Shown piece after piece: positions 1-54,637 of a stretch of 54,637 bases of DNA. The first letter of the stretch is position 1; every line of letters starts with the position of its first letter. The position numbers and the translations under genes were made by a program. The DNA comes from Nocardiopsis listeri (GTDB lineage Bacteria > Actinomycetota > Actinomycetes > Streptosporangiales > Streptosporangiaceae): assembly GCF_020741345.1 (NCBI RefSeq), contig NZ_DYZD01000222.1, forward strand, positions 1-54,637, in the 5' to 3' direction. The notes beneath the pieces were generated by a model, which had not been told where the DNA came from, did no database searches, and saw only the letters and a list, made by a program, of their open reading frames with translations.

Positions 1-1113
1 CAGGGGCAGCGGGATTCCGGTGACCGGGACCAGGCCGATGACGGCGGCGATGTTGATCATGGACTGGCCGATGATCCAGGTCGAGATGGCGAAGGCGCCC
101 AGGCGCGAGAAGGGGTCCTTGACACGGAAGGCGACCCGCAGCCCGGCGTAGCCGAGCATGCCGAGCAGGCAGAGCACGAGCAGGGTGCCGATGAGACCGA
201 ACTCCTCGCCGATGATGGCGAAGATGAAATCGGACTCGGCGAAGGGCAGGAATCCCCACTTCTCACGACTGGCGCCGATGCCGACGCCGAAGATGCCTCC
301 GGTGCCCAGCGCGTACAGGCCGTGCAGGGACTGAAACCCCGCTCCGGTGGGATCGGCCCCCGGGTCGAGGAATGCGGTGATGCGGGTCATCCGGAACGGT
401 TCGATCGCGATGACGATCCCGGCCAGACCCAGGACCAGTCCGAACATGGCGACGAACAGCCTGCCCGGCGCGCCCACGACCCACAACAGGGCGAGGAAGA
501 CCAGCAGCAGCACCAGGGTGGTGGACAGGTCCGATCCGATCAGGACCAGCAGGGTGAGCAGACCGCAGCCGGGCACCAACGGAATCAGCAGTTGTCGCCA
601 CTCGGTGAGCTCCTTGAGCTCCTCCTTGCGGGCCAGGATGTTGGCTCCCCACAGGGCGAAGGCGAGCTTGGCGGGTTCGGAGGGCTGGATGACCAGACCG
701 CCGATCTCCAGCCACCGCATCGCGCCGTTGACCTCGGTGCCCTGGAAGGCGGTGAGCAGCAGCAGCGCCACCGACAGGATCATCGCCGGGTAGCCGACCA
801 TCCGAAAGACCCACAGCGGCAGCTGGGAGGCCAACAGCATGAGTGGAAGGCCGATCGCCGCCGACGCCAACTGGCGATGGAAGACGGAGAAGGCCGAGCC
901 GGTCTCGGTGATGGAGTTGACCATCGTCGAGGACAGGACCATCACCAGCCCCAGGGCGATGAGCATCATCCCGGTACTGAGGATCAGGTAATAGGACGTG
1001 AGAGGCCGGTCCAGGGACCTGGCCCACTCACGCCAAAGCGCGCGCTCGCGCCCACCGGAGGCCGTACGCCCCCGGGTCCGAGTCGCCCCGGGAACCGCTG
1101 TCGTCGCCGCCAT
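1..1113 (-). CDS. ftsW: Cell division protein FtsW, SEDS glycosyltransferase (3' end outside window)
   Basis: SEDS-family polytopic membrane protein that polymerises lipid II at the septum together with the class B PBP FtsI. The 371 codons inside the window give a short basic N-terminus followed by many hydrophobic helices. They include the family-typical stretches GAMRWLEIGG, IQPSEPAKLAF, GSDLSTTLVL and GEEFGLIGTL. The gene runs off the left edge, so the C-terminus is missing. The ATG at 1113 is chosen because GGAGGG lies about 8 nt upstream; another ATG at 1133 lacks such a site. It follows murD after 177 nt. RodA is the main alternative, but position in the dcw cluster supports FtsW. Confidence 0.93.
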   Translation of the reverse strand, partial: MAATTAVPGATRTRGRTASGGRERALWREWARSLDRPLTSYYLILSTGMMLIALGLVMVLSSTMVNSITETGSAFSVFHRQLASAAIGLPLMLLASQLPLWVFRMVGYPAMILSVALLLLTAFQGTEVNGAMRWLEIGGLVIQPSEPAKLAFALWGANILARKEELKELTEWRQLLIPLVPGCGLLTLLVLIGSDLSTTLVLLLVFLALLWVVGAPGRLFVAMFGLVLGLAGIVIAIEPFRMTRITAFLDPGADPTGAGFQSLHGLYALGTGGIFGVGIGASREKWGFLPFAESDFIFAIIGEEFGLIGTLLVLCLLGMLGYAGLRVAFRVKDPFSRLGAFAISTWIIGQSMINIAAVIGLVPVTGIPLPL

Positions 1114-1290
1114 CCACACACCCTCCGCACCATCGGCGCCTCAATAGTGGCGTACCGGCGGGTCGGGACCAGTGGACATTTTCCGCGTGTTGGCCATCTT
1201 TGGCGGGCTTCACGGGTGGTACGGCACACAACAGGGCCACCGGAACACGAAGTGTCGTCGACCGGTGACCCTGGGTGCGAAATCGGCGCC

Positions 1291-2757
1291 TCAGGCGCGG
1301 CGGTGAACGGCCTCGGAGAAGAAGCGGCCCCGCTCGGGATAGTTGGTGAACATGTCCATGGACGCGGCGGCCGGGGCGAGCAGCACCGTGTCGCCCTCTC
1401 GGGCCAACGCGGCGGCCTCGGCGACCACGACGTCCATGACGGTGTGCTCTGGTGGGGCGTCTGCGGCGGGCCCCTCGACCTCCACCACCGGCACGTCCGG
1501 AGCGTGCTCCTCCAGGGCCTCCCGGATGCGCGCCCGGTCGGCACCGATCAGCACCACGCCGCGCAGCCGGGCGGCGGCCTCGGCCACCAGGTCGTCCACG
1601 TCGGCCCCCTTGAGCAACCCGCCGGCCACCCACACCACGGACTCGTAGGAGTTCAGGGAGGCCGCGGCGGCGTGCGGGTTGGTGGCCTTGGAGTCGTCGA
1701 CGTAGTCCACCCCCGCCACCTTCGCCACGTGGGCGATCCGGTGGGGTTCGGGGACGAAAGCGTTCAGGCCGACGCGGATCGAGTCGGCGGCCGCACCGAT
1801 CGAGCGGGCCAGGGCCGCCGCCGCCAGGGCGTTGGCGACGTTGTGCGGGGCGGCCGGGCGGACGTCGGCCAGGGTCGCCAGTTCCTCGGCGCTGCTGTGG
1901 GGTTCGGCCACGAAGGCCCGGTCCACCAGCAGGTCCTCGACCACGCCCAGTTCCCCGGCGCGAGGGGTGTCCAGGCGCAGACCCACCAGCGGGGCGTGGG
2001 GGTCGCCGTCCTCCTCGGCCAGGCGCACCGACCATTCGTCGGCGGTGTTGACCACGCGCACGGTGCCGTGGGCGAACACCTTGCCCTTGGCGCGGGCGTA
2101 GGGGTCGAGTCCGCCGTGCCAGTCCAGGTGGTCGGCGGCGATGTTGAGGACGGTGGCGGCGTGCGGGCGCAGACTCTCGGACCAGTGCAGCTGGAAGCTG
2201 GACAGTTCCACGGCAAGGACGTTGTACACGTGGCCCTCGGCGTCCGGACGGACCGCGTCGATGACGGGGGTACCGACGTTGCCGACGGCGAGCGCGTCGC
2301 GGCCGTCCGCGCGCAGGATCGATTCGAGCATGCGCACTGTGGTGGTCTTGCCGTTGGTGCCGGTGATGGCCAGCCACACCTGGTCGGCGGGCTTGATCCG
2401 CCAGGCCAGTTCCACGTCGCCGATGACCTCCACTCCGGCCTCGGCGGCACGGAGCAACAGCGGCGAGTCGGGGCGCCAGCCGGGTGAGGTGACGACCAGG
2501 TCGCAGCCCTCGGGCAGGGGCGTGTCGCCGAGGAGGACCTCCGCGCCCGCCTCGGTGAGTTCGGCGGCCACGGCGCGGGTGGTCTCGTCGTCACGGCCGT
2601 CGACGACGACCACCCGGGCCCCTTGCGCCAGGAGCGCCCTGGCGACGGGGGGACCGGAGACTCCGAGACCGGCGACACAGACCAACGCGCCCGCGAAGGG
2701 GTTCTCGCCTTCGGCGGGCGCGGTGGTCGGGGAGGTGGAAGATCGGTGGTGCGGCAT
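1291..2757 (-). CDS. murD: UDP-N-acetylmuramoylalanine--D-glutamate ligase MurD
   Basis: Cytoplasmic Mur ligase that adds D-glutamate to UDP-MurNAc-L-Ala using ATP. The 488-residue protein has an N-terminal Rossmann-like UDP-binding domain (VAGLGVSG near residue 28), the ATP-binding loop GTNGKTTT at about 133-140, and the C-terminal ligase segment with DDSKATNPHAA. Length is normal for actinobacterial MurD. It starts 4 nt after the mraY stop, so the two are surely co-transcribed. AGAGG lies almost directly against the ATG, an unusually short spacing, so translation may be coupled to mraY. Orientation and neighbours (mraY before, ftsW after) match the conserved dcw order. Confidence 0.97.
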   Translation of the reverse strand: MPHHRSSTSPTTAPAEGENPFAGALVCVAGLGVSGPPVARALLAQGARVVVVDGRDDETTRAVAAELTEAGAEVLLGDTPLPEGCDLVVTSPGWRPDSPLLLRAAEAGVEVIGDVELAWRIKPADQVWLAITGTNGKTTTVRMLESILRADGRDALAVGNVGTPVIDAVRPDAEGHVYNVLAVELSSFQLHWSESLRPHAATVLNIAADHLDWHGGLDPYARAKGKVFAHGTVRVVNTADEWSVRLAEEDGDPHAPLVGLRLDTPRAGELGVVEDLLVDRAFVAEPHSSAEELATLADVRPAAPHNVANALAAAALARSIGAAADSIRVGLNAFVPEPHRIAHVAKVAGVDYVDDSKATNPHAAAASLNSYESVVWVAGGLLKGADVDDLVAEAAARLRGVVLIGADRARIREALEEHAPDVPVVEVEGPAADAPPEHTVMDVVVAEAAALAREGDTVLLAPAAASMDMFTNYPERGRFFSEAVHRRA

Positions 2758-2761
2758 GCCT

Positions 2762-3835
2762 CTAGCTTGGCATCCATTCGAGGTAGAACAGGCCGATCGC
2801 CACCGCCATGAACAGACCCTGGATGATCCAGAAACGGATCACGATGGTCGGTTCCGCCCACCCCTTGAGCTCGAAGTGGTGCTGCAGCGGCGCCATCCGG
2901 AACACGCGTTTGCCGGTGAGGCGGAACGACGTGATCTGGATCATCACGGACAGGGTGATGATGACGAACAGGCCACCGATGATCAGCAGCAGGAGCTGGG
3001 TGCGGGTGGTGATGGCCAGACCCACGATGAGACCGCCCAGGGCCAGCGAACCGGTGTCGCCCATGAAGATCTTCGCCGGGGGCGCGTTGAACCACAGGAA
3101 GGCGATGCAGGAGCCGAGGACGGCGGAGGCCACGACGGCCAGGTCCAAGGGGTCACGGACGGTGTAGCAGCTGGAGGTGAGAGCCTCCACACAGGACTGA
3201 CGCAGCTGCCAGTTGCCGATGATGACGTAGGCGGCCAGCGACAGGATGACCGCGCCGGTGGCCAGGCCGTCCAGACCATCGGTGAGGTTCACCGCGTTGG
3301 AGAACCCGACGATGAGGAACAGCGCCCAGATGACGAACACGCCGATCATCAGCGGCGGTCCGAAGTCGCGCAGGAAGGACAGCTGGGGGGCGGCCGGGGT
3401 GTAGCCGTACCCGTTGGGGAACTGGGTCACGCCGTAGGCGAAGCCCACACCGATGACGGCCTGACCGACCATCTTGGCGCCACTGCGCAGACCCAGGCTG
3501 CGGCGCTTGTAGATCTTGATGAAGTCGTCGAGGAAGCCGACACAGCCCATCCCGACGAACAGGAACATCACCAGCAGGCCGGAGGCCGTCGGCCCGGAGG
3601 CGGCGGGCTGGACGATCCACAGCACCAGGTGGGAGCCGAAGTAGCCGATCACCGCACCGAGGATGATGACGATGCCGCCCATGGTGGGCGTGCCCTGCTT
3701 GGTCTTGTGACCCTCGGGTCCGTCGTCGCGGACCTCCTGCCCGAACTTGAACCGGTACAGGAGCTTGATGAGCGGCGGCATCAGCAGCATGGAGACGATC
3801 AGCGCGAGCGCCGCCGCGATGGTGATCCCGATCAT
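2762..3835 (-). CDS. mraY: Phospho-N-acetylmuramoyl-pentapeptide-transferase MraY
   Basis: Integral membrane enzyme that moves phospho-MurNAc-pentapeptide from UDP onto undecaprenyl phosphate, giving lipid I. The 357 residues hold about ten hydrophobic helices and the family motifs: GTPTMGG near the N-terminus, GFLDDF with the paired aspartates, NLTDGLDGLA, and FMGDTGSLALGG. The C-terminal PLQHHFELKGW loop is also typical. The ATG overlaps the murF stop in an ATGA arrangement, indicating translational coupling. Length and motifs are complete, with no sign of damage. Confidence 0.98.
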   Translation of the reverse strand: MIGITIAAALALIVSMLLMPPLIKLLYRFKFGQEVRDDGPEGHKTKQGTPTMGGIVIILGAVIGYFGSHLVLWIVQPAASGPTASGLLVMFLFVGMGCVGFLDDFIKIYKRRSLGLRSGAKMVGQAVIGVGFAYGVTQFPNGYGYTPAAPQLSFLRDFGPPLMIGVFVIWALFLIVGFSNAVNLTDGLDGLATGAVILSLAAYVIIGNWQLRQSCVEALTSSCYTVRDPLDLAVVASAVLGSCIAFLWFNAPPAKIFMGDTGSLALGGLIVGLAITTRTQLLLLIIGGLFVIITLSVMIQITSFRLTGKRVFRMAPLQHHFELKGWAEPTIVIRFWIIQGLFMAVAIGLFYLEWMPS

Positions 3836-5280
3836 TGGTCATCACCCTTGGTGATGAGGTCGATAACCCTTTCGAGCGCAGCCACGCGCGATCCCTTCAC
3901 AATGACGACGTCTCCTGTGCGCATCCGCTCGCGCACCGCTTCGGCTGCCGCCTCGGCGTCGGGAACTCGGATGCTCTCACCGCTCCACCTGTGGGCGGCG
4001 CGTTCGGCACCGACGGCGATGCCCTCGGCTGCCTCCCCGACCACGATCAGGTGGGCCACGCCGATCTCGGCGACAAGGGCCCCGATCCTCTCGTGTTCGG
4101 CGTCGCCCTCCTCACCGAGCTCGGCCATGTGGGCGAGCACGGCGATGGCGCGGCGTTCCCTGGCCAGGGAGGCCAGGGTGGTCAGCGCGGCCCGCATCGA
4201 TTCGGGGTTGGCGTTGTAGGCGTCGTTGACGAGGGTGACACCGTCGTGTTCGGTGACCTCCATCCGCCAACGGCTGACCGGGGTGGCCGCGCCGAGGGCG
4301 GCGGCGATGTCTTCGATGTCCATGCCGAGCTCGTCGGCGACGGCGGCGGTGGCCAAGGCGTTGCTCACCTGGTGGGCGCCGACCAGCCCCAGCCGGACCG
4401 GGGCCGTGCGACCGTTCAGGTGCAGCGTGAACGCCGGGGACCCGTTGTCCTGGGTGGTGACGTCGGTGGCGCGCACGTGGGCGTCCTCGGCGGTGCCGTA
4501 GAGGACGACGCGCGCCCCGGTGCGAGAGGCCATGGCGCGGACCAGCGGGTCGTCGGCGTTGAGGACGGCCACACCGCCCGCGCCGCGCCGCTCGGAGCCG
4601 GCCGGGAGCGACTCGACGAGTTCGCCCTTGGCCTTGGCGATGGCGTCGCGGCCACCGAACTCGCCCATGTGCGCGCTGCCGACGTTGAGCACCACGCCGA
4701 TCCGGGGCGGGGCGACGCGGCACAGGTGGGCGATGTGCCCGATGCCGCGCGCGGCGACCTCCAGGATCAGGTGGCGGGTGTCGGTGTCGGCGCGCAGCAC
4801 GGTGAGCGGGTGGCCGATCTCGTTGTTGAAGGAGCCGGCCGGGGCCACCGTGGCGCCCATACGACCGACGACCTGGGCGATGAGGTCCTTGGTCGTGGTC
4901 TTGCCGGAGGAGCCTGTGACGCCGACGATCTGCGTCGTGGCGTCCTCGCGCTTCGGGTCGCCGAGTTCACCGGCCGCATACCTGGCCAGACGCGCCAGGG
5001 CCGCTACGACCTCGTCGTCTCCGCCGTCCACCAGCAGGTGCGGTGCGGGGACCGGGCGCGAGACCAGGACGGCGACCGCCCCGGCCGCCACCGCGGACTC
5101 GGCGAAGTCGTGTCCGTCGACCCTCTCGCCGTTGAGCGCGACGAAGAGCGCCCCGGACTCCACCTGTCGGGAATCGATGACGACGGGGCCGTCGACGACG
5201 GCGTCTGGGCGTGCTGATCCGCCGATGGCGGTTTGGGTGATCTCAGCGATCCGATCGAGCGTGAGCGCGATCAAATCCAC
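3832..5280 (-). CDS. murF: UDP-N-acetylmuramoyl-tripeptide--D-alanyl-D-alanine ligase MurF
   Basis: Last cytoplasmic Mur ligase; adds D-Ala-D-Ala to the UDP-MurNAc tripeptide. The 482 residues show the N-terminal DSRQV and LFVALNGERVDGHDF substrate-domain motifs, the P-loop GVTGSSGKTTT at about 120-130, the AGSFNNEIGHPLT region, and NDAYNANPESMRAAL near the C-terminal domain. Its stop overlaps the mraY start by 4 nt. Upstream is a 382-nt gap with a strong hairpin behind murE, so murF may be the first gene of a murF-mraY-murD-ftsW transcript rather than being read through from murE. Confidence 0.97.
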   Translation of the reverse strand: MDLIALTLDRIAEITQTAIGGSARPDAVVDGPVVIDSRQVESGALFVALNGERVDGHDFAESAVAAGAVAVLVSRPVPAPHLLVDGGDDEVVAALARLARYAAGELGDPKREDATTQIVGVTGSSGKTTTKDLIAQVVGRMGATVAPAGSFNNEIGHPLTVLRADTDTRHLILEVAARGIGHIAHLCRVAPPRIGVVLNVGSAHMGEFGGRDAIAKAKGELVESLPAGSERRGAGGVAVLNADDPLVRAMASRTGARVVLYGTAEDAHVRATDVTTQDNGSPAFTLHLNGRTAPVRLGLVGAHQVSNALATAAVADELGMDIEDIAAALGAATPVSRWRMEVTEHDGVTLVNDAYNANPESMRAALTTLASLARERRAIAVLAHMAELGEEGDAEHERIGALVAEIGVAHLIVVGEAAEGIAVGAERAAHRWSGESIRVPDAEAAAEAVRERMRTGDVVIVKGSRVAALERVIDLITKGDDQ

Positions 5281-5662
5281 TCCTCAGGTCAGGCCCGGCC
5301 CACAGCGCCCCAAGGGCATTGGCCACCCGGCCTCGGGTTTCGGGTCAGGGGATGGCACCGCGGATACCGTGCGCGCGGTGCCGCACCGGGCCACTGACGA
5401 CCCGACGATGCCGGGTCATGGGCGCCACGTGGGGCGGCACTTCGGGCTGCGATTGCCGGACCTACCTTAGAACATGTTGGGGCGTCCGGGGTCCCGGCAG
5501 GGCCCTGTGGGCGCCAATATGCTCCACTTCGTGACCGCCAGAGGCCATACCGAGAGTGATACGTACACCTCAGGGCGGTCTATGTGACCGGGACACGGCC
5601 TGTGGCCGTGTCCCGGTGAGTGGACGGCACCGGTTTCGGCGCGTCTTCGGTGTGTCGGAGCG
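5281..5662. other. 382-nt intergenic gap between murE and murF
   Basis: This gap is unusually long for neighbouring mur genes. Beside murE it holds the 14-bp hairpin at 5587-5617. Nearer murF it holds a 7-bp inverted repeat (5533-5539 with 5574-5580). A TAAGGT hexamer on the minus strand at about 5467-5472 could be a -10 element, but no good -35 was found. No convincing small gene is visible. Confidence 0.5.
5587..5617 (-). terminator. Strong hairpin downstream of murE
   Basis: A perfect 14-bp stem (5587-5600 with 5604-5617) around a 3-nt TGT loop begins 46 nt after the murE stop. It lacks a T-tract, as is common for actinobacterial terminators. It would separate murE from murF transcription. 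Confidence 0.6.
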
Positions 5663-7339
5663 TCAGCCCTGGTCGGGTGCGCGGTGAACGTCCCGGAGGG
5701 CGTCGCCGAGCCGCCGGCCGGCCCGGATGCGCAACGCGTCCTCGATGGCCCCGCGCAGCACCTCCCGGTCGTCGAAGGGCAGGACCTCCCCCTTGACGTA
5801 CTGACCGGTCTCGTGGCCCTTTCCGGCGACAACGACGACGTCGCCGGGGCCGGTGCGGGCCACACCCAGGCCGATCGCCTCGGCCCGGTCGAACTCCACG
5901 GTGATGCGGGCCCGCCGATCCTCGGGAACCTTGGCGACCCCTTCGAGCATCGCCGTGGCGATCGTCACCGGGTCCTCGGTTCGCGGGTTGTCGTTGGTGA
6001 TGATCAGGTGATCGGCCAAACGCGCGGCGGCCTCGCCCATGAGCGGACGTTTGGCCCGGTCACGATCGCCACCGCAGCCGACCACCATGGTGATCTGTCC
6101 CTCCGTGGTGGCGCGCAGGGCGCCCAGGACGGCTTCGATGGCGCCGGGCTTGTGCGAGTAGTCGACCAGCGCGGTGAAGTCCTGCGGTTGCGCCGCGTCC
6201 CGGGCCTCCACCTGCTCCATGCGGCCCGGGACGCCCGGTGCCGCGGCGACGCCGGCGATGGCGGTCTCCATCGGAAGGCCCGCCTCGACCAGACCGACGA
6301 TGGCGGCCATGGCGTTGGAGACGTTGAAGGGGCCGGGTAGCGCCACGGACGCCTTGGCCTCCATACCGCCGGGTCCGACCACGCGGAAGGTGCTGCCGGT
6401 GGCGCCCAGGTGGACGTCCACGGCGTTCCAGTCCGCTTCCATGGCGCTCTCGGGGTCGGCGTCGGAGAAGCCCTCCACGGCGAAGGTGGTGACGGGGACG
6501 TCTCCGCGTGGCTGCACCATGTCCACCAGCGCCCGACCGAAGCGGTCGTCGACGTTGACCACCGCGATGTCGCAGTACTCGGGGGTGAACAGGAGCGCCT
6601 TGGTCTCGAAGTAGTCGCGCAGGTCCGAGTGGAAGTCCAGGTGGTCCTGGGACAGGTTGGTGAAGATCGCCACGTCGAAGCGGGCGCCGCCGACCCGGCC
6701 CAGTGCCAGGGCGTGGCTGGAGACCTCCATGGCGGCGGCGGTGACGCCGCGTTCGGCCATGACGGCGAAGAGTCCGTGCAGGTCGGTGGCCTCCGGTGTG
6801 GTCAGGGAGGAGGCGACGCGTTCGTCGCCCACCCGCATCTCCACGGTGCCGATCAGGCCGGTGCTCATCCCGGCCTGACGCATCCCGGACTCGATCAGGT
6901 AGCTGATCGTGGTCTTGCCGCTGGTGCCCGTGGTCCCGACCAGGACCAGATCCCGAGCGGGCTCGTCGAAGACCCAGGCGGCGGCCGTGCCGAGCGCGGC
7001 TCGCGCGCCGGGGACCACGAGTACGGGCAGGCCGGTGGCGGCCGCCTCGTCGGCGCCGTCGGTGTCGGTCAGGATCGCGGCGGCCTCGGCGTCGGCCGCC
7101 TGCTGAGAGAACCGCGCGCCGTGGACGCGGGTTCCGGGCAGGGCGACGTACAGGTCGCCTTGGCCGACCTGTCGAGAGTCGTGGGTGATGCCGCGGACGT
7201 GGATCTCACGTGGAGGCATGTCCGCGGGCCGGTCCGGGTCCAGGTCCGGGCGCAGCAGGGTGGTGTCCGGACCGAGCTTCGTCGCCAGGTCGGACAGTGG
7301 ACGGAGTTTGGAGTGTTCAGGTCGCATTACCGGTGGCAC
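5663..7339 (-). CDS. murE: UDP-N-acetylmuramoyl-tripeptide ligase MurE, meso-diaminopimelate type
   Basis: Mur ligase that adds the third stem-peptide residue. The 558-residue protein has the N-terminal ITHDSRQV and LYVALPGTRVHGARF motifs, the ATP loop GTTGTSGKTT at about 135-144, and DNPRTEDP near residue 450. In this family DNPR is the signature for meso-diaminopimelate rather than lysine, so the wall is predicted to be DAP-type. The GTG at 7339 gives the longest form; an ATG four codons in (7327) is equally possible, since neither has a clear ribosome binding site. The gene is divergent from the adjacent homocysteine methyltransferase gene, so it must have its own promoter in 7340-7468. 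Confidence 0.96.
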   Translation of the reverse strand: MPPVMRPEHSKLRPLSDLATKLGPDTTLLRPDLDPDRPADMPPREIHVRGITHDSRQVGQGDLYVALPGTRVHGARFSQQAADAEAAAILTDTDGADEAAATGLPVLVVPGARAALGTAAAWVFDEPARDLVLVGTTGTSGKTTISYLIESGMRQAGMSTGLIGTVEMRVGDERVASSLTTPEATDLHGLFAVMAERGVTAAAMEVSSHALALGRVGGARFDVAIFTNLSQDHLDFHSDLRDYFETKALLFTPEYCDIAVVNVDDRFGRALVDMVQPRGDVPVTTFAVEGFSDADPESAMEADWNAVDVHLGATGSTFRVVGPGGMEAKASVALPGPFNVSNAMAAIVGLVEAGLPMETAIAGVAAAPGVPGRMEQVEARDAAQPQDFTALVDYSHKPGAIEAVLGALRATTEGQITMVVGCGGDRDRAKRPLMGEAAARLADHLIITNDNPRTEDPVTIATAMLEGVAKVPEDRRARITVEFDRAEAIGLGVARTGPGDVVVVAGKGHETGQYVKGEVLPFDDREVLRGAIEDALRIRAGRRLGDALRDVHRAPDQG

Positions 7340-7468
7340 GTCTGGAGATTAACGGCTGTGGAGGGCCGGTCGGTAATTTCCACGCTGGGCCGGTCCACGT
7401 TTCCCTGTCAAGGGATGGTGTGGCGTTTCGCCCAGGTTGGGACAGGTGTGTCGACAAGGGTGGTGAGG

Positions 7469-8368
7469 ATGGCGGACCGTGCACTGGTGTTGGACGGAGG
7501 GCTCGCGACGCGGTTGGAGGCCTACGGCCGTGACCTGGGCGGTGGTCTGTGGTCGGCCCGGTTGTTGGCGCGGGAGCCGGAACTGATCGCGCGGGTGCAC
7601 CGCGACTACTTCGAGGCCGGAGCGGACGTGGCGATCGCCGCCGGCTACCAGGCGAGCGTCGACGGATTCACCGCCCGGGGGTACTCCCGCACCGAGGCCT
7701 TGGAGTTCTCGGCCCGGTCGGTGGAACTGGCGGTGACCGAACGGGACGCGTTCGGCTCGGGTCTGGTGGCGGCGGGCGTGGGCCCCTATGGCGCGGCCCT
7801 GGCGGACGGGTCGGAGTACACCGGCGACTACGACCTGGACGAGGAGGGGTTGTACCGGTGGCACCGGGAGCGGTGGCGGGTGCTCACCGGCTCCGGTGCG
7901 GACCTGGTGGCCTGCGAGACGCTGCCGTCGGCCGCCGAGGCGCGGGCTCTGGCCCGCCTGGTCGCGGAGACGCCGGGGGTCCGTGCGTGGTTCTCCTTCT
8001 CGTGCTCCGACGAGACTCGGATCTCCGATGGCACCCCGCTGCGCGAGGTGGCGGAGGGGTTGGCGCCGTTGCATCGGCAGGGGCGTGTGGTGGCCGTGGG
8101 CGTGAACTGCGTTCCACCGTCGAACGTGCCCCCCTTGGTGCGGGAGGTGGCCTCGGTGGGACTGCCCGCGGTGGCCTACCCGAACTCGGGCGAGGTGTGG
8201 GACTCCGAACGCGGGACGTGGGCCGGTTCCACGGACGTCGAGGGCTTCGGCGCGGCGGCGGCCGGCTGGTGCGCGGACGGCGCCGTGATGGTCGGTGGCT
8301 GCTGCCGCACCGGCCCCGCCCACATCCGTGCCATCCGCCGGGCGGTGGACGCCCTTCGGTCGGCTTAA
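7469..8368 (+). CDS. mmuM: Homocysteine S-methyltransferase (MmuM type)
   Basis: Cobalamin-independent, zinc-dependent enzyme that makes methionine from homocysteine, probably using S-methylmethionine or SAM as methyl donor. The 299-residue barrel protein starts with DGGLATRLE. It carries the zinc-binding cysteines as GVNC in the middle and GGCC near the C-terminus, the diagnostic pattern of the family. The ATG at 7469 has AAGGG about 8 nt upstream; a GTG two codons earlier is possible. The gene lies on the opposite strand inside the dcw cluster, divergent from murE and convergent with ftsI, which is an unusual place for it. A shared terminator follows at 8395-8419. Confidence 0.92.
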   Translation: MADRALVLDGGLATRLEAYGRDLGGGLWSARLLAREPELIARVHRDYFEAGADVAIAAGYQASVDGFTARGYSRTEALEFSARSVELAVTERDAFGSGLVAAGVGPYGAALADGSEYTGDYDLDEEGLYRWHRERWRVLTGSGADLVACETLPSAAEARALARLVAETPGVRAWFSFSCSDETRISDGTPLREVAEGLAPLHRQGRVVAVGVNCVPPSNVPPLVREVASVGLPAVAYPNSGEVWDSERGTWAGSTDVEGFGAAAAGWCADGAVMVGGCCRTGPAHIRAIRRAVDALRSA

Positions 8369-8394
8369 GGGGCCATCACCCGAAGCCGGGCCGC

Positions 8395-8419
8395 AGGGCG
8401 GGCACCGTGTGCCCGCCCT
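8395..8419. terminator. Bidirectional terminator between mmuM and ftsI
   Basis: A 10-bp perfect stem (8395-8404 with 8410-8419; 11 bp if the next C-G pair forms) lies between the convergent ends of the methyltransferase (plus) and ftsI (minus). It can serve both genes. Confidence 0.65.
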
Positions 8420-8434
8420 ACTCCTGTGCGGGTG

Positions 8435-10408
8435 TCAGCCGTCGGCGTCCTCGTCCTCCACCAGACGGATGGCCGGGGCCTCCTCGTCGGTCGGTGGGAC
8501 CTTGAAGGACTTCAGGGCGAAGGACATGATGTCGTTGAACACCGGGCCCGCCGCCTCACCGCCGTAGTAGGTGCCCTGCGGGTTGTGCAGTACCACCTGG
8601 ACCACCAGTTCCGGGTCGTCCGCGGGGGCGAACCCGGCGAAGGTGGCCGTGTAGCCGCCCTCGTCGTAGCGGCCCGTCTCCGGGTCGATCCGGTTGGCGG
8701 TACCGGTCTTGCCGGCCACCCGGTAACCGTCGATGCGGGCCTGCGGAGCGGTCCCCTCGTCGCCGGTGACCGCCTCCAGCATCAGCTGGAGCTGTTCGGC
8801 GGTCTCCTCGCTGATCACCCGCTGACGGGCGGGTTCCTCGGCCGCGGTGAACTCGCCCTCCGGGTCGACCGTTCCCGAGACGAGCGTCGGTTCGACCCGC
8901 ACTCCCCCGTTGGCGACGGTGGCGTAGACCGAGGCCATCTGCACGGCGTTGACCGACAGCCCGTGCCCGATGGACACCGACGGCAGTTGGGTGCCCCACC
9001 AGTCGTCGGGGTCGGTGAGCACACCGGACTCCTCGCCCGGCAGGGCCAGGCCCGTGGGTTGCCCCAGACCGAAGTCGGTCATGTAGCGGTGCAGGACCGA
9101 GGCCCCCACCTGGTCGGCGATCTTGATCGTGCCCACGTTGCTGGACTGGGCCATGATCCCGTTGGTGGTCAGGCGTTGGGTGCCGTTGTTGCTGGAGTTG
9201 CGGAAGGTCTGGTCGTAGTACTGGAGCGCGTAGGGCACGGTGTAGACCGTCTCGGGGGTGGTCTTCCCCTCCTCCAGCGCGGCCGCCAGGGTGATGACCT
9301 TGTTGGTGCTGCCGGGTTCGAAGGTGGAGGACACCGACCCGTTGCTCCGGTCCTCGGGTTCGGAGGAGGCGATGTCGGTCTGGTCATAGGTGGGAAAGTC
9401 GGCCATGGCCAGGATCTCCCCCTCCTTGTTGGAGACCACGACGCTGCCCGCCTCGGCCTCCAGTTCCTCGACCCGGTTCGCCAGCGCCTGCTGGGCGTAC
9501 CACTGCAGGTCGCGGTCCAGGGTCAGTCGTACGTCCTGACCCGCCTCGGGTTCGCGCACCAGACCGCCGGCCATCGGGATCTGGGTGCCGTCCTGGCCGA
9601 CCTCGACCTGTCGCTTGCCGGCCTCACCGGCGAGAGTGGAGTCCAGGTAGCCCTCCAGGCCTTCGAGGCCGTGCCCCTCCGCACCGACGAAACCGACCAG
9701 GTCGGCGGCGCCGGTCTCGTCGGGGTAGACCCGGTTGTAGTCGACGTCGGCGCCCACTCCGCTCAGGCCCAGATCCTGGAACTCCTGCCAGTCGCCGGGA
9801 GAGATGTCCTTCGCCACGATCTGGTATCGGCTCGGCTTGGCGTCGACCTTGGCCGTCACGTCCTGCTCTTCCAGGTCGAAACGGCTCACCAGTTCGTCGA
9901 TGAGCCGATCCCGTTCGTCCTCCTCGATCTCCTCGGGGTCGACGAAGACGTTGCGGACCTCCACCGACAGGGCGAAGGGGTTGCCTTCGGAGTCGGTGAT
10001 CTGCCCGCGCAGGGTGGGGATGTCGATGGTCTGCATGCGCAGGTTCGCCGCGGCCTCGGCGTAGGTCTCGGCCTCGATCCCCTGGATCTGGGTGAGGCGC
10101 CCGGCGAACAGCACCAGGATCACCACGATGATGACCCCACCGGCCTTGATCCGCTTACGCGGATCGCCCGCTCGGAAGGTACGACGCAGCAGCGGCGGGG
10201 GCGGCGGCGGACTCGACCGACGGCGGGGACGTTCCCCCCGCCGTACCGGACGGCCCGTACCGCCGGATCCGCCACCGGCCCGGGCACGCCCACCCTGGGC
10301 GGGCCGGTTCGGTCTCCTCTGTGGGCCCTTGTTCGGCCGCGACCCGGAGCGGCTGGTCGCTCCGGGTCGGCGGGGGTCACGTGGGCGTCGGTCCCGAGGG
10401 GTGCTCAA
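8435..10408 (-). CDS. ftsI: Septal transpeptidase FtsI (class B penicillin-binding protein)
   Basis: Class B PBP that cross-links septal peptidoglycan with FtsW. The 657-residue protein has a long basic, proline-rich cytoplasmic tail of about 85 residues, one transmembrane helix (AGGVIIVVILVLFAGRL), a dimerisation domain and a transpeptidase domain. Active-site motifs are STNK (serine near residue 367), SSN (about 422) and KTGTANR (about 565). The N-terminal tail is rich in Arg, Pro and Gly, as seen in actinobacterial FtsI. Its ATG overlaps the ftsL-like stop by 4 nt. Unlike the usual arrangement, murE does not follow directly, because a reverse-strand gene intervenes. Confidence 0.96.
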   Translation of the reverse strand: MSTPRDRRPRDPRRPGATSRSGSRPNKGPQRRPNRPAQGGRARAGGGSGGTGRPVRRGERPRRRSSPPPPPPLLRRTFRAGDPRKRIKAGGVIIVVILVLFAGRLTQIQGIEAETYAEAAANLRMQTIDIPTLRGQITDSEGNPFALSVEVRNVFVDPEEIEEDERDRLIDELVSRFDLEEQDVTAKVDAKPSRYQIVAKDISPGDWQEFQDLGLSGVGADVDYNRVYPDETGAADLVGFVGAEGHGLEGLEGYLDSTLAGEAGKRQVEVGQDGTQIPMAGGLVREPEAGQDVRLTLDRDLQWYAQQALANRVEELEAEAGSVVVSNKEGEILAMADFPTYDQTDIASSEPEDRSNGSVSSTFEPGSTNKVITLAAALEEGKTTPETVYTVPYALQYYDQTFRNSSNNGTQRLTTNGIMAQSSNVGTIKIADQVGASVLHRYMTDFGLGQPTGLALPGEESGVLTDPDDWWGTQLPSVSIGHGLSVNAVQMASVYATVANGGVRVEPTLVSGTVDPEGEFTAAEEPARQRVISEETAEQLQLMLEAVTGDEGTAPQARIDGYRVAGKTGTANRIDPETGRYDEGGYTATFAGFAPADDPELVVQVVLHNPQGTYYGGEAAGPVFNDIMSFALKSFKVPPTDEEAPAIRLVEDEDADG

Positions 10409-10848
10409 TCATCGCTCCCAGCGTCCCCGGTGATCTCACCGTTGTCCAAGTCCAGGAAGAGCGGGGCCTCGCCCGGCTCCATCCCCATCTTCTCCGCCTC
10501 TTGCGCGATGCGGTCGGAGGTCTCCAGGTGGGCGACGGACTCTTCGAGCCGCTGTTCCTCGTAGGACATCTCGCGGTTCTCCGACTGCAGGCTGGTGATG
10601 GTGTAGGCCTCCTGCGCCACGAGGCTGCGCAGCAACAGCAGGCTGACCAGAGCCCCGCCCAACAGACAGAGGATGAGCAGCACGAAGGGGATCTTCGGTG
10701 CGCGACTCGCCGAGGCTCCCCCCGTCGTACGTGCCGTGGCGGTCGGCGCCTTGGTACGCACCGAACGTCGGGGCGCGGCGGTACGGGTGGTGGTCCCGGT
10801 GCGTCCACGGTCCTTGGTGGTGCGGCGGGTGTCCGTCTTCGTGCCCAT
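10405..10848 (-). CDS. FtsL-like septum formation protein
   Basis: Small bitopic membrane protein of 147 residues in the position of ftsL, between rsmH and ftsI. It has a Thr/Arg-rich cytoplasmic N-terminus of about 52 residues, one transmembrane helix (IPFVLLILCLLGGALVSLLL) and an extracytoplasmic leucine-zipper-like segment (SLQSENREMSYEEQRLEESV), followed by an acidic tail. FtsL-type proteins vary greatly in sequence, so the call rests on topology and context. Its predicted role is to hold FtsB/FtsQ and activate FtsWI. Stop and ftsI start overlap (ATGA). It starts 9 nt after rsmH ends. Confidence 0.8.
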   Translation of the reverse strand: MGTKTDTRRTTKDRGRTGTTTRTAAPRRSVRTKAPTATARTTGGASASRAPKIPFVLLILCLLGGALVSLLLLRSLVAQEAYTITSLQSENREMSYEEQRLEESVAHLETSDRIAQEAEKMGMEPGEAPLFLDLDNGEITGDAGSDD

Positions 10849-10857
10849 CTGTTCTCC

Positions 10858-11886
10858 CTACTGCCGCGACGGTTCGCGCACACGCTCGGCCGCCCGGAGA
10901 CGGGCGGACTGCGCGCGCGGATTGCGTTCGTTCTCTTCGTCCGTGGGGAGTTCGGCGCCTCTGGTGAGGAGCTTCAGTTCCGGCTGCCGGTCCGGGAGCG
11001 GGACCGGAAGGTCGGGAGGCGTGGTGTCGGTGGCCAGTGCGGCGAAGGCCTTCTTGGTCATCCGGTCCTCGAGGGAGTGGTAGGACAGCACCGCGATGCG
11101 TCCGCCCATGGCCAGCCGGGACAGGGCGGCGGGCAGGGTCTCCTTGAGGATGGACAGTTCGGCGTTGACCTCGATGCGCAACCCCTGGAAGGCGCGTTTG
11201 GCGGGGTGGCCTCCGGTACGCCTGGTGGCGGCGGGGATGGACTCTCGGACCAGGTCCGCCAGTTCCCTGGTGGAGGTGATGCGACCCTGCGCGCGACGGC
11301 GTTCGATGGCCTTGGCCACGCGCGGCGCGAAGCGCTCCTCGCCGTAGGTGCGCAGGACACGGATGAGTTCGCCGACGGGGTAGTCGTTGACGACCTCTTC
11401 GGCGGTGAGTCCCTGGGTACGGTCCATGCGCATGTCCAAGGGGGCGTCCTGGGCGTAGGCGAACCCGCGGTCGCTCTCGTCCAGCTGGGGCGAGGACACC
11501 CCCAGGTCGAGCAGGACGGCGTCGGCCCGGTCGTAGCCGGCCTCGTCCAGGGCCCGCGGGATCTCCGAGTAGACCGCGTGCACGAAGTGGGTGCGGTCGT
11601 CGTAGGGCTTGAGTCGCTCGGCGCTGCGCTCCAAGGCGGTGGTGTCACGGTCCACGCCGACCAGGCGCAGGTTCGGGCGGGCCTTGAGCAGTGCCTCCGA
11701 GTGTCCGCCCAGACCGAGTGTGCCGTCGACGAGCACGGCGTCGGGGCGGGTGAGCGCCGGGGCGAGCAGTTCGACGATCCGGTCCAGCATCACCGGCACA
11801 TGGGCCTGCGCGGATTCGCCGAGGTCGTCGTGGTCCTGTGACGCGCCGTCCCCGTCGGGACGGTCGTGCTTCCGGGTCTCCCCCAT
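10858..11886 (-). CDS. rsmH: 16S rRNA (cytosine(1402)-N(4))-methyltransferase RsmH
   Basis: SAM-dependent enzyme (formerly MraW) that N4-methylates C1402 in the ribosomal P site. From the ATG at 11886 it is 342 residues. It opens with the conserved [13 protein letters not shown], then [13 protein letters not shown] (SAM loop), [19 protein letters not shown], and a C-terminal [12 protein letters not shown] motif. An open frame continues upstream to 12120, but that leader is not conserved, and GGAGG sits 10 nt before 11886. It is second in the dcw cluster, 276 nt after mraZ. Confidence 0.95.
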
Positions 11887-12162
11887 GCGGTGCTGTTCCT
11901 CCACGCTGTCGCGGTCTCCCCCTGAGTCCGTGAACACGCCCCGGGGGCGTGTCACGGTGTCCTTCGCGTGGCCCGGCCGGAAGTCACCGGCGGGCCTTCC
12001 GGACACGGCCGCTATTGTCCACCCTTCGGTGGGTCGAGCGTTCACGACCTGGCACCGGGGAAGTCGCGCCAGCTCGTGTCGGTCGTGTCCGGAAGACCAC
12101 TGCCGGTCCCGGCATTGCATGGACGTAGTGCCGTCCGCGCGGCGGAGAAAGGGCCGCCCCGC

Positions 12163-12594
12163 TCACAGCACCCCGGGCAGCACCTCCTCTGAGAGTTGCG
12201 CGAACTCCTGTTCCTGTTCGGCCTCGTACTCCGACCACGCCCGGGAGTCCCAGATCTCCAAACGCGTGTTGGCGCCGATGACGACGCACTCTCGGTCCAG
12301 CCCCGCGTACTCGCGCAGCTTCGGCGGGACGGTGACCCTGCCCTGCTTGTCGCAGGCCTGATCCGACGCGCTGGCGAAGAGGACCCGGCTGTAGTCGCGA
12401 ACCGCCTTGGCGGTGACCGGTGCGGAGCGCAGGGCTGCGGTCAGACGAGCGAACTCGTCCGTCGGAAAGACATAGAGGCAGCGCTCCTGGCCCTTCGTGA
12501 TCACCACACCCCCCGACAGTTCGTCGCGGTACTTCGCTGGAAGGAACAGCCGTCCCTTCTGGTCGAGGCGAGGTGTGTGGGTGCCGAGGAACAC
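12163..12594 (-). CDS. mraZ: Transcriptional regulator MraZ
   Basis: First gene of the dcw cluster. The 143-residue protein has two AbrB-like SpoVT domains; each carries the LPxKxR-type signature ([16 protein letters not shown] and [17 protein letters not shown]). MraZ proteins form ring-shaped oligomers, bind direct repeats in front of their own gene and usually repress the cluster. The start is a GTG at 12594 with a GAGGGGG-type site about 7 nt upstream. The upstream region carries matching repeats (see the operator entry), so autoregulation is strongly suggested. Confidence 0.96.
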
Positions 12595-12630
12595 ACGCTC
12601 ACCCCCTCACCCCCCTGAGTGGAGAACTCA

Positions 12631-12676
12631 CCCTCTCCACGCTGCTCCACCTTACTCCACTCTTCCCCACCGTCAA
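12631..12676 (-). promoter_or_regulatory. Promoter and four MraZ boxes upstream of mraZ
   Basis: On the minus strand four consecutive 10-bp units start with GTGG: GTGGGGAAGA (12670-12661), GTGGAGTAAG (12660-12651), GTGGAGCAGC (12650-12641) and GTGGAGAGGG (12640-12631). One helical turn of spacing is the known arrangement of MraZ-binding repeats. A TTGACG -35 (12676-12671) and a TAAGGT -10 (12654-12649) with a 16-nt spacer overlap the boxes, so MraZ binding would block polymerase directly. Confidence 0.82.
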
Positions 12677-13070
12677 CAGTTCGAATCGGCGCGCGACGCT
12701 TGAAAGATCGCTGAATCCGCAGGTCACAGCGGTGGCGTTCGAGTGGAGCGGTGGAGGGGGTCCGAGCGTCGCGGCGCCACCCCCGGGCCTATTCCCACCA
12801 CCACGGCGACGCCCCCGGAAACGGGACCGTTGAGCACCGCGACGTTCCGTCGTCCACCCTCGGGTCGCACCATGACCGGTTCCGCGCACCCGTCCCGCTT
12901 CCCGAACCCCGCACCCGCCCACGATCAGAAGTGCGATTTCCGGACCATGTGGAACATTGCAACGCAGTTCCCCCATTCCGCAGCCGATTTCGGCACTTTG
13001 GTTTGCATAGGACCTGATTGGGCCTAGCCTCGGATCGATACACCGAGGCATACGGAGCGAGAGGGGTCTC
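12677..13070. other. Divergent intergenic region mraZ / moxR
   Basis: This is the remaining 394 nt between the mraZ promoter and the moxR start. No credible gene is visible. Near moxR a possible plus-strand promoter is TTTGCA (13002-13007), a 17-nt spacer and TAGCCT (13025-13030), about 40 nt before the GTG start. The middle part shows nothing recognisable. Confidence 0.4.
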
Positions 13071-14063
13071 GTGTCACTCGGCACACAGCACGACGGTCAC
13101 GGGGGTGACGTCCGGGAGGACGTGGGCGCCGTCGCGATCGTGGCCGACCGCGTCCGCGACGCGATCGAGACGGTCATCGAGGGCAAACCCGACGTTCTGC
13201 GCATCACGCTGACCGTTCTGCTCGCCGAGGGCCACCTGCTCATCGAAGACGTCCCCGGCGTCGGCAAGACCATGCTGGCCAAGGCCCTGGGACGGGCGGT
13301 GGACTGTTCGGTCCAACGCGTCCAGTTCACTCCGGACCTACTGCCCAGCGACATCACGGGCGTCAGCGTCTACCACCAGGACCGCGGCGAGTTCGAGTTC
13401 AACCCGGGTCCGGTGTTCGCCAACATCGTTCTCGGCGACGAGATCAACCGTGCCTCGCCCAAGACCCAGTCGGCCCTGCTGGAGTGCATGGCCGAACGAC
13501 AGGTCAGCGTGGACGGCCGGACCCGCGCCCTGGAGCGCCCCTTCATGGTGGTGGCCACCCAGAACCCCGCGGACATGGAGGGCACCTACGCCCTGCCCGA
13601 GGCGCAACGGGACCGGTTCATGGCCCGCGTCTCGGTCGGATACCCCTCACCGCAGGCCGAACTCGACATGATCGACTCCCACGGGTCGAACTCCCCGTTG
13701 GAGGACCTGGCCCCCGTCACCGACGCCGCCGAGATCCGGGACCTGGTCGAACGGGTCCGGCAGGTCCACGTCGCCCCCGGCATGCGCCGCTACATCGTCG
13801 ACCTGGTCAACTCCACCCGCACCGCGCCCGAACTCAAGCTCGGCGCCTCCCCGCGCGCGACCCTGCACCTGGTGCGCGCCGCCCGCGCCCACGCCGCTTT
13901 GGAGGGCCGCCACTACGTGGTGCCCGACGACGTGCAGACGCTGGCCGTTCCCGTGCTGGCCCACCGGCTCCTGCCCGGTCCCGAGGCCCACATGGAACGC
14001 CTCAGCCCCGAACAGATCGTGGCCAAGCTGGTCGCTCGACTTCCCGTGCCCGGACCCCGCTGA
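13071..14063 (+). CDS. MoxR-family AAA+ ATPase
   Basis: ATPase chaperone of the MoxR group, 330 residues. It has Walker A DVPGVGKT at about 60-67, Walker B VLGDEINR at about 120-127, the sensor-1 segment VATQNPADMEGTYALPEAQRDRF, and a C-terminal lid domain with LGASPRATLHL. MoxR proteins are usually encoded with DUF58 and transglutaminase proteins and are thought to mature or activate partner complexes; the client here is unknown. The GTG start at 13071 has a GAGAGG site nearby. The DUF58 gene follows after 39 nt. Confidence 0.93.
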   Translation: MSLGTQHDGHGGDVREDVGAVAIVADRVRDAIETVIEGKPDVLRITLTVLLAEGHLLIEDVPGVGKTMLAKALGRAVDCSVQRVQFTPDLLPSDITGVSVYHQDRGEFEFNPGPVFANIVLGDEINRASPKTQSALLECMAERQVSVDGRTRALERPFMVVATQNPADMEGTYALPEAQRDRFMARVSVGYPSPQAELDMIDSHGSNSPLEDLAPVTDAAEIRDLVERVRQVHVAPGMRRYIVDLVNSTRTAPELKLGASPRATLHLVRAARAHAALEGRHYVVPDDVQTLAVPVLAHRLLPGPEAHMERLSPEQIVAKLVARLPVPGPR

Positions 14064-14102
14064 CCCCTTTCGGCAGCGCCCGATCCCACCAAGAGACGGA
14101 CG

Positions 14103-15344
14103 ATGCGCCCGCAACGCACCCTCACCGCCCGTGGCGGCCTGATGCTGTTCTTCGGAGCGGTCGCACTCGTGTGTGGTCTCGTCATCGGTCAACGCGAGAT
14201 CGTCGGCGTCGGGCTGCTCCTGCTCCTGGTGCCGACGATCGGCGCGCTCACGCTCATCGGAGCTTCCGCGCGCATCGTCGACAGCCGTGACCTGCGCCCG
14301 CGCCGGGTCCCCGCGGGCGGTGACGCCCAGGTCCTGGTCCGCATCGGCAACGGTTCACCCACCTGGCCCGTGGGCTGGGTCCGTCTGGAGGACACGCTGC
14401 CGGTCCGGCTGGGCCACGAACCACGCTTCACCGTCGGTTTCCTGGGGCCGCGCTCCGTCTGCGACATCACCTACCTGGTACGTCCGGAAGTTCGCGGTCG
14501 CTACCCGGTGGGGCCCTTACGGGTGAGTGTGCTCGACGCGCTGGGTTGTGTTCGCGTGACCCGTTCCCTGGGCTCGCCCACCCCTTTGTTGGTCACGCCC
14601 CGCTTCGTGCCCCTGCCCGAGCGGGGCCGCACCGACGGCGCCCCCGGGGAGGACGCCCCCCGGCGATCGGTGACCGGTGTCGGTGAGCAGGACCCGATCC
14701 CCCGCACCTACCGACACGGCGACGATCTGCGCCGAGTGCACTGGCGTTCCACCGCCAAGCACGGCGAACTGATGGTGCGCCAGGACGAACAGCACCGGCG
14801 TGAACACAGCACCCTGCTGCTCGACACCCGCGTCGACGCCCACGCCGGCGACGGCCCGCGCGACTCCCTGGAGACGGCGGTGAGCGTGGCCGCGTCGGTG
14901 GCCCTGCACGTGCTCGAACACGGACACGAACTGCGCCTGCACACCGATCAGGGCCGTCTGATCACCGAGCACGCCACCGGTGTGCTGGACGGACTGGCCG
15001 TGGTGGAGCCCTCCGACACCCCCCGGCTCGGCGGTGGCATCGCCGAACTGGAGGAAGCGCGCGGTGTCTCGGCCGGTCTGGTCGTCGCGGTCCTGGGTGC
15101 TTTGGACGTCGAGGACGCCACCGCCCTGTCCCGAGCGGGCGGTTCCGCGACCCGGGTGGCGGTGCTGTGCGTCAACGCCGCCTGGCCCGACCCCGAGGCC
15201 GCGCGACGAGTGGGCGACCTGCTGACCGCCAACGGTTGGCGGGTACTCCCCGTCGCCGAGCCCACCGAACTTCCCGACCTGTGGCACGGCCTCGCCGCCC
15301 CCGCCGCCGCGGGAACACCGAACCCCTGGGAGGGTCCGCGTTGA
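14103..15344 (+). CDS. DUF58 domain-containing membrane protein
   Basis: Protein of 413 residues with two N-terminal transmembrane helices (GGLMLFFGAVALVCGLVIGQ and a following VGLLLLLVPTIGALTLIG-type helix), then a soluble region with the DUF58 signature YRHGDDLRRVHWRSTAKHGE near residue 200. DUF58 regions resemble a von Willebrand A fold, and the TLLLDTR segment fits that. The family is nearly always encoded beside MoxR, as here, and probably is its partner. The biochemical function is not established. The stop codon overlaps the next gene's TTG start by 2 nt, indicating translational coupling. Confidence 0.88.
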   Translation: MRPQRTLTARGGLMLFFGAVALVCGLVIGQREIVGVGLLLLLVPTIGALTLIGASARIVDSRDLRPRRVPAGGDAQVLVRIGNGSPTWPVGWVRLEDTLPVRLGHEPRFTVGFLGPRSVCDITYLVRPEVRGRYPVGPLRVSVLDALGCVRVTRSLGSPTPLLVTPRFVPLPERGRTDGAPGEDAPRRSVTGVGEQDPIPRTYRHGDDLRRVHWRSTAKHGELMVRQDEQHRREHSTLLLDTRVDAHAGDGPRDSLETAVSVAASVALHVLEHGHELRLHTDQGRLITEHATGVLDGLAVVEPSDTPRLGGGIAELEEARGVSAGLVVAVLGALDVEDATALSRAGGSATRVAVLCVNAAWPDPEAARRVGDLLTANGWRVLPVAEPTELPDLWHGLAAPAAAGTPNPWEGPR

Positions 15345-17689
15345 GAGCGCTGATGCCCCTGGCCACCCTGGTCACGATGTTGGCCTCACTCCCCCTGCTG
15401 AGCGGCCTGGTCCGCGGCGACGCCTGGTGGGTCCCGGCCGCCGTGCTCATGACGGTGGTCGCGCTCGTCTCCACGGCGTACCGATCACTGGTGGGCGGGG
15501 CATTCGCCGTGCCCTTCCTCCAGCTGTTCGCGGTGCTGCTGCTGTACGCGCCGCTCTTCGCTCCCGAGACCACCGCTCTGGGCTTCCTGCCCACGTTGGA
15601 CACGCTCGACCACACCGGGGCCCTGTTCGTACAGGGCCTGCACACCATCGACACCAACACCCCACCGGTCTCGCCCACGCCCGGGCTCAACGTGATCATC
15701 GCCCTGGTGTTCATGGTGTTCACGATGACCGCGGACTTCCTCGCCGTAACGGCCCGTTGCCCCGGCATGGTCGGTGGTCTGCTGCTCTCGCTGCTGGTGG
15801 TGCCGCTGTTCGTGGACGACGCCGGGATGACCTGGGGGCCGGCCGCGATCACCGCGATCGGCTTCCTCGCCCTTTTGGCGGTGGACATGTGGGTCCGTTC
15901 CCGCGAGTGGGGGACGCGCGTCCGCGCCAGGCGCGGGCCCGGTACGGCCCCCGACGGCGTGGCCGGTCGCGTGGCTCTGGCCGCCCTCGTCTCGGTGGTG
16001 GCGGTCTCCCTCGCCCTGTTGCTGCCTCAGGTCCTGCCCTCGCTGCGCACCGACGCCCTCTACACGCTGGCCGAGGGCGGGGTCGTGGCGAACGACTCGG
16101 TGACCACCACCCACCCGATGGTCTCCCTGCGCCGGGACCTGGGATCCAACTCCGACCGCACCGTGCTCACCTACCGGACCGAAGACGAGGAACCCGAGTA
16201 CCTGCGCACCTTCGTCCTCGACGAGTTCGACGGCGAGAACTGGACGATGACGCCCGTGCACGCGGGTCGGGACAGCGGGATCGACGGCACACTGCCCACT
16301 CCCCCGGGCCGCTTGACCGAACCCGACGAGGACGAGCTCGTCACCACACGGATCTCCCTGGACTCCGATACCCCTCCCATGGACTTCCTGCCGCTGCCCT
16401 ACCCGGCGCGCTCGGTGGAGATCGCCGGGGACTGGTACGTGGACGAGAGCACCCTGATGGTGTTCACCACCGAGACCCCGCCCAGTGGCTACAACTTCGT
16501 GGTGACCTCCTCGGAGAACCGACCCGGGGCACGTGAACTGGACGCCGCCGGGCCGCCGCGCTCCCTGACCGACGACCGGCTGCACCTGCCGGAGGGCCTG
16601 GACGAGCGGGTCCAAGAGCTCACCGGCGCCCTCGTCGAGGGCGCCGACTCCGACTACGAGAGCGCCCTGGCCCTGCAGGAGTTCTTCACCGACGGCGAAT
16701 TCACCTACGACCTGACCCCGCCGCCGGTGCCCGAGGGCACCGACCCGCTCACCCACTTCCTCTTCGAGGATCGGATCGGCTACTGCGAGCAGTACGCCGG
16801 CGCGATGGCGGTCATGGCCCGGCAGGCCGGGATCCCCGCCCGGGTCGCGGTGGGCTACACCGCGGGCAGACCCAGCGGCGAGGACCGGTGGACGGTGGCG
16901 GCGAGCGACGCCCACGCCTGGCCCGAGCTGTACTTCGAGGGGGCCGGCTGGGTGCGGTTCGAACCCACACCCGCCGACCCCGACGGCGGACAGGGCACCG
17001 CCTCCCGGCCGGACTACAGCACCGGGGTGGACGAACTTCCGGACAACATCGCCCCCGAACCGAACACCGATGACGAGCCCGAGGCCGACGAGTCCCCGGA
17101 GGAGGATCCCTCCCCCACCCCGGAGGCGAGCGGGTCGCCGGACGAGGAGTCGGACGGAGCCGCCGACGGGTTGGACGAGACCGGCTCGGTGAGCGGCGGC
17201 CAGGGTCCACCCGGGTGGCTGCCCGGGCTCCTGGTCGGCCTGGTGGCGTTGTTGTCCGCGGCCCTGCCCGCGCTGGTCCGCGCGCTCGTGCGCCGGGCAC
17301 GCCGGTCCGCGGTGGCCGCCGGCGGGACGGCGGCGGCGCACACCGCCTGGCGGGAGTTGCGCGACACCTGTTCGGACCTGGGGGTGACCTGGGATCTGAC
17401 CGAGAGTCCGCGGAGCACCGCCGCGCGGCTGGCCACCGTGGGGGAGAAGGGGATCGGGGAGGAGGCCGGGGGTGCCCTGTGGCGACTGGCCCTGGCCGAG
17501 GAGGGTGCTCGGTACGCCCCCGAACCACGGCCCGCTCAGGGGCTCCAGGGTGATCTGGACACCGTCGTGGCCGCGCTGACCGGGTCGGTCACGACCGGCC
17601 GGCGGTGGCGTGCGGTGCTGTTGCCACGTTCCCTGGCGCCCTGGAGCCGGCCCCGGATCGAGGCGGATCCGCTCCCCGGCCTGCTCTGA
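15341..17689 (+). CDS. TgpA-like transglutaminase membrane protein (DUF3488/DUF4129 type)
   Basis: Protein of 782 residues with a block of N-terminal transmembrane helices, an extracytoplasmic transglutaminase-like domain, a Pro/Glu/Asp-rich linker, another helix (LPGLLVGLVALLSAALPALV) and a cytoplasmic tail. Catalytic Cys482 lies in GYCEQYAGAM and His525 in SDAHAWPE, followed by WVRFEPTP. The domain order matches the TgpA family found with MoxR and DUF58. It may act on the cell envelope as a protease or transglutaminase. The TTG at 15341 is preferred because GGGAGGG lies 6 nt upstream; an ATG four codons later is possible. Confidence 0.9.
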   Translation: MRALMPLATLVTMLASLPLLSGLVRGDAWWVPAAVLMTVVALVSTAYRSLVGGAFAVPFLQLFAVLLLYAPLFAPETTALGFLPTLDTLDHTGALFVQGLHTIDTNTPPVSPTPGLNVIIALVFMVFTMTADFLAVTARCPGMVGGLLLSLLVVPLFVDDAGMTWGPAAITAIGFLALLAVDMWVRSREWGTRVRARRGPGTAPDGVAGRVALAALVSVVAVSLALLLPQVLPSLRTDALYTLAEGGVVANDSVTTTHPMVSLRRDLGSNSDRTVLTYRTEDEEPEYLRTFVLDEFDGENWTMTPVHAGRDSGIDGTLPTPPGRLTEPDEDELVTTRISLDSDTPPMDFLPLPYPARSVEIAGDWYVDESTLMVFTTETPPSGYNFVVTSSENRPGARELDAAGPPRSLTDDRLHLPEGLDERVQELTGALVEGADSDYESALALQEFFTDGEFTYDLTPPPVPEGTDPLTHFLFEDRIGYCEQYAGAMAVMARQAGIPARVAVGYTAGRPSGEDRWTVAASDAHAWPELYFEGAGWVRFEPTPADPDGGQGTASRPDYSTGVDELPDNIAPEPNTDDEPEADESPEEDPSPTPEASGSPDEESDGAADGLDETGSVSGGQGPPGWLPGLLVGLVALLSAALPALVRALVRRARRSAVAAGGTAAAHTAWRELRDTCSDLGVTWDLTESPRSTAARLATVGEKGIGEEAGGALWRLALAEEGARYAPEPRPAQGLQGDLDTVVAALTGSVTTGRRWRAVLLPRSLAPWSRPRIEADPLPGLL

Positions 17690-17713
17690 GGCCCGTACGG
17701 CTTGGAGTCCCAT

Positions 17714-17769
17714 ACGAAGGTGGGGCCCGTGGGTGACCGGTGTCGGTCATCCACGGGCCCCACCTTCGT
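17714..17769. terminator. 26-bp bidirectional terminator hairpin
   Basis: Arms 17714-17739 and 17744-17769 pair over 26 positions (one G-T wobble) around a GTGT loop. It lies between the convergent transglutaminase gene (plus) and DUF3040 gene (minus), so it can stop transcription from both sides. It is the longest such stem in the window. Confidence 0.8.
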
Positions 17770-17840
17770 GAAACCTCGTGTGTTCGTGGAACAGCCGGAC
17801 CCCGCGGCGGAACGGATCCCGCCGATCGGTCACCGGACCT

Positions 17841-18260
17841 CTACTGGTCGTCGCCCTCTTGGCGACGGCGCCAACGTTCCTCGAACCGGTTCATCATCCC
17901 GGGCCGCTTATCGCCTTTGCGGCGCTTGGGCGTGGGCTCCTCGGCGGCCATCTCGGTACCGCCGCCGGACGCCTTACGCCATGCGTTGGCCCCCATGAGG
18001 AAGGAGGCCAACATCAAGACGAACCCGAGGACACTGATGGTCACCGGCAACACCATGGAGGTGTCGGGGTTGCTCAGCAGCAGTCCCAAGAGCAGCAGCA
18101 CGATACCGGTGATGAAACCGGCCCCGGCCCTGATGATCCAGCGCTTGTAATGCACCGAGGGGTTCGTCTGCCGAACGGTGTTGGCGAACTTCGGGTCCTC
18201 GGCATACAGCGCCCGCTCGATCTGGTCGAGCATACGCTGCTCGTGTTCAGAGAGCGGCAC
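17841..18260 (-). CDS. DUF3040 domain-containing membrane protein
   Basis: Small actinobacterial membrane protein of 139 residues and unknown function. The N-terminus MPLSEHEQRMLDQIERALY followed by AEDPKFA is the hallmark of DUF3040. Two hydrophobic helices follow (AGAGFITGIVLLLLGLLLS and VLPVTISVLGFVLMLASFLM), then a highly charged C-terminal tail rich in Arg and Lys. In many actinomycetes a DUF3040 gene lies near dinB and the dcw cluster, as here. The gene is transcribed alone; a 244-nt upstream gap separates it from dinB. Confidence 0.9.
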   Translation of the reverse strand: MPLSEHEQRMLDQIERALYAEDPKFANTVRQTNPSVHYKRWIIRAGAGFITGIVLLLLGLLLSNPDTSMVLPVTISVLGFVLMLASFLMGANAWRKASGGGTEMAAEEPTPKRRKGDKRPGMMNRFEERWRRRQEGDDQ

Positions 18261-18504
18261 GGCGCCTCCCTACGGCAGTCCCCGGTTGGGGTGACGGGTA
18301 CTGATGAACTGTCTCTTGCTCGGTGGTATGCCCAGAATACGGGGCGCTAGCGCCTGATGGAAAGAAAAGCTGCGTGTGTACCTGGCCCACCACAGCCACG
18401 ATACCCTCGCCCTCTTGAGGAAACACCGGCTTCCATGCCTCTCTTCTTACCCTGCACTCCGGTTCTACTCTTACAACGCTCAGAGGGCCCCGGAAGTTGC
18501 CGTA

Positions 18505-19791
18505 TCATACGTCGTTTTCGTCACGTTTGGCCAACACTGCCGACTGTATCGCGCCCGGCCCGAAACGTGCTGTCACACGGTCCATAACCCGTTCAACGTC
18601 CCGCCAACCGGTGTCCTCCTCCCCCAGTGCCAGCTGTCTGTGGTTCTGTCCCTCGGCGATCACCCCCTCCACCCGCACACCCACCAACCGCAGCGGGACC
18701 CCCTTGAGCCCCGAGGAGGAGTGGAGTTCACGCGCCACCGTGCTGATCTCCCGAGCCACGTCGGTGGCCTCGGGGAGGGTGCGCGAGCGGGTGACGGTGG
18801 AGAAGTCGGCCCGACGGAGCTTCAGGCTCACCGTGCGCCCCACCTGGCCCGAGGCGCGCAACCGGCGCGCCACCTTCTCGGACAGGCGCAGCAGTTCGCG
18901 ATCGATCGTCTCGGGGTCGTCGACGTCCTCCGCGAAGGTCTCCTCCGCGCCGAGGCTCTTGTCCGGTGTGTCCGGCACCACCGGGCTTGGGTCGCGGCCA
19001 CGGGCCAGCTCCGCCAGGCGGGTGCCGGCCTTGTCCCCCAGCTCCATCCGCAACAGTTCGGGATCGGTGCGGGCCAGGGCTCCGACGGTGCGCAGCCCCA
19101 ACCGGCTCAGCACGCGTTCGGTCTTGTCTCCCACTCCGGGCAGGGCGCCCACAGGCAACGGGTCCAGGAAACCGTGGACGGTGTCGGTGGGCACCACCAA
19201 CATTCCGTCGGGCTTGCAGTGGGTGGAGCCGAGCTTGGCCACGAAACGGGTGGCCGCGACCCCCACCGAACAGGTCAGGCGTTGCTCGCGACGGACCCGC
19301 TCCCGGATCATCGCCGCGATGCGGGCGGGGCCGCCCAGCCGTCGACGGGCACCGGAGACGTCCAGGAAGGCCTCGTCCAATGACAGCGGCTGCACGAGCG
19401 GCGTGACCGAACGCAGGATGTCCATGACGGCTTCGGAGACCTGCCGGTACGCCTTGCCGTCGGGTGGGAAGACCAGTGCCTCCGGGCACAGGCGCATCGC
19501 CTGGGTCATGGGCATGGCCGAGTGCACACCGTGGCGGCGGGCGATGTAGTCGGCGGAGGCGACGACGCTGCGCGGCCCGGTACCGCCCACGATCACCGGT
19601 CGGCCACGCGCCTGGGGACGGCGCAACTGTTCGACGCTGGCGAAGAACGCGTCCATGTCCAGGTGCAGGATGTCGCAGTCGGAATCCGGCCCGGAGCCGT
19701 CCACGGGGAAACCCGGGTCGAGGGGCACGATGCCGTCACGGGTCACCACTCCCCGCAACGCGGCCCCACGCTCCAGTTGACGTCGGCTCAT
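18505..19791 (-). CDS. dinB: DNA polymerase IV (DinB, Y-family)
   Basis: Error-prone translesion polymerase of 428 residues. The catalytic acidic residues are in ILHLDMDAFFASVEQL (near residue 45) and PLSLDEAFLDVSG. ARRHGVHSAMPM is the finger motif, and LPGVGDKTERVLSRLG is the helix-hairpin-helix. The little-finger domain follows. QLALG near the C-terminus may be a weak beta-clamp-binding motif. The N-terminal extension of about 38 residues before the catalytic core is longer than usual. GGAG lies 4 nt before the ATG. No clear LexA box was found upstream. Confidence 0.95.
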   Translation of the reverse strand: MSRRQLERGAALRGVVTRDGIVPLDPGFPVDGSGPDSDCDILHLDMDAFFASVEQLRRPQARGRPVIVGGTGPRSVVASADYIARRHGVHSAMPMTQAMRLCPEALVFPPDGKAYRQVSEAVMDILRSVTPLVQPLSLDEAFLDVSGARRRLGGPARIAAMIRERVRREQRLTCSVGVAATRFVAKLGSTHCKPDGMLVVPTDTVHGFLDPLPVGALPGVGDKTERVLSRLGLRTVGALARTDPELLRMELGDKAGTRLAELARGRDPSPVVPDTPDKSLGAEETFAEDVDDPETIDRELLRLSEKVARRLRASGQVGRTVSLKLRRADFSTVTRSRTLPEATDVAREISTVARELHSSSGLKGVPLRLVGVRVEGVIAEGQNHRQLALGEEDTGWRDVERVMDRVTARFGPGAIQSAVLAKRDENDV

Positions 19792-19842
19792 GTCTCCAGG
19801 TTATGTCTTGCCCCGGACCGACCCTCCCGGGCCCTGGGACTT

Positions 19843-19887
19843 CGTCGCCCCGCCCGGTCGGGTGTGATCCGGCCGAGCGGGGCGACG
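19843..19887 (-). terminator. Terminator downstream of the methyltransferase gene
   Basis: An 11-bp perfect stem (19843-19853 with 19877-19887) starts 24 nt after the methyltransferase stop on the minus strand and upstream of dinB. Its inner bases can pair further. Confidence 0.55.
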
Positions 19888-19910
19888 GTTCCGTGTACGC
19901 GAGGGGCTGC

Positions 19911-20708
19911 TCAGGCCCGGTGCGCGATGACGTGCAGCTGGGTGGCGATGCCGAGCAGCTCCGGGTGGTCCGCGGCGGCCTTCTCCAGCTCCACCAGGTG
20001 CTGTCCGGCCTGCGCGTCCCCCTCCCAGGCGTGCCCGGGAAGGACGTCGGCGAACACCCGTACGCCGCGGATGCTCTCGCCGGTCAGACCGGTTCGGGTG
20101 ATGAGTTCCAACAGTTGCTGTCGGGTGAAGCGTCGCGGCATCGGGTCGGCATCGCCCCACCGGCCGTCGGCGTCCGACAGCAGGTGGTGGGCCTCGCTGA
20201 TCTGCCCGGCCAGGGCACGGTGCAGGGCCCCGGCGACCGCGTTGGTCGCCAGCAGGCTCACCGCACCACCGGGCCGGGTGATCCCCGCGACGTCGGCCAG
20301 CGCGGCGGCCGGTTCGTCGACGTATTCCAGCACGTTGTGCACCAACACCAGGTCGGCGCTGCCCGCGGGGAACAGGGACGCCAGGTCCCGGGTCTCCCCC
20401 TGGACCCCGCGCACCGTCACACCGCTCTCGGCCGCACGGCGCTCCAAGGCGGCGAGCGAGTCCGGGCTGGGTTCGACGACGGTGACCCTGTGCCCCAGTT
20501 CGGCGAGCGGAACGGCTGCTCCCCCGGTTCCCCCGCCCGCGTCGACGATCTCCAGGGGACCGTCCTCGGACAGGTGGGTCAGCAGCCGGGACAGCGCGTC
20601 CCACACCACCGCGGTCCGTGCGGCGTTGGCCGCGCGCGCCGGGCCGGTCAAACCGCTCACTCCGAAACCACCGGTGGCGGTCGCGGACGTGCCGCTGCTG
20701 TCAGTCAC
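19911..20708 (-). CDS. Class I SAM-dependent methyltransferase
   Basis: Soluble methyltransferase of 265 residues. The SAM site is visible: motif I IVDAGGGTGGAAVPLAELG, acidic motif II VTVVEPSP, and motif IV LVLVHNVLEYVDEP. The C-terminal part (MPRRFTRQQLLELITRTGL) resembles CmoM/SmtA-type tRNA methyltransferases, but the substrate cannot be decided from sequence. The GTG at 20708 is chosen because GAGGG lies 5 nt upstream; an ATG four codons earlier (20720) has no such site. It sits between nusB and dinB, about 70 nt after nusB. Confidence 0.8.
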   Translation of the reverse strand: MTDSSGTSATATGGFGVSGLTGPARAANAARTAVVWDALSRLLTHLSEDGPLEIVDAGGGTGGAAVPLAELGHRVTVVEPSPDSLAALERRAAESGVTVRGVQGETRDLASLFPAGSADLVLVHNVLEYVDEPAAALADVAGITRPGGAVSLLATNAVAGALHRALAGQISEAHHLLSDADGRWGDADPMPRRFTRQQLLELITRTGLTGESIRGVRVFADVLPGHAWEGDAQAGQHLVELEKAAADHPELLGIATQLHVIAHRA

Positions 20709-20776
20709 CTGTTCCCTCATTCAGCTCGTGGCCCCTCACCCGAAGCACCGGCAGGCGTCGACGCCGGTAGGGCGCC

Positions 20777-21190
20777 TCAGAGCGAGAGCGTGGACTTGTT
20801 CTCCATCAGCCTAGACAGAAGTCCGCTGATGAAGTTGGGCGAATCGTCGGTGGACAGCTCCTTGGCCACCCCGACCGCCTCGGCGATCGCCACGCCGTCG
20901 GGGATGTCCTCCGCCCACAGCAGCTCGAAAGCGCCCATCCGCAGGATGTTGCGGTCGACCACCGGCATACGCTCCAGGGTCCACCCGATGGCGTACTCGT
21001 CGAGGAGCTCGTCGATACGCCCGCGTCGTTCGTCGACGGAGCGGGCGAGTCGCTCGGTGAATTCGTTGATCGGCGGCTCGGGCTGGGCCAAGCGACGCTT
21101 GATGACGTCTTCGACCGTCGTGCCGCGCACTTCGGCCTCGTAGAGGACCTCCACCGCGCGCCGACGTGCCTTACGCCGTGCCCCACTCAT
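20777..21190 (-). CDS. nusB: Transcription antitermination factor NusB
   Basis: RNA-binding factor that joins NusE (S10) on boxA and supports rRNA antitermination. The 137-residue all-helical protein shows the family pattern: basic N-terminus RKARRRAVEVLYEAEVRG, the central PVVDRNILRMGAFELLW and the C-terminal AIAEAVGVAKELSTDDSPNF followed by ISGLL. Its ATG overlaps the efp stop by one base (TGATG), so the two are translationally coupled. The efp-nusB pairing is common in bacteria. Confidence 0.97.
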   Translation of the reverse strand: MSGARRKARRRAVEVLYEAEVRGTTVEDVIKRRLAQPEPPINEFTERLARSVDERRGRIDELLDEYAIGWTLERMPVVDRNILRMGAFELLWAEDIPDGVAIAEAVGVAKELSTDDSPNFISGLLSRLMENKSTLSL

Positions 21191-21753
21191 CAGTTGACAC
21201 GCCCGAGGTAGTCACCGGTGCGGGTGTCGACCTTGACCCGCTCGCCCGTGGTGACGAACAGGGGCACCTGGATGGTGGCTCCGGTCTGCACGGTGGCGGG
21301 CTTGGTGCCGCCGGTGGAGCGGTCGCCCTGAACGCCCGGGTCGGTCTGGGTGATCTCCAGCTCGACGGCGGCGGGCATCTCGATGTACAGCGGGTTTCCG
21401 TCGTGGGTGGCGACCGTGACCTTGGTGTTCTCCAGCAGGAAGCCCTTGGCGTCACCGACGATGGCCTCGGGTACCGGGATCTGGTCGAAGGTCTGGTTGT
21501 CCATGAAGATGAAGGACTCACCGTCGTGGTACAGGTACTCCATGTCGCTGCGGTCGACGTTGGCGAACTCGACCTTGGTACCGGCGTTGAAGGTCTTGTC
21601 GACGATCTTGCCCGTGAGGACGTTCTTCAGCTTGGTACGGACGAACGCGCCGCCCTTGCCCGGCTTGACGTGCTGGAACTCGATGACGTTCCAGAGGACG
21701 CCGCCGTCGAGTCGCAGGATGGAGCCGTTCTTGATGTCGTTCGTCGTGGCCAC
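21190..21753 (-). CDS. efp: Translation elongation factor P
   Basis: Three-domain tRNA-shaped factor that relieves ribosome stalling at polyproline. The 187 residues include the N-terminal loop [11 protein letters not shown] with the tip lysine at residue 33. This is the actinobacterial palm-loop form, which is thought to work without the beta-lysyl modification; no modification genes (epmA, epmB) are seen here. The C-terminal signature [16 protein letters not shown] and the [15 protein letters not shown] end are intact. It shares an operon with nusB. In many actinomycetes pepQ lies beside efp, but here aroB is the next gene. Confidence 0.97.
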
Positions 21754-21891
21754 TTCGGTCGTCTCTCCAAGGGGTTTGACACGTCGGAGACCGGACTTGG
21801 CGGCCCGGTCGATGATCGGTATGACAAGGCGTGGAGTCCGTCACCGTGGGGCTCGGCGGCCCACTGACGCTCCCCGCCTTCCTCTCGCAGT

Positions 21892-22992
21892 CTAGTGGCA
21901 ACGCGGCGCGCCGGTGTCGCCCGAGATCAAGCGGTAGGCCTCGTCGAGCAGCTCGGGGGCGGGGCCGGCGAGGATCGCCGGGGTCGCCAGGTCGTCCAGG
22001 ACCACGAACCGCAGGGTGTTGCCACGGGCCTTCTTGTCCACGCTCATGGTGGCGCGCAGCGCCTCCCAGGACCGGGCCGCGTAGGAGGTGGGCAGCCCCA
22101 CCGAGGTCAGGACGTCGCGGTGGCGTCGGACCAGCGCCTCGTCGACGCGCCCGTCCAGACGGGCCAGTTCGGCGGCGAAGACCATGCCGATCGCGACGGC
22201 GTAGCCGTGTCGGAACGTGTAGTTCTCGGCGCGTTCGATGGCGTGCCCGAGGGTGTGGCCGTAGTTGAGGACCTCCCGACGCCCGCTCTCCTTGAGGTCG
22301 CCGGAGACCACGTCGCCCTTGAACCGGATGGCGCGCTCGATGAGCTCTCGAGTGTGCTCGCCACCGGGAGAGGTCGCGCCCTCGGGGTCGTCCTCGATCA
22401 GCTCGCAGATGACGGGGTCGTCGATGAACCCGGCCTTGATGATCTCCGCGAGGCCGCCGATGTAGTCGGCCTTGGGCAGGCTCTCCAAGGTGGTGAGGTC
22501 GCACAGGACGCCGGCCGGCGGGTGGAAGGCGCCGACGAGGTTCTTGCCCTCGGGGGTGTTGATGCCGGTCTTGCCGCCCACGGCGGCGTCGACCATGCCC
22601 AGCAGCGTGGTGGGCACCAACACCGAACGCACCCCGCGCAGCCAGCTCGCGGCGACGAAACCGGCCAGGTCGGTGGCGGCACCCCCGCCCACGCCGACCA
22701 CGGCGTCACTGCGGGTGAAGTTGAACGATCCCAGCCTGGACCACAGGTCGGCGGCGACGGCGGCGGTCTTGGCGGCCTCACCGTCCGGCACGGGCATCGG
22801 ACGGACGGTGTATCCACCGGCCTCCAGCGCGGTGACCACGCCCTGGGCGATGTCGGTGAGGCCCTCCGGATGGATGACGGCGACCTGCGCGGCGCCCTCC
22901 ACCAGTCCGGGCAGCTCGCCGAGGAGGTCCTCTCCGACCAGCACGTCGTAGCGTCCGGTGGGGTCGCCCACACCGATGCGGGTCGCACTCAC
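21892..22992 (-). CDS. aroB: 3-dehydroquinate synthase
   Basis: Second enzyme of the shikimate pathway; converts DAHP to 3-dehydroquinate with NAD and a metal ion. The 366 residues show VGVGGGAATDLAGFVAASW (NAD-binding glycine stretch), GGKTGINTPEGKNLVGAFHP, LAEIIKAGFI and the metal-binding GHTLGHAIE. The GTG start overlaps the aroK stop by 4 nt (GTGA). Length is normal and all core motifs are intact. Confidence 0.97.
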   Translation of the reverse strand: MSATRIGVGDPTGRYDVLVGEDLLGELPGLVEGAAQVAVIHPEGLTDIAQGVVTALEAGGYTVRPMPVPDGEAAKTAAVAADLWSRLGSFNFTRSDAVVGVGGGAATDLAGFVAASWLRGVRSVLVPTTLLGMVDAAVGGKTGINTPEGKNLVGAFHPPAGVLCDLTTLESLPKADYIGGLAEIIKAGFIDDPVICELIEDDPEGATSPGGEHTRELIERAIRFKGDVVSGDLKESGRREVLNYGHTLGHAIERAENYTFRHGYAVAIGMVFAAELARLDGRVDEALVRRHRDVLTSVGLPTSYAARSWEALRATMSVDKKARGNTLRFVVLDDLATPAILAGPAPELLDEAYRLISGDTGAPRCH

Positions 22993-23507
22993 TGGTCGAC
23001 CCTCCCCGGCAAAGAGGAGACGATGGTGTCCACGATCTCCTCGGGGTGGTGATCCGTGGTCGGCACCGTCACCGAGGCCAGGCCCTCGTAGATGGGCAGA
23101 CGCTCGTTGAGGAGCTTGCGCAGCTTCGTGCGGGGGTTGCCGGACAGCAGGGGGCGGGCCACGTCCATGCCCACGCGTTTGGCGGCCTCACCGAAGTCGA
23201 CCTGCAGGTAGACCACGTGGTGTTCGGCCAGGTCCTTCCGGGTGTCCTCGTCCAGGATGGCGCCGCCACCGACCGCGATGACGCCCTCCCAGGCCCGCAG
23301 CCCCTCCGCGACGACCTCGCGCTCCAAGGCACGGAAGTGCTCCTCACCGTCCTCGATGAAGATGTCGCCGATGGGCTTGCCCGCGCGCTTCTCGATCTCG
23401 GTGTCGGTGCACAACAAGTCCGCGTCCAGGCGCCCGGCCAACGCCTCTCCGACGGTGGACTTGCCCGAACCGGGCGAACCGATGAGCACCGCGATCGCTC
23501 TTGCCAC
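22989..23507 (-). CDS. aroK: Shikimate kinase
   Basis: ATP-dependent kinase that makes shikimate 3-phosphate. The 172-residue P-loop protein has IGSPGSGKSTVG at about 9-20, the acidic D-T-E-I-E segment after LLCTD, GGGAILDED, and the lid region RPLLSGNPRTKLRKLLNER. The GTG start at 23507 has only a weak ribosome binding site. It overlaps aroB and is probably first in an aroKB transcript, because a hairpin lies between it and aroC. Confidence 0.96.
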   Translation of the reverse strand: MARAIAVLIGSPGSGKSTVGEALAGRLDADLLCTDTEIEKRAGKPIGDIFIEDGEEHFRALEREVVAEGLRAWEGVIAVGGGAILDEDTRKDLAEHHVVYLQVDFGEAAKRVGMDVARPLLSGNPRTKLRKLLNERLPIYEGLASVTVPTTDHHPEEIVDTIVSSLPGRVDQ

Positions 23508-23625
23508 GCTCTGCCTACCTATCGGGGGTCACGTCTTCCCGCGAGCGCGGGAAGGAAGGTCGCTGCCGTTCGTCTTCCTGTCTAGCAGAAAGCCCTCGGG
23601 GGCGCGTACGAACGGTGTCGAGGGG

Positions 23626-23657
23626 CCGGCCCGCCCTCCGAGGGAGGGCCGGGCCGG
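23626..23657 (-). terminator. Terminator downstream of aroC
   Basis: A GC-rich inverted repeat of about 14 bp with one bulged base (arms beginning at 23626 and ending near 23657) starts about 10 nt after the aroC stop, between aroC and aroK. Confidence 0.55.
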
Positions 23658-23666
23658 GTCGGTCCT

Positions 23667-24848
23667 CTAGCGGATCGTCAACGAGTCCAGGTAGCTCTGG
23701 AGGTTGCGGGCGGTCTCGGGGACCGAGTCACCGCCGAACTTCTCGATGGCCGCCTCCGCGATGACCAGGGCCACCATCGCCTCGGCGACCACGCCGGCGG
23801 CCGGGACCGCGGTGACGTCGCTGCGCTGGTGGTGGGCCCGTGTGGGCTCGCCCGTCTCGGTGTCGATGGTGTCCAGTGCCTTGGGCACGGTGGCGATGGG
23901 CTTCATCGCGGCGCGCACCCGCAGCGGGTCGCCGGTGGTCATGCCGCCCTCGACACCACCGGCGCGGTTGGTGCGACGACGCACACCGTCCGGGCCGGGC
24001 TCGATCTCGTCGTGGGCGAGCGAGCCACGGCGGGCCGCGGTACGGAAGCCGTCGCCGACCTCGACACCCTTGATGGCCTGGATGCCCATGAGGGCGCCGG
24101 CCAGGCGCGCGTCCAGGCGACGGTCCCAGTGCACGTGGCTGCCCAGGCCGGGCGGCAGGTCGTAGGCGAGCACCTCGACCACGCCGCCGAGGGTGTCGCC
24201 GGACTTCTTGGTGTCGTCGACCTCCTCGACCATGCGGGCGCTGGTGTCGGCGTCGAAGCAGCGCAGCGGGTCGGCGTCGATCGCGGCAAGGTCCTCCGGG
24301 CGCGGCTCGGGAGCGTCCTCGGGCACCGCCACCGGACCCATGGACACGACGTGGCTGATGATCTCCACGCCCAGCGCCTGACGGCAGAACCGTCGGGCGA
24401 CCTCGCCGATGGCCACGCGCGCCGCGGTCTCGCGGGCGCTGGCCCGTTCGAGGATGGGGCGGGACTCGGTGTGCCCGTACTTCTGCATGCCCACGAGGTC
24501 GGCATGGCCGGGCCGGGGCCGGGTCAGCGGGGCGTTACGCGCCAGGCTGTCCAGTTCCTCGGTGGGAACCGGATCCGGCGACATCACCTTCTCCCACTTG
24601 GGCCACTCGGTGTTCCCGACCTCGATGGCGACCGGTCCCCCCTGGGTACGGCCGTGTCGGATGCCTCCGATGACGGAGACCTGGTCTTTCTCGAACTTCA
24701 TCCGGGCGCCTCGACCGTACCCGGCGCGGCGTCGGAGCAGCGCGGCGGCGATGTCGTCAGAGGTGACGGACACGCCGGCCGGGAGGCCCTCCAAAATCGC
24801 GACGAGTGCCGGTCCGTGGGACTCCCCCGCGGTCAGCCAACGCAACAT
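23667..24848 (-). CDS. aroC: Chorismate synthase
   Basis: Final shared step to chorismate; needs reduced FMN. From the ATG at 24848 the protein has 393 residues and begins [20 protein letters not shown], the expected family start. Further signatures are [27 protein letters not shown] and [20 protein letters not shown]. The frame stays open upstream to 24887, but that extension is not family-like, and GGGAGGAT lies about 8 nt before 24848. The gene lies just before aroKB on the same strand. Confidence 0.97.
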
Positions 24849-24899
24849 GTGCACGATCCTCCCACGGATCGTGCACCGAGGTGGCACCCGGGATACGGG

Positions 24900-25829
24900 T
24901 TAGGGGATGAGCGGTCGACCCGCGACGACGGTGGCGAGGGTGGCGGCGATCATGAACGGTCCGAGCGGCAGGGGGTCGGAGCGACCGGCTCTGCGCAGCA
25001 GCAACAGGACCAGGCCGACCACGGCGAAGGCCGCGAAGGCCCAGAACGCGCCGACCAGCGCACCGACCGGCCCCGCGGCCCAACCGCTGTAGAGACCGGT
25101 CAGTCCGGACAGTTTGACGTCGCCGAAGCCGAGTCCGCGGGGGTGGACCCGCCACAGACTCCAGTACAGGACCGTGATGAGCGCCATGCCGACCAGGGCC
25201 TGGGCACCGCGATGCAGGTCCGGGCCGCTGGGCGGCAACAGCACGGAGGCGGCCAGCAGCAGCCCGGCCATGGGGTAGGCGGGGGCGACGACGGCGTCCG
25301 GCAGGCGCATCACCCGCAGGTCGATGGCGGACAACAGGGTGCCCAGGGCGGCGAACCACAGGACCGCCGCGAGGCCGAACAGGGACCAGTCCCGCAGGTG
25401 GTCGGGGAAGACCGCACCGACCAGAGCGAACAGGACGGCGGTGGCGATGGCGGCCGGGACGTGCCTGTCAACGTCCCGTTCGCACCATGGGCAGCGTCCG
25501 AGGCGTCGGAAGTCGCGGGCGGCCACGGCCGGCAGACCGCGCACGAACAACAGTTCGGTGTGGCAGTGCGGACAGCGCGGTGGCGGCGGACCGGTGTCCT
25601 GCCCTTCCAGCGCGCCCTCTTCGGTGAGGGCCCCCGGTGTGGCACCGTCCTGACCCGGGGGTCCCACGGGTGCGGGACGGATCGGTTCGGTATGGGGGTG
25701 GGCCGGCCCGAAGAGGTGCACCAGTCGACCGGTGGCGCGCCCGACGAGCAGACCGACCAGGCCCAGGAAGAGGGCGGTGGGGATCGACAAGAGCGTCGGA
25801 GTGAGGCTCAGTGCCAGGGGGGTGGACAT
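24900..25829 (-). CDS. Prepilin peptidase (type IV leader peptidase family, A24)
   Basis: Polytopic membrane aspartate protease of 309 residues. Its N-terminal region holds the paired zinc-type cysteines CPHC and CPWC seen in bifunctional prepilin peptidases. The catalytic aspartates lie in AIDLRVMRLPD and in the diagnostic GFGDVK motif. At least six hydrophobic helices follow the cysteine domain. It would cleave prepilin-like leaders of Flp/Tad or competence-type pili, but no pilin genes are near. The linker before CPHC is long and Pro/Gly-rich. It is 51 nt upstream of aroC and may be co-transcribed. Confidence 0.88.
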   Translation of the reverse strand: MSTPLALSLTPTLLSIPTALFLGLVGLLVGRATGRLVHLFGPAHPHTEPIRPAPVGPPGQDGATPGALTEEGALEGQDTGPPPPRCPHCHTELLFVRGLPAVAARDFRRLGRCPWCERDVDRHVPAAIATAVLFALVGAVFPDHLRDWSLFGLAAVLWFAALGTLLSAIDLRVMRLPDAVVAPAYPMAGLLLAASVLLPPSGPDLHRGAQALVGMALITVLYWSLWRVHPRGLGFGDVKLSGLTGLYSGWAAGPVGALVGAFWAFAAFAVVGLVLLLLRRAGRSDPLPLGPFMIAATLATVVAGRPLIP

Positions 25830-25895
25830 GATCGGAAACTACCCTCCCGAACGCCCGGATCACAGTGCCTCGGCGAGCCTGTGGACGACGCGGGA

Positions 25896-25918
25896 GGGGA
25901 CGGACACGGCCCGTCCCC
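25896..25918 (-). terminator. Terminator downstream of the SseB-like gene
   Basis: An 8-bp stem (25896-25903 with 25911-25918) starts about 12 nt after the stop of the SseB-like gene on the minus strand. Confidence 0.5.
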
Positions 25919-25929
25919 GCTCACGCCGC

Positions 25930-26637
25930 CTACTTCTCGTCGCGTTGGGCGCGCACCACGGCGCTGAGCTCGATCCCGCCCGGCAGCACGTGTTCGAGTT
26001 CGGTGGACAGCCGTTCGGCGACCCTGCGCAGCGACTCGTCGTCACGTTCGTCCAGTTCGAGGCGGATGCCGATGTCACCGCGCTCGGAGGAGTGGATGCG
26101 TACGCGTTCGATACCGAACTCCGCGTGCGTCACCCGGTAGATCAGGGCCAGCACCTGCGGGTCGTCCTTGGGCTCGGGGACGGTGCCCTGTTCGGCGAGC
26201 ATGGTGAGGAAGCGGCCCTGGACGGTGTGGGGCACCGGGCCGGACACGTCCAGGACCAGCGCGTCGGCGTTCTCCTCCAAGGTGGCCTGGCAGGCGTCCT
26301 GGGCGGTGAACGGAACGGGCCGGGCGTCGGGTCGCCAGCGCCGGACCGCGTCCACGGAGGTGAAGGCGAGCACTCCCCGGCGACCGTCCTTGCCGGTCAT
26401 GATGGGGATGGCGACCTCGCTGTTCTTGTCCTTGGTGAGGCCGCCCACTCCCTCTTCGGTCTCGGTGGCCACGGCCACGACCGGAATGAGTACCCGGGAG
26501 TCACTGAGCGCGGCCAGGACTTGGCGGTCGCCGATCTTGCCCGCGGCGTGGTCGCGCAGCCGGGCCTCGACTACCGGATCGGCGCTGCCGTCGTCGTCGC
26601 GGAAGTTCTGGGCGCCGATGATGGATGGTCTGCTCAC
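25930..26637 (-). CDS. SseB family protein
   Basis: Soluble protein of 235 residues. The N-terminal half (RVLIPVVAVATETEEG, then AIPIMTGKDGRRGVLAFTS) matches the SseB N-terminal domain found in enhanced-serine-sensitivity proteins. The C-terminal half carries the SseB-associated region ending in LPGGIELSAVVRAQRDEK. No catalytic motif is evident and the molecular role is not known. The GTG start at 26637 has GGAGCCC upstream. Its paired terminator follows. It probably stands as a single gene. Confidence 0.75.
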   Translation of the reverse strand: MSRPSIIGAQNFRDDDGSADPVVEARLRDHAAGKIGDRQVLAALSDSRVLIPVVAVATETEEGVGGLTKDKNSEVAIPIMTGKDGRRGVLAFTSVDAVRRWRPDARPVPFTAQDACQATLEENADALVLDVSGPVPHTVQGRFLTMLAEQGTVPEPKDDPQVLALIYRVTHAEFGIERVRIHSSERGDIGIRLELDERDDESLRRVAERLSTELEHVLPGGIELSAVVRAQRDEK

Positions 26638-26863
26638 GGGCTCCGACTCTACCTGGGATGCGTGTCCGCCATGGGAACGCTTCTCGGACAGAACGATGTG
26701 ACCTCTCCCCTCCTCCGGCCGTGGACGGCCACCGTGCGGGGCCGGCCCTTCGACTCACGCGCCGACCCCGGTCCAGCTTCACAGGAGAGGGCGGTGCGGG
26801 CCAGTGGTTCGCCGAAGTAGGCCCGAAGTGGTCGGGAGGGCGACCGGGCATCCGTCGGCCCCG

Positions 26864-27340
26864 CTATCGACCCGGGATTCCGTCGGGAGTGGTGTCGGGG
26901 ATCCCTCCGAGGGCACGGACGATCTCACGCAGACCGTCGACCTGTTCGGGGGTGAGCCGATCGAAGACCAGGGAACGCACGCGGGCCGCGTGCCCGGGAG
27001 CGGCCTCGCGCAGGGCCTCGGCGCCCGTTTCGGTGAGCACCGCCCACAGGCCGCGCCGGTCGTCTGCGCAGGCCTCGCGGCGAACATGTCCGTCGCGTTC
27101 CAGGCGGGCGATCTGGTGGGACAGCCGGCTCTTGGACACGATGACGGTGTCGGCGAGGTCGCGCATGCGCATGCGCCGGTCCGGCATCTCCGACAGGTGG
27201 GCGAGGATCCCGTACTCGGTGAGCGTGAGCCCGTCGCGGTCGCGCAGGTCACGTTCGAGCTCTTCGTAGATCGAGGAGTTCATCCGCAGGAACCCGCGCC
27301 AGACCCGCTGTTCGTCGGCGTCGAGCCAGGTCTTGTCCAT
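26864..27340 (-). CDS. MarR family transcriptional regulator
   Basis: Winged-helix repressor of 158 residues. The DNA-binding core is LTLTEYGILAHLSEMPDRRM, DLADTVIVSKSRLSHQIARL (recognition helix) and the wing ACADDRRGLWAVLTETG. The ATG at 27340 is chosen because the conserved part begins WLDADEQRVWRGFLRMN; the frame stays open upstream but crosses the likely operator. It is divergent from yceI. Two similar imperfect palindromes lie between them, so it probably controls itself and yceI. The ligand is unknown. Confidence 0.9.
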   Translation of the reverse strand: MDKTWLDADEQRVWRGFLRMNSSIYEELERDLRDRDGLTLTEYGILAHLSEMPDRRMRMRDLADTVIVSKSRLSHQIARLERDGHVRREACADDRRGLWAVLTETGAEALREAAPGHAARVRSLVFDRLTPEQVDGLREIVRALGGIPDTTPDGIPGR

Positions 27341-27393
27341 GTTCACCGATTCTATGGGAGGGGGCTTGCCAACCCGCGATCGATCCCTTAAAC

Positions 27394-27420
27394 TACTTCC
27401 AAGGAAGATACTTCTAAGAA
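27394..27420. promoter_or_regulatory. Candidate MarR operator, two tandem sites
   Basis: Two related units, TACTTCCAAGGAA (27394-27406) and TACTTCTAAGAA (27409-27420), lie 15 nt apart in an AT-richer stretch of the divergent marR/yceI region. Each has near-dyad symmetry (CTTCC-AA-GGAAG in the first). Position and symmetry fit MarR binding; this is inferred. Confidence 0.5.
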
Positions 27421-27498
27421 CTTTGCTACCGAGTAAAGCACTTGATCGCAGGAACGTCGACCCCCGAACCGGGTCGTCCACAGACAGGGAGAAGCACC

Positions 27499-28041
27499 AT
27501 GGCCACTCAGGAACTCAAGCCCGGCACCTGGAAGATCGACACCGCCCACAGCATCGTCGGGTTCTCGGTCCGCCACATGATGGTCAGCAAGGTCCGCGGT
27601 CGCTTCGAGAAGTTCGACGCCACGCTGACCGTGCCGGAGGACCCCACCAAGGCGTCCGTCGAGGCCACCATCGACGCGGGCTCGATCAACACCGACAACA
27701 CCGACCGTGACGCCCACATCCGTTCCGCCGACTTCTTCGGTGTCGACGAGAACCCGGACTTCGAGTTCCGCTCCACCGGCATCGAGGCCAAGGGCGAGGA
27801 CTTCGTCCTCAAGGGTGAGCTCAGCATCAAGAACAACACCCACCCGATCGAGCTGGACCTGGAGTTCAACGGCTCCACCCTCGACCCCTACGGCCTGGAC
27901 CGTGCGGGTTTCTCCGCCTCCACCACCATCAGCCGCAAGAAGTTCGGCGTGGACATCGAGATGCCGATGGACGGTGGCGGCGTGGTCGTCGGCGACAAGA
28001 TCACGATCGAGCTCGACGCCGAGTTCACTCGCGAGGCCTGA
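27499..28041 (+). CDS. YceI family lipid-binding protein
   Basis: Lipocalin-like beta-barrel of 180 residues. Typical features are GTWKIDTAHSIVGFSVRHMM near the start, RGRFEKFDATLTVPEDP, IDAGSINTDNTDRDAHIRSA (followed by DFF), and the C-terminal RKKFGVDIEMPMDGGGVVVG. YceI proteins bind isoprenoid chains. There is no signal peptide, so it is cytoplasmic here. The ATG at 27499 has AGGGAG upstream; the open leader before it is not conserved. It is divergent from a MarR regulator. Confidence 0.93.
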   Translation: MATQELKPGTWKIDTAHSIVGFSVRHMMVSKVRGRFEKFDATLTVPEDPTKASVEATIDAGSINTDNTDRDAHIRSADFFGVDENPDFEFRSTGIEAKGEDFVLKGELSIKNNTHPIELDLEFNGSTLDPYGLDRAGFSASTTISRKKFGVDIEMPMDGGGVVVGDKITIELDAEFTREA

Positions 28042-28059
28042 TCGGTTTCGACGGGGCAC

Positions 28060-28099
28060 GTCCCGGCCCGGCATCAGACGTCCGCCGTCCGGCCGGGAC
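28060..28099 (+). terminator. Terminator downstream of yceI
   Basis: A 9-bp stem (28060-28068 with 28091-28099) with a 22-nt loop lies 18 nt after the yceI stop. The long loop makes it weaker than the others. Confidence 0.4.
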
Positions 28100-28285
28100 C
28101 CCCGAGACCCCCGCGGTCCCGGGAGCGATGTCCGGGCGTGACCGCACGGGGAAGCGGCCACCGCCCCAGGGTTGACGACACTACGTCATAACCCTGGGAG
28201 GCCTCGGATATCGTCGACGGAGGAGGGCACGACCCGGCCCTCCTCCGTCCTTTTCGTGTGTCCACCGTCGACAGGAGCCCCGACC

Positions 28286-28594
28286 GTGCCCTCCAACCCC
28301 TTCTCCGCCGAGGTCGTCACCGCCGTCACCCGCCACATGAACGACGACCATCCCGAGGACACCCTCGTCATCTGCCGTGGCCTGGGGGGAGAACCCGACG
28401 CCACCGCGGCCCGCATGGTGGACCTGGACTCCGAGGGCGGCGACTACGTGATCACCGTGGAAGGGGCCGAGCGCACGGTGCGCGTCCCCTGGGGCGAGCC
28501 GCTCACCGAACGCGCGCAGATCCGCTGGGAGGTCGTGCGCATGTACCGGGAGTCCTGCCGAAGGCTCGGTCTCTCCCCGCGCGGTGAGCACTGA
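28286..28594 (+). CDS. DUF2470 domain-containing protein
   Basis: Small soluble protein of 102 residues made of a single DUF2470 domain. It contains TRHMNDDHPEDTLVICRGLG near the start and VRVPWGEPLTERAQIRWEVV near the end. The same domain forms the C-terminal part of HugZ-like haem-utilisation proteins, where the H-x-N-x-D-H segment helps bind haem. A haem- or flavin-linked role is possible but unproved here. The GTG start at 28286 has AGGAG 11 nt upstream. It is a single gene. Confidence 0.78.
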   Translation: MPSNPFSAEVVTAVTRHMNDDHPEDTLVICRGLGGEPDATAARMVDLDSEGGDYVITVEGAERTVRVPWGEPLTERAQIRWEVVRMYRESCRRLGLSPRGEH

Positions 28595-28797
28595 CCCGGG
28601 CCCCTTCGCGAGTGATTCCCGGGACCGGATCGGGAACCGGAACGGCCCCGGAGGAGTCCTATCGGCAAACGGGGGAAGGGGCGTGCACGCCCCGCCGGCA
28701 AGGGGTGGGAACACCCCTCCGCCCGGGCGCGCGTACGACCTAGTCTGGAAGGGACGTTCCCTCCCCCGGACGCCCGTACAGCCACGCCGCTCGAAGG

Positions 28798-31527
28798 ATG
28801 GATCCGGCCTCGATGGTCACGCCCGACCCCGGTGACGACAACGCACCGACCCGACGGATCGACCCCGTCCCGCCCACCACCCGCGTCAACCCGGCGGTGG
28901 GGGCCACCCGCTGGGTCACACGTGTGTTCCGGCCGGGAGCGACCCGCCCCCCGGAGCCGGAACCCGACGAGGCCCCCACCCGTGTGGTCTCGCCGGGCGG
29001 AGCCGACCCCACCCGGGTCGTGTCGCCCGAGGCCGCGGGTCACTCCCCCACCGCGTCCCCCGCCGGGGCCGACGCCACCCGGGTCCGACGACCCGCCCCC
29101 ATCGATTCCCGATCCCGAACCGGTGCCGGTGGCACCGGCCGCACCCCTTGGTGGCGTGTGCTCTTCGGCCCCCTGCTGGACTGGGTGGCCCGCCTGGCCT
29201 CGCGCGTGGTCATCGGCCCCGCCGGTGACCTCGACTACGCCGTGCCCGCCGAACTGCGCCGCCGCTACCAGGTCCTGGACCGGCTCGGGGCCGGCGGTGA
29301 GGCCGTCGTCTACCTGGCCGAACCCACCGACTCCCCGGGGCGCCGACTCGCCCTGAAGGTGTACCGGCCCGGCCACGACATCAACCGCGAACTCCTGGAC
29401 CGGCTGCGCGCACGCGGCACCGCCTCCCCCCACACGCCCGCCATCCAGGGGTACGGCACCGCCACCAGCTCCTGGGGCGAGGACCTGGCGTGGGAGGCCC
29501 AGGAGTACTTCGCCCACGGCACCCTGCGCGAGATCATCAACGAAGCACCCTTGGACGACGCGCGCGCCGAGGCCGTCGTGCGCTCCGTCGCCGACTGCCT
29601 GCACCACTGGCAGGCCGAACTCCAGCACAACCACACCGACGTCAAGCCGGAGAACCTTCTGGTGCGCGATCCGGACCCGCCGGTGGTCGCCCTCACCGAC
29701 TTCGGCGGCGCCGTGCGAGCCACCATGAGCCGTGTCTACGGCGGGCAGGCCATCACCGAGGACTACGCCGCCCCCGAGGTCATCGAGGGCCGGCGTGAGG
29801 CGCCCGCCGCCTGGTGGTCTCTGGGTGTGATGGTGCACGAGTTGGTCACCGGCCGCCGCCCCGAGCGCGGCGGCAACTGGCTGACCGCCCGCAACACCGA
29901 GGTCGACATCTCGGCGATCACCGACGAACGCTGGAGGCTGCTGGCCAGGGGGCTGCTCGCCCCCGCGCCGTCGGCCCGTTGGGGACACGACGAGGTCGCC
30001 GCGTGGCTGGCCGGCGAGCGGCCCCCGATTCGCACGGCACGCCGGCTGCGCCCGATCTCCTTGGCCGGTGCCACTCACGAGGATCCGCCCAGCCTGGCCT
30101 TCGATCTGCTGGACCGCTCCGACACCGGCGCGCTGTGGCTGCGCAGCCACTGGTCGGAACTGCGCACCTGGCTGGACCGCGAGGTCAACGACTACACCTT
30201 CGACCGGTCCTACCTCACCGGCCTGGACGAGCGACCCGACCTGGCGCACGTGGCCATCAGTGCCCTGGCCGCCCGCTACGTACCCGGCATGCCGCCCAGG
30301 TTCCGAGGCCACGAGATCAGCGCCGACGGACTGCTGTCCCTGGCCACCGGGGACGCCAGCCGACACTCGGTGGTGCGCGAGGCCGTGGAGTCGGGTGTGG
30401 TGGGGCTCGGCTCCCAGCACTGGTGCCCGCATCCCACCTGCCGTTCGGGCGGCTCGGGCCGCTGCGCGCTGCTGGAGCGCGTCCAACACGAGGTTCCACT
30501 GCTGATGCGCCGCGTCCACGAGACCGTCGACGGCCTGGTCGGTTCGGACTCCGATTCGCCACGCCGACCCGCCGCGCACGAGATCGACACCACCTGGGCA
30601 CGCGCCGTCGAGCTGGTCCTGGTCCCCGAGACGGCGTCCGCGCACCGGTCGCTGCTGCGCCGCCGTTCATGGCACCCGCAGCAGCGCAGCTCCGCGCCGA
30701 ACGCTCCCTGGTGGTCGGACCTGCGCCGCTCCGCGCTCCGTGACGGCGGCGACCGGCTGGTCTCGCGTTCTGCGATGCTCACCGCCCTGCTCCTGTTGTC
30801 GGAGGCGGACCGGATCGGCGCGGTCGTCGCCGAGCGCGAGCGTGCCGACGGCCGCGCCCGCCGCCAGGACCGTTGGGCCTCCCTGGCCGGTTCGGCTCGC
30901 GAGAAGTGGGACAGCACCAAGGAGAAGGCGGCCTCGGTCAACCAACGTCGGGCCGAGGCGGCCACCCGCCCCGACAACCCGGTCGTTGCGCACGACCCCA
31001 CCCGCCCTCAGGACGCCGTCACCCCCAAGGAACAGCGCAGGCGGGCACGTCGGCAAGAACGCGACTCCCGCCGGGTCGAACGGACCATGGGGCAGATCCA
31101 GCGGGCCATGCGGGCCGGACGCTGTCGACGGTTCGCCTACCCGGCCGCCCTGCTCGGACTCGTCGACGGGTTGGGGCGGGCGCTGCGCCCGGAGGAGGGT
31201 TTCTTCCCCGAGAGCACCGCGGTCGTGGACGCCTACACCGGGTTGTTGGACTTCAGCGCCAACCCGCTGAGCGACGGGGCCGCCGCCCTGACCGGTCTGT
31301 TGCCCGGTGGGATGGGCGCCTCCTGGTGGTTCCCCGTCCTGCTGGCCATGGCCCTGCTGTACCTGGGGCGCACCTCCGCGAAGGAGAAGGTGAAGGCGCG
31401 TCGCCGACTGGCCGCCTTCCGTCTGGCCGTGGGCGGTTCGATCCTGATGCTGGTCGTGCTGATGTCCACCGGTCTGCTCGCCCTCGGGTCGGGTGTCCTC
31501 ATCCCGCTGGACGGCCTCCTCGGCTGA
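28798..31527 (+). CDS. Membrane-anchored Ser/Thr protein kinase-like protein with N-terminal TR repeats
   Basis: Protein of 909 residues. Residues 1-110 are Pro-rich and low in complexity with at least eight TR motifs, several of the form (A/P)TRV. The kinase domain (about 155-400) has the glycine loop LGAGGEAVVYLAE, Lys187 in LALKVY, catalytic HTDVKPENLL (HTD at 279-281 instead of HRD), DFGG at 301-304 and AAPEVI. The middle region contains CPHPTC and a third Cys (about 544-557), possibly metal-binding. The C-terminus has a charged segment and about two transmembrane helices. The HTD change suggests altered regulation, not loss of the catalytic Asp. The ATG at 28798 abuts AAGG; an ATG at 28813 is possible. 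Substrates are unknown. Confidence 0.82.
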   Translation: MDPASMVTPDPGDDNAPTRRIDPVPPTTRVNPAVGATRWVTRVFRPGATRPPEPEPDEAPTRVVSPGGADPTRVVSPEAAGHSPTASPAGADATRVRRPAPIDSRSRTGAGGTGRTPWWRVLFGPLLDWVARLASRVVIGPAGDLDYAVPAELRRRYQVLDRLGAGGEAVVYLAEPTDSPGRRLALKVYRPGHDINRELLDRLRARGTASPHTPAIQGYGTATSSWGEDLAWEAQEYFAHGTLREIINEAPLDDARAEAVVRSVADCLHHWQAELQHNHTDVKPENLLVRDPDPPVVALTDFGGAVRATMSRVYGGQAITEDYAAPEVIEGRREAPAAWWSLGVMVHELVTGRRPERGGNWLTARNTEVDISAITDERWRLLARGLLAPAPSARWGHDEVAAWLAGERPPIRTARRLRPISLAGATHEDPPSLAFDLLDRSDTGALWLRSHWSELRTWLDREVNDYTFDRSYLTGLDERPDLAHVAISALAARYVPGMPPRFRGHEISADGLLSLATGDASRHSVVREAVESGVVGLGSQHWCPHPTCRSGGSGRCALLERVQHEVPLLMRRVHETVDGLVGSDSDSPRRPAAHEIDTTWARAVELVLVPETASAHRSLLRRRSWHPQQRSSAPNAPWWSDLRRSALRDGGDRLVSRSAMLTALLLLSEADRIGAVVAERERADGRARRQDRWASLAGSAREKWDSTKEKAASVNQRRAEAATRPDNPVVAHDPTRPQDAVTPKEQRRRARRQERDSRRVERTMGQIQRAMRAGRCRRFAYPAALLGLVDGLGRALRPEEGFFPESTAVVDAYTGLLDFSANPLSDGAAALTGLLPGGMGASWWFPVLLAMALLYLGRTSAKEKVKARRRLAAFRLAVGGSILMLVVLMSTGLLALGSGVLIPLDGLLG

Positions 31528-31610
31528 CCCGTGTTTCGGCCGGTCCGCACCCGTCACGCTAAGATCACCGGGTTCGGCGCCGGCCGGACCACGACGAGGA
31601 AGGCGGACAG

Positions 31611-32534
31611 GTGGGCGAGGTGTTCGAACTGCGCTCGGGTGACTACCGGGCGCGAGTGGACCGGGTCGGTGCGGGCTTGCAGGCCCTCACCTGGCGCGAC
31701 CACGACCTGGTGTGGCCCTACACCGGGGTGGAGGGACCACAGGCGTTCCAGGGCCAGTTGTTGGCCCCCTGGCCCAACCGTGTCGCCGGGGGCCGGTACG
31801 CCTTCCAGGGCACCGAGTACCGCCTTGAGGTCGACAACCCCGAGACCGGTTCGGCGATCCACGGCCTGGTACACGACCAGGACTGGAGCCCGGTCGACGC
31901 GAGCGAGGACGAGGTGACCCTGCGCCTGGCCTTCGAGGGCGCGCCCGGCTATCCCTTCCCACTGGAGCTGACCGCCCGTTACCGGCTCTCCGCCGAGGGT
32001 CTGACCGTGAGCGTGAAGGCGGTCAACACCGGGGAGGCAGACGCTCCCTACGGTGTGGGATTCCACCCCTATCTCACCCTGGGCAGGCCCCTGGACGAGC
32101 TGTCGGCGCGCGGCGCGCTCACCGTGTCCTCCGACGCGGAGAGCAGCCAGCCCACCGACGAGAACCTCATCCCCGTGGGCGCGCCCGTTCCGGTGTCGGG
32201 CGGGTTCGACCTGCTCCCACCCGGCCGCGATCTGGGCGACACTGTGCTGGACACGGCCTTCACCGACCTACGTCGGGACGAGCGCGGGCGCGCCTGGGTG
32301 CGGCTCGGCGGCCCCGAACACCGGGTGGCGCTGTGGGCGGGCGCCGGCTACGAATGGCTGCAACTGTTCAGCGCCGACACCCTGGGCGGCGACGCGCACC
32401 GCGCCCACCTGGCGGCCGAACCCATGACCTGCCCGCCCAACGCCTTCAACAGCGGAACCGACCTGTTGGTCCTGTCCCCGGGACAGGCCGTGGAGAACGA
32501 CTTCGGCATCCTCGCCGAACCGCGCGTGGGCTGA
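31611..32534 (+). CDS. Aldose 1-epimerase family protein (galactose mutarotase-like)
   Basis: Beta-sandwich mutarotase-like enzyme of 307 residues that would interconvert sugar anomers. Visible family residues are the substrate-binding APWPNRVAGGRY, the IHGLVHD histidine, the GVGFHPYLTL histidine, and the general-base Glu in EPMTCPPNAFNSG. The GTG start at 31611 has an AAGGCGG site upstream. It follows the kinase gene by 83 nt on the same strand; no functional link is obvious. It is convergent with the mocA-like gene. The exact sugar cannot be stated. Confidence 0.9.
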   Translation: MGEVFELRSGDYRARVDRVGAGLQALTWRDHDLVWPYTGVEGPQAFQGQLLAPWPNRVAGGRYAFQGTEYRLEVDNPETGSAIHGLVHDQDWSPVDASEDEVTLRLAFEGAPGYPFPLELTARYRLSAEGLTVSVKAVNTGEADAPYGVGFHPYLTLGRPLDELSARGALTVSSDAESSQPTDENLIPVGAPVPVSGGFDLLPPGRDLGDTVLDTAFTDLRRDERGRAWVRLGGPEHRVALWAGAGYEWLQLFSADTLGGDAHRAHLAAEPMTCPPNAFNSGTDLLVLSPGQAVENDFGILAEPRVG

Positions 32535-32576
32535 GCCGAATCCGCCCGGTCGGGCCCGGAACTCCTGGCCGGCCGC

Positions 32577-33230
32577 TCAGGCGCGGTCGAGCACTTCGCT
32601 GAGCCGGGCCAGGTCCTCGGCGGTGTCGATGTCCTCGGGGCTGGCCACGTCGTCGCACGGCACCGTCGTCACCACGTGCGAGTAGGCGCGCAGGAAGGGA
32701 CGGGCCCCCACGTCGCGTTCGGCCATGGAGTAGACCGTGGACCAGTGCTCACGGCCCAGCAGCACCGGGTTGCGGGGGTTGCCGTTGTAGGTGGCCACGG
32801 CCGCGCGCGCACCCTGTTCGAAGGCCTCCACCAGACGGCGGACCGCCTCGGGGGTGATCAGGGGTTGGTCGGCCAGGGCGACCAGGACGGCGTCGACGGT
32901 GTCGGGGAGGGCGTCTATGCCGGTCCGTACCGACGAACCCATTCCGGTGGACCAGTCGGGGTTGTGCACGGTCACGGCGCCGTCGACCGTGGTGTCGGCG
33001 GCGCCCAGGACCACCATGACGCAGGCGCAACCGCCCTCGGTCAGGGTGCGCACCCCGCGGTCGACCAGGCGTTCGCCACCCAGTTCGACCAGTGCCTTGG
33101 GGCGGCCGAGTCTGCTTCCCGAACCGGCCGCCAACAGCAGCCCCGCGACGTTCCCCCTGTGTTCGACCCCTCTGCCCTCCGGTTCCCCTGTAGCCATGAC
33201 GCGATGATGCCACGCGTCGAAGCCGCGCAT
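32577..33230 (-). CDS. MocA-like nucleotidyltransferase (molybdenum cofactor cytidylyltransferase family)
   Basis: NTP-transferase of up to 217 residues. The nucleotide-binding signature is LLLAAGSGSRLGRPKALVEL, followed by ALADQPLITPEAVRRL and GNPRNPVLLGREHW. MocA makes molybdopterin cytosine dinucleotide for xanthine-dehydrogenase-type enzymes; the xdhC gene next door on the same strand supports this. The start is uncertain: the ATG at 33230 has AAGGCGG upstream, while the ATG at 33197 gives a more usual N-terminus but no clear site. No molybdo-hydroxylase subunits are in the window. Confidence 0.84.
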   Translation of the reverse strand: MRGFDAWHHRVMATGEPEGRGVEHRGNVAGLLLAAGSGSRLGRPKALVELGGERLVDRGVRTLTEGGCACVMVVLGAADTTVDGAVTVHNPDWSTGMGSSVRTGIDALPDTVDAVLVALADQPLITPEAVRRLVEAFEQGARAAVATYNGNPRNPVLLGREHWSTVYSMAERDVGARPFLRAYSHVVTTVPCDDVASPEDIDTAEDLARLSEVLDRA

Positions 33231-33322
33231 GGGCCGCCTTCACGAGCCGGTGGAGGATTTTCGCTACCCCGCGTCGCGATCACCGCGCTGATCTGCGCGT
33301 TCGCGATCCGAGGCGTTTCGGT

Positions 33323-34489
33323 TCACCTCTGAGGGTGACCGAATCCGGCCGGAATTAGCGGGGACACGGGGATGTCCCGGTGGATGCGTCCGGTGGTCTC
33401 GCGCAGCGCGCGCCCGCTGCCGCCCCACCGGCTCTGTACCAGTTCGGCGGCGATGGACACCGCGGTCTCCTCGGGGGTGCGCGCTCCCAGGTCCAGGCCG
33501 ATCGGCGAGTGCAGCCGCTCCAACGCCTCCTCCGGGACACCGGCCTCGCGCAGTCGGTCCGCCCGGTCCTCGTGGGTGCGGCGTGATCCCATCGCGCCGA
33601 TGTACCCGGCCTCGGTGCTCAGTGCCCGCTTGAGCACCGGCACGTCGAACTTGGGGTCGTGGGTCAGGACGCAGATCGCGGTGCGCCGGTCGATCTCCTC
33701 GGCGATCTCGTCCAGGAACACGTGCGGCCACTTGACCACCACCTCCTCGGCGGTGGGGAAGCGCCTGGCGGTGGCGAACACCGGCCGGGCGTCGCACACC
33801 GTCACCCGGTAGCCCAGGTAGGTGCCCAGGTCGGCGACGGCCGCCGCGAAGTCGATCGCGCCGAACACCAGCATGCGCGGGGCCGGGGCGAACGACCGGA
33901 CGAACACCTCCAGTTCGTCGCCGCGACGCTGACCGTCCACTCCGTAGTGCAGCAGTCCGGTGCCGCCCTGGGCCAGCATGCCGCGCACGTCGTCGTCCAA
34001 GGCGTCGGCCAGGCGCTCCCCACCCGGGCCCAGGTCGCCCTCGGCGCTGTCCGGCCACACCACTCGGCGGCGGCCCACCCTCCCGGTTCCAGAGGGGTCG
34101 GACACGATGGTGGCCACCGCCACCGGACGATGCTCGTCGATGGCGGCCAGCACGGCGCCCAGCTGGGGGTAGGTGTCCCGACTGATCGCCTCCACGAACA
34201 TGTGCAGGGTTCCGCCGCAGGTCAGCCCCACGCTGAAGGCGTCGTCGTCGCTCACACCGTAGGTGCGGCGCGCCGGGTCCCCGGTACGGATGGCCTCCAG
34301 GGACTCCTCGTAGACGGCACCCTCCACGCACCCCCCGGACACGCTGCCGGTCACCTCACCGGAGGCGCTCACCAGCATGGCCGCCCCGGCGTCCCGGGGC
34401 GCGCTCTTGTAGGTGTCGATCACCGTGGCCATCGCGAACGTCTCACCTGAGGCGTACAGGTCGGACACGGTCGCTCGGATATCACGCAC
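33323..34489 (-). CDS. xdhC: XdhC/CoxI family protein (molybdo-enzyme maturation)
   Basis: Protein of 388 residues that in this family inserts or sulfurates molybdenum cofactor for xanthine dehydrogenase or CO dehydrogenase-type enzymes. The N-terminal XdhC/CoxI domain shows AMATVIDTYKSAPRDAGAAM and SVSGGCVEGAVYEE and LTCGGTLHMFVE. The C-terminal Rossmann domain has LVFGAIDFAAAVADLGTYLG and YIGAMGSRRTHEDR. The GTG at 34489 is chosen from conservation and a GAAGAGG site about 8 nt upstream; the frame remains open well upstream across a terminator. It is followed by the mocA-like gene after 92 nt. Confidence 0.9.
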   Translation of the reverse strand: MRDIRATVSDLYASGETFAMATVIDTYKSAPRDAGAAMLVSASGEVTGSVSGGCVEGAVYEESLEAIRTGDPARRTYGVSDDDAFSVGLTCGGTLHMFVEAISRDTYPQLGAVLAAIDEHRPVAVATIVSDPSGTGRVGRRRVVWPDSAEGDLGPGGERLADALDDDVRGMLAQGGTGLLHYGVDGQRRGDELEVFVRSFAPAPRMLVFGAIDFAAAVADLGTYLGYRVTVCDARPVFATARRFPTAEEVVVKWPHVFLDEIAEEIDRRTAICVLTHDPKFDVPVLKRALSTEAGYIGAMGSRRTHEDRADRLREAGVPEEALERLHSPIGLDLGARTPEETAVSIAAELVQSRWGGSGRALRETTGRIHRDIPVSPLIPAGFGHPQR

Positions 34490-34573
34490 ACGGCACCTCT
34501 TCCAGGCTTCCTCCCGACGGGTCGATCCCGAGATCCGCCGGACTCGGTACCAACCTATGTGCCCAACGCAACA

Positions 34574-34616
34574 CCGAAGAGCCCCCGTTCCTCCAGGAAA
34601 CGAGGGCTCGATTCGG
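34574..34616 (-). terminator. Terminator downstream of the PH-domain gene
   Basis: A two-part stem pairs CCGAA with TTCGG (34574-34578 and 34612-34616) and GAGCCC with GGGCTC (34579-34584 and 34604-34609), with further inner pairs. It ends the rib transcript about 50 nt after the last gene and lies before xdhC. Confidence 0.6.
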
Positions 34617-34664
34617 TTGCTTCTACGAAGAGGCCCGGCCACGGCGGTCGGTGACCGGCGGCGG

Positions 34665-35171
34665 CTACCGCTCGGGCCGTTCGGGCCGCTCGGGCTCGGC
34701 GGCCTCGCCCCGGCCCAGCATCGAACGGAACTCCTCCAGGTTGCGCCGGGACAGGTCACCGTCGGTGCTCTGGATCCCCATCACCGGCAGCGAGGTGCCG
34801 TCGGACAGGTCCACGCACGGCCAGGGTTCCCCCACCGGCATGCGGATGTCCAGCACCTCGGGCCACGCCAGGTAATGGGTACGGATTCCGTTGATGACGA
34901 TCACGTTGTCCTCGGTGGCGACCAGCCGCGGACGGCCCAACATGTGCAGCCCCGCGGCGATGGCCAACCCCAGTCCGACGATCATGGCCCGATCCAGCGG
35001 ACGCCAGTCGCCGGGCAGGACCAGCGCGAGCACCAACATGGTCCCCACGATCAGCACGCCCATGCCATAGGCGACCCAGCGCACCGCCCGGGGACGCCAG
35101 GTCCTCGGCGGCTCGGGCCGCTCCGACGCCTCGTCCACAGGTTGTTCCTTCGTCCGCACCGACTGCTCCAT
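34665..35171 (-). CDS. PH domain-containing membrane protein
   Basis: Protein of 168 residues with a charged N-terminus, two transmembrane helices (VAYGMGVLIVGTMLVLALVL and AMIVGLGLAIAAGLHML) and a C-terminal bacterial PH-like domain (VIVINGIRTHYLAWPEVLDI). It ends in a repetitive PERPERPER tail. Such a gene regularly follows ribH in actinomycetes, but its role is unknown. The ATG at 35171 is chosen because the conserved segment starts soon after. It lies 61 nt after ribH, with a terminator behind it, so it is probably the last gene of the FMN-controlled unit. Confidence 0.78.
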   Translation of the reverse strand: MEQSVRTKEQPVDEASERPEPPRTWRPRAVRWVAYGMGVLIVGTMLVLALVLPGDWRPLDRAMIVGLGLAIAAGLHMLGRPRLVATEDNVIVINGIRTHYLAWPEVLDIRMPVGEPWPCVDLSDGTSLPVMGIQSTDGDLSRRNLEEFRSMLGRGEAAEPERPERPER

Positions 35172-35232
35172 CCGTGTCCACACGGTCCTGCTGGGATACG
35201 ACCACGGCGCGCACCGACGAGGAGGGGGTGGT

Positions 35233-35706
35233 TCAGCGGCGCAGCCCGCGCAGGGCCACCGCCGTGTCCAGGGCGGCCAGCGCAGCCTCTGCGCCCTTGT
35301 TCTCGGCGCTTCCCGGCAGGCCGGCACGGTCACGCGCCTGTTCCAGGGTGTCACATGTGAGCACGCCGTTGCCCACGGGGGTGGATTCGCGCAGCGCCAC
35401 CTCCGTCAATCCGTGGGTGACCGACCGACACACGTAGTCGAAGTGCGGGGTACCCCCACGGATGACCGCGCCCAGCGCGATCACCGCGTCGTGCTTTCGG
35501 GCCAGTTCCTGCGCCACAACGGGGATCTCCACCGCCCCGGCCACGTGGATCACCACCGGGTCGGAGACTCCGGACTCCTTGACGACCTCCAGGGCGTTGG
35601 CGAGCATCGGTTCGATGATCGGGGCGTTCCACCTGGTGGCGACGATGCCCACCGAAAGCCCGCCGGCCTCGATCCGCTCTTGTTCGGGACGTCCTGTACC
35701 GCTCAT
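35233..35706 (-). CDS. ribH: 6,7-dimethyl-8-ribityllumazine synthase
   Basis: Penultimate riboflavin enzyme; condenses the ribityl-pyrimidine with dihydroxybutanone phosphate. The 157 residues include GIVATRWNAPI (pyrimidine site), HVAGAVEIPVVAQEL, GAVIRGGTPHFDYVCRSV with the catalytic His, and PVGNGVLTCDTLEQA. The ATG at 35706 has GGAAAGG upstream. It is third in the ribE-ribBA-ribH order, 75 nt after ribBA. Family members form 60-mer or pentameric shells. Confidence 0.97.
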   Translation of the reverse strand: MSGTGRPEQERIEAGGLSVGIVATRWNAPIIEPMLANALEVVKESGVSDPVVIHVAGAVEIPVVAQELARKHDAVIALGAVIRGGTPHFDYVCRSVTHGLTEVALRESTPVGNGVLTCDTLEQARDRAGLPGSAENKGAEAALAALDTAVALRGLRR

Positions 35707-35781
35707 GACCGGCCTTTCCACGTGATGACGAACATACTGTGGGCCCGCCCGGCGACGGGCCCGAACGGGGGGTGGGTCCCG

Positions 35782-37086
35782 CTACCGGGCGACACCGGCC
35801 AGGTCGTGACCCATCCGGTCCCGCTTGGTCAGCAGGTAGGCGAGATTGTCGTCGGTGACGAACGTGGGCATGGCCACGCGCTCGCCCACCCGCACCCCGT
35901 ACCGTTCCAGCGCCTCGGCCTTGACCGGGTTGTTGCTCAGCAACCGCACCGAGGACACCCCGAGGTCGCTGAGGATCTGTGCTCCCGCGCCGAACTCGCG
36001 CGCGTCGGCGGGCAGCCCCAGCCGCAGGTTCGCGTCGACGGTGTCCACACCCTGGTCCTGGAGGCTGTAGGCGCGCAGCTTGTGCAGCAGACCGATCCCA
36101 CGTCCCTCGTGTCCACCCAGGTAGACCACGACCCCGCGGCCCGCCTCGGCGATCTCGGCCATGGCGGCGTCCAGTTGGGCGCCGCAGTCGCAGCGCTGCG
36201 AACCGAAGGCGTCCCCGGTCAGGCACTCCGAGTGCAGGCGGGCCAGGACGTCGACGCCGTCGGTCAGGTCGCCGTGGACCAGGGCGACGTGCTCGGCGCC
36301 GTCGGTGGTGCCCTTGTAGCCGACCGCCCGCCACTCACCGTGCCGGTTGGGCATGCGGGTCTCCACCTGGCGCGTGACCAGCGCCGGGGCGGCCTGCTCG
36401 GCGGTGAGGGTCTCCCCCAGGGCGGTGCGGTGAGCGGCCAACTGCTCCACGGACACCAGCTTCAGGCCGTGCTCGTCGGCGAACCGACGCAGTCCCGGCA
36501 GGCGGGCCATGGTGCCGTCGTCGTTGACCACCTCGGCCAGGACACCGGCGGGCCGAAGCCCGGCCAGGCGGGCGAAGTCGACGGAGGCCTCGGTGTGGCC
36601 ACGACGGGCCAGGACACCGCCCGGGCGGGCGCGCAGCGGCAGGATGTGGCCTGGGCGCACGAAGTCGGTGGAGGTGCTCTCGGCGGAGGCCAGCAGACGG
36701 ATCGTACGCGCGCGGTCGGCGGCGGAGATTCCGGTGGTCACGCCCTCGCGGGCGTCGACGGTGACCGTGTAGGCGGTGCGCAGGCTCTCCTCGTTGCGCG
36801 CGGTCATCAACGGCAGGTCGAGGCGGTCCAGCTCCTCACCCTCCATGGGCACGCACACCACGCCGGAGGTGTGGCGGATCATGAAGGCCAGGAGTTCCGG
36901 GGTGGCGAGTTCGGCGGCGAAGATGATGTCGCCCTCGTTCTCCCGATCCTCGTCGTCCACGACCACGATCGCGCGTCCGGCGGCGAACTCGGTGATGGCC
37001 TCCTCGATCGGGTCGAGGGCCACGGTGCCCGCGGTGTCCTCCGAGTCGGCGTTGTCGGCGGACGGGGTGGTGTCGGTGACGGTCAT
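35782..37086 (-). CDS. ribBA: Bifunctional 3,4-dihydroxy-2-butanone 4-phosphate synthase / GTP cyclohydrolase II
   Basis: Fusion enzyme of 434 residues that makes both riboflavin precursors. The N-terminal RibB domain (to about 220) has [38 protein letters not shown] (followed by FARL) and [12 protein letters not shown]. The C-terminal RibA domain has zinc ligands in [18 protein letters not shown], the [16 protein letters not shown] loop and [12 protein letters not shown]. Both halves look complete. GGGAGCGGGA precedes the ATG. Ribulose-5-phosphate, its RibB substrate, is made by Rpe, encoded a little upstream. Confidence 0.97.
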
Positions 37087-37152
37087 TCCCGCTCCCTGAA
37101 GGTACGTCGATGGTGAGTGGTGGGTGGTGGGCGCTCTAGGGCGCGGATGCCC

Positions 37153-37791
37153 TCAGGTGCGGGCGCTCTCACGGACACGTGCGACGGCGGTGATGCGCTC
37201 CACGTACTTGGCGATGACGTCGACCTCGATGTTGACGACGGCGCCGACGGCCAGGCCGCCCAGAGTGGTGGCCTCCAGGGTGGCCGGAATGAGGCTGACC
37301 TCGAAGAACTCCTCGGTCGCTCCGGGCTCGCTGACCGCGGAGACCGTGAGGCTGGTGCCGTCCACGGTGATGGAGCCCTTCTCCACCACGTAAGAGGACA
37401 GCTCCGGGGCCAGGGCGAAGCGGAGCACGTCCCACTTGTCGCCCGGGGCTCGGGAGAGCAGGACCGCGGTACCGTCCACGTGTCCCTGGACGATGTGCCC
37501 GCCCAGGCGGCCGTCGCTGCGCGCGGCGCGCTCCAGGTTGACGGGTGACCCGGGGACGAGGGACCCCAGGCCCGACCGGTCCAGCGACTCCTTCATGACG
37601 TCGGCGGTGAAGGTGTCCTCACCGAGCTCGACGACGGTCAGGCACACGCCGTTGACCGCGATGGAGTCGCCGTGCCCGGCGTCGGAGCTCGCCAGGGGAC
37701 CGCGCACTGTGAGCAGCACGGCCTCGCCGGAGTTTCCGGCGGGTTCGACGGAGATGATCTCGCCGAGTTCTTCCACGATTCCGGTGAACAC
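37153..37791 (-). CDS. ribE: Riboflavin synthase, alpha subunit
   Basis: Dismutase that makes riboflavin from two ribityllumazines. The 212 residues form two similar lumazine-binding domains: MFTGIVEELGEI, SIAVNGVCLTVV and a second copy with GHIVQGHVDGTA and SITVDGTSLTVSAV. The GTG at 37791 has AAGGG about 10 nt upstream, just after a short hairpin (37807-37819). It is the first gene behind the FMN riboswitch. The upstream gene in this position is usually ribD, which is missing here. Confidence 0.96.
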   Translation of the reverse strand: MFTGIVEELGEIISVEPAGNSGEAVLLTVRGPLASSDAGHGDSIAVNGVCLTVVELGEDTFTADVMKESLDRSGLGSLVPGSPVNLERAARSDGRLGGHIVQGHVDGTAVLLSRAPGDKWDVLRFALAPELSSYVVEKGSITVDGTSLTVSAVSEPGATEEFFEVSLIPATLEATTLGGLAVGAVVNIEVDVIAKYVERITAVARVRESART

Positions 37792-37911
37792 GCCCTACGT
37801 CCCTTCGCCTGCGGCAGGCTCCGGGGAAAAGGGTGTGGAAACGGGTCCACGACGAGACCGGGTCCGAGTGGGTACGCCGATGGCCGGCGACGCTCGAGAC
37901 CGTCCCAACGC

Positions 37912-38034
37912 GCACTGCCTCCCATCCGGACTTTAACCGTCGGTACCGGAATTCCACCGGTTCAACCGGTCGATGGACTCGACCGGGTCGCGGACTATCA
38001 CCGCCGGTTCGGACTTTCACCGACCCCGGAGCAC
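37912..38034 (-). ncRNA. FMN riboswitch (RFN element)
   Basis: On the minus strand the sequence carries the conserved FMN aptamer parts in order: CCGGGGTCGGTGAAAGTCC, ACCGGCGGTGATAGTCCGCGA, a variable stem, GGTGGAATTCCGGTACCGACGG, and AAAGTCCGGATGGGAG. It lies about 120 nt before ribE and reads in the same direction. High FMN should shut off ribE-ribBA-ribH and the PH-domain gene. The hairpin at 37807-37819 just before the ribE ribosome binding site may belong to the expression platform. Confidence 0.95.
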
Positions 38035-38105
38035 GCGTTCGATAACTACAGCGATCCCGATCCTAACCCCTGGCCGCTCGGGACGCCTAGCCGCTGTGAG
38101 GGGTG

Positions 38106-39128
38106 TCACTCACGGTCGACGCGTTCGGCCTCTTGCGCTTTGGCGGCGAGTCCACTGGTGACGAACATCCGCGGCGCGCCGTAGGTGGCCCAGAACGCCA
38201 GGGCGGCGTAGACCACGAAGGAGAACAGGGCGCCCGACGGCCCGGTCGGGTCGCCGAAGAGGATCTCGTCCAGGACCACGATGAGCACGACCACGGAGAT
38301 GCCGAGCGCGAACCGCGACACTCGCGCGGTGATGGTGCCCTCGGCGCTGTACCGGCCCCATCGGTGGAGCAGGGTGAGACCGAGCACTCCGCCGAGCAGG
38401 CCCCCGCAGGCCGTGTACAGACCGGCCAGGGAGCGTCCGGGCGGGTCCGCGGGGGTGGCGCCGATCCACTCGGTGGCCGGCAGGACCCAGTCCCCCCGCA
38501 CCCCGAACTGCCAGATCGCCCCCAGTACGCACGGCACCAGGGTGATCAGCAGCAGATAGGAGACCCAACGCGTGGTGTCCAGCGAACGCCACCAGAGGAG
38601 CACTCGGTCCTCATAGCGCAGCATCAGCCACAGGATGAGCGCGCCGACGGACAGCCCGACCACGACGTCGCTGAAGAAGTGGGCGCCCAGGTAGATCCGG
38701 GAGAACCCCACCAGCGGGATGATCACCGCGGCCGCCCACATCAGGGCGCGCCGGCCCGCCCTGATCCCCAGGTAGCCCCAGGCGACCATGGCCGCCTGAC
38801 TGTGCCCGGACGGCATGCCGAAGCTTCCATGGTGGCTGTAGCCGGTGATCCGGGCATCGAACCAGTAGGGGCGGGGTGTGTAGGAGACCGACTTGAACAG
38901 GCCGTTGACGGCGCCCGAGGCGATGACCGCGACGAGCAGTCGGGCGCCCAGACGGGCGTCCACGCACCAAAAGACGGTGGCCATCAGTACGACGATGACG
39001 CCCTGGGAGCCCAGGTGGGTGATCAGGGCGAGTGGATACGAGAGAGGATCACCGGCTCCCTGCAACCAGCGGATGGCGGCGCTCTCCGCCTCCCAGAGGG
39101 TGTCCATTGCCAGGTGTTGGGCTTGCAC
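38106..39128 (-). CDS. PAP2 superfamily membrane phosphatase
   Basis: Integral membrane protein of 340 residues with about eight hydrophobic helices. The three PAP2 motifs are visible: K-S-V-S-Y-T-P-R-P, PSGHSQ and SRIYLGAHFFSDV, with the catalytic His residues. Family members dephosphorylate undecaprenyl pyrophosphate or phosphatidic acid. A lipid-carrier role would suit the wall genes, but the substrate is not determined. The GTG at 39128 has GGAG about 5 nt upstream. It sits between rpe and ribE, where ribD is found in many actinobacteria. Confidence 0.88.
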   Translation of the reverse strand: MQAQHLAMDTLWEAESAAIRWLQGAGDPLSYPLALITHLGSQGVIVVLMATVFWCVDARLGARLLVAVIASGAVNGLFKSVSYTPRPYWFDARITGYSHHGSFGMPSGHSQAAMVAWGYLGIRAGRRALMWAAAVIIPLVGFSRIYLGAHFFSDVVVGLSVGALILWLMLRYEDRVLLWWRSLDTTRWVSYLLLITLVPCVLGAIWQFGVRGDWVLPATEWIGATPADPPGRSLAGLYTACGGLLGGVLGLTLLHRWGRYSAEGTITARVSRFALGISVVVLIVVLDEILFGDPTGPSGALFSFVVYAALAFWATYGAPRMFVTSGLAAKAQEAERVDRE

Positions 39129-39320
39129 GCGTACTCCACGGGTCCGCGCCTGGCAACGCGCTCACGCCGCGCCGCTCCCCCGGTCACGCGCGGTGGTGCA
39201 GGGGAAGACGGAGTCGCGACCAAGCGAAAGTTCTACGACTACCGCCGGAAGCATAGGCGCCTTCGGGGCTCCATGGCCAGACCGGGTCCTCGGGGCGGGA
39301 TCCCCGGATGGGAATGAGGC

Positions 39321-39365
39321 GGGGCGCGGCCGCACCGGGGTGGTGGGTGCGGGCGGCCGCGCCCC
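39321..39365 (-). terminator. Terminator downstream of rpe
   Basis: A 13-bp perfect stem (39321-39333 with 39353-39365) starts 23 nt after the rpe stop on the minus strand, before the PAP2 gene. Confidence 0.65.
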
Positions 39366-39387
39366 TTCGGAGATGGTCTTTTCGGTT

Positions 39388-40056
39388 CTAGTCCCGACCG
39401 CTCGCCTTGCGGGCCTGGGCACGTAGGGACTCGACTGCGCTCGCGGGATCCTGTGCCCCGTAGACGGCCGATCCGGCGACGAAGACGTCGGCTCCGGCCT
39501 CGGCGGCGCGTTCGATGGTCTCGTCGGAGACCCCTCCGTCGACCTGCAGCCAAACGGAGGCCTCCCTGCTGTCCAGGATCTCACGAGCTCGGCGGATCTT
39601 GGGCAGAACCAGGTCAAGGAACTTCTGTCCGCCGAACCCGGGTTCGACGGTCATCAACAACAGCATATCCATCTCGCCGATGAGGTCGGCGTAGGGCTCC
39701 ACCGGCTCGGCGGGGTTGAGGGCCAGACCGGCGCGGGCGCCCTGCTTGCGGATCTCCCGCAGCGTGCGCACCGGTGCGCCGGCGGCCTTGGCGTGGATGG
39801 TGACGCTGCCGGCCCCGGCCTCGGCGTAGGCGGGCGCCCAGCGGTCGGGGTCCTCGATCATCAGGTGGCAGTCCAGCGGGGTGGGGGTCGCCTTGATCAG
39901 GGATTCCACGATGGGCAGACCCAGCGTCAGGTTGGGGACGAAGTGTCCGTCCATGACGTCGACGTGCAGCCAGTCCGCGGTCGACACGGCGGCGGCCTCG
40001 TCGGCCAGATGCGCGAAGTCCGCGTTCAGGATGCTGGGAGAGATCTGAATTGCCAC
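39388..40056 (-). CDS. rpe: Ribulose-phosphate 3-epimerase
   Basis: TIM-barrel enzyme that interconverts ribulose-5-phosphate and xylulose-5-phosphate. The 222 residues include [31 protein letters not shown] (metal-binding His and Asp), [21 protein letters not shown] and [11 protein letters not shown] followed by an [11 protein letters not shown] phosphate loop. The GTG at 40056 lies only about 7 nt after a TACACT -10-like hexamer (40068-40063), so the mRNA may be leaderless. It supplies the RibBA substrate. Confidence 0.96.
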
Positions 40057-40214
40057 GTCAGCAGTGTATAGGCCTTGTGCGGTGGTCGGCCCCGGCCCCG
40101 GGTCGACCCTGGTCGGTCGGGTTCACTCCGGGCGAGCGAACCCTCACCTTTACACAGTAGATCCATATATGTCCGTTTCGCCCGGCGCTGAGGACACCGG
40201 GCGAAACGACGGCG

Positions 40215-41678
40215 CTACTGCGTCTTGCGGCGCAGCAGGGCCAGGAACATGGCGTCGGTACCGTGGACGTGCGGCCAGAACTGCGCGTACCTTCCCCCCG
40301 GCCCGGCGGCCAGGTCGGGGACCTCGTCGAGGTGGTCGGGGGCGCGCAACAGCTCCAGGTCGTCCCGCTCGGCGAGCACGCCTTGGACGATGCCGTCGGT
40401 CTCGTCCAGGTGCGGGGAGCACGTCACGTACGCCACCACCCCGCCCGGGCGCACGGCCGTCACGGCGTTGGTGAGCAGCCCACGCTGGAGCGGGGCCAGC
40501 TCGGTGACGTTCTCGGGACCTCGACGCCAACGCGACTCGGGTCGGCGCCGCAGGGCGCCCAGGCCGGTGCAGGGTACGTCCACCAGCACTCGGTCGAAGA
40601 CGCCCGGTCGCCAGGCGGGTCGGGTGCCGTCTGCGGCGATCGCACGACCGGCGTCGCGCGGGGCCCGACGCACGGCGCCGGCCACCAGCCCGGCCCGGGT
40701 GGGCTGTACCTCGGAGGCGACCAGGCGGGCGTCGCGCTGCCCCGCCAGGGAGGCGAGCAGGCCCGCCTTGCCACCGGGGCCGGCGCACACGTCCAGCCAA
40801 CGGGCGTCGTCCCCGTGGACGTCGACCCGGGTCAGGGCCAACGCCACCAACTGGCTGGCCTCGTCCTGGACGGCGGCCCGGTTCTGGCGCACCTCCCGGA
40901 TGGCGCCCGGGTCGCCCTCGGGCAGGTAGGCCGCGAAGGGCGAGTAACGGCCCGGCTCCGCGCCGGACTCCTGCAGGTCGGAGACCTTGGACCGGCCCGG
41001 CTTGGCGACCAGGGTCACCTTGGGGCGTTCGTTGTGCGCCTCGAGCAGCTCCTCGGTGCGGGGCAGACCGGCGTCCTTGGCCCGCTCCCCCAGGGCCCGG
41101 GCCAGTTCCTTGACCACCCAGCGCGGGTGGCTGTGCACCACCGACAGATAGCCGCTCGGGTCACGATCGCGTTCGGGGGCCACGATCGGGAGCCAGGCGT
41201 CCAGGTCGCGGGCGCTCACCTTGCGCAGGATCGCGTTGACGAAACGGGAGCGGTGATGGCCGACCACCTTGCGGGCCAGCGCCACCGACTCCCCCACCGC
41301 CGCGTGCGGCGGGATGTTGGTGGACAACAGCTGGTGGGAACCCATCCGCAGCAGCGGCAACACCTCGGTGTCCACCGAGGCCAGGGTGCGGTCCACGCAG
41401 GTCTGCAGGATCGCGTCGTAGGTGCCCTGGTGGCGCAGGGTCCCGTAGGTGAGTTCGGTGGCCAGCGCGGCGTCGCGGCCGTGGACGCCACGCTCGTTCA
41501 GCAGGGCCGGCAACAACAGGTTCGCGTAGGCGTCGCGCTGTTCGACCGCGCGCAGCACGTCGTAGGCCACCCTGCGGGCGGGGTCACGCGGCTGGGGCGG
41601 CCCGGACCGCTGACCGCCCTGGCGGGGTGCGCCGCCCCGGCTCGGACGACGGTTCTGGGAACGGGACTGCTCGCTCAA
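40215..41678 (-). CDS. rsmB: 16S rRNA (cytosine(967)-C(5))-methyltransferase RsmB
   Basis: SAM-dependent m5C methyltransferase of 487 residues. A basic, Gln/Arg/Gly-rich tail of about 30 residues precedes a NusB-like RNA-binding domain (ARRVAYDVLRAVEQRDAYAN onward). The catalytic domain has DVCAGPGGKAGLLASLAG, the motif IV cysteine in VDVPCTGLGALRRRPESRW and the nucleophilic cysteine in VTCSPHLDETDG. The start is a TTG at 41678 with only a moderate upstream site; a start further in is possible. It follows fmt after 76 nt on the same strand, the common actinobacterial order fmt-rsmB-rpe. Confidence 0.94.
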   Translation of the reverse strand: MSEQSRSQNRRPSRGGAPRQGGQRSGPPQPRDPARRVAYDVLRAVEQRDAYANLLLPALLNERGVHGRDAALATELTYGTLRHQGTYDAILQTCVDRTLASVDTEVLPLLRMGSHQLLSTNIPPHAAVGESVALARKVVGHHRSRFVNAILRKVSARDLDAWLPIVAPERDRDPSGYLSVVHSHPRWVVKELARALGERAKDAGLPRTEELLEAHNERPKVTLVAKPGRSKVSDLQESGAEPGRYSPFAAYLPEGDPGAIREVRQNRAAVQDEASQLVALALTRVDVHGDDARWLDVCAGPGGKAGLLASLAGQRDARLVASEVQPTRAGLVAGAVRRAPRDAGRAIAADGTRPAWRPGVFDRVLVDVPCTGLGALRRRPESRWRRGPENVTELAPLQRGLLTNAVTAVRPGGVVAYVTCSPHLDETDGIVQGVLAERDDLELLRAPDHLDEVPDLAAGPGGRYAQFWPHVHGTDAMFLALLRRKTQ

Positions 41679-41754
41679 CGTGTGCTCTGCCTCAACAAGC
41701 CGGGGACGTGTGGCGGCGAGCGCCCACGCCCGCCGGCATCGAGACTACGACAGG

Positions 41755-42690
41755 TCAGCGGCCCATCCGGTCGTCTTCGGTGGGACGCACGCCACGAGCC
41801 CAGTCCACCGCGGCCATGGCCTTCTTGCCCTGGGGCTGGACCTCGCCGAGTTCGACCGGGTGGGTGCTGGTACCCGCCAGGACCCGCTTCTTGTCCACGT
41901 ACAGGTGGCCGGGGTCCAGGTCGGGGCGGTCGGCGTCGGTGACGGGCCGGACCGGTCCCACCTTCAGACGGGTGCCGCGGAAGGTGGTCCAGGCGCCGGG
42001 GGCCGGGGTGCAGGCGCGGGCGACCCGGTCCAGACGCAGGGCGGTCCAGGTGAAGTCGAGTTCGGCGTCCAGGGGGGTGAGCTTGCCGGCGTAGGAGACG
42101 TCGGCCTCGGGCTGCTCGACGGGGACGAGTTCCCCGGAGGCGATGCCGTCGACGGTGCGCGCCAGCAGACCGGCACCGGACTCGGCCAGGCGGTCGAGGA
42201 GATCGCCACTGGTGTCGGTGGGGCGCACGGTCTCGGCGACGGTGCCGAAGACCGGCCCGGCGTCGAGTTCCTTGACGATGCGGAACGTGGAGGCTCCGGT
42301 GACGTCGTCACCGTGCAGGACGGCGTGCTGGACGGGGGCCGCGCCGCGCCAGGCGGGTAGCAGGGAGAAGTGCAGGTTCACCCAGCCGTGCACGGGGATG
42401 TCCAGGGCGGACTGGGGCAGCAGGGCACCGTAGGCGACCACCGGGCAGCAGTCGGGGGCGATCTCGCCCAGGCGGGCCAGGAAGTCGGGGTCACCGGCCT
42501 TGGCGGGCTTGAGGACCTCGATGCCTTCGCTCTCGGCGAGCTCGGCGACGGGGCCGGCCGACACCTTGCGGCCACGCCCGGAGCGGGCGTCGGGCCGGGT
42601 GACGACGGCGGCGACCTCGTGTTCGGAGTCGATCAGGGCCCGCAGAGAGGGCACCGCCACCTCGGGTGTACCGGCAAAGACCAGCTTCAT
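41755..42690 (-). CDS. fmt: Methionyl-tRNA formyltransferase
   Basis: Formylates initiator Met-tRNA. From the ATG at 42690 it has 311 residues: [37 protein letters not shown], and [20 protein letters not shown] with the catalytic Asn and His. The C-terminal OB-like domain follows. There is no ribosome binding site before this ATG, because a transposable element begins at the very next base (42691). The former site (GAGGAGGA) is visible at 44064-44071, beyond the other end of the element. The frame stays open into the element to 42771, so an extended N-terminus, for example from an ATG at 42759, is possible. Confidence 0.95.
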
Positions 42691-42710
42691 CAGGTTGTTG
42701 GGCGTGAAGA

Positions 42711-42730
42711 CCCCGTCCTTCAGGGCGGGG
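42711..42730 (+). repeat. Left-end hairpin of the IS605-type element
   Basis: An 8-bp stem (with one G-T pair) and a TTCA loop, 20 nt inside the left boundary. This is the kind of hairpin recognised by Y1 transposases (TnpA) acting in trans. Confidence 0.65.
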
Positions 42731-42789
42731 AGGGAACGCCCTCTCCTTTCCGTACACATATTTACAAGCAAGCCGATGGAATGTTAGCC

Positions 42790-44014
42790 ATGGTGAGGAA
42801 GACCGTGAAGCGGGCGTTCAAATACCGCTTCTACCCCACAGACGCGCAGACGGCCGAGCTGTCGCGCACGTTGCGGGTGTGTTCGCCTCGTCTATAACAA
42901 GGCTCTCACCACCCGCACCGAGGCGTGGTATCAGCGCCAGGAACGGGTCGACTACAACGCGACCTCGAAGATGCTCACAGGGTGGAAGAAGACCGACGAT
43001 CTCGACTTCCTGTCCGAGGTTCCCTCTGTTCCTCTTCAGCAGACGTTGCGGCATCTCCAAGGCGCGTTCTCGAACTTCTTCGCGGGCCGCGCCAAGTATC
43101 CGCGTTTCAAGTCGCGCAAGACGTCCCGAGCCACCGCGGAGTACACCCACAGCGCATTCCGTTACCGCAACGGCTACCTGACGCTGGCGAAGATGGCCGA
43201 TCCGTTGGACATCGTGTGGTCGCGTCCCCTGCCAGAGGGGTCGACGCCGTCTACGGTGACCGTGATGCGTGACGCGGCGGGTCGCTGGTTCGTATCGCTT
43301 TCGTGTGAGGACGTGGTCGGCTCCGACCCGGCACCGAATGACGCGGTCGGTGTGGATGCGGGCATCACCTCCCTTCTCACCCTCTCCACGGGTGAGAAGG
43401 TTGCCAACCCCAGACATGAGCGGCGCGATCGCAGCAGGCTCGCAAAGGCTCAGCGGGAGCCGTCCCGCAAGACCAAGGGCGGCAACAACCGGGAGAAGGC
43501 CCGGCGGAAGGTGGCTCGGGTGCACGCCCGCATCACCGACCGGCGTCGCGACTTCCTCCATAAGCTCACCACTCGTCTCGTCCGCGAAAACCAAGTGGTC
43601 GTGATCGAGGACCTGACCGTGCGCAACATGGTCAAGAACCGCAAGCTCGCCCGCGCCATCTCGGACGCGGCGTGGACTCAGATGCGGGCCATGCTGGAAT
43701 ACAAGGCTGAATGGTACGGGCGTGAGCCGGTCACAGTGGACCGGTTCTTCCCCTCCTCCAAGCTGTGCTCGGCGTGCGGAAGCGTCCAGGAGAAAATGCC
43801 GTTGAGCATCCGCACCTGGACATGCGCGTGCGGTATCACCCATGACCGCGACGTGAACGCGGCGATCAACCTCAAGGCGGCCGGGCTGGCCGTTTCTGCC
43901 TGTGGAGCCGGTGTAAGACCTCAACGGGAGTCCTCCCGAACGGGGCTGTCGGTGGTGAAGCAGGAAGGCCACGGGGTGACCCGTGACGGGGCGCGAGCCC
44001 CGAACCACCGTTAG
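42790..44014 (+). pseudogene. tnpB: tnpB, RNA-guided nuclease of IS605 type, frameshifted
   Basis: The first part (from the ATG at 42790; KTVKRAFKYRFYPTDAQTAE) stops at 42897. The protein continues one frame over as CVRLVYNKALTTRTEAWYQR and onward to 44014. The shift is around 42875-42878, where one extra or two missing bases would explain it. The downstream part is intact: RuvC Asp in VGVDAGIT (codon 43355), Glu in VIEDLTV (43607), Asp in HDRDVNAAIN (43844-43852), and zinc-finger pairs CSACG and CACG. As read it is broken unless ribosomes shift frame. TnpB cuts DNA using a guide RNA from the element's right end. Confidence 0.88.
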
Positions 44015-44078
44015 GTGGTTCCGGAATCCCCCTCCTGCCAGGAGGGGGAGGAAGTCAAGTTCGACCATTCCTCCTCGA
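43880..44078 (+). ncRNA. Candidate omega (reRNA) guide RNA of the tnpB element
   Basis: In known TnpB systems the guide scaffold is made from the 3' end of tnpB plus the right end, and the guide is the flanking 16-20 nt. Here three stable hairpins cover 43987-44048. The tnpB stop lies in the loop of the second. The flank at 44059-44078 would be the guide and corresponds to the empty fmt leader next to TTCAT. The 5' limit is a guess. Confidence 0.45.
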
Positions 44079-44183
44079 CTGCGACCACACGTCACTGTTC
44101 TACCGCACTCCCCACCGAGAACGCGCCTGTGTCGGGCTTCTCGCGCCCCTGGCCCGTCGTGGTCATCTGATAGACCAAAGGAG

Positions 44184-46394
44184 ATGACAGCGCAGCCCGA
44201 CCAGCCCGAAGCGGCCCTCTTCGACCTGCCTGCGGGGGAGCCGAAGGAAACGGCGAAGGCCAAGGCCGCCTCCGCCAAGAGTCGTCGGCCGGCCAAGCGC
44301 AGGCCCGCCGACCGGCTTCCGATCGCGCGTGTCGTCGTGGACACTCCGTTGCCGCACCTGGACCGCTACTTCGACTACCGCGTGCCGGCCGACATGGACG
44401 AGTCGGCCGTGCCCGGCTGCCGGGTGAAGGTGCGCTTCAACGGCCGATTGCTCGCCGGGTTCCTGGCGGAGCGGGTGGAGAGTTCGGAGTTCGCCGGGCG
44501 GTTGGCCTACCTGGAGACGGTGGTCTCCCCCGAACCGGTGCTCACCGCGGAGGTCCTCGCGCTGTCCCGAGCCGTGGCCGATCGGTACGCGGGCACCCTG
44601 AGCGACGTGCTGCGGTTGGCGGTACCGCCCCGACACGCACGGGTGGAGAAGGAGGCCGATCGGCGCGCCCGGGAGAGGGCCGAAGACCTGGAGGGGGTCG
44701 GGGAGGCCGAAGCGGGGACACCGGAGACCGCGGAGGGGCCCCCGCCGTCCGGGATCGGGCCCGACGCGGCGATCCCCGGCGACGCCTCCGCCGTGCAGGA
44801 GACCGTGGAGACCGCCGTCCTGGAGGTCGACCCCGGCCCCTGGGACGCCTACACGGAGGGTCCGGCGTACGTGCGCGCGCTGCGCGAGGGACTTCCCGCA
44901 CGTGCCATCTGGAACGCCCTGCCCGGCACCGACTGGACCGACGCGATCGCGGTGGCGGCCGAAGCCGCCCTGGCCGCCGAACGCGGCAGCGTGATCGTCC
45001 TCCCGGACGGCCGTGACGTGGCCCGGGTGGACGAGGCGCTCGCCCGCCGGCTGGGCGAGGGACGGCACGTGGCCCTCACCGCCGACCTGGGCCCGGCCGA
45101 GCGATACCGACGGTGGCTGGCGCTCCTGCGCGGTGAGGTCCGGGTGGTGGTGGGGACCCGCGCCGCCGTCTTCGCCCCCGTGCGCGATCTGGGCCTGGTG
45201 GTGCTGTGGGACGACGGCGACGACGTGCACGTGGACCCGCACGCGCCCTATCCGCACTCGCGCACGGTCCTGGCGATGCGCGCCCACAAGGCGGGGGCCG
45301 GCGCGCTCATCGGCGGGCACACCCGCACCACCGACGCCCAACTGCTGCTGGAGTCGGGGTGGGCGCACCCGTTGATCGCCGACCGCGCGACGCTGCGCCG
45401 GCGCGCCCCACTGATTCGAGCGGCCGGGGACGACCGTGAGCTGGCCCGGGACCAGGCGGCGCGTTCGGCTCGCATGCCGAGCGTGGCACTGCGTTCGGCC
45501 CGGGAGGCCGCCCGGGTGGGTCCGGTGCTCTTCCAGGTACCGCGCCGGGGCTATCTCAACAGCCTGGCGTGCGCCGGCTGTCGTGAACCCGCGCGCTGTG
45601 ACGGCTGCCGTGGCCCGCTCGCGGTGCGCGGATCGCACGCCCTGCCCTCGTGCGGCTGGTGCGGCCGGGTGGCCGGCCAGTGGGCCTGCCCCGAGTGCGG
45701 CGTGACCCGGATGCGCGCGGTGGTGGTGGGTGCCCGACGTACCGCCGAGGAGCTGGGGCGGGCCTTCCCCGCGCTGACCGTGCGCACCTCCGGACGCGAG
45801 GACGTGCTGCCCGAGGTTTCGGGCAAGCCGGCCCTGGTGGTGGCCACCCCGGGGGCCGAACCCGTGGCCAAGGGCGGCGGTTACGCGGCGGCGGTGCTGC
45901 TGGACGGGTGGGCGCTGCTCAACCGGGCCGATCTGCGGGCTTCGGAGGAGACGCTGCGTCGGTGGTTGAACGCCGCCGCGCTGGTGCGCCCCGGCGGCAC
46001 CGTGGTGGTCTCCGCGGACGTCTCACTGCCGTTGGTGCAGTCACTGGTGCGCTGGGACCCGGCGGGGTTCGCCGAACGAGAGCTGGCCGACCGCCGCGAG
46101 CTGGGTTTTCCGCCCGCGGTGTCGATGGCCTCCATCACCGGCGGACCCGAGCATGTACGCGAACTGCTGGACCAGATCGTCCTGCCCGCGGGAGCCGAGC
46201 TGTTGGGGCCGGTGCCGGTCGGGTCGGAGACGGCCGATGACGGCACCCACGTGACCGAACGCGCGCTGCTGCGAGTACCGCGCAACGGGATCGGTGAGCT
46301 GGCACGTGCGTTGAAGGCGGCGGCGGTGGCCCGCAGCGCCCGCCGAGACGAGCATCTGGCCCAGGTCCGCGTGGACCCCCTCCGCGTGATCTAG
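44184..46394 (+). CDS. priA: PriA-like primosomal protein N', helicase motifs lost
   Basis: Replication restart protein of 736 residues. The DNA-binding N-terminus is present (PIARVVVDTPLPHLDRYFDY), as are the zinc cysteines (CAGCREPARCDGC and CGWCGRVAGQWACPEC). The Walker A GxGKT that PriA should have is absent; the matching region reads LPGTDWTDAIAVAAEAA, and the DExH box is WDDGDD. Actinobacterial PriA proteins are known to lack helicase function, so this is normal for the group. The ATG directly abuts AAAGGAG, which is too close for a standard site. It is divergent from fmt, with the transposon between them. Confidence 0.9.
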   Translation: MTAQPDQPEAALFDLPAGEPKETAKAKAASAKSRRPAKRRPADRLPIARVVVDTPLPHLDRYFDYRVPADMDESAVPGCRVKVRFNGRLLAGFLAERVESSEFAGRLAYLETVVSPEPVLTAEVLALSRAVADRYAGTLSDVLRLAVPPRHARVEKEADRRARERAEDLEGVGEAEAGTPETAEGPPPSGIGPDAAIPGDASAVQETVETAVLEVDPGPWDAYTEGPAYVRALREGLPARAIWNALPGTDWTDAIAVAAEAALAAERGSVIVLPDGRDVARVDEALARRLGEGRHVALTADLGPAERYRRWLALLRGEVRVVVGTRAAVFAPVRDLGLVVLWDDGDDVHVDPHAPYPHSRTVLAMRAHKAGAGALIGGHTRTTDAQLLLESGWAHPLIADRATLRRRAPLIRAAGDDRELARDQAARSARMPSVALRSAREAARVGPVLFQVPRRGYLNSLACAGCREPARCDGCRGPLAVRGSHALPSCGWCGRVAGQWACPECGVTRMRAVVVGARRTAEELGRAFPALTVRTSGREDVLPEVSGKPALVVATPGAEPVAKGGGYAAAVLLDGWALLNRADLRASEETLRRWLNAAALVRPGGTVVVSADVSLPLVQSLVRWDPAGFAERELADRRELGFPPAVSMASITGGPEHVRELLDQIVLPAGAELLGPVPVGSETADDGTHVTERALLRVPRNGIGELARALKAAAVARSARRDEHLAQVRVDPLRVI

Positions 46395-46442
46395 TGTTCC
46401 CTCACGTGAGCCACCGGGGTTCGGTTCGGGCGCGCCGAAGCG

Positions 46443-46985
46443 CTAGCCAAGGCCCTCGCCGGCACGGTACAGGTCCCGAAGGAGCGCCACTTCGGCTCCG
46501 TGGTGGATGAACTCCCGGTTCAGGTGCAGGACCAGCACCACCATCGGGAACTCCGACCACTGGGCGACCTCGGCCCCGCCCACGGGTGCGGCCAGGGCGT
46601 CGTCGTCGAGCCGGCCCACGTGTTCGGACCAGGTGAGGTATGCGGTGCGCAGGCGCTGGCGCGCCTCGGCGGCGGTGGAGGGCCAGTCGATGGCGTCACG
46701 GATCGCGGTGCGGTCGCCGAAGTGCCAGTTGATCCGGGTCTCCAGCACGTCCACGATGATGTGGCCGAGCCGCCAGGCGATCGTGGTGACCGGCGGCGGG
46801 ACGGGTTCGGGGTAGGCGCCGTCGGGCGCGTATCGGCCGTCCTCGCGCCGACGTACCGTCCAACAGTCCGGCGCCGGCTCCCAGTAGAACTCCTCGTCGG
46901 TGAGCCCCTCCAGGCGTGGCCACAGCGAGAAGTCCCAGTAGAACTGCATCTGGGCGAGGATCTCGCCACTCCAGTTCACCGCCAT
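46443..46985 (-). CDS. DinB superfamily protein (DinB_2-like four-helix bundle)
   Basis: Protein of 180 residues with the helical DinB/YfiT pattern. ILAQMQFYWDFSLWPRLEGL and TIAWRLGHIIVDVLETRINW carry the first metal-site His, and LNREFIHHGAEVALLRDLY carries the C-terminal His pair. Members include mycothiol- and bacillithiol-dependent transferases, so a mycothiol-linked role is possible. The substrate is unknown. The ATG at 46985 lies inside the end of the upstream methyltransferase-like gene (10-nt overlap), so the two are translationally coupled. GGGGG lies about 8 nt before the start. Confidence 0.83.
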   Translation of the reverse strand: MAVNWSGEILAQMQFYWDFSLWPRLEGLTDEEFYWEPAPDCWTVRRREDGRYAPDGAYPEPVPPPVTTIAWRLGHIIVDVLETRINWHFGDRTAIRDAIDWPSTAAEARQRLRTAYLTWSEHVGRLDDDALAAPVGGAEVAQWSEFPMVVLVLHLNREFIHHGAEVALLRDLYRAGEGLG

Positions 46986-47692
46986 CGGGTCGTTCCCCCT
47001 CCTCTTCTCGGCGCGCGGCCCAATCCTGCCAGAACTCCGCTGCCCTGGGCGGCGACGTCCTCGTCAGGGTAGGGCCACCAGGTGAGGTCGGCCACGCCGG
47101 GTTCGAGGAGGAGGAAGGGGTCGAAGGCGGGTTCGACGTCGGCTCGGGGCGCCGTGGAGGTGAGGGCGAGGTAGCCGCCGCCGCGCATGAGTCGGTGCAG
47201 GGTGTCCAGGCCGGTGGGCGGGGAGTCCTCTCCGAAGGGGCGGGTCATCAATACGGCGACGGGCTCGTCGAGATCGACGAGCCCGCTGGTGTGGAGACGG
47301 CGCAGGAGCGTTTCGGAACACGCTCCGTCGCCGGACAGCACGGCCGAGCCGTCCGGGGAGGCCAGGATCCCCGCGGCTCCCTCGGGGGCGATGTGCACGA
47401 CGGTGGCCTCGGGGTCGGCGCGGCGCACGCGTTCCGCGGTTCCGGGAACGGGACAGCCCCAGTCGACGAACTGGCGTACGCCCGCGTCGGCGACCAGGTA
47501 GTCGACGACCCGACCGAGGAAGGCCTGGTGCAGGCGGACGTGTTCGGCCACGGCCGGATCATGGGGGGCACGGACACGATCCCTGTCGCCGAGGTCGACG
47601 ACGCGTGGTCCTCGCCCGGGCTTTCGAAAGGATTCCCTCCGTCGGAACACGGCCGTGAGGGGACCTGCCTCAGGTCCTCGGACGTCCGTCAC
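46976..47692 (-). CDS. Degenerate SAV2177-type SAM methyltransferase
   Basis: Protein of 238 residues related to the intact SAV2177-family gene just upstream. Shared features are VRLHQAFLGRVVDYLVADAG, RQFVDWGCPVPG in place of the SAM loop LDIGTGMPT, a following VVHIAPEG, and FLLLEPGVADLTWWPYP near the end. The N-terminal NYWMGGKDNYPVD segment is missing and the glycine-rich loop is altered, so methylation is doubtful; it may be a regulatory paralogue. The GTG at 47692 is chosen because GGGGGAG lies about 7 nt upstream. Its end overlaps the DinB-like gene. Confidence 0.72.
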   Translation of the reverse strand: MTDVRGPEAGPLTAVFRRRESFRKPGRGPRVVDLGDRDRVRAPHDPAVAEHVRLHQAFLGRVVDYLVADAGVRQFVDWGCPVPGTAERVRRADPEATVVHIAPEGAAGILASPDGSAVLSGDGACSETLLRRLHTSGLVDLDEPVAVLMTRPFGEDSPPTGLDTLHRLMRGGGYLALTSTAPRADVEPAFDPFLLLEPGVADLTWWPYPDEDVAAQGSGVLAGLGRAPRRGGGTTRWR

Positions 47693-47915
47693 GTTCACGC
47701 TCCCCCAGCCGGTTCGCTCGTGGGAGGCAGGGCGTCCGTTGTCGGTGGACCGATCGGGTCCGCGCCGGCGCACCCTGCCGTCAGGGCCAGATAGTACCGC
47801 TTGTGAACGTGATGCCCCGCACACCCCTACGTGAAATGGGCCCTATTACACCGTTTGTCACGACCTGCGTCGCAAGTTTTTGTGAGCCCAAGGTCCCGAA
47901 CGCTCATCCACGAAC

Positions 47916-47954
47916 ACCGCGGGCCGCCCCGGAGGTTCCGGGGCGGCCCGCGGT
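47916..47954 (-). terminator. 17-bp terminator downstream of the SAV2177-type gene
   Basis: A perfect 17-bp stem (47916-47932 with 47938-47954) and a 5-nt loop start about 40 nt after the stop of the upstream methyltransferase. It separates this gene from the degenerate paralogue. The rest of the 301-nt gap holds nothing else recognisable. Confidence 0.75.
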
Positions 47955-47993
47955 ACGGCTTCGGGGCTTCGGGCACGGGCCCGAGACCGGGCG

Positions 47994-48794
47994 TCAGGGC
48001 TTGCGCGCCACCCCGCCGTACTGGTCCAGACCGCGACGGGCTCCCTCGATCGGAGGACGCCACAGCGGGCAGGGCACCACACCGGGCTCCAGCAGCTCCA
48101 GGCCCTCGAAGCGCTCGGCGATGGCCTCGGGGCTGCGCAGCAGGTACGGCACGTCGCCGTGCTTGTTGCCCTCCTCGATGGCCTGGTTGTAGGCCTCGCT
48201 GGTGTCGGTGCCGTCGTAGCTGACCAGGTAACTGCCCGAGGGCAGGGCGTCCAGCAGTCTGCGCACGATCGGCTGGACGTCCTCGTCGGGGACGTGGCCC
48301 AGGATCCCCATCAGCATGAGCCCGATGGGCTTGTCGAAGTCCAACGTGTCGGCGGCCTTGGCCAGGATCGCGTCGGGGTCGCGCAGGTCGGCGTCGACGT
48401 AGTCGGTGACGCCCTCCGGGGTGCCGACCAAAAGGGCGCGGGCGTGCGTCAGTACGAGGGGGTCGTTGTCGACGTAGACCACCCGGGTCTCCGGTGCGAT
48501 CGACTGGGCGACCTCGTGCGTGTTGTTGGCGGTGGGCATCCCGGTACCGATGTCGAGGTACTGGCGGATGCCCGCGTCCCGGGTCAGGTGGGTCACCGCG
48601 CGGACGAGGAACTCCCGGCTGGTGCGGGCCAGGTCCCGAATCTCCGGGAAGGATTCGGCCACCGCGTCTCCCGCCAGACGGTCGACCGGATAGTTGTCCT
48701 TTCCACCCATCCAGTAGTTCCAGATCCGGGCCGAGTGGGTCCGGGTCGTATCGATCTTCGACCCGGGGGCCTGGGCGGTCGAATCGTCGGTCAT
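47994..48794 (-). CDS. SAV2177 family (DUF574) SAM-dependent methyltransferase
   Basis: Protein of 266 residues of the actinomycete-specific S-adenosylmethionine methyltransferase family. It has the N-terminal signature ARIWNYWMGGKDNYPVDRLA, the SAM loop QYLDIGTGMPTANN, VVYVDNDPLVLTHARALL, and the C-terminal ELLEPGVVPCPLWRP. These genes occur in many copies in Streptomyces-like genomes; substrates are mostly unknown. The ATG at 48794 is chosen because conservation starts soon after; the frame stays open to 48890. A strong terminator follows it. Confidence 0.88.
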   Translation of the reverse strand: MTDDSTAQAPGSKIDTTRTHSARIWNYWMGGKDNYPVDRLAGDAVAESFPEIRDLARTSREFLVRAVTHLTRDAGIRQYLDIGTGMPTANNTHEVAQSIAPETRVVYVDNDPLVLTHARALLVGTPEGVTDYVDADLRDPDAILAKAADTLDFDKPIGLMLMGILGHVPDEDVQPIVRRLLDALPSGSYLVSYDGTDTSEAYNQAIEEGNKHGDVPYLLRSPEAIAERFEGLELLEPGVVPCPLWRPPIEGARRGLDQYGGVARKP

Positions 48795-48928
48795 GCGGTC
48801 ATCCACCTCGATGCGCAGGGGGTTCACGGCAGGGAACGGAAGTTCGACGGCCGTGCGACGAACATCCCGTTCCCACCGGTTTTTCGGCACTGATCATAGA
48901 CGACGGTGCCGTTCCGGGCATGCGCCGC

Positions 48929-50320
48929 TCAGAGCGCGTCGCGCGGGTCCGAAGCGGGCACCGACCGGCCGTCGAGGTCGACGTACTCCCAACGCGGCCC
49001 ATGGGCCACCAGGTCCGCCACCGCGCCGACCAACCGGTCGACGTGCTCCTCTGTGGTGCCCACGCCCAGGCTGGCGCGGACCGCCTGCGTGTGCCCCCGG
49101 GGCAGCAGGTGGGCGGTGAGCGGGTGCGCGCAGAACAGGCCGTCGCGCACCCCGATGCCGTACTCCGCGGACAGGGCGGCCGCCAGCAGGTCCGCGGGCA
49201 GCCCGTCCACCACGAACGACACGATGCCCACCCGCGCCTGTTCGGGCCCCCACAGGGTCAGCTCGTGCACGCCGTCGATCTCGCAGAACCCGGCGCGCAG
49301 GCGCTCCAGGAGGGCGGACTCACGGATGTGCTGCAGGTACAGGGTGTCCTCGGTGAAGGTGGCGCAGGCCGCGGCCAACGCCACGGCGCCCAGGACGTTG
49401 GGGCTGCCCGCCTCGTGCCGGGCCGGCAGGTCGTTCCAGAGCACGTCGTGGTCGGTGACCTTCCGTGTCGCGCCACCACCGGAAAGGTAGGGCGCGGCCT
49501 CTCCCAGCCAGTCGGCGCGGCCGGCCAGCACACCCGAACCGAAGGGCGCGTACAGCTTGTGGCCGGACAGCGCCACGTAGTCGGCGCCGGTGTCGGTGAG
49601 ACTGAACGGCAGGTGCGGCACGTACTGGGCGGCGTCGACCACCACACGGGCGTCCTCCGCGTGGGCGGCCTCGACCAGGTCCTCGACCGGCCAGATCTCA
49701 CCCGTGACGTTGGAGGCCGCGGTCACGCACAGCAGCTTCGGGCCCTCGGGGGCCCGGCGCAGGGCGGTGCGGGCGGCCTCGACGGCGGCGTCGGGGGTGG
49801 CCGGCAGCGGCAGGCGCACCACCTTCGCGGCACGGGCGGCCGGGTGCTCCCAAGGCAACAGGCTCGCGTGGTGCTCGGACTCGAACACCACCACGGTGCA
49901 ACCGTCGGGTACGCAGCGGGCCAGCAGGTTGAGCGCGTCGGTCGTGCCGCGCACGAACACCACGGCGTCGGTCTCGGGGCGTGCGCCCAGGAAACCGGCG
50001 ACACCGCGACGGGCCTGTTCGTAGGCCTCGGTACTGATCCGGGAGTGGTGGCCCGCCCCCCGATGCACGCTGGCGTAGTACGGCAGGGCGGCGGAGAGGG
50101 CGTCGGCGACCGCGGTCAGGCAGGGCGCGCTGGCCGCGTAGTCGAAGTTGGCGTAGTCGACGTACTCTCCGGTGACCAGCGGGACCCCGCCGTCGGGGGT
50201 GACGATCGAGCAGTCCGGGACGGTGTCGGCGGGGCGCGACGCCCGGCGCGCACGCGCGTCCCGAACCGCCTGGCGGGGACGGGGACGGCGGGTGGAGTCG
50301 AACGGAACGACGGTGGTCAT
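48929..50320 (-). CDS. Class V aminotransferase-fold PLP enzyme (cysteine desulfurase-like)
   Basis: Fold-type I PLP enzyme of 463 residues. The PLP lysine is Lys255 in ALSGHKLYAPFGSG. Other signatures are YVDYANFDYAASAPCLTAVA, GTTDALNLLAR, SEHHASLLPW, VDAAQYVPHLPF and the C-terminal RASLGVGTTEEHVDRLV. It resembles SufS/CsdA desulfurases. It lies behind a SAM-IV riboswitch, which indicates a role in sulfur amino acid metabolism, but desulfurase and lyase activities cannot be told apart. No Suf genes are adjacent. The ATG at 50320 has AGAGG about 8 nt upstream; an upstream in-frame ATG at 50404 lies at the riboswitch. Confidence 0.85.
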   Translation of the reverse strand: MTTVVPFDSTRRPRPRQAVRDARARRASRPADTVPDCSIVTPDGGVPLVTGEYVDYANFDYAASAPCLTAVADALSAALPYYASVHRGAGHHSRISTEAYEQARRGVAGFLGARPETDAVVFVRGTTDALNLLARCVPDGCTVVVFESEHHASLLPWEHPAARAAKVVRLPLPATPDAAVEAARTALRRAPEGPKLLCVTAASNVTGEIWPVEDLVEAAHAEDARVVVDAAQYVPHLPFSLTDTGADYVALSGHKLYAPFGSGVLAGRADWLGEAAPYLSGGGATRKVTDHDVLWNDLPARHEAGSPNVLGAVALAAACATFTEDTLYLQHIRESALLERLRAGFCEIDGVHELTLWGPEQARVGIVSFVVDGLPADLLAAALSAEYGIGVRDGLFCAHPLTAHLLPRGHTQAVRASLGVGTTEEHVDRLVGAVADLVAHGPRWEYVDLDGRSVPASDPRDAL

Positions 50321-50397
50321 GCGGCACCTCTTCGATGGGTCGTGGGACCCACGGGGTAGGCCGCTCGACGGCCGCGCCTTCCTGGGTCCGCGCTTGT

Positions 50398-50415
50398 CCG
50401 ACACGGTCGTGTCGG
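50398..50415 (-). promoter_or_regulatory. Expression-platform hairpin after the SAM-IV aptamer
   Basis: An 8-bp perfect stem (50398-50405 with 50408-50415) with an extremely tight loop directly follows the SAM-IV aptamer and precedes the PLP gene. It could act as a terminator or alternate pairing partner. Confidence 0.5.
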
Positions 50416-50502
50416 GACCTGGTCCTCACCCGGGGCACCCCACCGCGGAAGGAGGGTTGCCGACCAGCGAGCCGGGGCTTGACGCTGGTACTCGTGACCT
50501 GT
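50416..50502 (-). ncRNA. SAM-IV riboswitch
   Basis: On the minus strand the order GGTCACGAGTACCAGCG, CAAGCCCCGGCTCGCTGG, CGGCAACCCTCC, GCGGTGGGGTGCCCCGGGTG and GAGGACC matches the SAM-IV class, which is largely restricted to actinobacteria. The ends pair as GGTC/GACC. A TACATT -10-like hexamer (50513-50508) just upstream fits a start at the aptamer. It would repress the class V PLP gene when SAM is high. Confidence 0.9.
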
Positions 50503-50572
50503 GCCGAAATGTAACACACGGGTCGTGCGCGACGCACCCATGGGACCAGTGTGGTCTGGGACACGACCCCGC

Positions 50573-50603
50573 TTGACAGTCGGCGCGACGGTGACGACAT
50601 ACT
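50573..50603 (+). promoter_or_regulatory. Candidate promoter for the DUF3870-gcdG-gcdH unit
   Basis: A perfect TTGACA (50573-50578) is followed 19 nt later by CATACT (50598-50603), about 110 nt before the first gene. The spacer is longer than usual, so this is tentative. Confidence 0.4.
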
Positions 50604-50715
50604 GGTCTCGAACTGCCCTCACGTCGCGGGTGGCCGGTTTCCCCCGGTCGCCCTTCAGACGCGAGACTCCAGTCGGTAGGAGTTTTCGCGTGCCCGCAGA
50701 CGAGAGGTGTGTCCG

Positions 50716-51099
50716 TTGCCCGGCGACGACCGCGTTCAGCAGCTCTTCCGCAACCCCCGGGTTGTCCTCATCTCCGGCTACGCCCGTCTTCCCGATTCGG
50801 TGGCGAGCCATTCCCAGTACCAGCGACTCGGTGTCGTGCTCGCCGTGGACACCGCCGACGACCGGATCGTCTCCGCGGACACCACCCTGCTCACCGACCT
50901 GGCCAAGGACTTCTTCCGTGCCCTGGTGGAGGGCGCCTCGGTGACCGAGGACATCGCGGAGATCGTCCGGCGGGTGCAGACGCGCTACGCGGGCCAGTCG
51001 GGCGCCGCGCTCACCACCGCGCTGCGCCGCTGCCTGGAGACCTACTACCAAATGCGCGACGGCGACCAGCTGCCCGGTGCCCCCGACGGCGAGGAGTGA
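50716..51099 (+). CDS. DUF3870 domain-containing protein
   Basis: Small soluble protein of 127 residues. The segment VVLISGYARLPDSVASHSQY, then VLAVDTADDRIVSADTTLLT and a helical C-terminus with RYAGQSGAALTTALRRCLET match DUF3870, whose function is unknown. It is first in a three-gene unit with a CoA-transferase and glutaryl-CoA dehydrogenase and may assist or regulate that pathway. The TTG at 50716 is preferred because GAGAGG lies about 8 nt upstream; a GTG three codons earlier (50707) would sit inside that site. Confidence 0.72.
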   Translation: MPGDDRVQQLFRNPRVVLISGYARLPDSVASHSQYQRLGVVLAVDTADDRIVSADTTLLTDLAKDFFRALVEGASVTEDIAEIVRRVQTRYAGQSGAALTTALRRCLETYYQMRDGDQLPGAPDGEE

Positions 51100-51102
51100 C
51101 CC

Positions 51103-52446
51103 TTGAACCCTTCCAGTCACGAATCCACAGAGGCGCGAGCCCCCGAGGGGCCCCGGACGGGGGGTGCCCCGCTCCCCCTGGCCGGCGTGCGGATCGCCGA
51201 CCTGTCCCGGGTCCTGGCCGGCCCCTACGCCACCATGCTGTTGGCGGACATGGGCGCCGAGGTGATCAAGGTCGAACAGCCCGGGCGGGGCGACGACACC
51301 CGTTCCTGGGGACCGCCCTACGCGGAGCCCACCGAGGAACACCGCGCCGCGCACTCCCCCGGAGAGGCCGCCTACTTCCTGTCGGTGAACCGGAACAAGC
51401 GCAGCCTGGCCGTGGATCTCAAGGACCCCGACGGGCTCGCCGCGGTCCAGGAACTGTGCGCCGGCTCCGACGTGGTGATCCAGAACTTCAGACCCGGGGT
51501 GATCGACCGGTTGGGGCTGGGCTACGAGGAGATCGGCAAACGCAACCCGGCGGTCGTGTACTGCTCGGTGAGCGGGTTCGGTCCCGAACACCGGCCGCAG
51601 GACCGACCCGGATTCGACATCGTCGTGCAGGCCGAGAGCGGGCTGATGGCGACCACCGGCCCGGCGGACGGACCGGCCAGCAAGGTGGGTGTGGCGCTGA
51701 CCGACGTGCTCACCGGCCTCAACGCCGCCGTGGGCATCCTCGGCGCGCTCATGCGGGCCAGGGCCACCGGCCGCGGTGAGGACATCAGCGTGTCGCTGGT
51801 CAACTCCACCCTGTCGAGCCTGGTCAACCTCACCCAACAGGCCCTGATCACGGGGACGGAACCGGCCCGGGTGGGCAACGCGCACACCACCATCGTCCCC
51901 TACCAGGTCTTCCCCACCGCCGACGCGGAGATCGTCGTGGCCGCGGGCAACGACGCCCTGTACCGGCGATTGTGCGCGGCCATCGACCGCCCCGACCTGG
52001 CCGAGGACCCCCGCTACGCCACCAACCCCGAACGGGTGGCGCACCGCGAGGAACTGGTCGGCGAACTCACCGCGACACTGACCTCCCGCCCCGCCGACCA
52101 CTGGATGGACGTCCTGGTCGACGCCGGGGTCCCGGTGGGTCGAGTGCGCGGTGTCCTGGACGCGCTGCGTACCGCCGACGCCTCGGGCGACGACGTTCTG
52201 CGCGCCGTTCAACACCCCACCGCCGGGCTCCTCGAGCAGGTCCGGGCGGGCTTCCGGATGGCGGACACCCCCGTCCCCATGTCCGCTCCCCCTCTGCTCG
52301 GCCAGCACTCGCGAGAGATCCTCACCGAGTTGGGGCTGACCTCCGACCGGATCGAGGGATTGCTCGAGCGCGGCGCCGTTCAACAGACCGACGTCGACCG
52401 ACCACCGGCCTCGACTCCACACCCCGAGAACCCACGGACTTCGTAA
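51103..52446 (+). CDS. Family III CoA-transferase (CaiB/BaiF), probable glutarate CoA-transferase
   Basis: Protein of 447 residues of the CaiB/BaiF family. It shows IADLSRVLAGPYATMLLADM, NRNKRSLAVDLKDPDGLAAV, and the catalytic-type Asp172 in DRPGFDIVVQAESG. Such enzymes move CoA between acids without free CoA. Because glutaryl-CoA dehydrogenase follows after 27 nt, activation of glutarate from succinyl-CoA (gcdG/SUGCT-like) is the best guess. The TTG start at 51103 has GAGGAG 6 nt upstream, at the very end of the DUF3870 gene. The Pro-rich first 20 residues and the C-terminal tail are non-core. Confidence 0.87.
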   Translation: MNPSSHESTEARAPEGPRTGGAPLPLAGVRIADLSRVLAGPYATMLLADMGAEVIKVEQPGRGDDTRSWGPPYAEPTEEHRAAHSPGEAAYFLSVNRNKRSLAVDLKDPDGLAAVQELCAGSDVVIQNFRPGVIDRLGLGYEEIGKRNPAVVYCSVSGFGPEHRPQDRPGFDIVVQAESGLMATTGPADGPASKVGVALTDVLTGLNAAVGILGALMRARATGRGEDISVSLVNSTLSSLVNLTQQALITGTEPARVGNAHTTIVPYQVFPTADAEIVVAAGNDALYRRLCAAIDRPDLAEDPRYATNPERVAHREELVGELTATLTSRPADHWMDVLVDAGVPVGRVRGVLDALRTADASGDDVLRAVQHPTAGLLEQVRAGFRMADTPVPMSAPPLLGQHSREILTELGLTSDRIEGLLERGAVQQTDVDRPPASTPHPENPRTS

Positions 52447-52473
52447 ACCACGCACCACGAAGGGACACCCACC

Positions 52474-53664
52474 ATGAGCGACTCCCGCAAGGCCGCCGCC
52501 CCCGACCCGCTCGATTTCCTGGCGGTGGACGCCGAACTGTCCGACACCGAACGCGACATCCGCGACGCCGTGCGGGAGTTCGCCGCCGCGGAACTGCTGC
52601 CCAACGTCGCCGACTGGTTCGAGGCCGGCACCCTGCCCGACCCCCGCGGCCTGGCCAAGGCCTTCGGCGACCTCGGGGTACTCGGCATGCACCTGGAGGG
52701 CTATGGCTGCGGTGGTTCCAGTGCCGTCGCCTACGGTCTGGCCTGCCGCGAGCTGGAGGCCGTGGACTCCGGGCTGCGCAGCTTCGTGTCCGTGCAGGGC
52801 TCCCTCGCCATGGCCGCGATCCACAAGTTCGGGTCCGAGGAGCACAAGAACGAGTGGCTGCCGCGCATGGCCGCGGGCGAGGCCATCGGTTGCTTCGGTC
52901 TGACCGAGCCCGACTCCGGTTCCGACCCGGGCTCGATGCGCACCCGCGCCCGCCGGGACGGCTCCGACTGGGTGCTCAACGGCACCAAGATGTGGATCAC
53001 CAACGGTTCGGTGGCCGACGTCGCCGTGGTGTGGGCCGCCACCGACGAGGGTGTCCGCGGGTTCGTCGTGCCCACCGACGCCTCCGGGTTCGGCACCAAC
53101 GTCATCCACAAGAAGCTGTCGCTGCGCGCGTCCATCACCTCGGAACTGGTCCTGGAGGACGTACGTCTGCCCGCCGACGCGATCCTGCCCGGGTCCAAGG
53201 GACTGGGATCCCCGCTCTCCTGTCTCAACGAGGCCCGCTACGGCATCGTGTGGGGCGCGGCCGGCGCCGCCCGCGCCTGCTACGCGGCGGCCCGCGACTA
53301 CTCGCTCACCCGTGAGCAGTTCGGCAAGCCCATCGGCGGCTTCCAACTCACCCAGCGCAAGCTCGCCGACATGGTCGTGGACGTCAACCACGCCGGCATG
53401 ACCGCCCTGCGCATCGGTCGCCTCAAGGACCAGGGCGAGTGCCACCACAACCACGTCAGCTTCGGCAAGTTCGCGAACGTGGCCGCGGCCCAGCGGGTGG
53501 CGGCGACCGCGCGCGGACTGCACGGCGCCAACGGCATCACGCTGGAGTACCCGGTGATGCGGCACATGGTGAACCTGGAGACCGTGGCCACCTACGAGGG
53601 CACCGAGGACATCCACGCGCTGAGCATCGGCCAGTCCGTCACGGGAATCTCCGCGTTCCGCTAG
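52474..53664 (+). CDS. gcdH: Glutaryl-CoA dehydrogenase (acyl-CoA dehydrogenase family)
   Basis: FAD enzyme of 396 residues that oxidises and decarboxylates glutaryl-CoA to crotonyl-CoA. Family features are CFGLTEPDSGSDPGSMRTRA, MWITNGSVADVAVVWA, the catalytic-base Glu375 in TYEGTEDIHALSIG, and Arg102 in DSGLRSFVSVQGS. The last matches the arginine that binds the glutaryl carboxylate in characterised GCDH. The C-terminus SVTGISAFR is typical of GcdH. The ATG follows an AAGGGA site. With the CoA-transferase it forms a glutarate or lysine/tryptophan breakdown step. Confidence 0.92.
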   Translation: MSDSRKAAAPDPLDFLAVDAELSDTERDIRDAVREFAAAELLPNVADWFEAGTLPDPRGLAKAFGDLGVLGMHLEGYGCGGSSAVAYGLACRELEAVDSGLRSFVSVQGSLAMAAIHKFGSEEHKNEWLPRMAAGEAIGCFGLTEPDSGSDPGSMRTRARRDGSDWVLNGTKMWITNGSVADVAVVWAATDEGVRGFVVPTDASGFGTNVIHKKLSLRASITSELVLEDVRLPADAILPGSKGLGSPLSCLNEARYGIVWGAAGAARACYAAARDYSLTREQFGKPIGGFQLTQRKLADMVVDVNHAGMTALRIGRLKDQGECHHNHVSFGKFANVAAAQRVAATARGLHGANGITLEYPVMRHMVNLETVATYEGTEDIHALSIGQSVTGISAFR

Positions 53665-53805
53665 CGGCCGAGACGGCCCGGGAAATCCGGTGCGGCATCG
53701 CGTCGCAGGTGAGGGGCGTGTGCCGGATCTCGCCGTAATCCCGGGTGCCAACGAGTGCTCCCAGCCACCACAATGGGGAGCAGCCGAGTGAGGGAGTTGC
53801 CCAAG

Positions 53806-54273
53806 ATGGTGAACGAACCGACGAAGCGGTTCGAGGCGACCAAGCTGCGCCGCGTCTCGGACGCGGTCGTCAGCAACTTCGTCAAGTACGGGGTCTGCCC
53901 GCCGGAGATGCACCTGCTCACCACCCGGGGCCGCAAGTCCGGGTTCTTGCGCACCACCCCGGTGAGTGTGCTGGACAGTGAGCGCGGCCGGTACCTGGTC
54001 TCCCCGTACGGCGAGGTGAACTGGGTGCACAACATCCGCAAGGACGGGTTCGCGACCCTGCGCCAAGGCGGCTGGATCGAACTGGTGAGCGTGCTCGAGG
54101 TGGACTCCGAGGAGGCCGGAGCGGCGCTCAAGGAGTACCTGGAGCACCCGCGTTCGGCGATCGTGGGCCCGTACTTCGAGGCGCCTCCGGAAGCCCCGGT
54201 CGAGGCGTTCGTGGCCGAGGCGGACCGTCACCCGGTCTTCCGCGTCGTACGGTCCACGACCATCCGGATCTGA
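53806..54273 (+). CDS. Nitroreductase-family deazaflavin (F420)-dependent oxidoreductase
   Basis: Split-barrel protein of 155 residues of the DUF385/Ddn family, typical of actinobacteria that make coenzyme F420. It has HLLTTRGRKSGFLRTTPVSV, YLVSPYGEVNWVHNIRKDG and ATLRQGGWIELVSV. These proteins reduce quinones or other small molecules with F420H2; the substrate here is unknown. The ATG at 53806 is favoured from conservation; AGGGAG lies about 11 nt upstream, and a TTG three codons earlier is an alternative. It may be separate from gcdH, 141 nt before it. Confidence 0.86.
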   Translation: MVNEPTKRFEATKLRRVSDAVVSNFVKYGVCPPEMHLLTTRGRKSGFLRTTPVSVLDSERGRYLVSPYGEVNWVHNIRKDGFATLRQGGWIELVSVLEVDSEEAGAALKEYLEHPRSAIVGPYFEAPPEAPVEAFVAEADRHPVFRVVRSTTIRI

Positions 54274-54279
54274 CCCGGA

Positions 54280-54339
54280 CACGAACGACCCAGGCACGAA
54301 TAATCCGAGCATGAACGACCCGAGCACGATCGGCCCCGG
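54280..54339 (+). repeat. Four tandem 15-bp units after the F420 oxidoreductase gene
   Basis: Four imperfect 15-nt units follow the stop codon: CACGAACGACCCAGG (54280), CACGAATAATCCGAG (54295), CATGAACGACCCGAG (54310) and CACGATCGGCCCCGG (54325). The last runs into the terminator stem. Copy number may vary between strains. Confidence 0.7.
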
Positions 54340-54365
54340 TCACCCCGTCGAGGGGTCCGGGGCCG
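54331..54365 (+). terminator. Terminator after the F420 oxidoreductase gene
   Basis: An outer 9-bp stem (54331-54339 with 54357-54365) and an inner 5-bp stem (54342-54346 with 54352-54356) are separated by a 2-nt bulge, followed by CGGTGTTT. It lies about 60 nt after the stop codon. Confidence 0.7.
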
Positions 54366-54473
54366 CGGTGTTTCCCGGACTTCGTGTTCCACGCAGCGCC
54401 GAAAGTATTGGGTCTGTGGGTGGGGCGCCTGGGTTAGAGAACCTGCTGGTGGTTGGGCGGGGTGGGGGTGGGT

Positions 54474-54616
54474 TCTTCCTCCTTCCCCGCCGCGTGATCG
54501 TTGCCGCCCGCACCGCACGCGTCAAGGCGATGGTGTGTTGCTGTGTCGCTGGGGTGGGTGGCCTTGACCCGTGCGGTGCGGGCGGCGGTTGGGCGGCTAT
54601 CGGGGAAGGGGGAAGA
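54474..54616. repeat. Long imperfect inverted repeat (about 54-nt arms)
   Basis: Arms 54474-54527 and 54562-54616 pair with few mismatches. The best stretch is GCCGCCCGCACCGCACGCGT against its complement around 54562-54587. The loop is 34 nt. It is much longer than a terminator and lies outside any gene, near the window's right edge. It could be a MITE-like or other interspersed palindromic element. Nothing else recognisable is seen in 54366-54637. Confidence 0.7.
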
Positions 54617-54637
54617 GTGGTCGAGGTGCCTAACGGC

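Follow-up and report, generated by a model that had tools for sequence, protein, structure and literature searches.

How can a gene be translated when a transposable element ends directly at its start codon? This question is raised by fmt in the window, the 54,637-nucleotide stretch of DNA analysed here. The locus is laid out as follows.

Positions 41755 to 42690, minus strand: fmt, methionyl-tRNA formyltransferase (Pfam PF00551 and PF02911; 95% identity to Nocardiopsis listeri Fmt).
Positions 42687 to 42690, plus strand: target motif TCAT at the left boundary of the element, the reverse complement of ATGA, i.e. of the fmt start codon and one further base.
Positions 42691 to 44058, plus strand: tnpB (OMEGA) element of the IS200/IS605 type, 1,368 bp, without target duplication, defined by its boundaries and the empty site of N. 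listeri.
Positions 44059 to 44080, plus strand: flank adjoining the right end, the presumed guide source by analogy with known TnpB elements; it holds the displaced native Shine-Dalgarno sequence (SD) of fmt, GAGGAGGA, on the minus strand at 44076 to 44069.
Positions 44093 to 44102, minus strand: displaced promoter-like motif of fmt, TAGAACAGTG, now beyond the element.

The element lies directly 5' of the fmt ATG (42690 to 42688, minus strand). When 42691 to 44058 is removed in silico, GAGGAGGA comes to stand 10 nt from this ATG, and the leader rebuilt in this way resembles the uninterrupted leaders of relatives. The closest relative read, N. listeri (Fmt 95% identical), has the uninterrupted leader GTCGAGGGGGAATGGTCCAAAC followed immediately by ATGAAG, and comparison with this empty site reveals no target duplication at fmt. 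An uninterrupted-looking fmt leader was found in all 29 same-genus genomes read, out of 36 others in the genus set, and a covariance model of the element's left end gave no match at these 29 fmt loci at E values up to 0.1. Of the 29 relatives, 26 have the promoter-like TAGAAC ahead of fmt, 11 of them as the full motif TAGAACAGTG. The preliminary description of this DNA had placed a tnpB element precisely at the fmt start, had stated that its deletion restores a normal leader and that the native SD now lies beyond the element, and had proposed to look for an uninterrupted leader in close relatives. Its boundaries are correct to the base, and the comparison bears out the rest. It had also called the insertion recent-looking, which is unsupported, since the best near-full-length relatives of the element are just 75–81% identical (with a query one base short at the right end).

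Two parts of the element identify its family.

Positions 42790 to 44014, plus strand: tnpB, frameshifted near 42,880 and a pseudogene as assembled (Pfam OrfB_IS605 and Cas12f1-like_TNB on 42971 to 44014; TnpB structures 8bf8 and 8h1j).
Positions 43927 to 44058, plus strand: right end with a putative omega (guide) RNA scaffold, a role suggested by the family; a terminal hairpin at 44028 to 44048 is recognised by sequence, and the element ends in GTCAA.

Membership in IS200/IS605 agrees with the two protein domains (OrfB and the zinc-ribbon TNB), with an insertion point on the 3' side of a short constant motif (TCAT) and no target duplication, as seen from the fmt empty site, and with imperfect hairpins at both ends, the right one by sequence. 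The frameshift falls in the N-terminal part of tnpB, and an intact relative is present in N. listeri. At the right end, a sub-threshold Rfam match to HgcC (43927 to 44071, 25.2 bits versus a gathering score of 50) would fit a putative guide RNA scaffold. No TnpA is encoded inside the element; Y1 transposase matches occur in 13 of 40 genus genomes, with only fragments in the genome of the window. A left-end match on contig C220 of genome G000 has Y1 fragments nearby, but these appear to be part of another element.

The preliminary description held that fmt is left without a ribosome binding site. In the direction of fmt, the left end runs AAAGGAG, a single base, GGGCGT, an inner hairpin rich in GC, ACGCCC, AACAACCTG and the ATG, which divides it into three features.

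Positions 42743 to 42749, minus strand: SD AAAGGAG facing fmt, 52 nt from the ATG along the linear sequence and about 10 nt when bridged.
Positions 42700 to 42741, minus strand: left-end stem-loop, with an outer stem (42741 to 42736 pairing with 42705 to 42700) and an inner hairpin (42730 to 42711), supported by covariation and folding.
Positions 42691 to 42699, minus strand: spacer between stem-loop and fmt ATG, exactly 9 nt long in 41 of 48 aligned left ends.

The AAAGGAG stands at the base of one arm of the stem-loop, and the base of the other arm is separated from the ATG by 9 nt. Using the anti-SD letters that we presume for this ribosome, the predicted pairing is −12.7 kcal/mol for the left-end AAAGGAG versus −11.6 kcal/mol for the rebuilt native leader. 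In the genus alignment an SD-like motif, taken from a loose set, is found in all 48 left ends; family f19 has a weaker-looking SD by eye. Stem pairs are 95.7% intact across the 48 rows, with 29 double-change cells versus 10.9 after shuffling, and slid controls are 26–48% paired. Two left ends folded singly also showed the stem-loop, at a stability not clearly beyond that of dinucleotide shuffles (z −0.65 and −1.25). The predicted structure is that of a hairpin-bridged ribosome binding site, where a distant SD is brought near the start codon by a stem-loop. In IS200/IS605 elements one expects a hairpin at the left end, and the stem-loop together with its fixed 9-nt spacing could come from the Y1 transposase alone. 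That fmt was severed from any ribosome binding site and is poorly expressed, as the preliminary description would have it, draws on the native SD now being some 1.38 kb from the ATG. We regard this as very improbable, given a strong SD in a conserved arrangement at the left end and the same arrangement before many housekeeping genes.

Of the three routes that had been offered for the fmt start, namely the transposon's left end, an extended N-terminus and a leaderless start, our comparison favors the first and speaks against the other two. An N-terminal extension would run in frame through the left end, for fmt from TTG 42771 or ATG 42759. The fmt frame is indeed open to 42771, and the host frame is open across the left end in 43 of 48 rows; yet another frame is open in 41 of 48, about as often, and in 29 of 51 copies the open stretch (at most 240 nt) contains no start codon in frame. 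These two observations make extension unlikely as the general mode. There is also no SD before ATG 42759 by eye, and we consider extension at fmt highly unlikely. Leaderless initiation would require a promoter inside the left end and an mRNA beginning at the ATG. Leaderless mRNAs are common in actinobacteria, but no TANNNT-like −10 element is seen by eye just upstream of the ATG, and a conserved SD would serve no purpose in such a transcript. This route seems hardly more probable than a severed fmt.

If the left end acts as a ribosome binding site, it matters where other copies are found. We defined 51 left ends in the genus by BLAST, with boundaries set from the first base of the element and without reference to any ATG. 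TCAT was located exactly at the boundary in 43 of these, within 1–3 nt in 4 more, and was absent in 4. Among 65 ATGA-bounded left ends of the genus, fmt included, 55 precede a coding-like open reading frame and 10 do not. The coding test demanded at least 100 amino acids, a GC3 of at least 0.80 and GC3>GC1>GC2; it accepts internal Met codons too, in the background likewise. The 65 include repeated host genes, and the 55 positives represent 48 distinct genes (clustering gave 49, missing the pair L111/L232). Excluded from the count were secondary short hits and seven BLAST places without CAT near the boundary (L086, L104, L109, L115, L116, L122 and L124), of which L086 and L104 read TCAC, i.e. 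GTGA. Eight further genus places reading GTGA or ATGG were left outside the 65, and some boundaries read GTGA before GTG starts (L226, L230 and L237).

The same coding test was passed by only 29 of 184 background ATGA sites in the window, and chance placement was rejected on these grounds. By a rough home-made gene call, the ATGA sites of the window comprise 7 starts, 21 intergenic sites and 161 sites inside genes, and 10 of the 28 outside called genes pass the test. Avoidance of damage alone should consequently leave roughly a third of the copies at coding starts, not 85%. This bears on the rival reading of survivorship only, according to which the transposase accepts any TCAT, copies that disrupt genes disappear, and the SD-like motif serves the transposase or a promoter and plays no part in translation. 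TCAT is indeed also used where no qualifying open reading frame follows (L081, L085, L125 and others), and the left-end hairpin of the family would be there anyway. However, apart from the 10 of 28 versus 55 of 65, housekeeping hosts such as fmt, pth and miaA require some translation start, and the SD is placed differently in two types of left end, at a plausible functional distance in both (see below). We therefore judge survivorship alone to be unlikely, although it is the most serious of the rivals.

The host starts are natural N-termini where this can be tested by profile alignment. Twelve of 20 host proteins scanned exceed the NCBIfam curated cut-off: methylmalonyl-CoA epimerase, MiaA, an ABC-F ATPase, RuvA, YbeY, PcaD, Pth, an aspartate ammonia-lyase type protein, HisA, a DrrA-type ATPase, MenD and PyrD. 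In 11 of the 12, position 1–3 of the profile aligns within the first 20 residues, the exception being the ABC-F ATPase. Ten further host proteins were scanned with Pfam, and seven matched. By these counts, start-codon placement is usual for the element group and not a singular accident at fmt. N. listeri, too, has left ends of this kind at the starts of host genes (L076 and L091). The menD start was matched in three genomes (L107, L164 and L234), which suggests a shared or recurrent site.

Beyond the genus, the left-end covariance model matched in 64 of 394 genomes of the class. The model contains ATGA and thus favors ATGA boundaries, though not what follows them; the 51 BLAST-defined ends are free of this bias. 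Of 60 top-listed places taken from beyond the genus, 55 have ATGA at the boundary; a coding-like open reading frame follows at 39 of these and not at the other 16. The 60 skip some contig-end or duplicate contigs, leave out weaker listed places, and contain repeats (L173/L174/L175/L177, L189/L192 and L193/L196). The model also matches the fmt start in two other genera. In genome G326 (L166) a solo left end forms the fmt leader, with no core recognisable by eye in the stretch read, and priA is there on the other strand. In G269 (L199) the leader resembles an IscB-type element in decay, and an AAGGAG precedes the ATG by 5 nt. At least two actinobacterial-type left ends were seen in a metagenome-assembled genome labelled Steroidobacteraceae (L308), which is perhaps mis-binned.

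A second set of copies was anchored in the protein. With the N. listeri TnpB as query against named genomes, 80 loci were obtained, most of them in Streptomyces, but also in Actinomadura, Micromonospora, Catellatospora, Nocardiopsis and others. The left end could be placed in 65 of them, with [AG]TGA accepted at a distance of at most 8 nt in either direction; at 8 loci, matched by the hairpin alone, the ends are estimates. ATGA was read in 61 of the 65, and 51 of these 61 precede coding open reading frames. The four ends without [AG]TGA include L265 and L302, where another base follows the ATG. Outside Nocardiopsis, after removal of 8 copies already counted, 43 of 53 ATGA-bounded copies precede coding open reading frames, while the background of these loci gave 307 of 1242 sites.

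In these Streptomyces-type left ends, which finish in CCACGGAGGAATCCG or CCACGAAGGAGATCCG, the SD has another position. AAGGA, AGGAG or GGAGG is found 5–8 nt before the ATG in 50 of the 53 non-Nocardiopsis copies, whereas the same motifs occur within 20 nt upstream of only 63 of 1284 background ATGA sites. This test covered all 57 non-Nocardiopsis loci, 53 of them with ATGA; in an earlier hand-picked set of 37, 34 were parsed and 32 had an SD. No promoter was identified inside the left end in the Streptomyces-type alignment, despite roughly 100 well-conserved nucleotides. Two SD positions, each plausible for initiation, point to translation of the host gene as the conserved constraint, and this is our strongest argument from sequence. 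In genome G005, near 1414–1480 of L320, another kind of element, which has a TnpB and an intact Y1 TnpA, also abuts, by eye, the ATG of a lipoprotein-like open reading frame.

A host that depends on the left end should keep it. We compared four host genes, each matched in two genomes and paired by host gene. Left end, next 100 bp and host gene are 99%, 72% and 93% identical in L101/L103; 89%, 85% and 90% in L118/L120, where no core is visible; 81%, 71% and 91% in L079/L084; and 75%, 62% and 80% in L073/L127. The left end is better kept than the next 100 bp in all four pairs, strikingly only in L101/L103 and barely in L118/L120; the identity of the host gene exceeds that of the left end in L079/L084 and L073/L127. 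At L121 an internal deletion has left only the left and right ends; the SD is lost, and GGAG stands 5 nt before the ATG instead. These few cases, the four pairs and L121, fit a dependence of the host on the left end.

The left end is not restricted to tnpB. By keyword tags, 53 left-end places in the genus carry TnpB in 27 cases, IscB in 17 and neither in 9, and the TnpB- and IscB-type elements have TCAT and the left end in common. The IscB proteins have relatives among PDB structures. In the copies translated (L087, L089, L094 and L107), iscB is oriented toward the host gene; the end of its coding sequence includes the host SD, and its stop codon falls within the loop of the left-end hairpin. 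Translational coupling of IscB with the host gene is possible.

Taken together, we propose that actinobacterial OMEGA elements with a TCAT target mostly sit 5' of start codons and that their left end serves as a portable translation initiation region, a reading to which we give a probability of roughly three in four. For fmt, translation then most probably continues to begin at its own ATG, by means of the SD of the element. What the sequences themselves provide are the boundaries, TCAT, the start-codon placement, the SD, the covarying stem-loop and the fmt empty site. The further course would be that insertion at a TCAT overlapping the start codon turns the left end toward the gene and replaces the native SD by that of the element. 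In the Nocardiopsis type, the SD, stem-loop, 9 nt and ATG would act as a hairpin-bridged ribosome binding site, while in the Streptomyces type the SD would act directly, 5–8 nt before the ATG. We infer that ribosomes use this SD and that translation goes on from the native ATG. The fmt transcript would read through the element, having started either at the native promoter, now displaced, or at an undetected one within the element. Start-codon copies would dominate since insertion there is nearly harmless and the host afterwards needs the left end. We also lean, with less confidence, toward a wider view in which TnpB and IscB elements across a wide range of actinobacteria form a guild that evolved such "start-codon parking", making insertion tolerable even at housekeeping genes whose hosts then depend on the left end, and in which some left ends now are solo native leaders, as for fmt in G326 (L166).

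If true, compact RNA-guided nuclease elements would persist harmlessly because they settle at start codons and supply a functional ribosome binding site. Some actinobacterial genes, housekeeping ones among them, are predicted to be translated from transposon-derived leaders, which would supply compact natural ribosome binding parts and ready test constructs. In the open-access literature we found no report of start-codon placement with a built-in ribosome binding site, and as far as searched it appears undescribed; an earlier report is possible because most subscription journals fall outside this scope.

The element itself belongs to a known family. It resembles IS200/IS605 tnpB elements (IS1341-like, OMEGA; e.g. 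ISDra2 TnpB) in its OrfB and TNB domains, a short target motif at the left end, the lack of duplication, the hairpins at the ends and a right end that is possibly an omegaRNA scaffold. It differs in having a target complementary to a start codon with one further base, and an SD at the left end that faces outward. In 17 of the 53 genus places, IscB elements have the same left end and TCAT, but there IscB reads toward the host gene with its last codons overlapping the host SD. For phage T4 genes 25 and 38, a structure-bridged ribosome binding site is established: folding between SD and AUG reduces their distance from 27 to 11 nt and from 22 to 5 nt (PMC3014915). The predicted bridging from 52 to about 10 nt is alike in principle; unlike those split sites, the structure here is carried by a mobile element and the linear spacing is about 52 nt. 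IStrons combine a group I intron with an insertion sequence and are reported to be transposable elements with built-in harmlessness to the gene (PMC4227781). The avoidance of harm would be built in here as well, by translation initiation instead of splicing, and a further strategy would stand beside that of the IStron intron.
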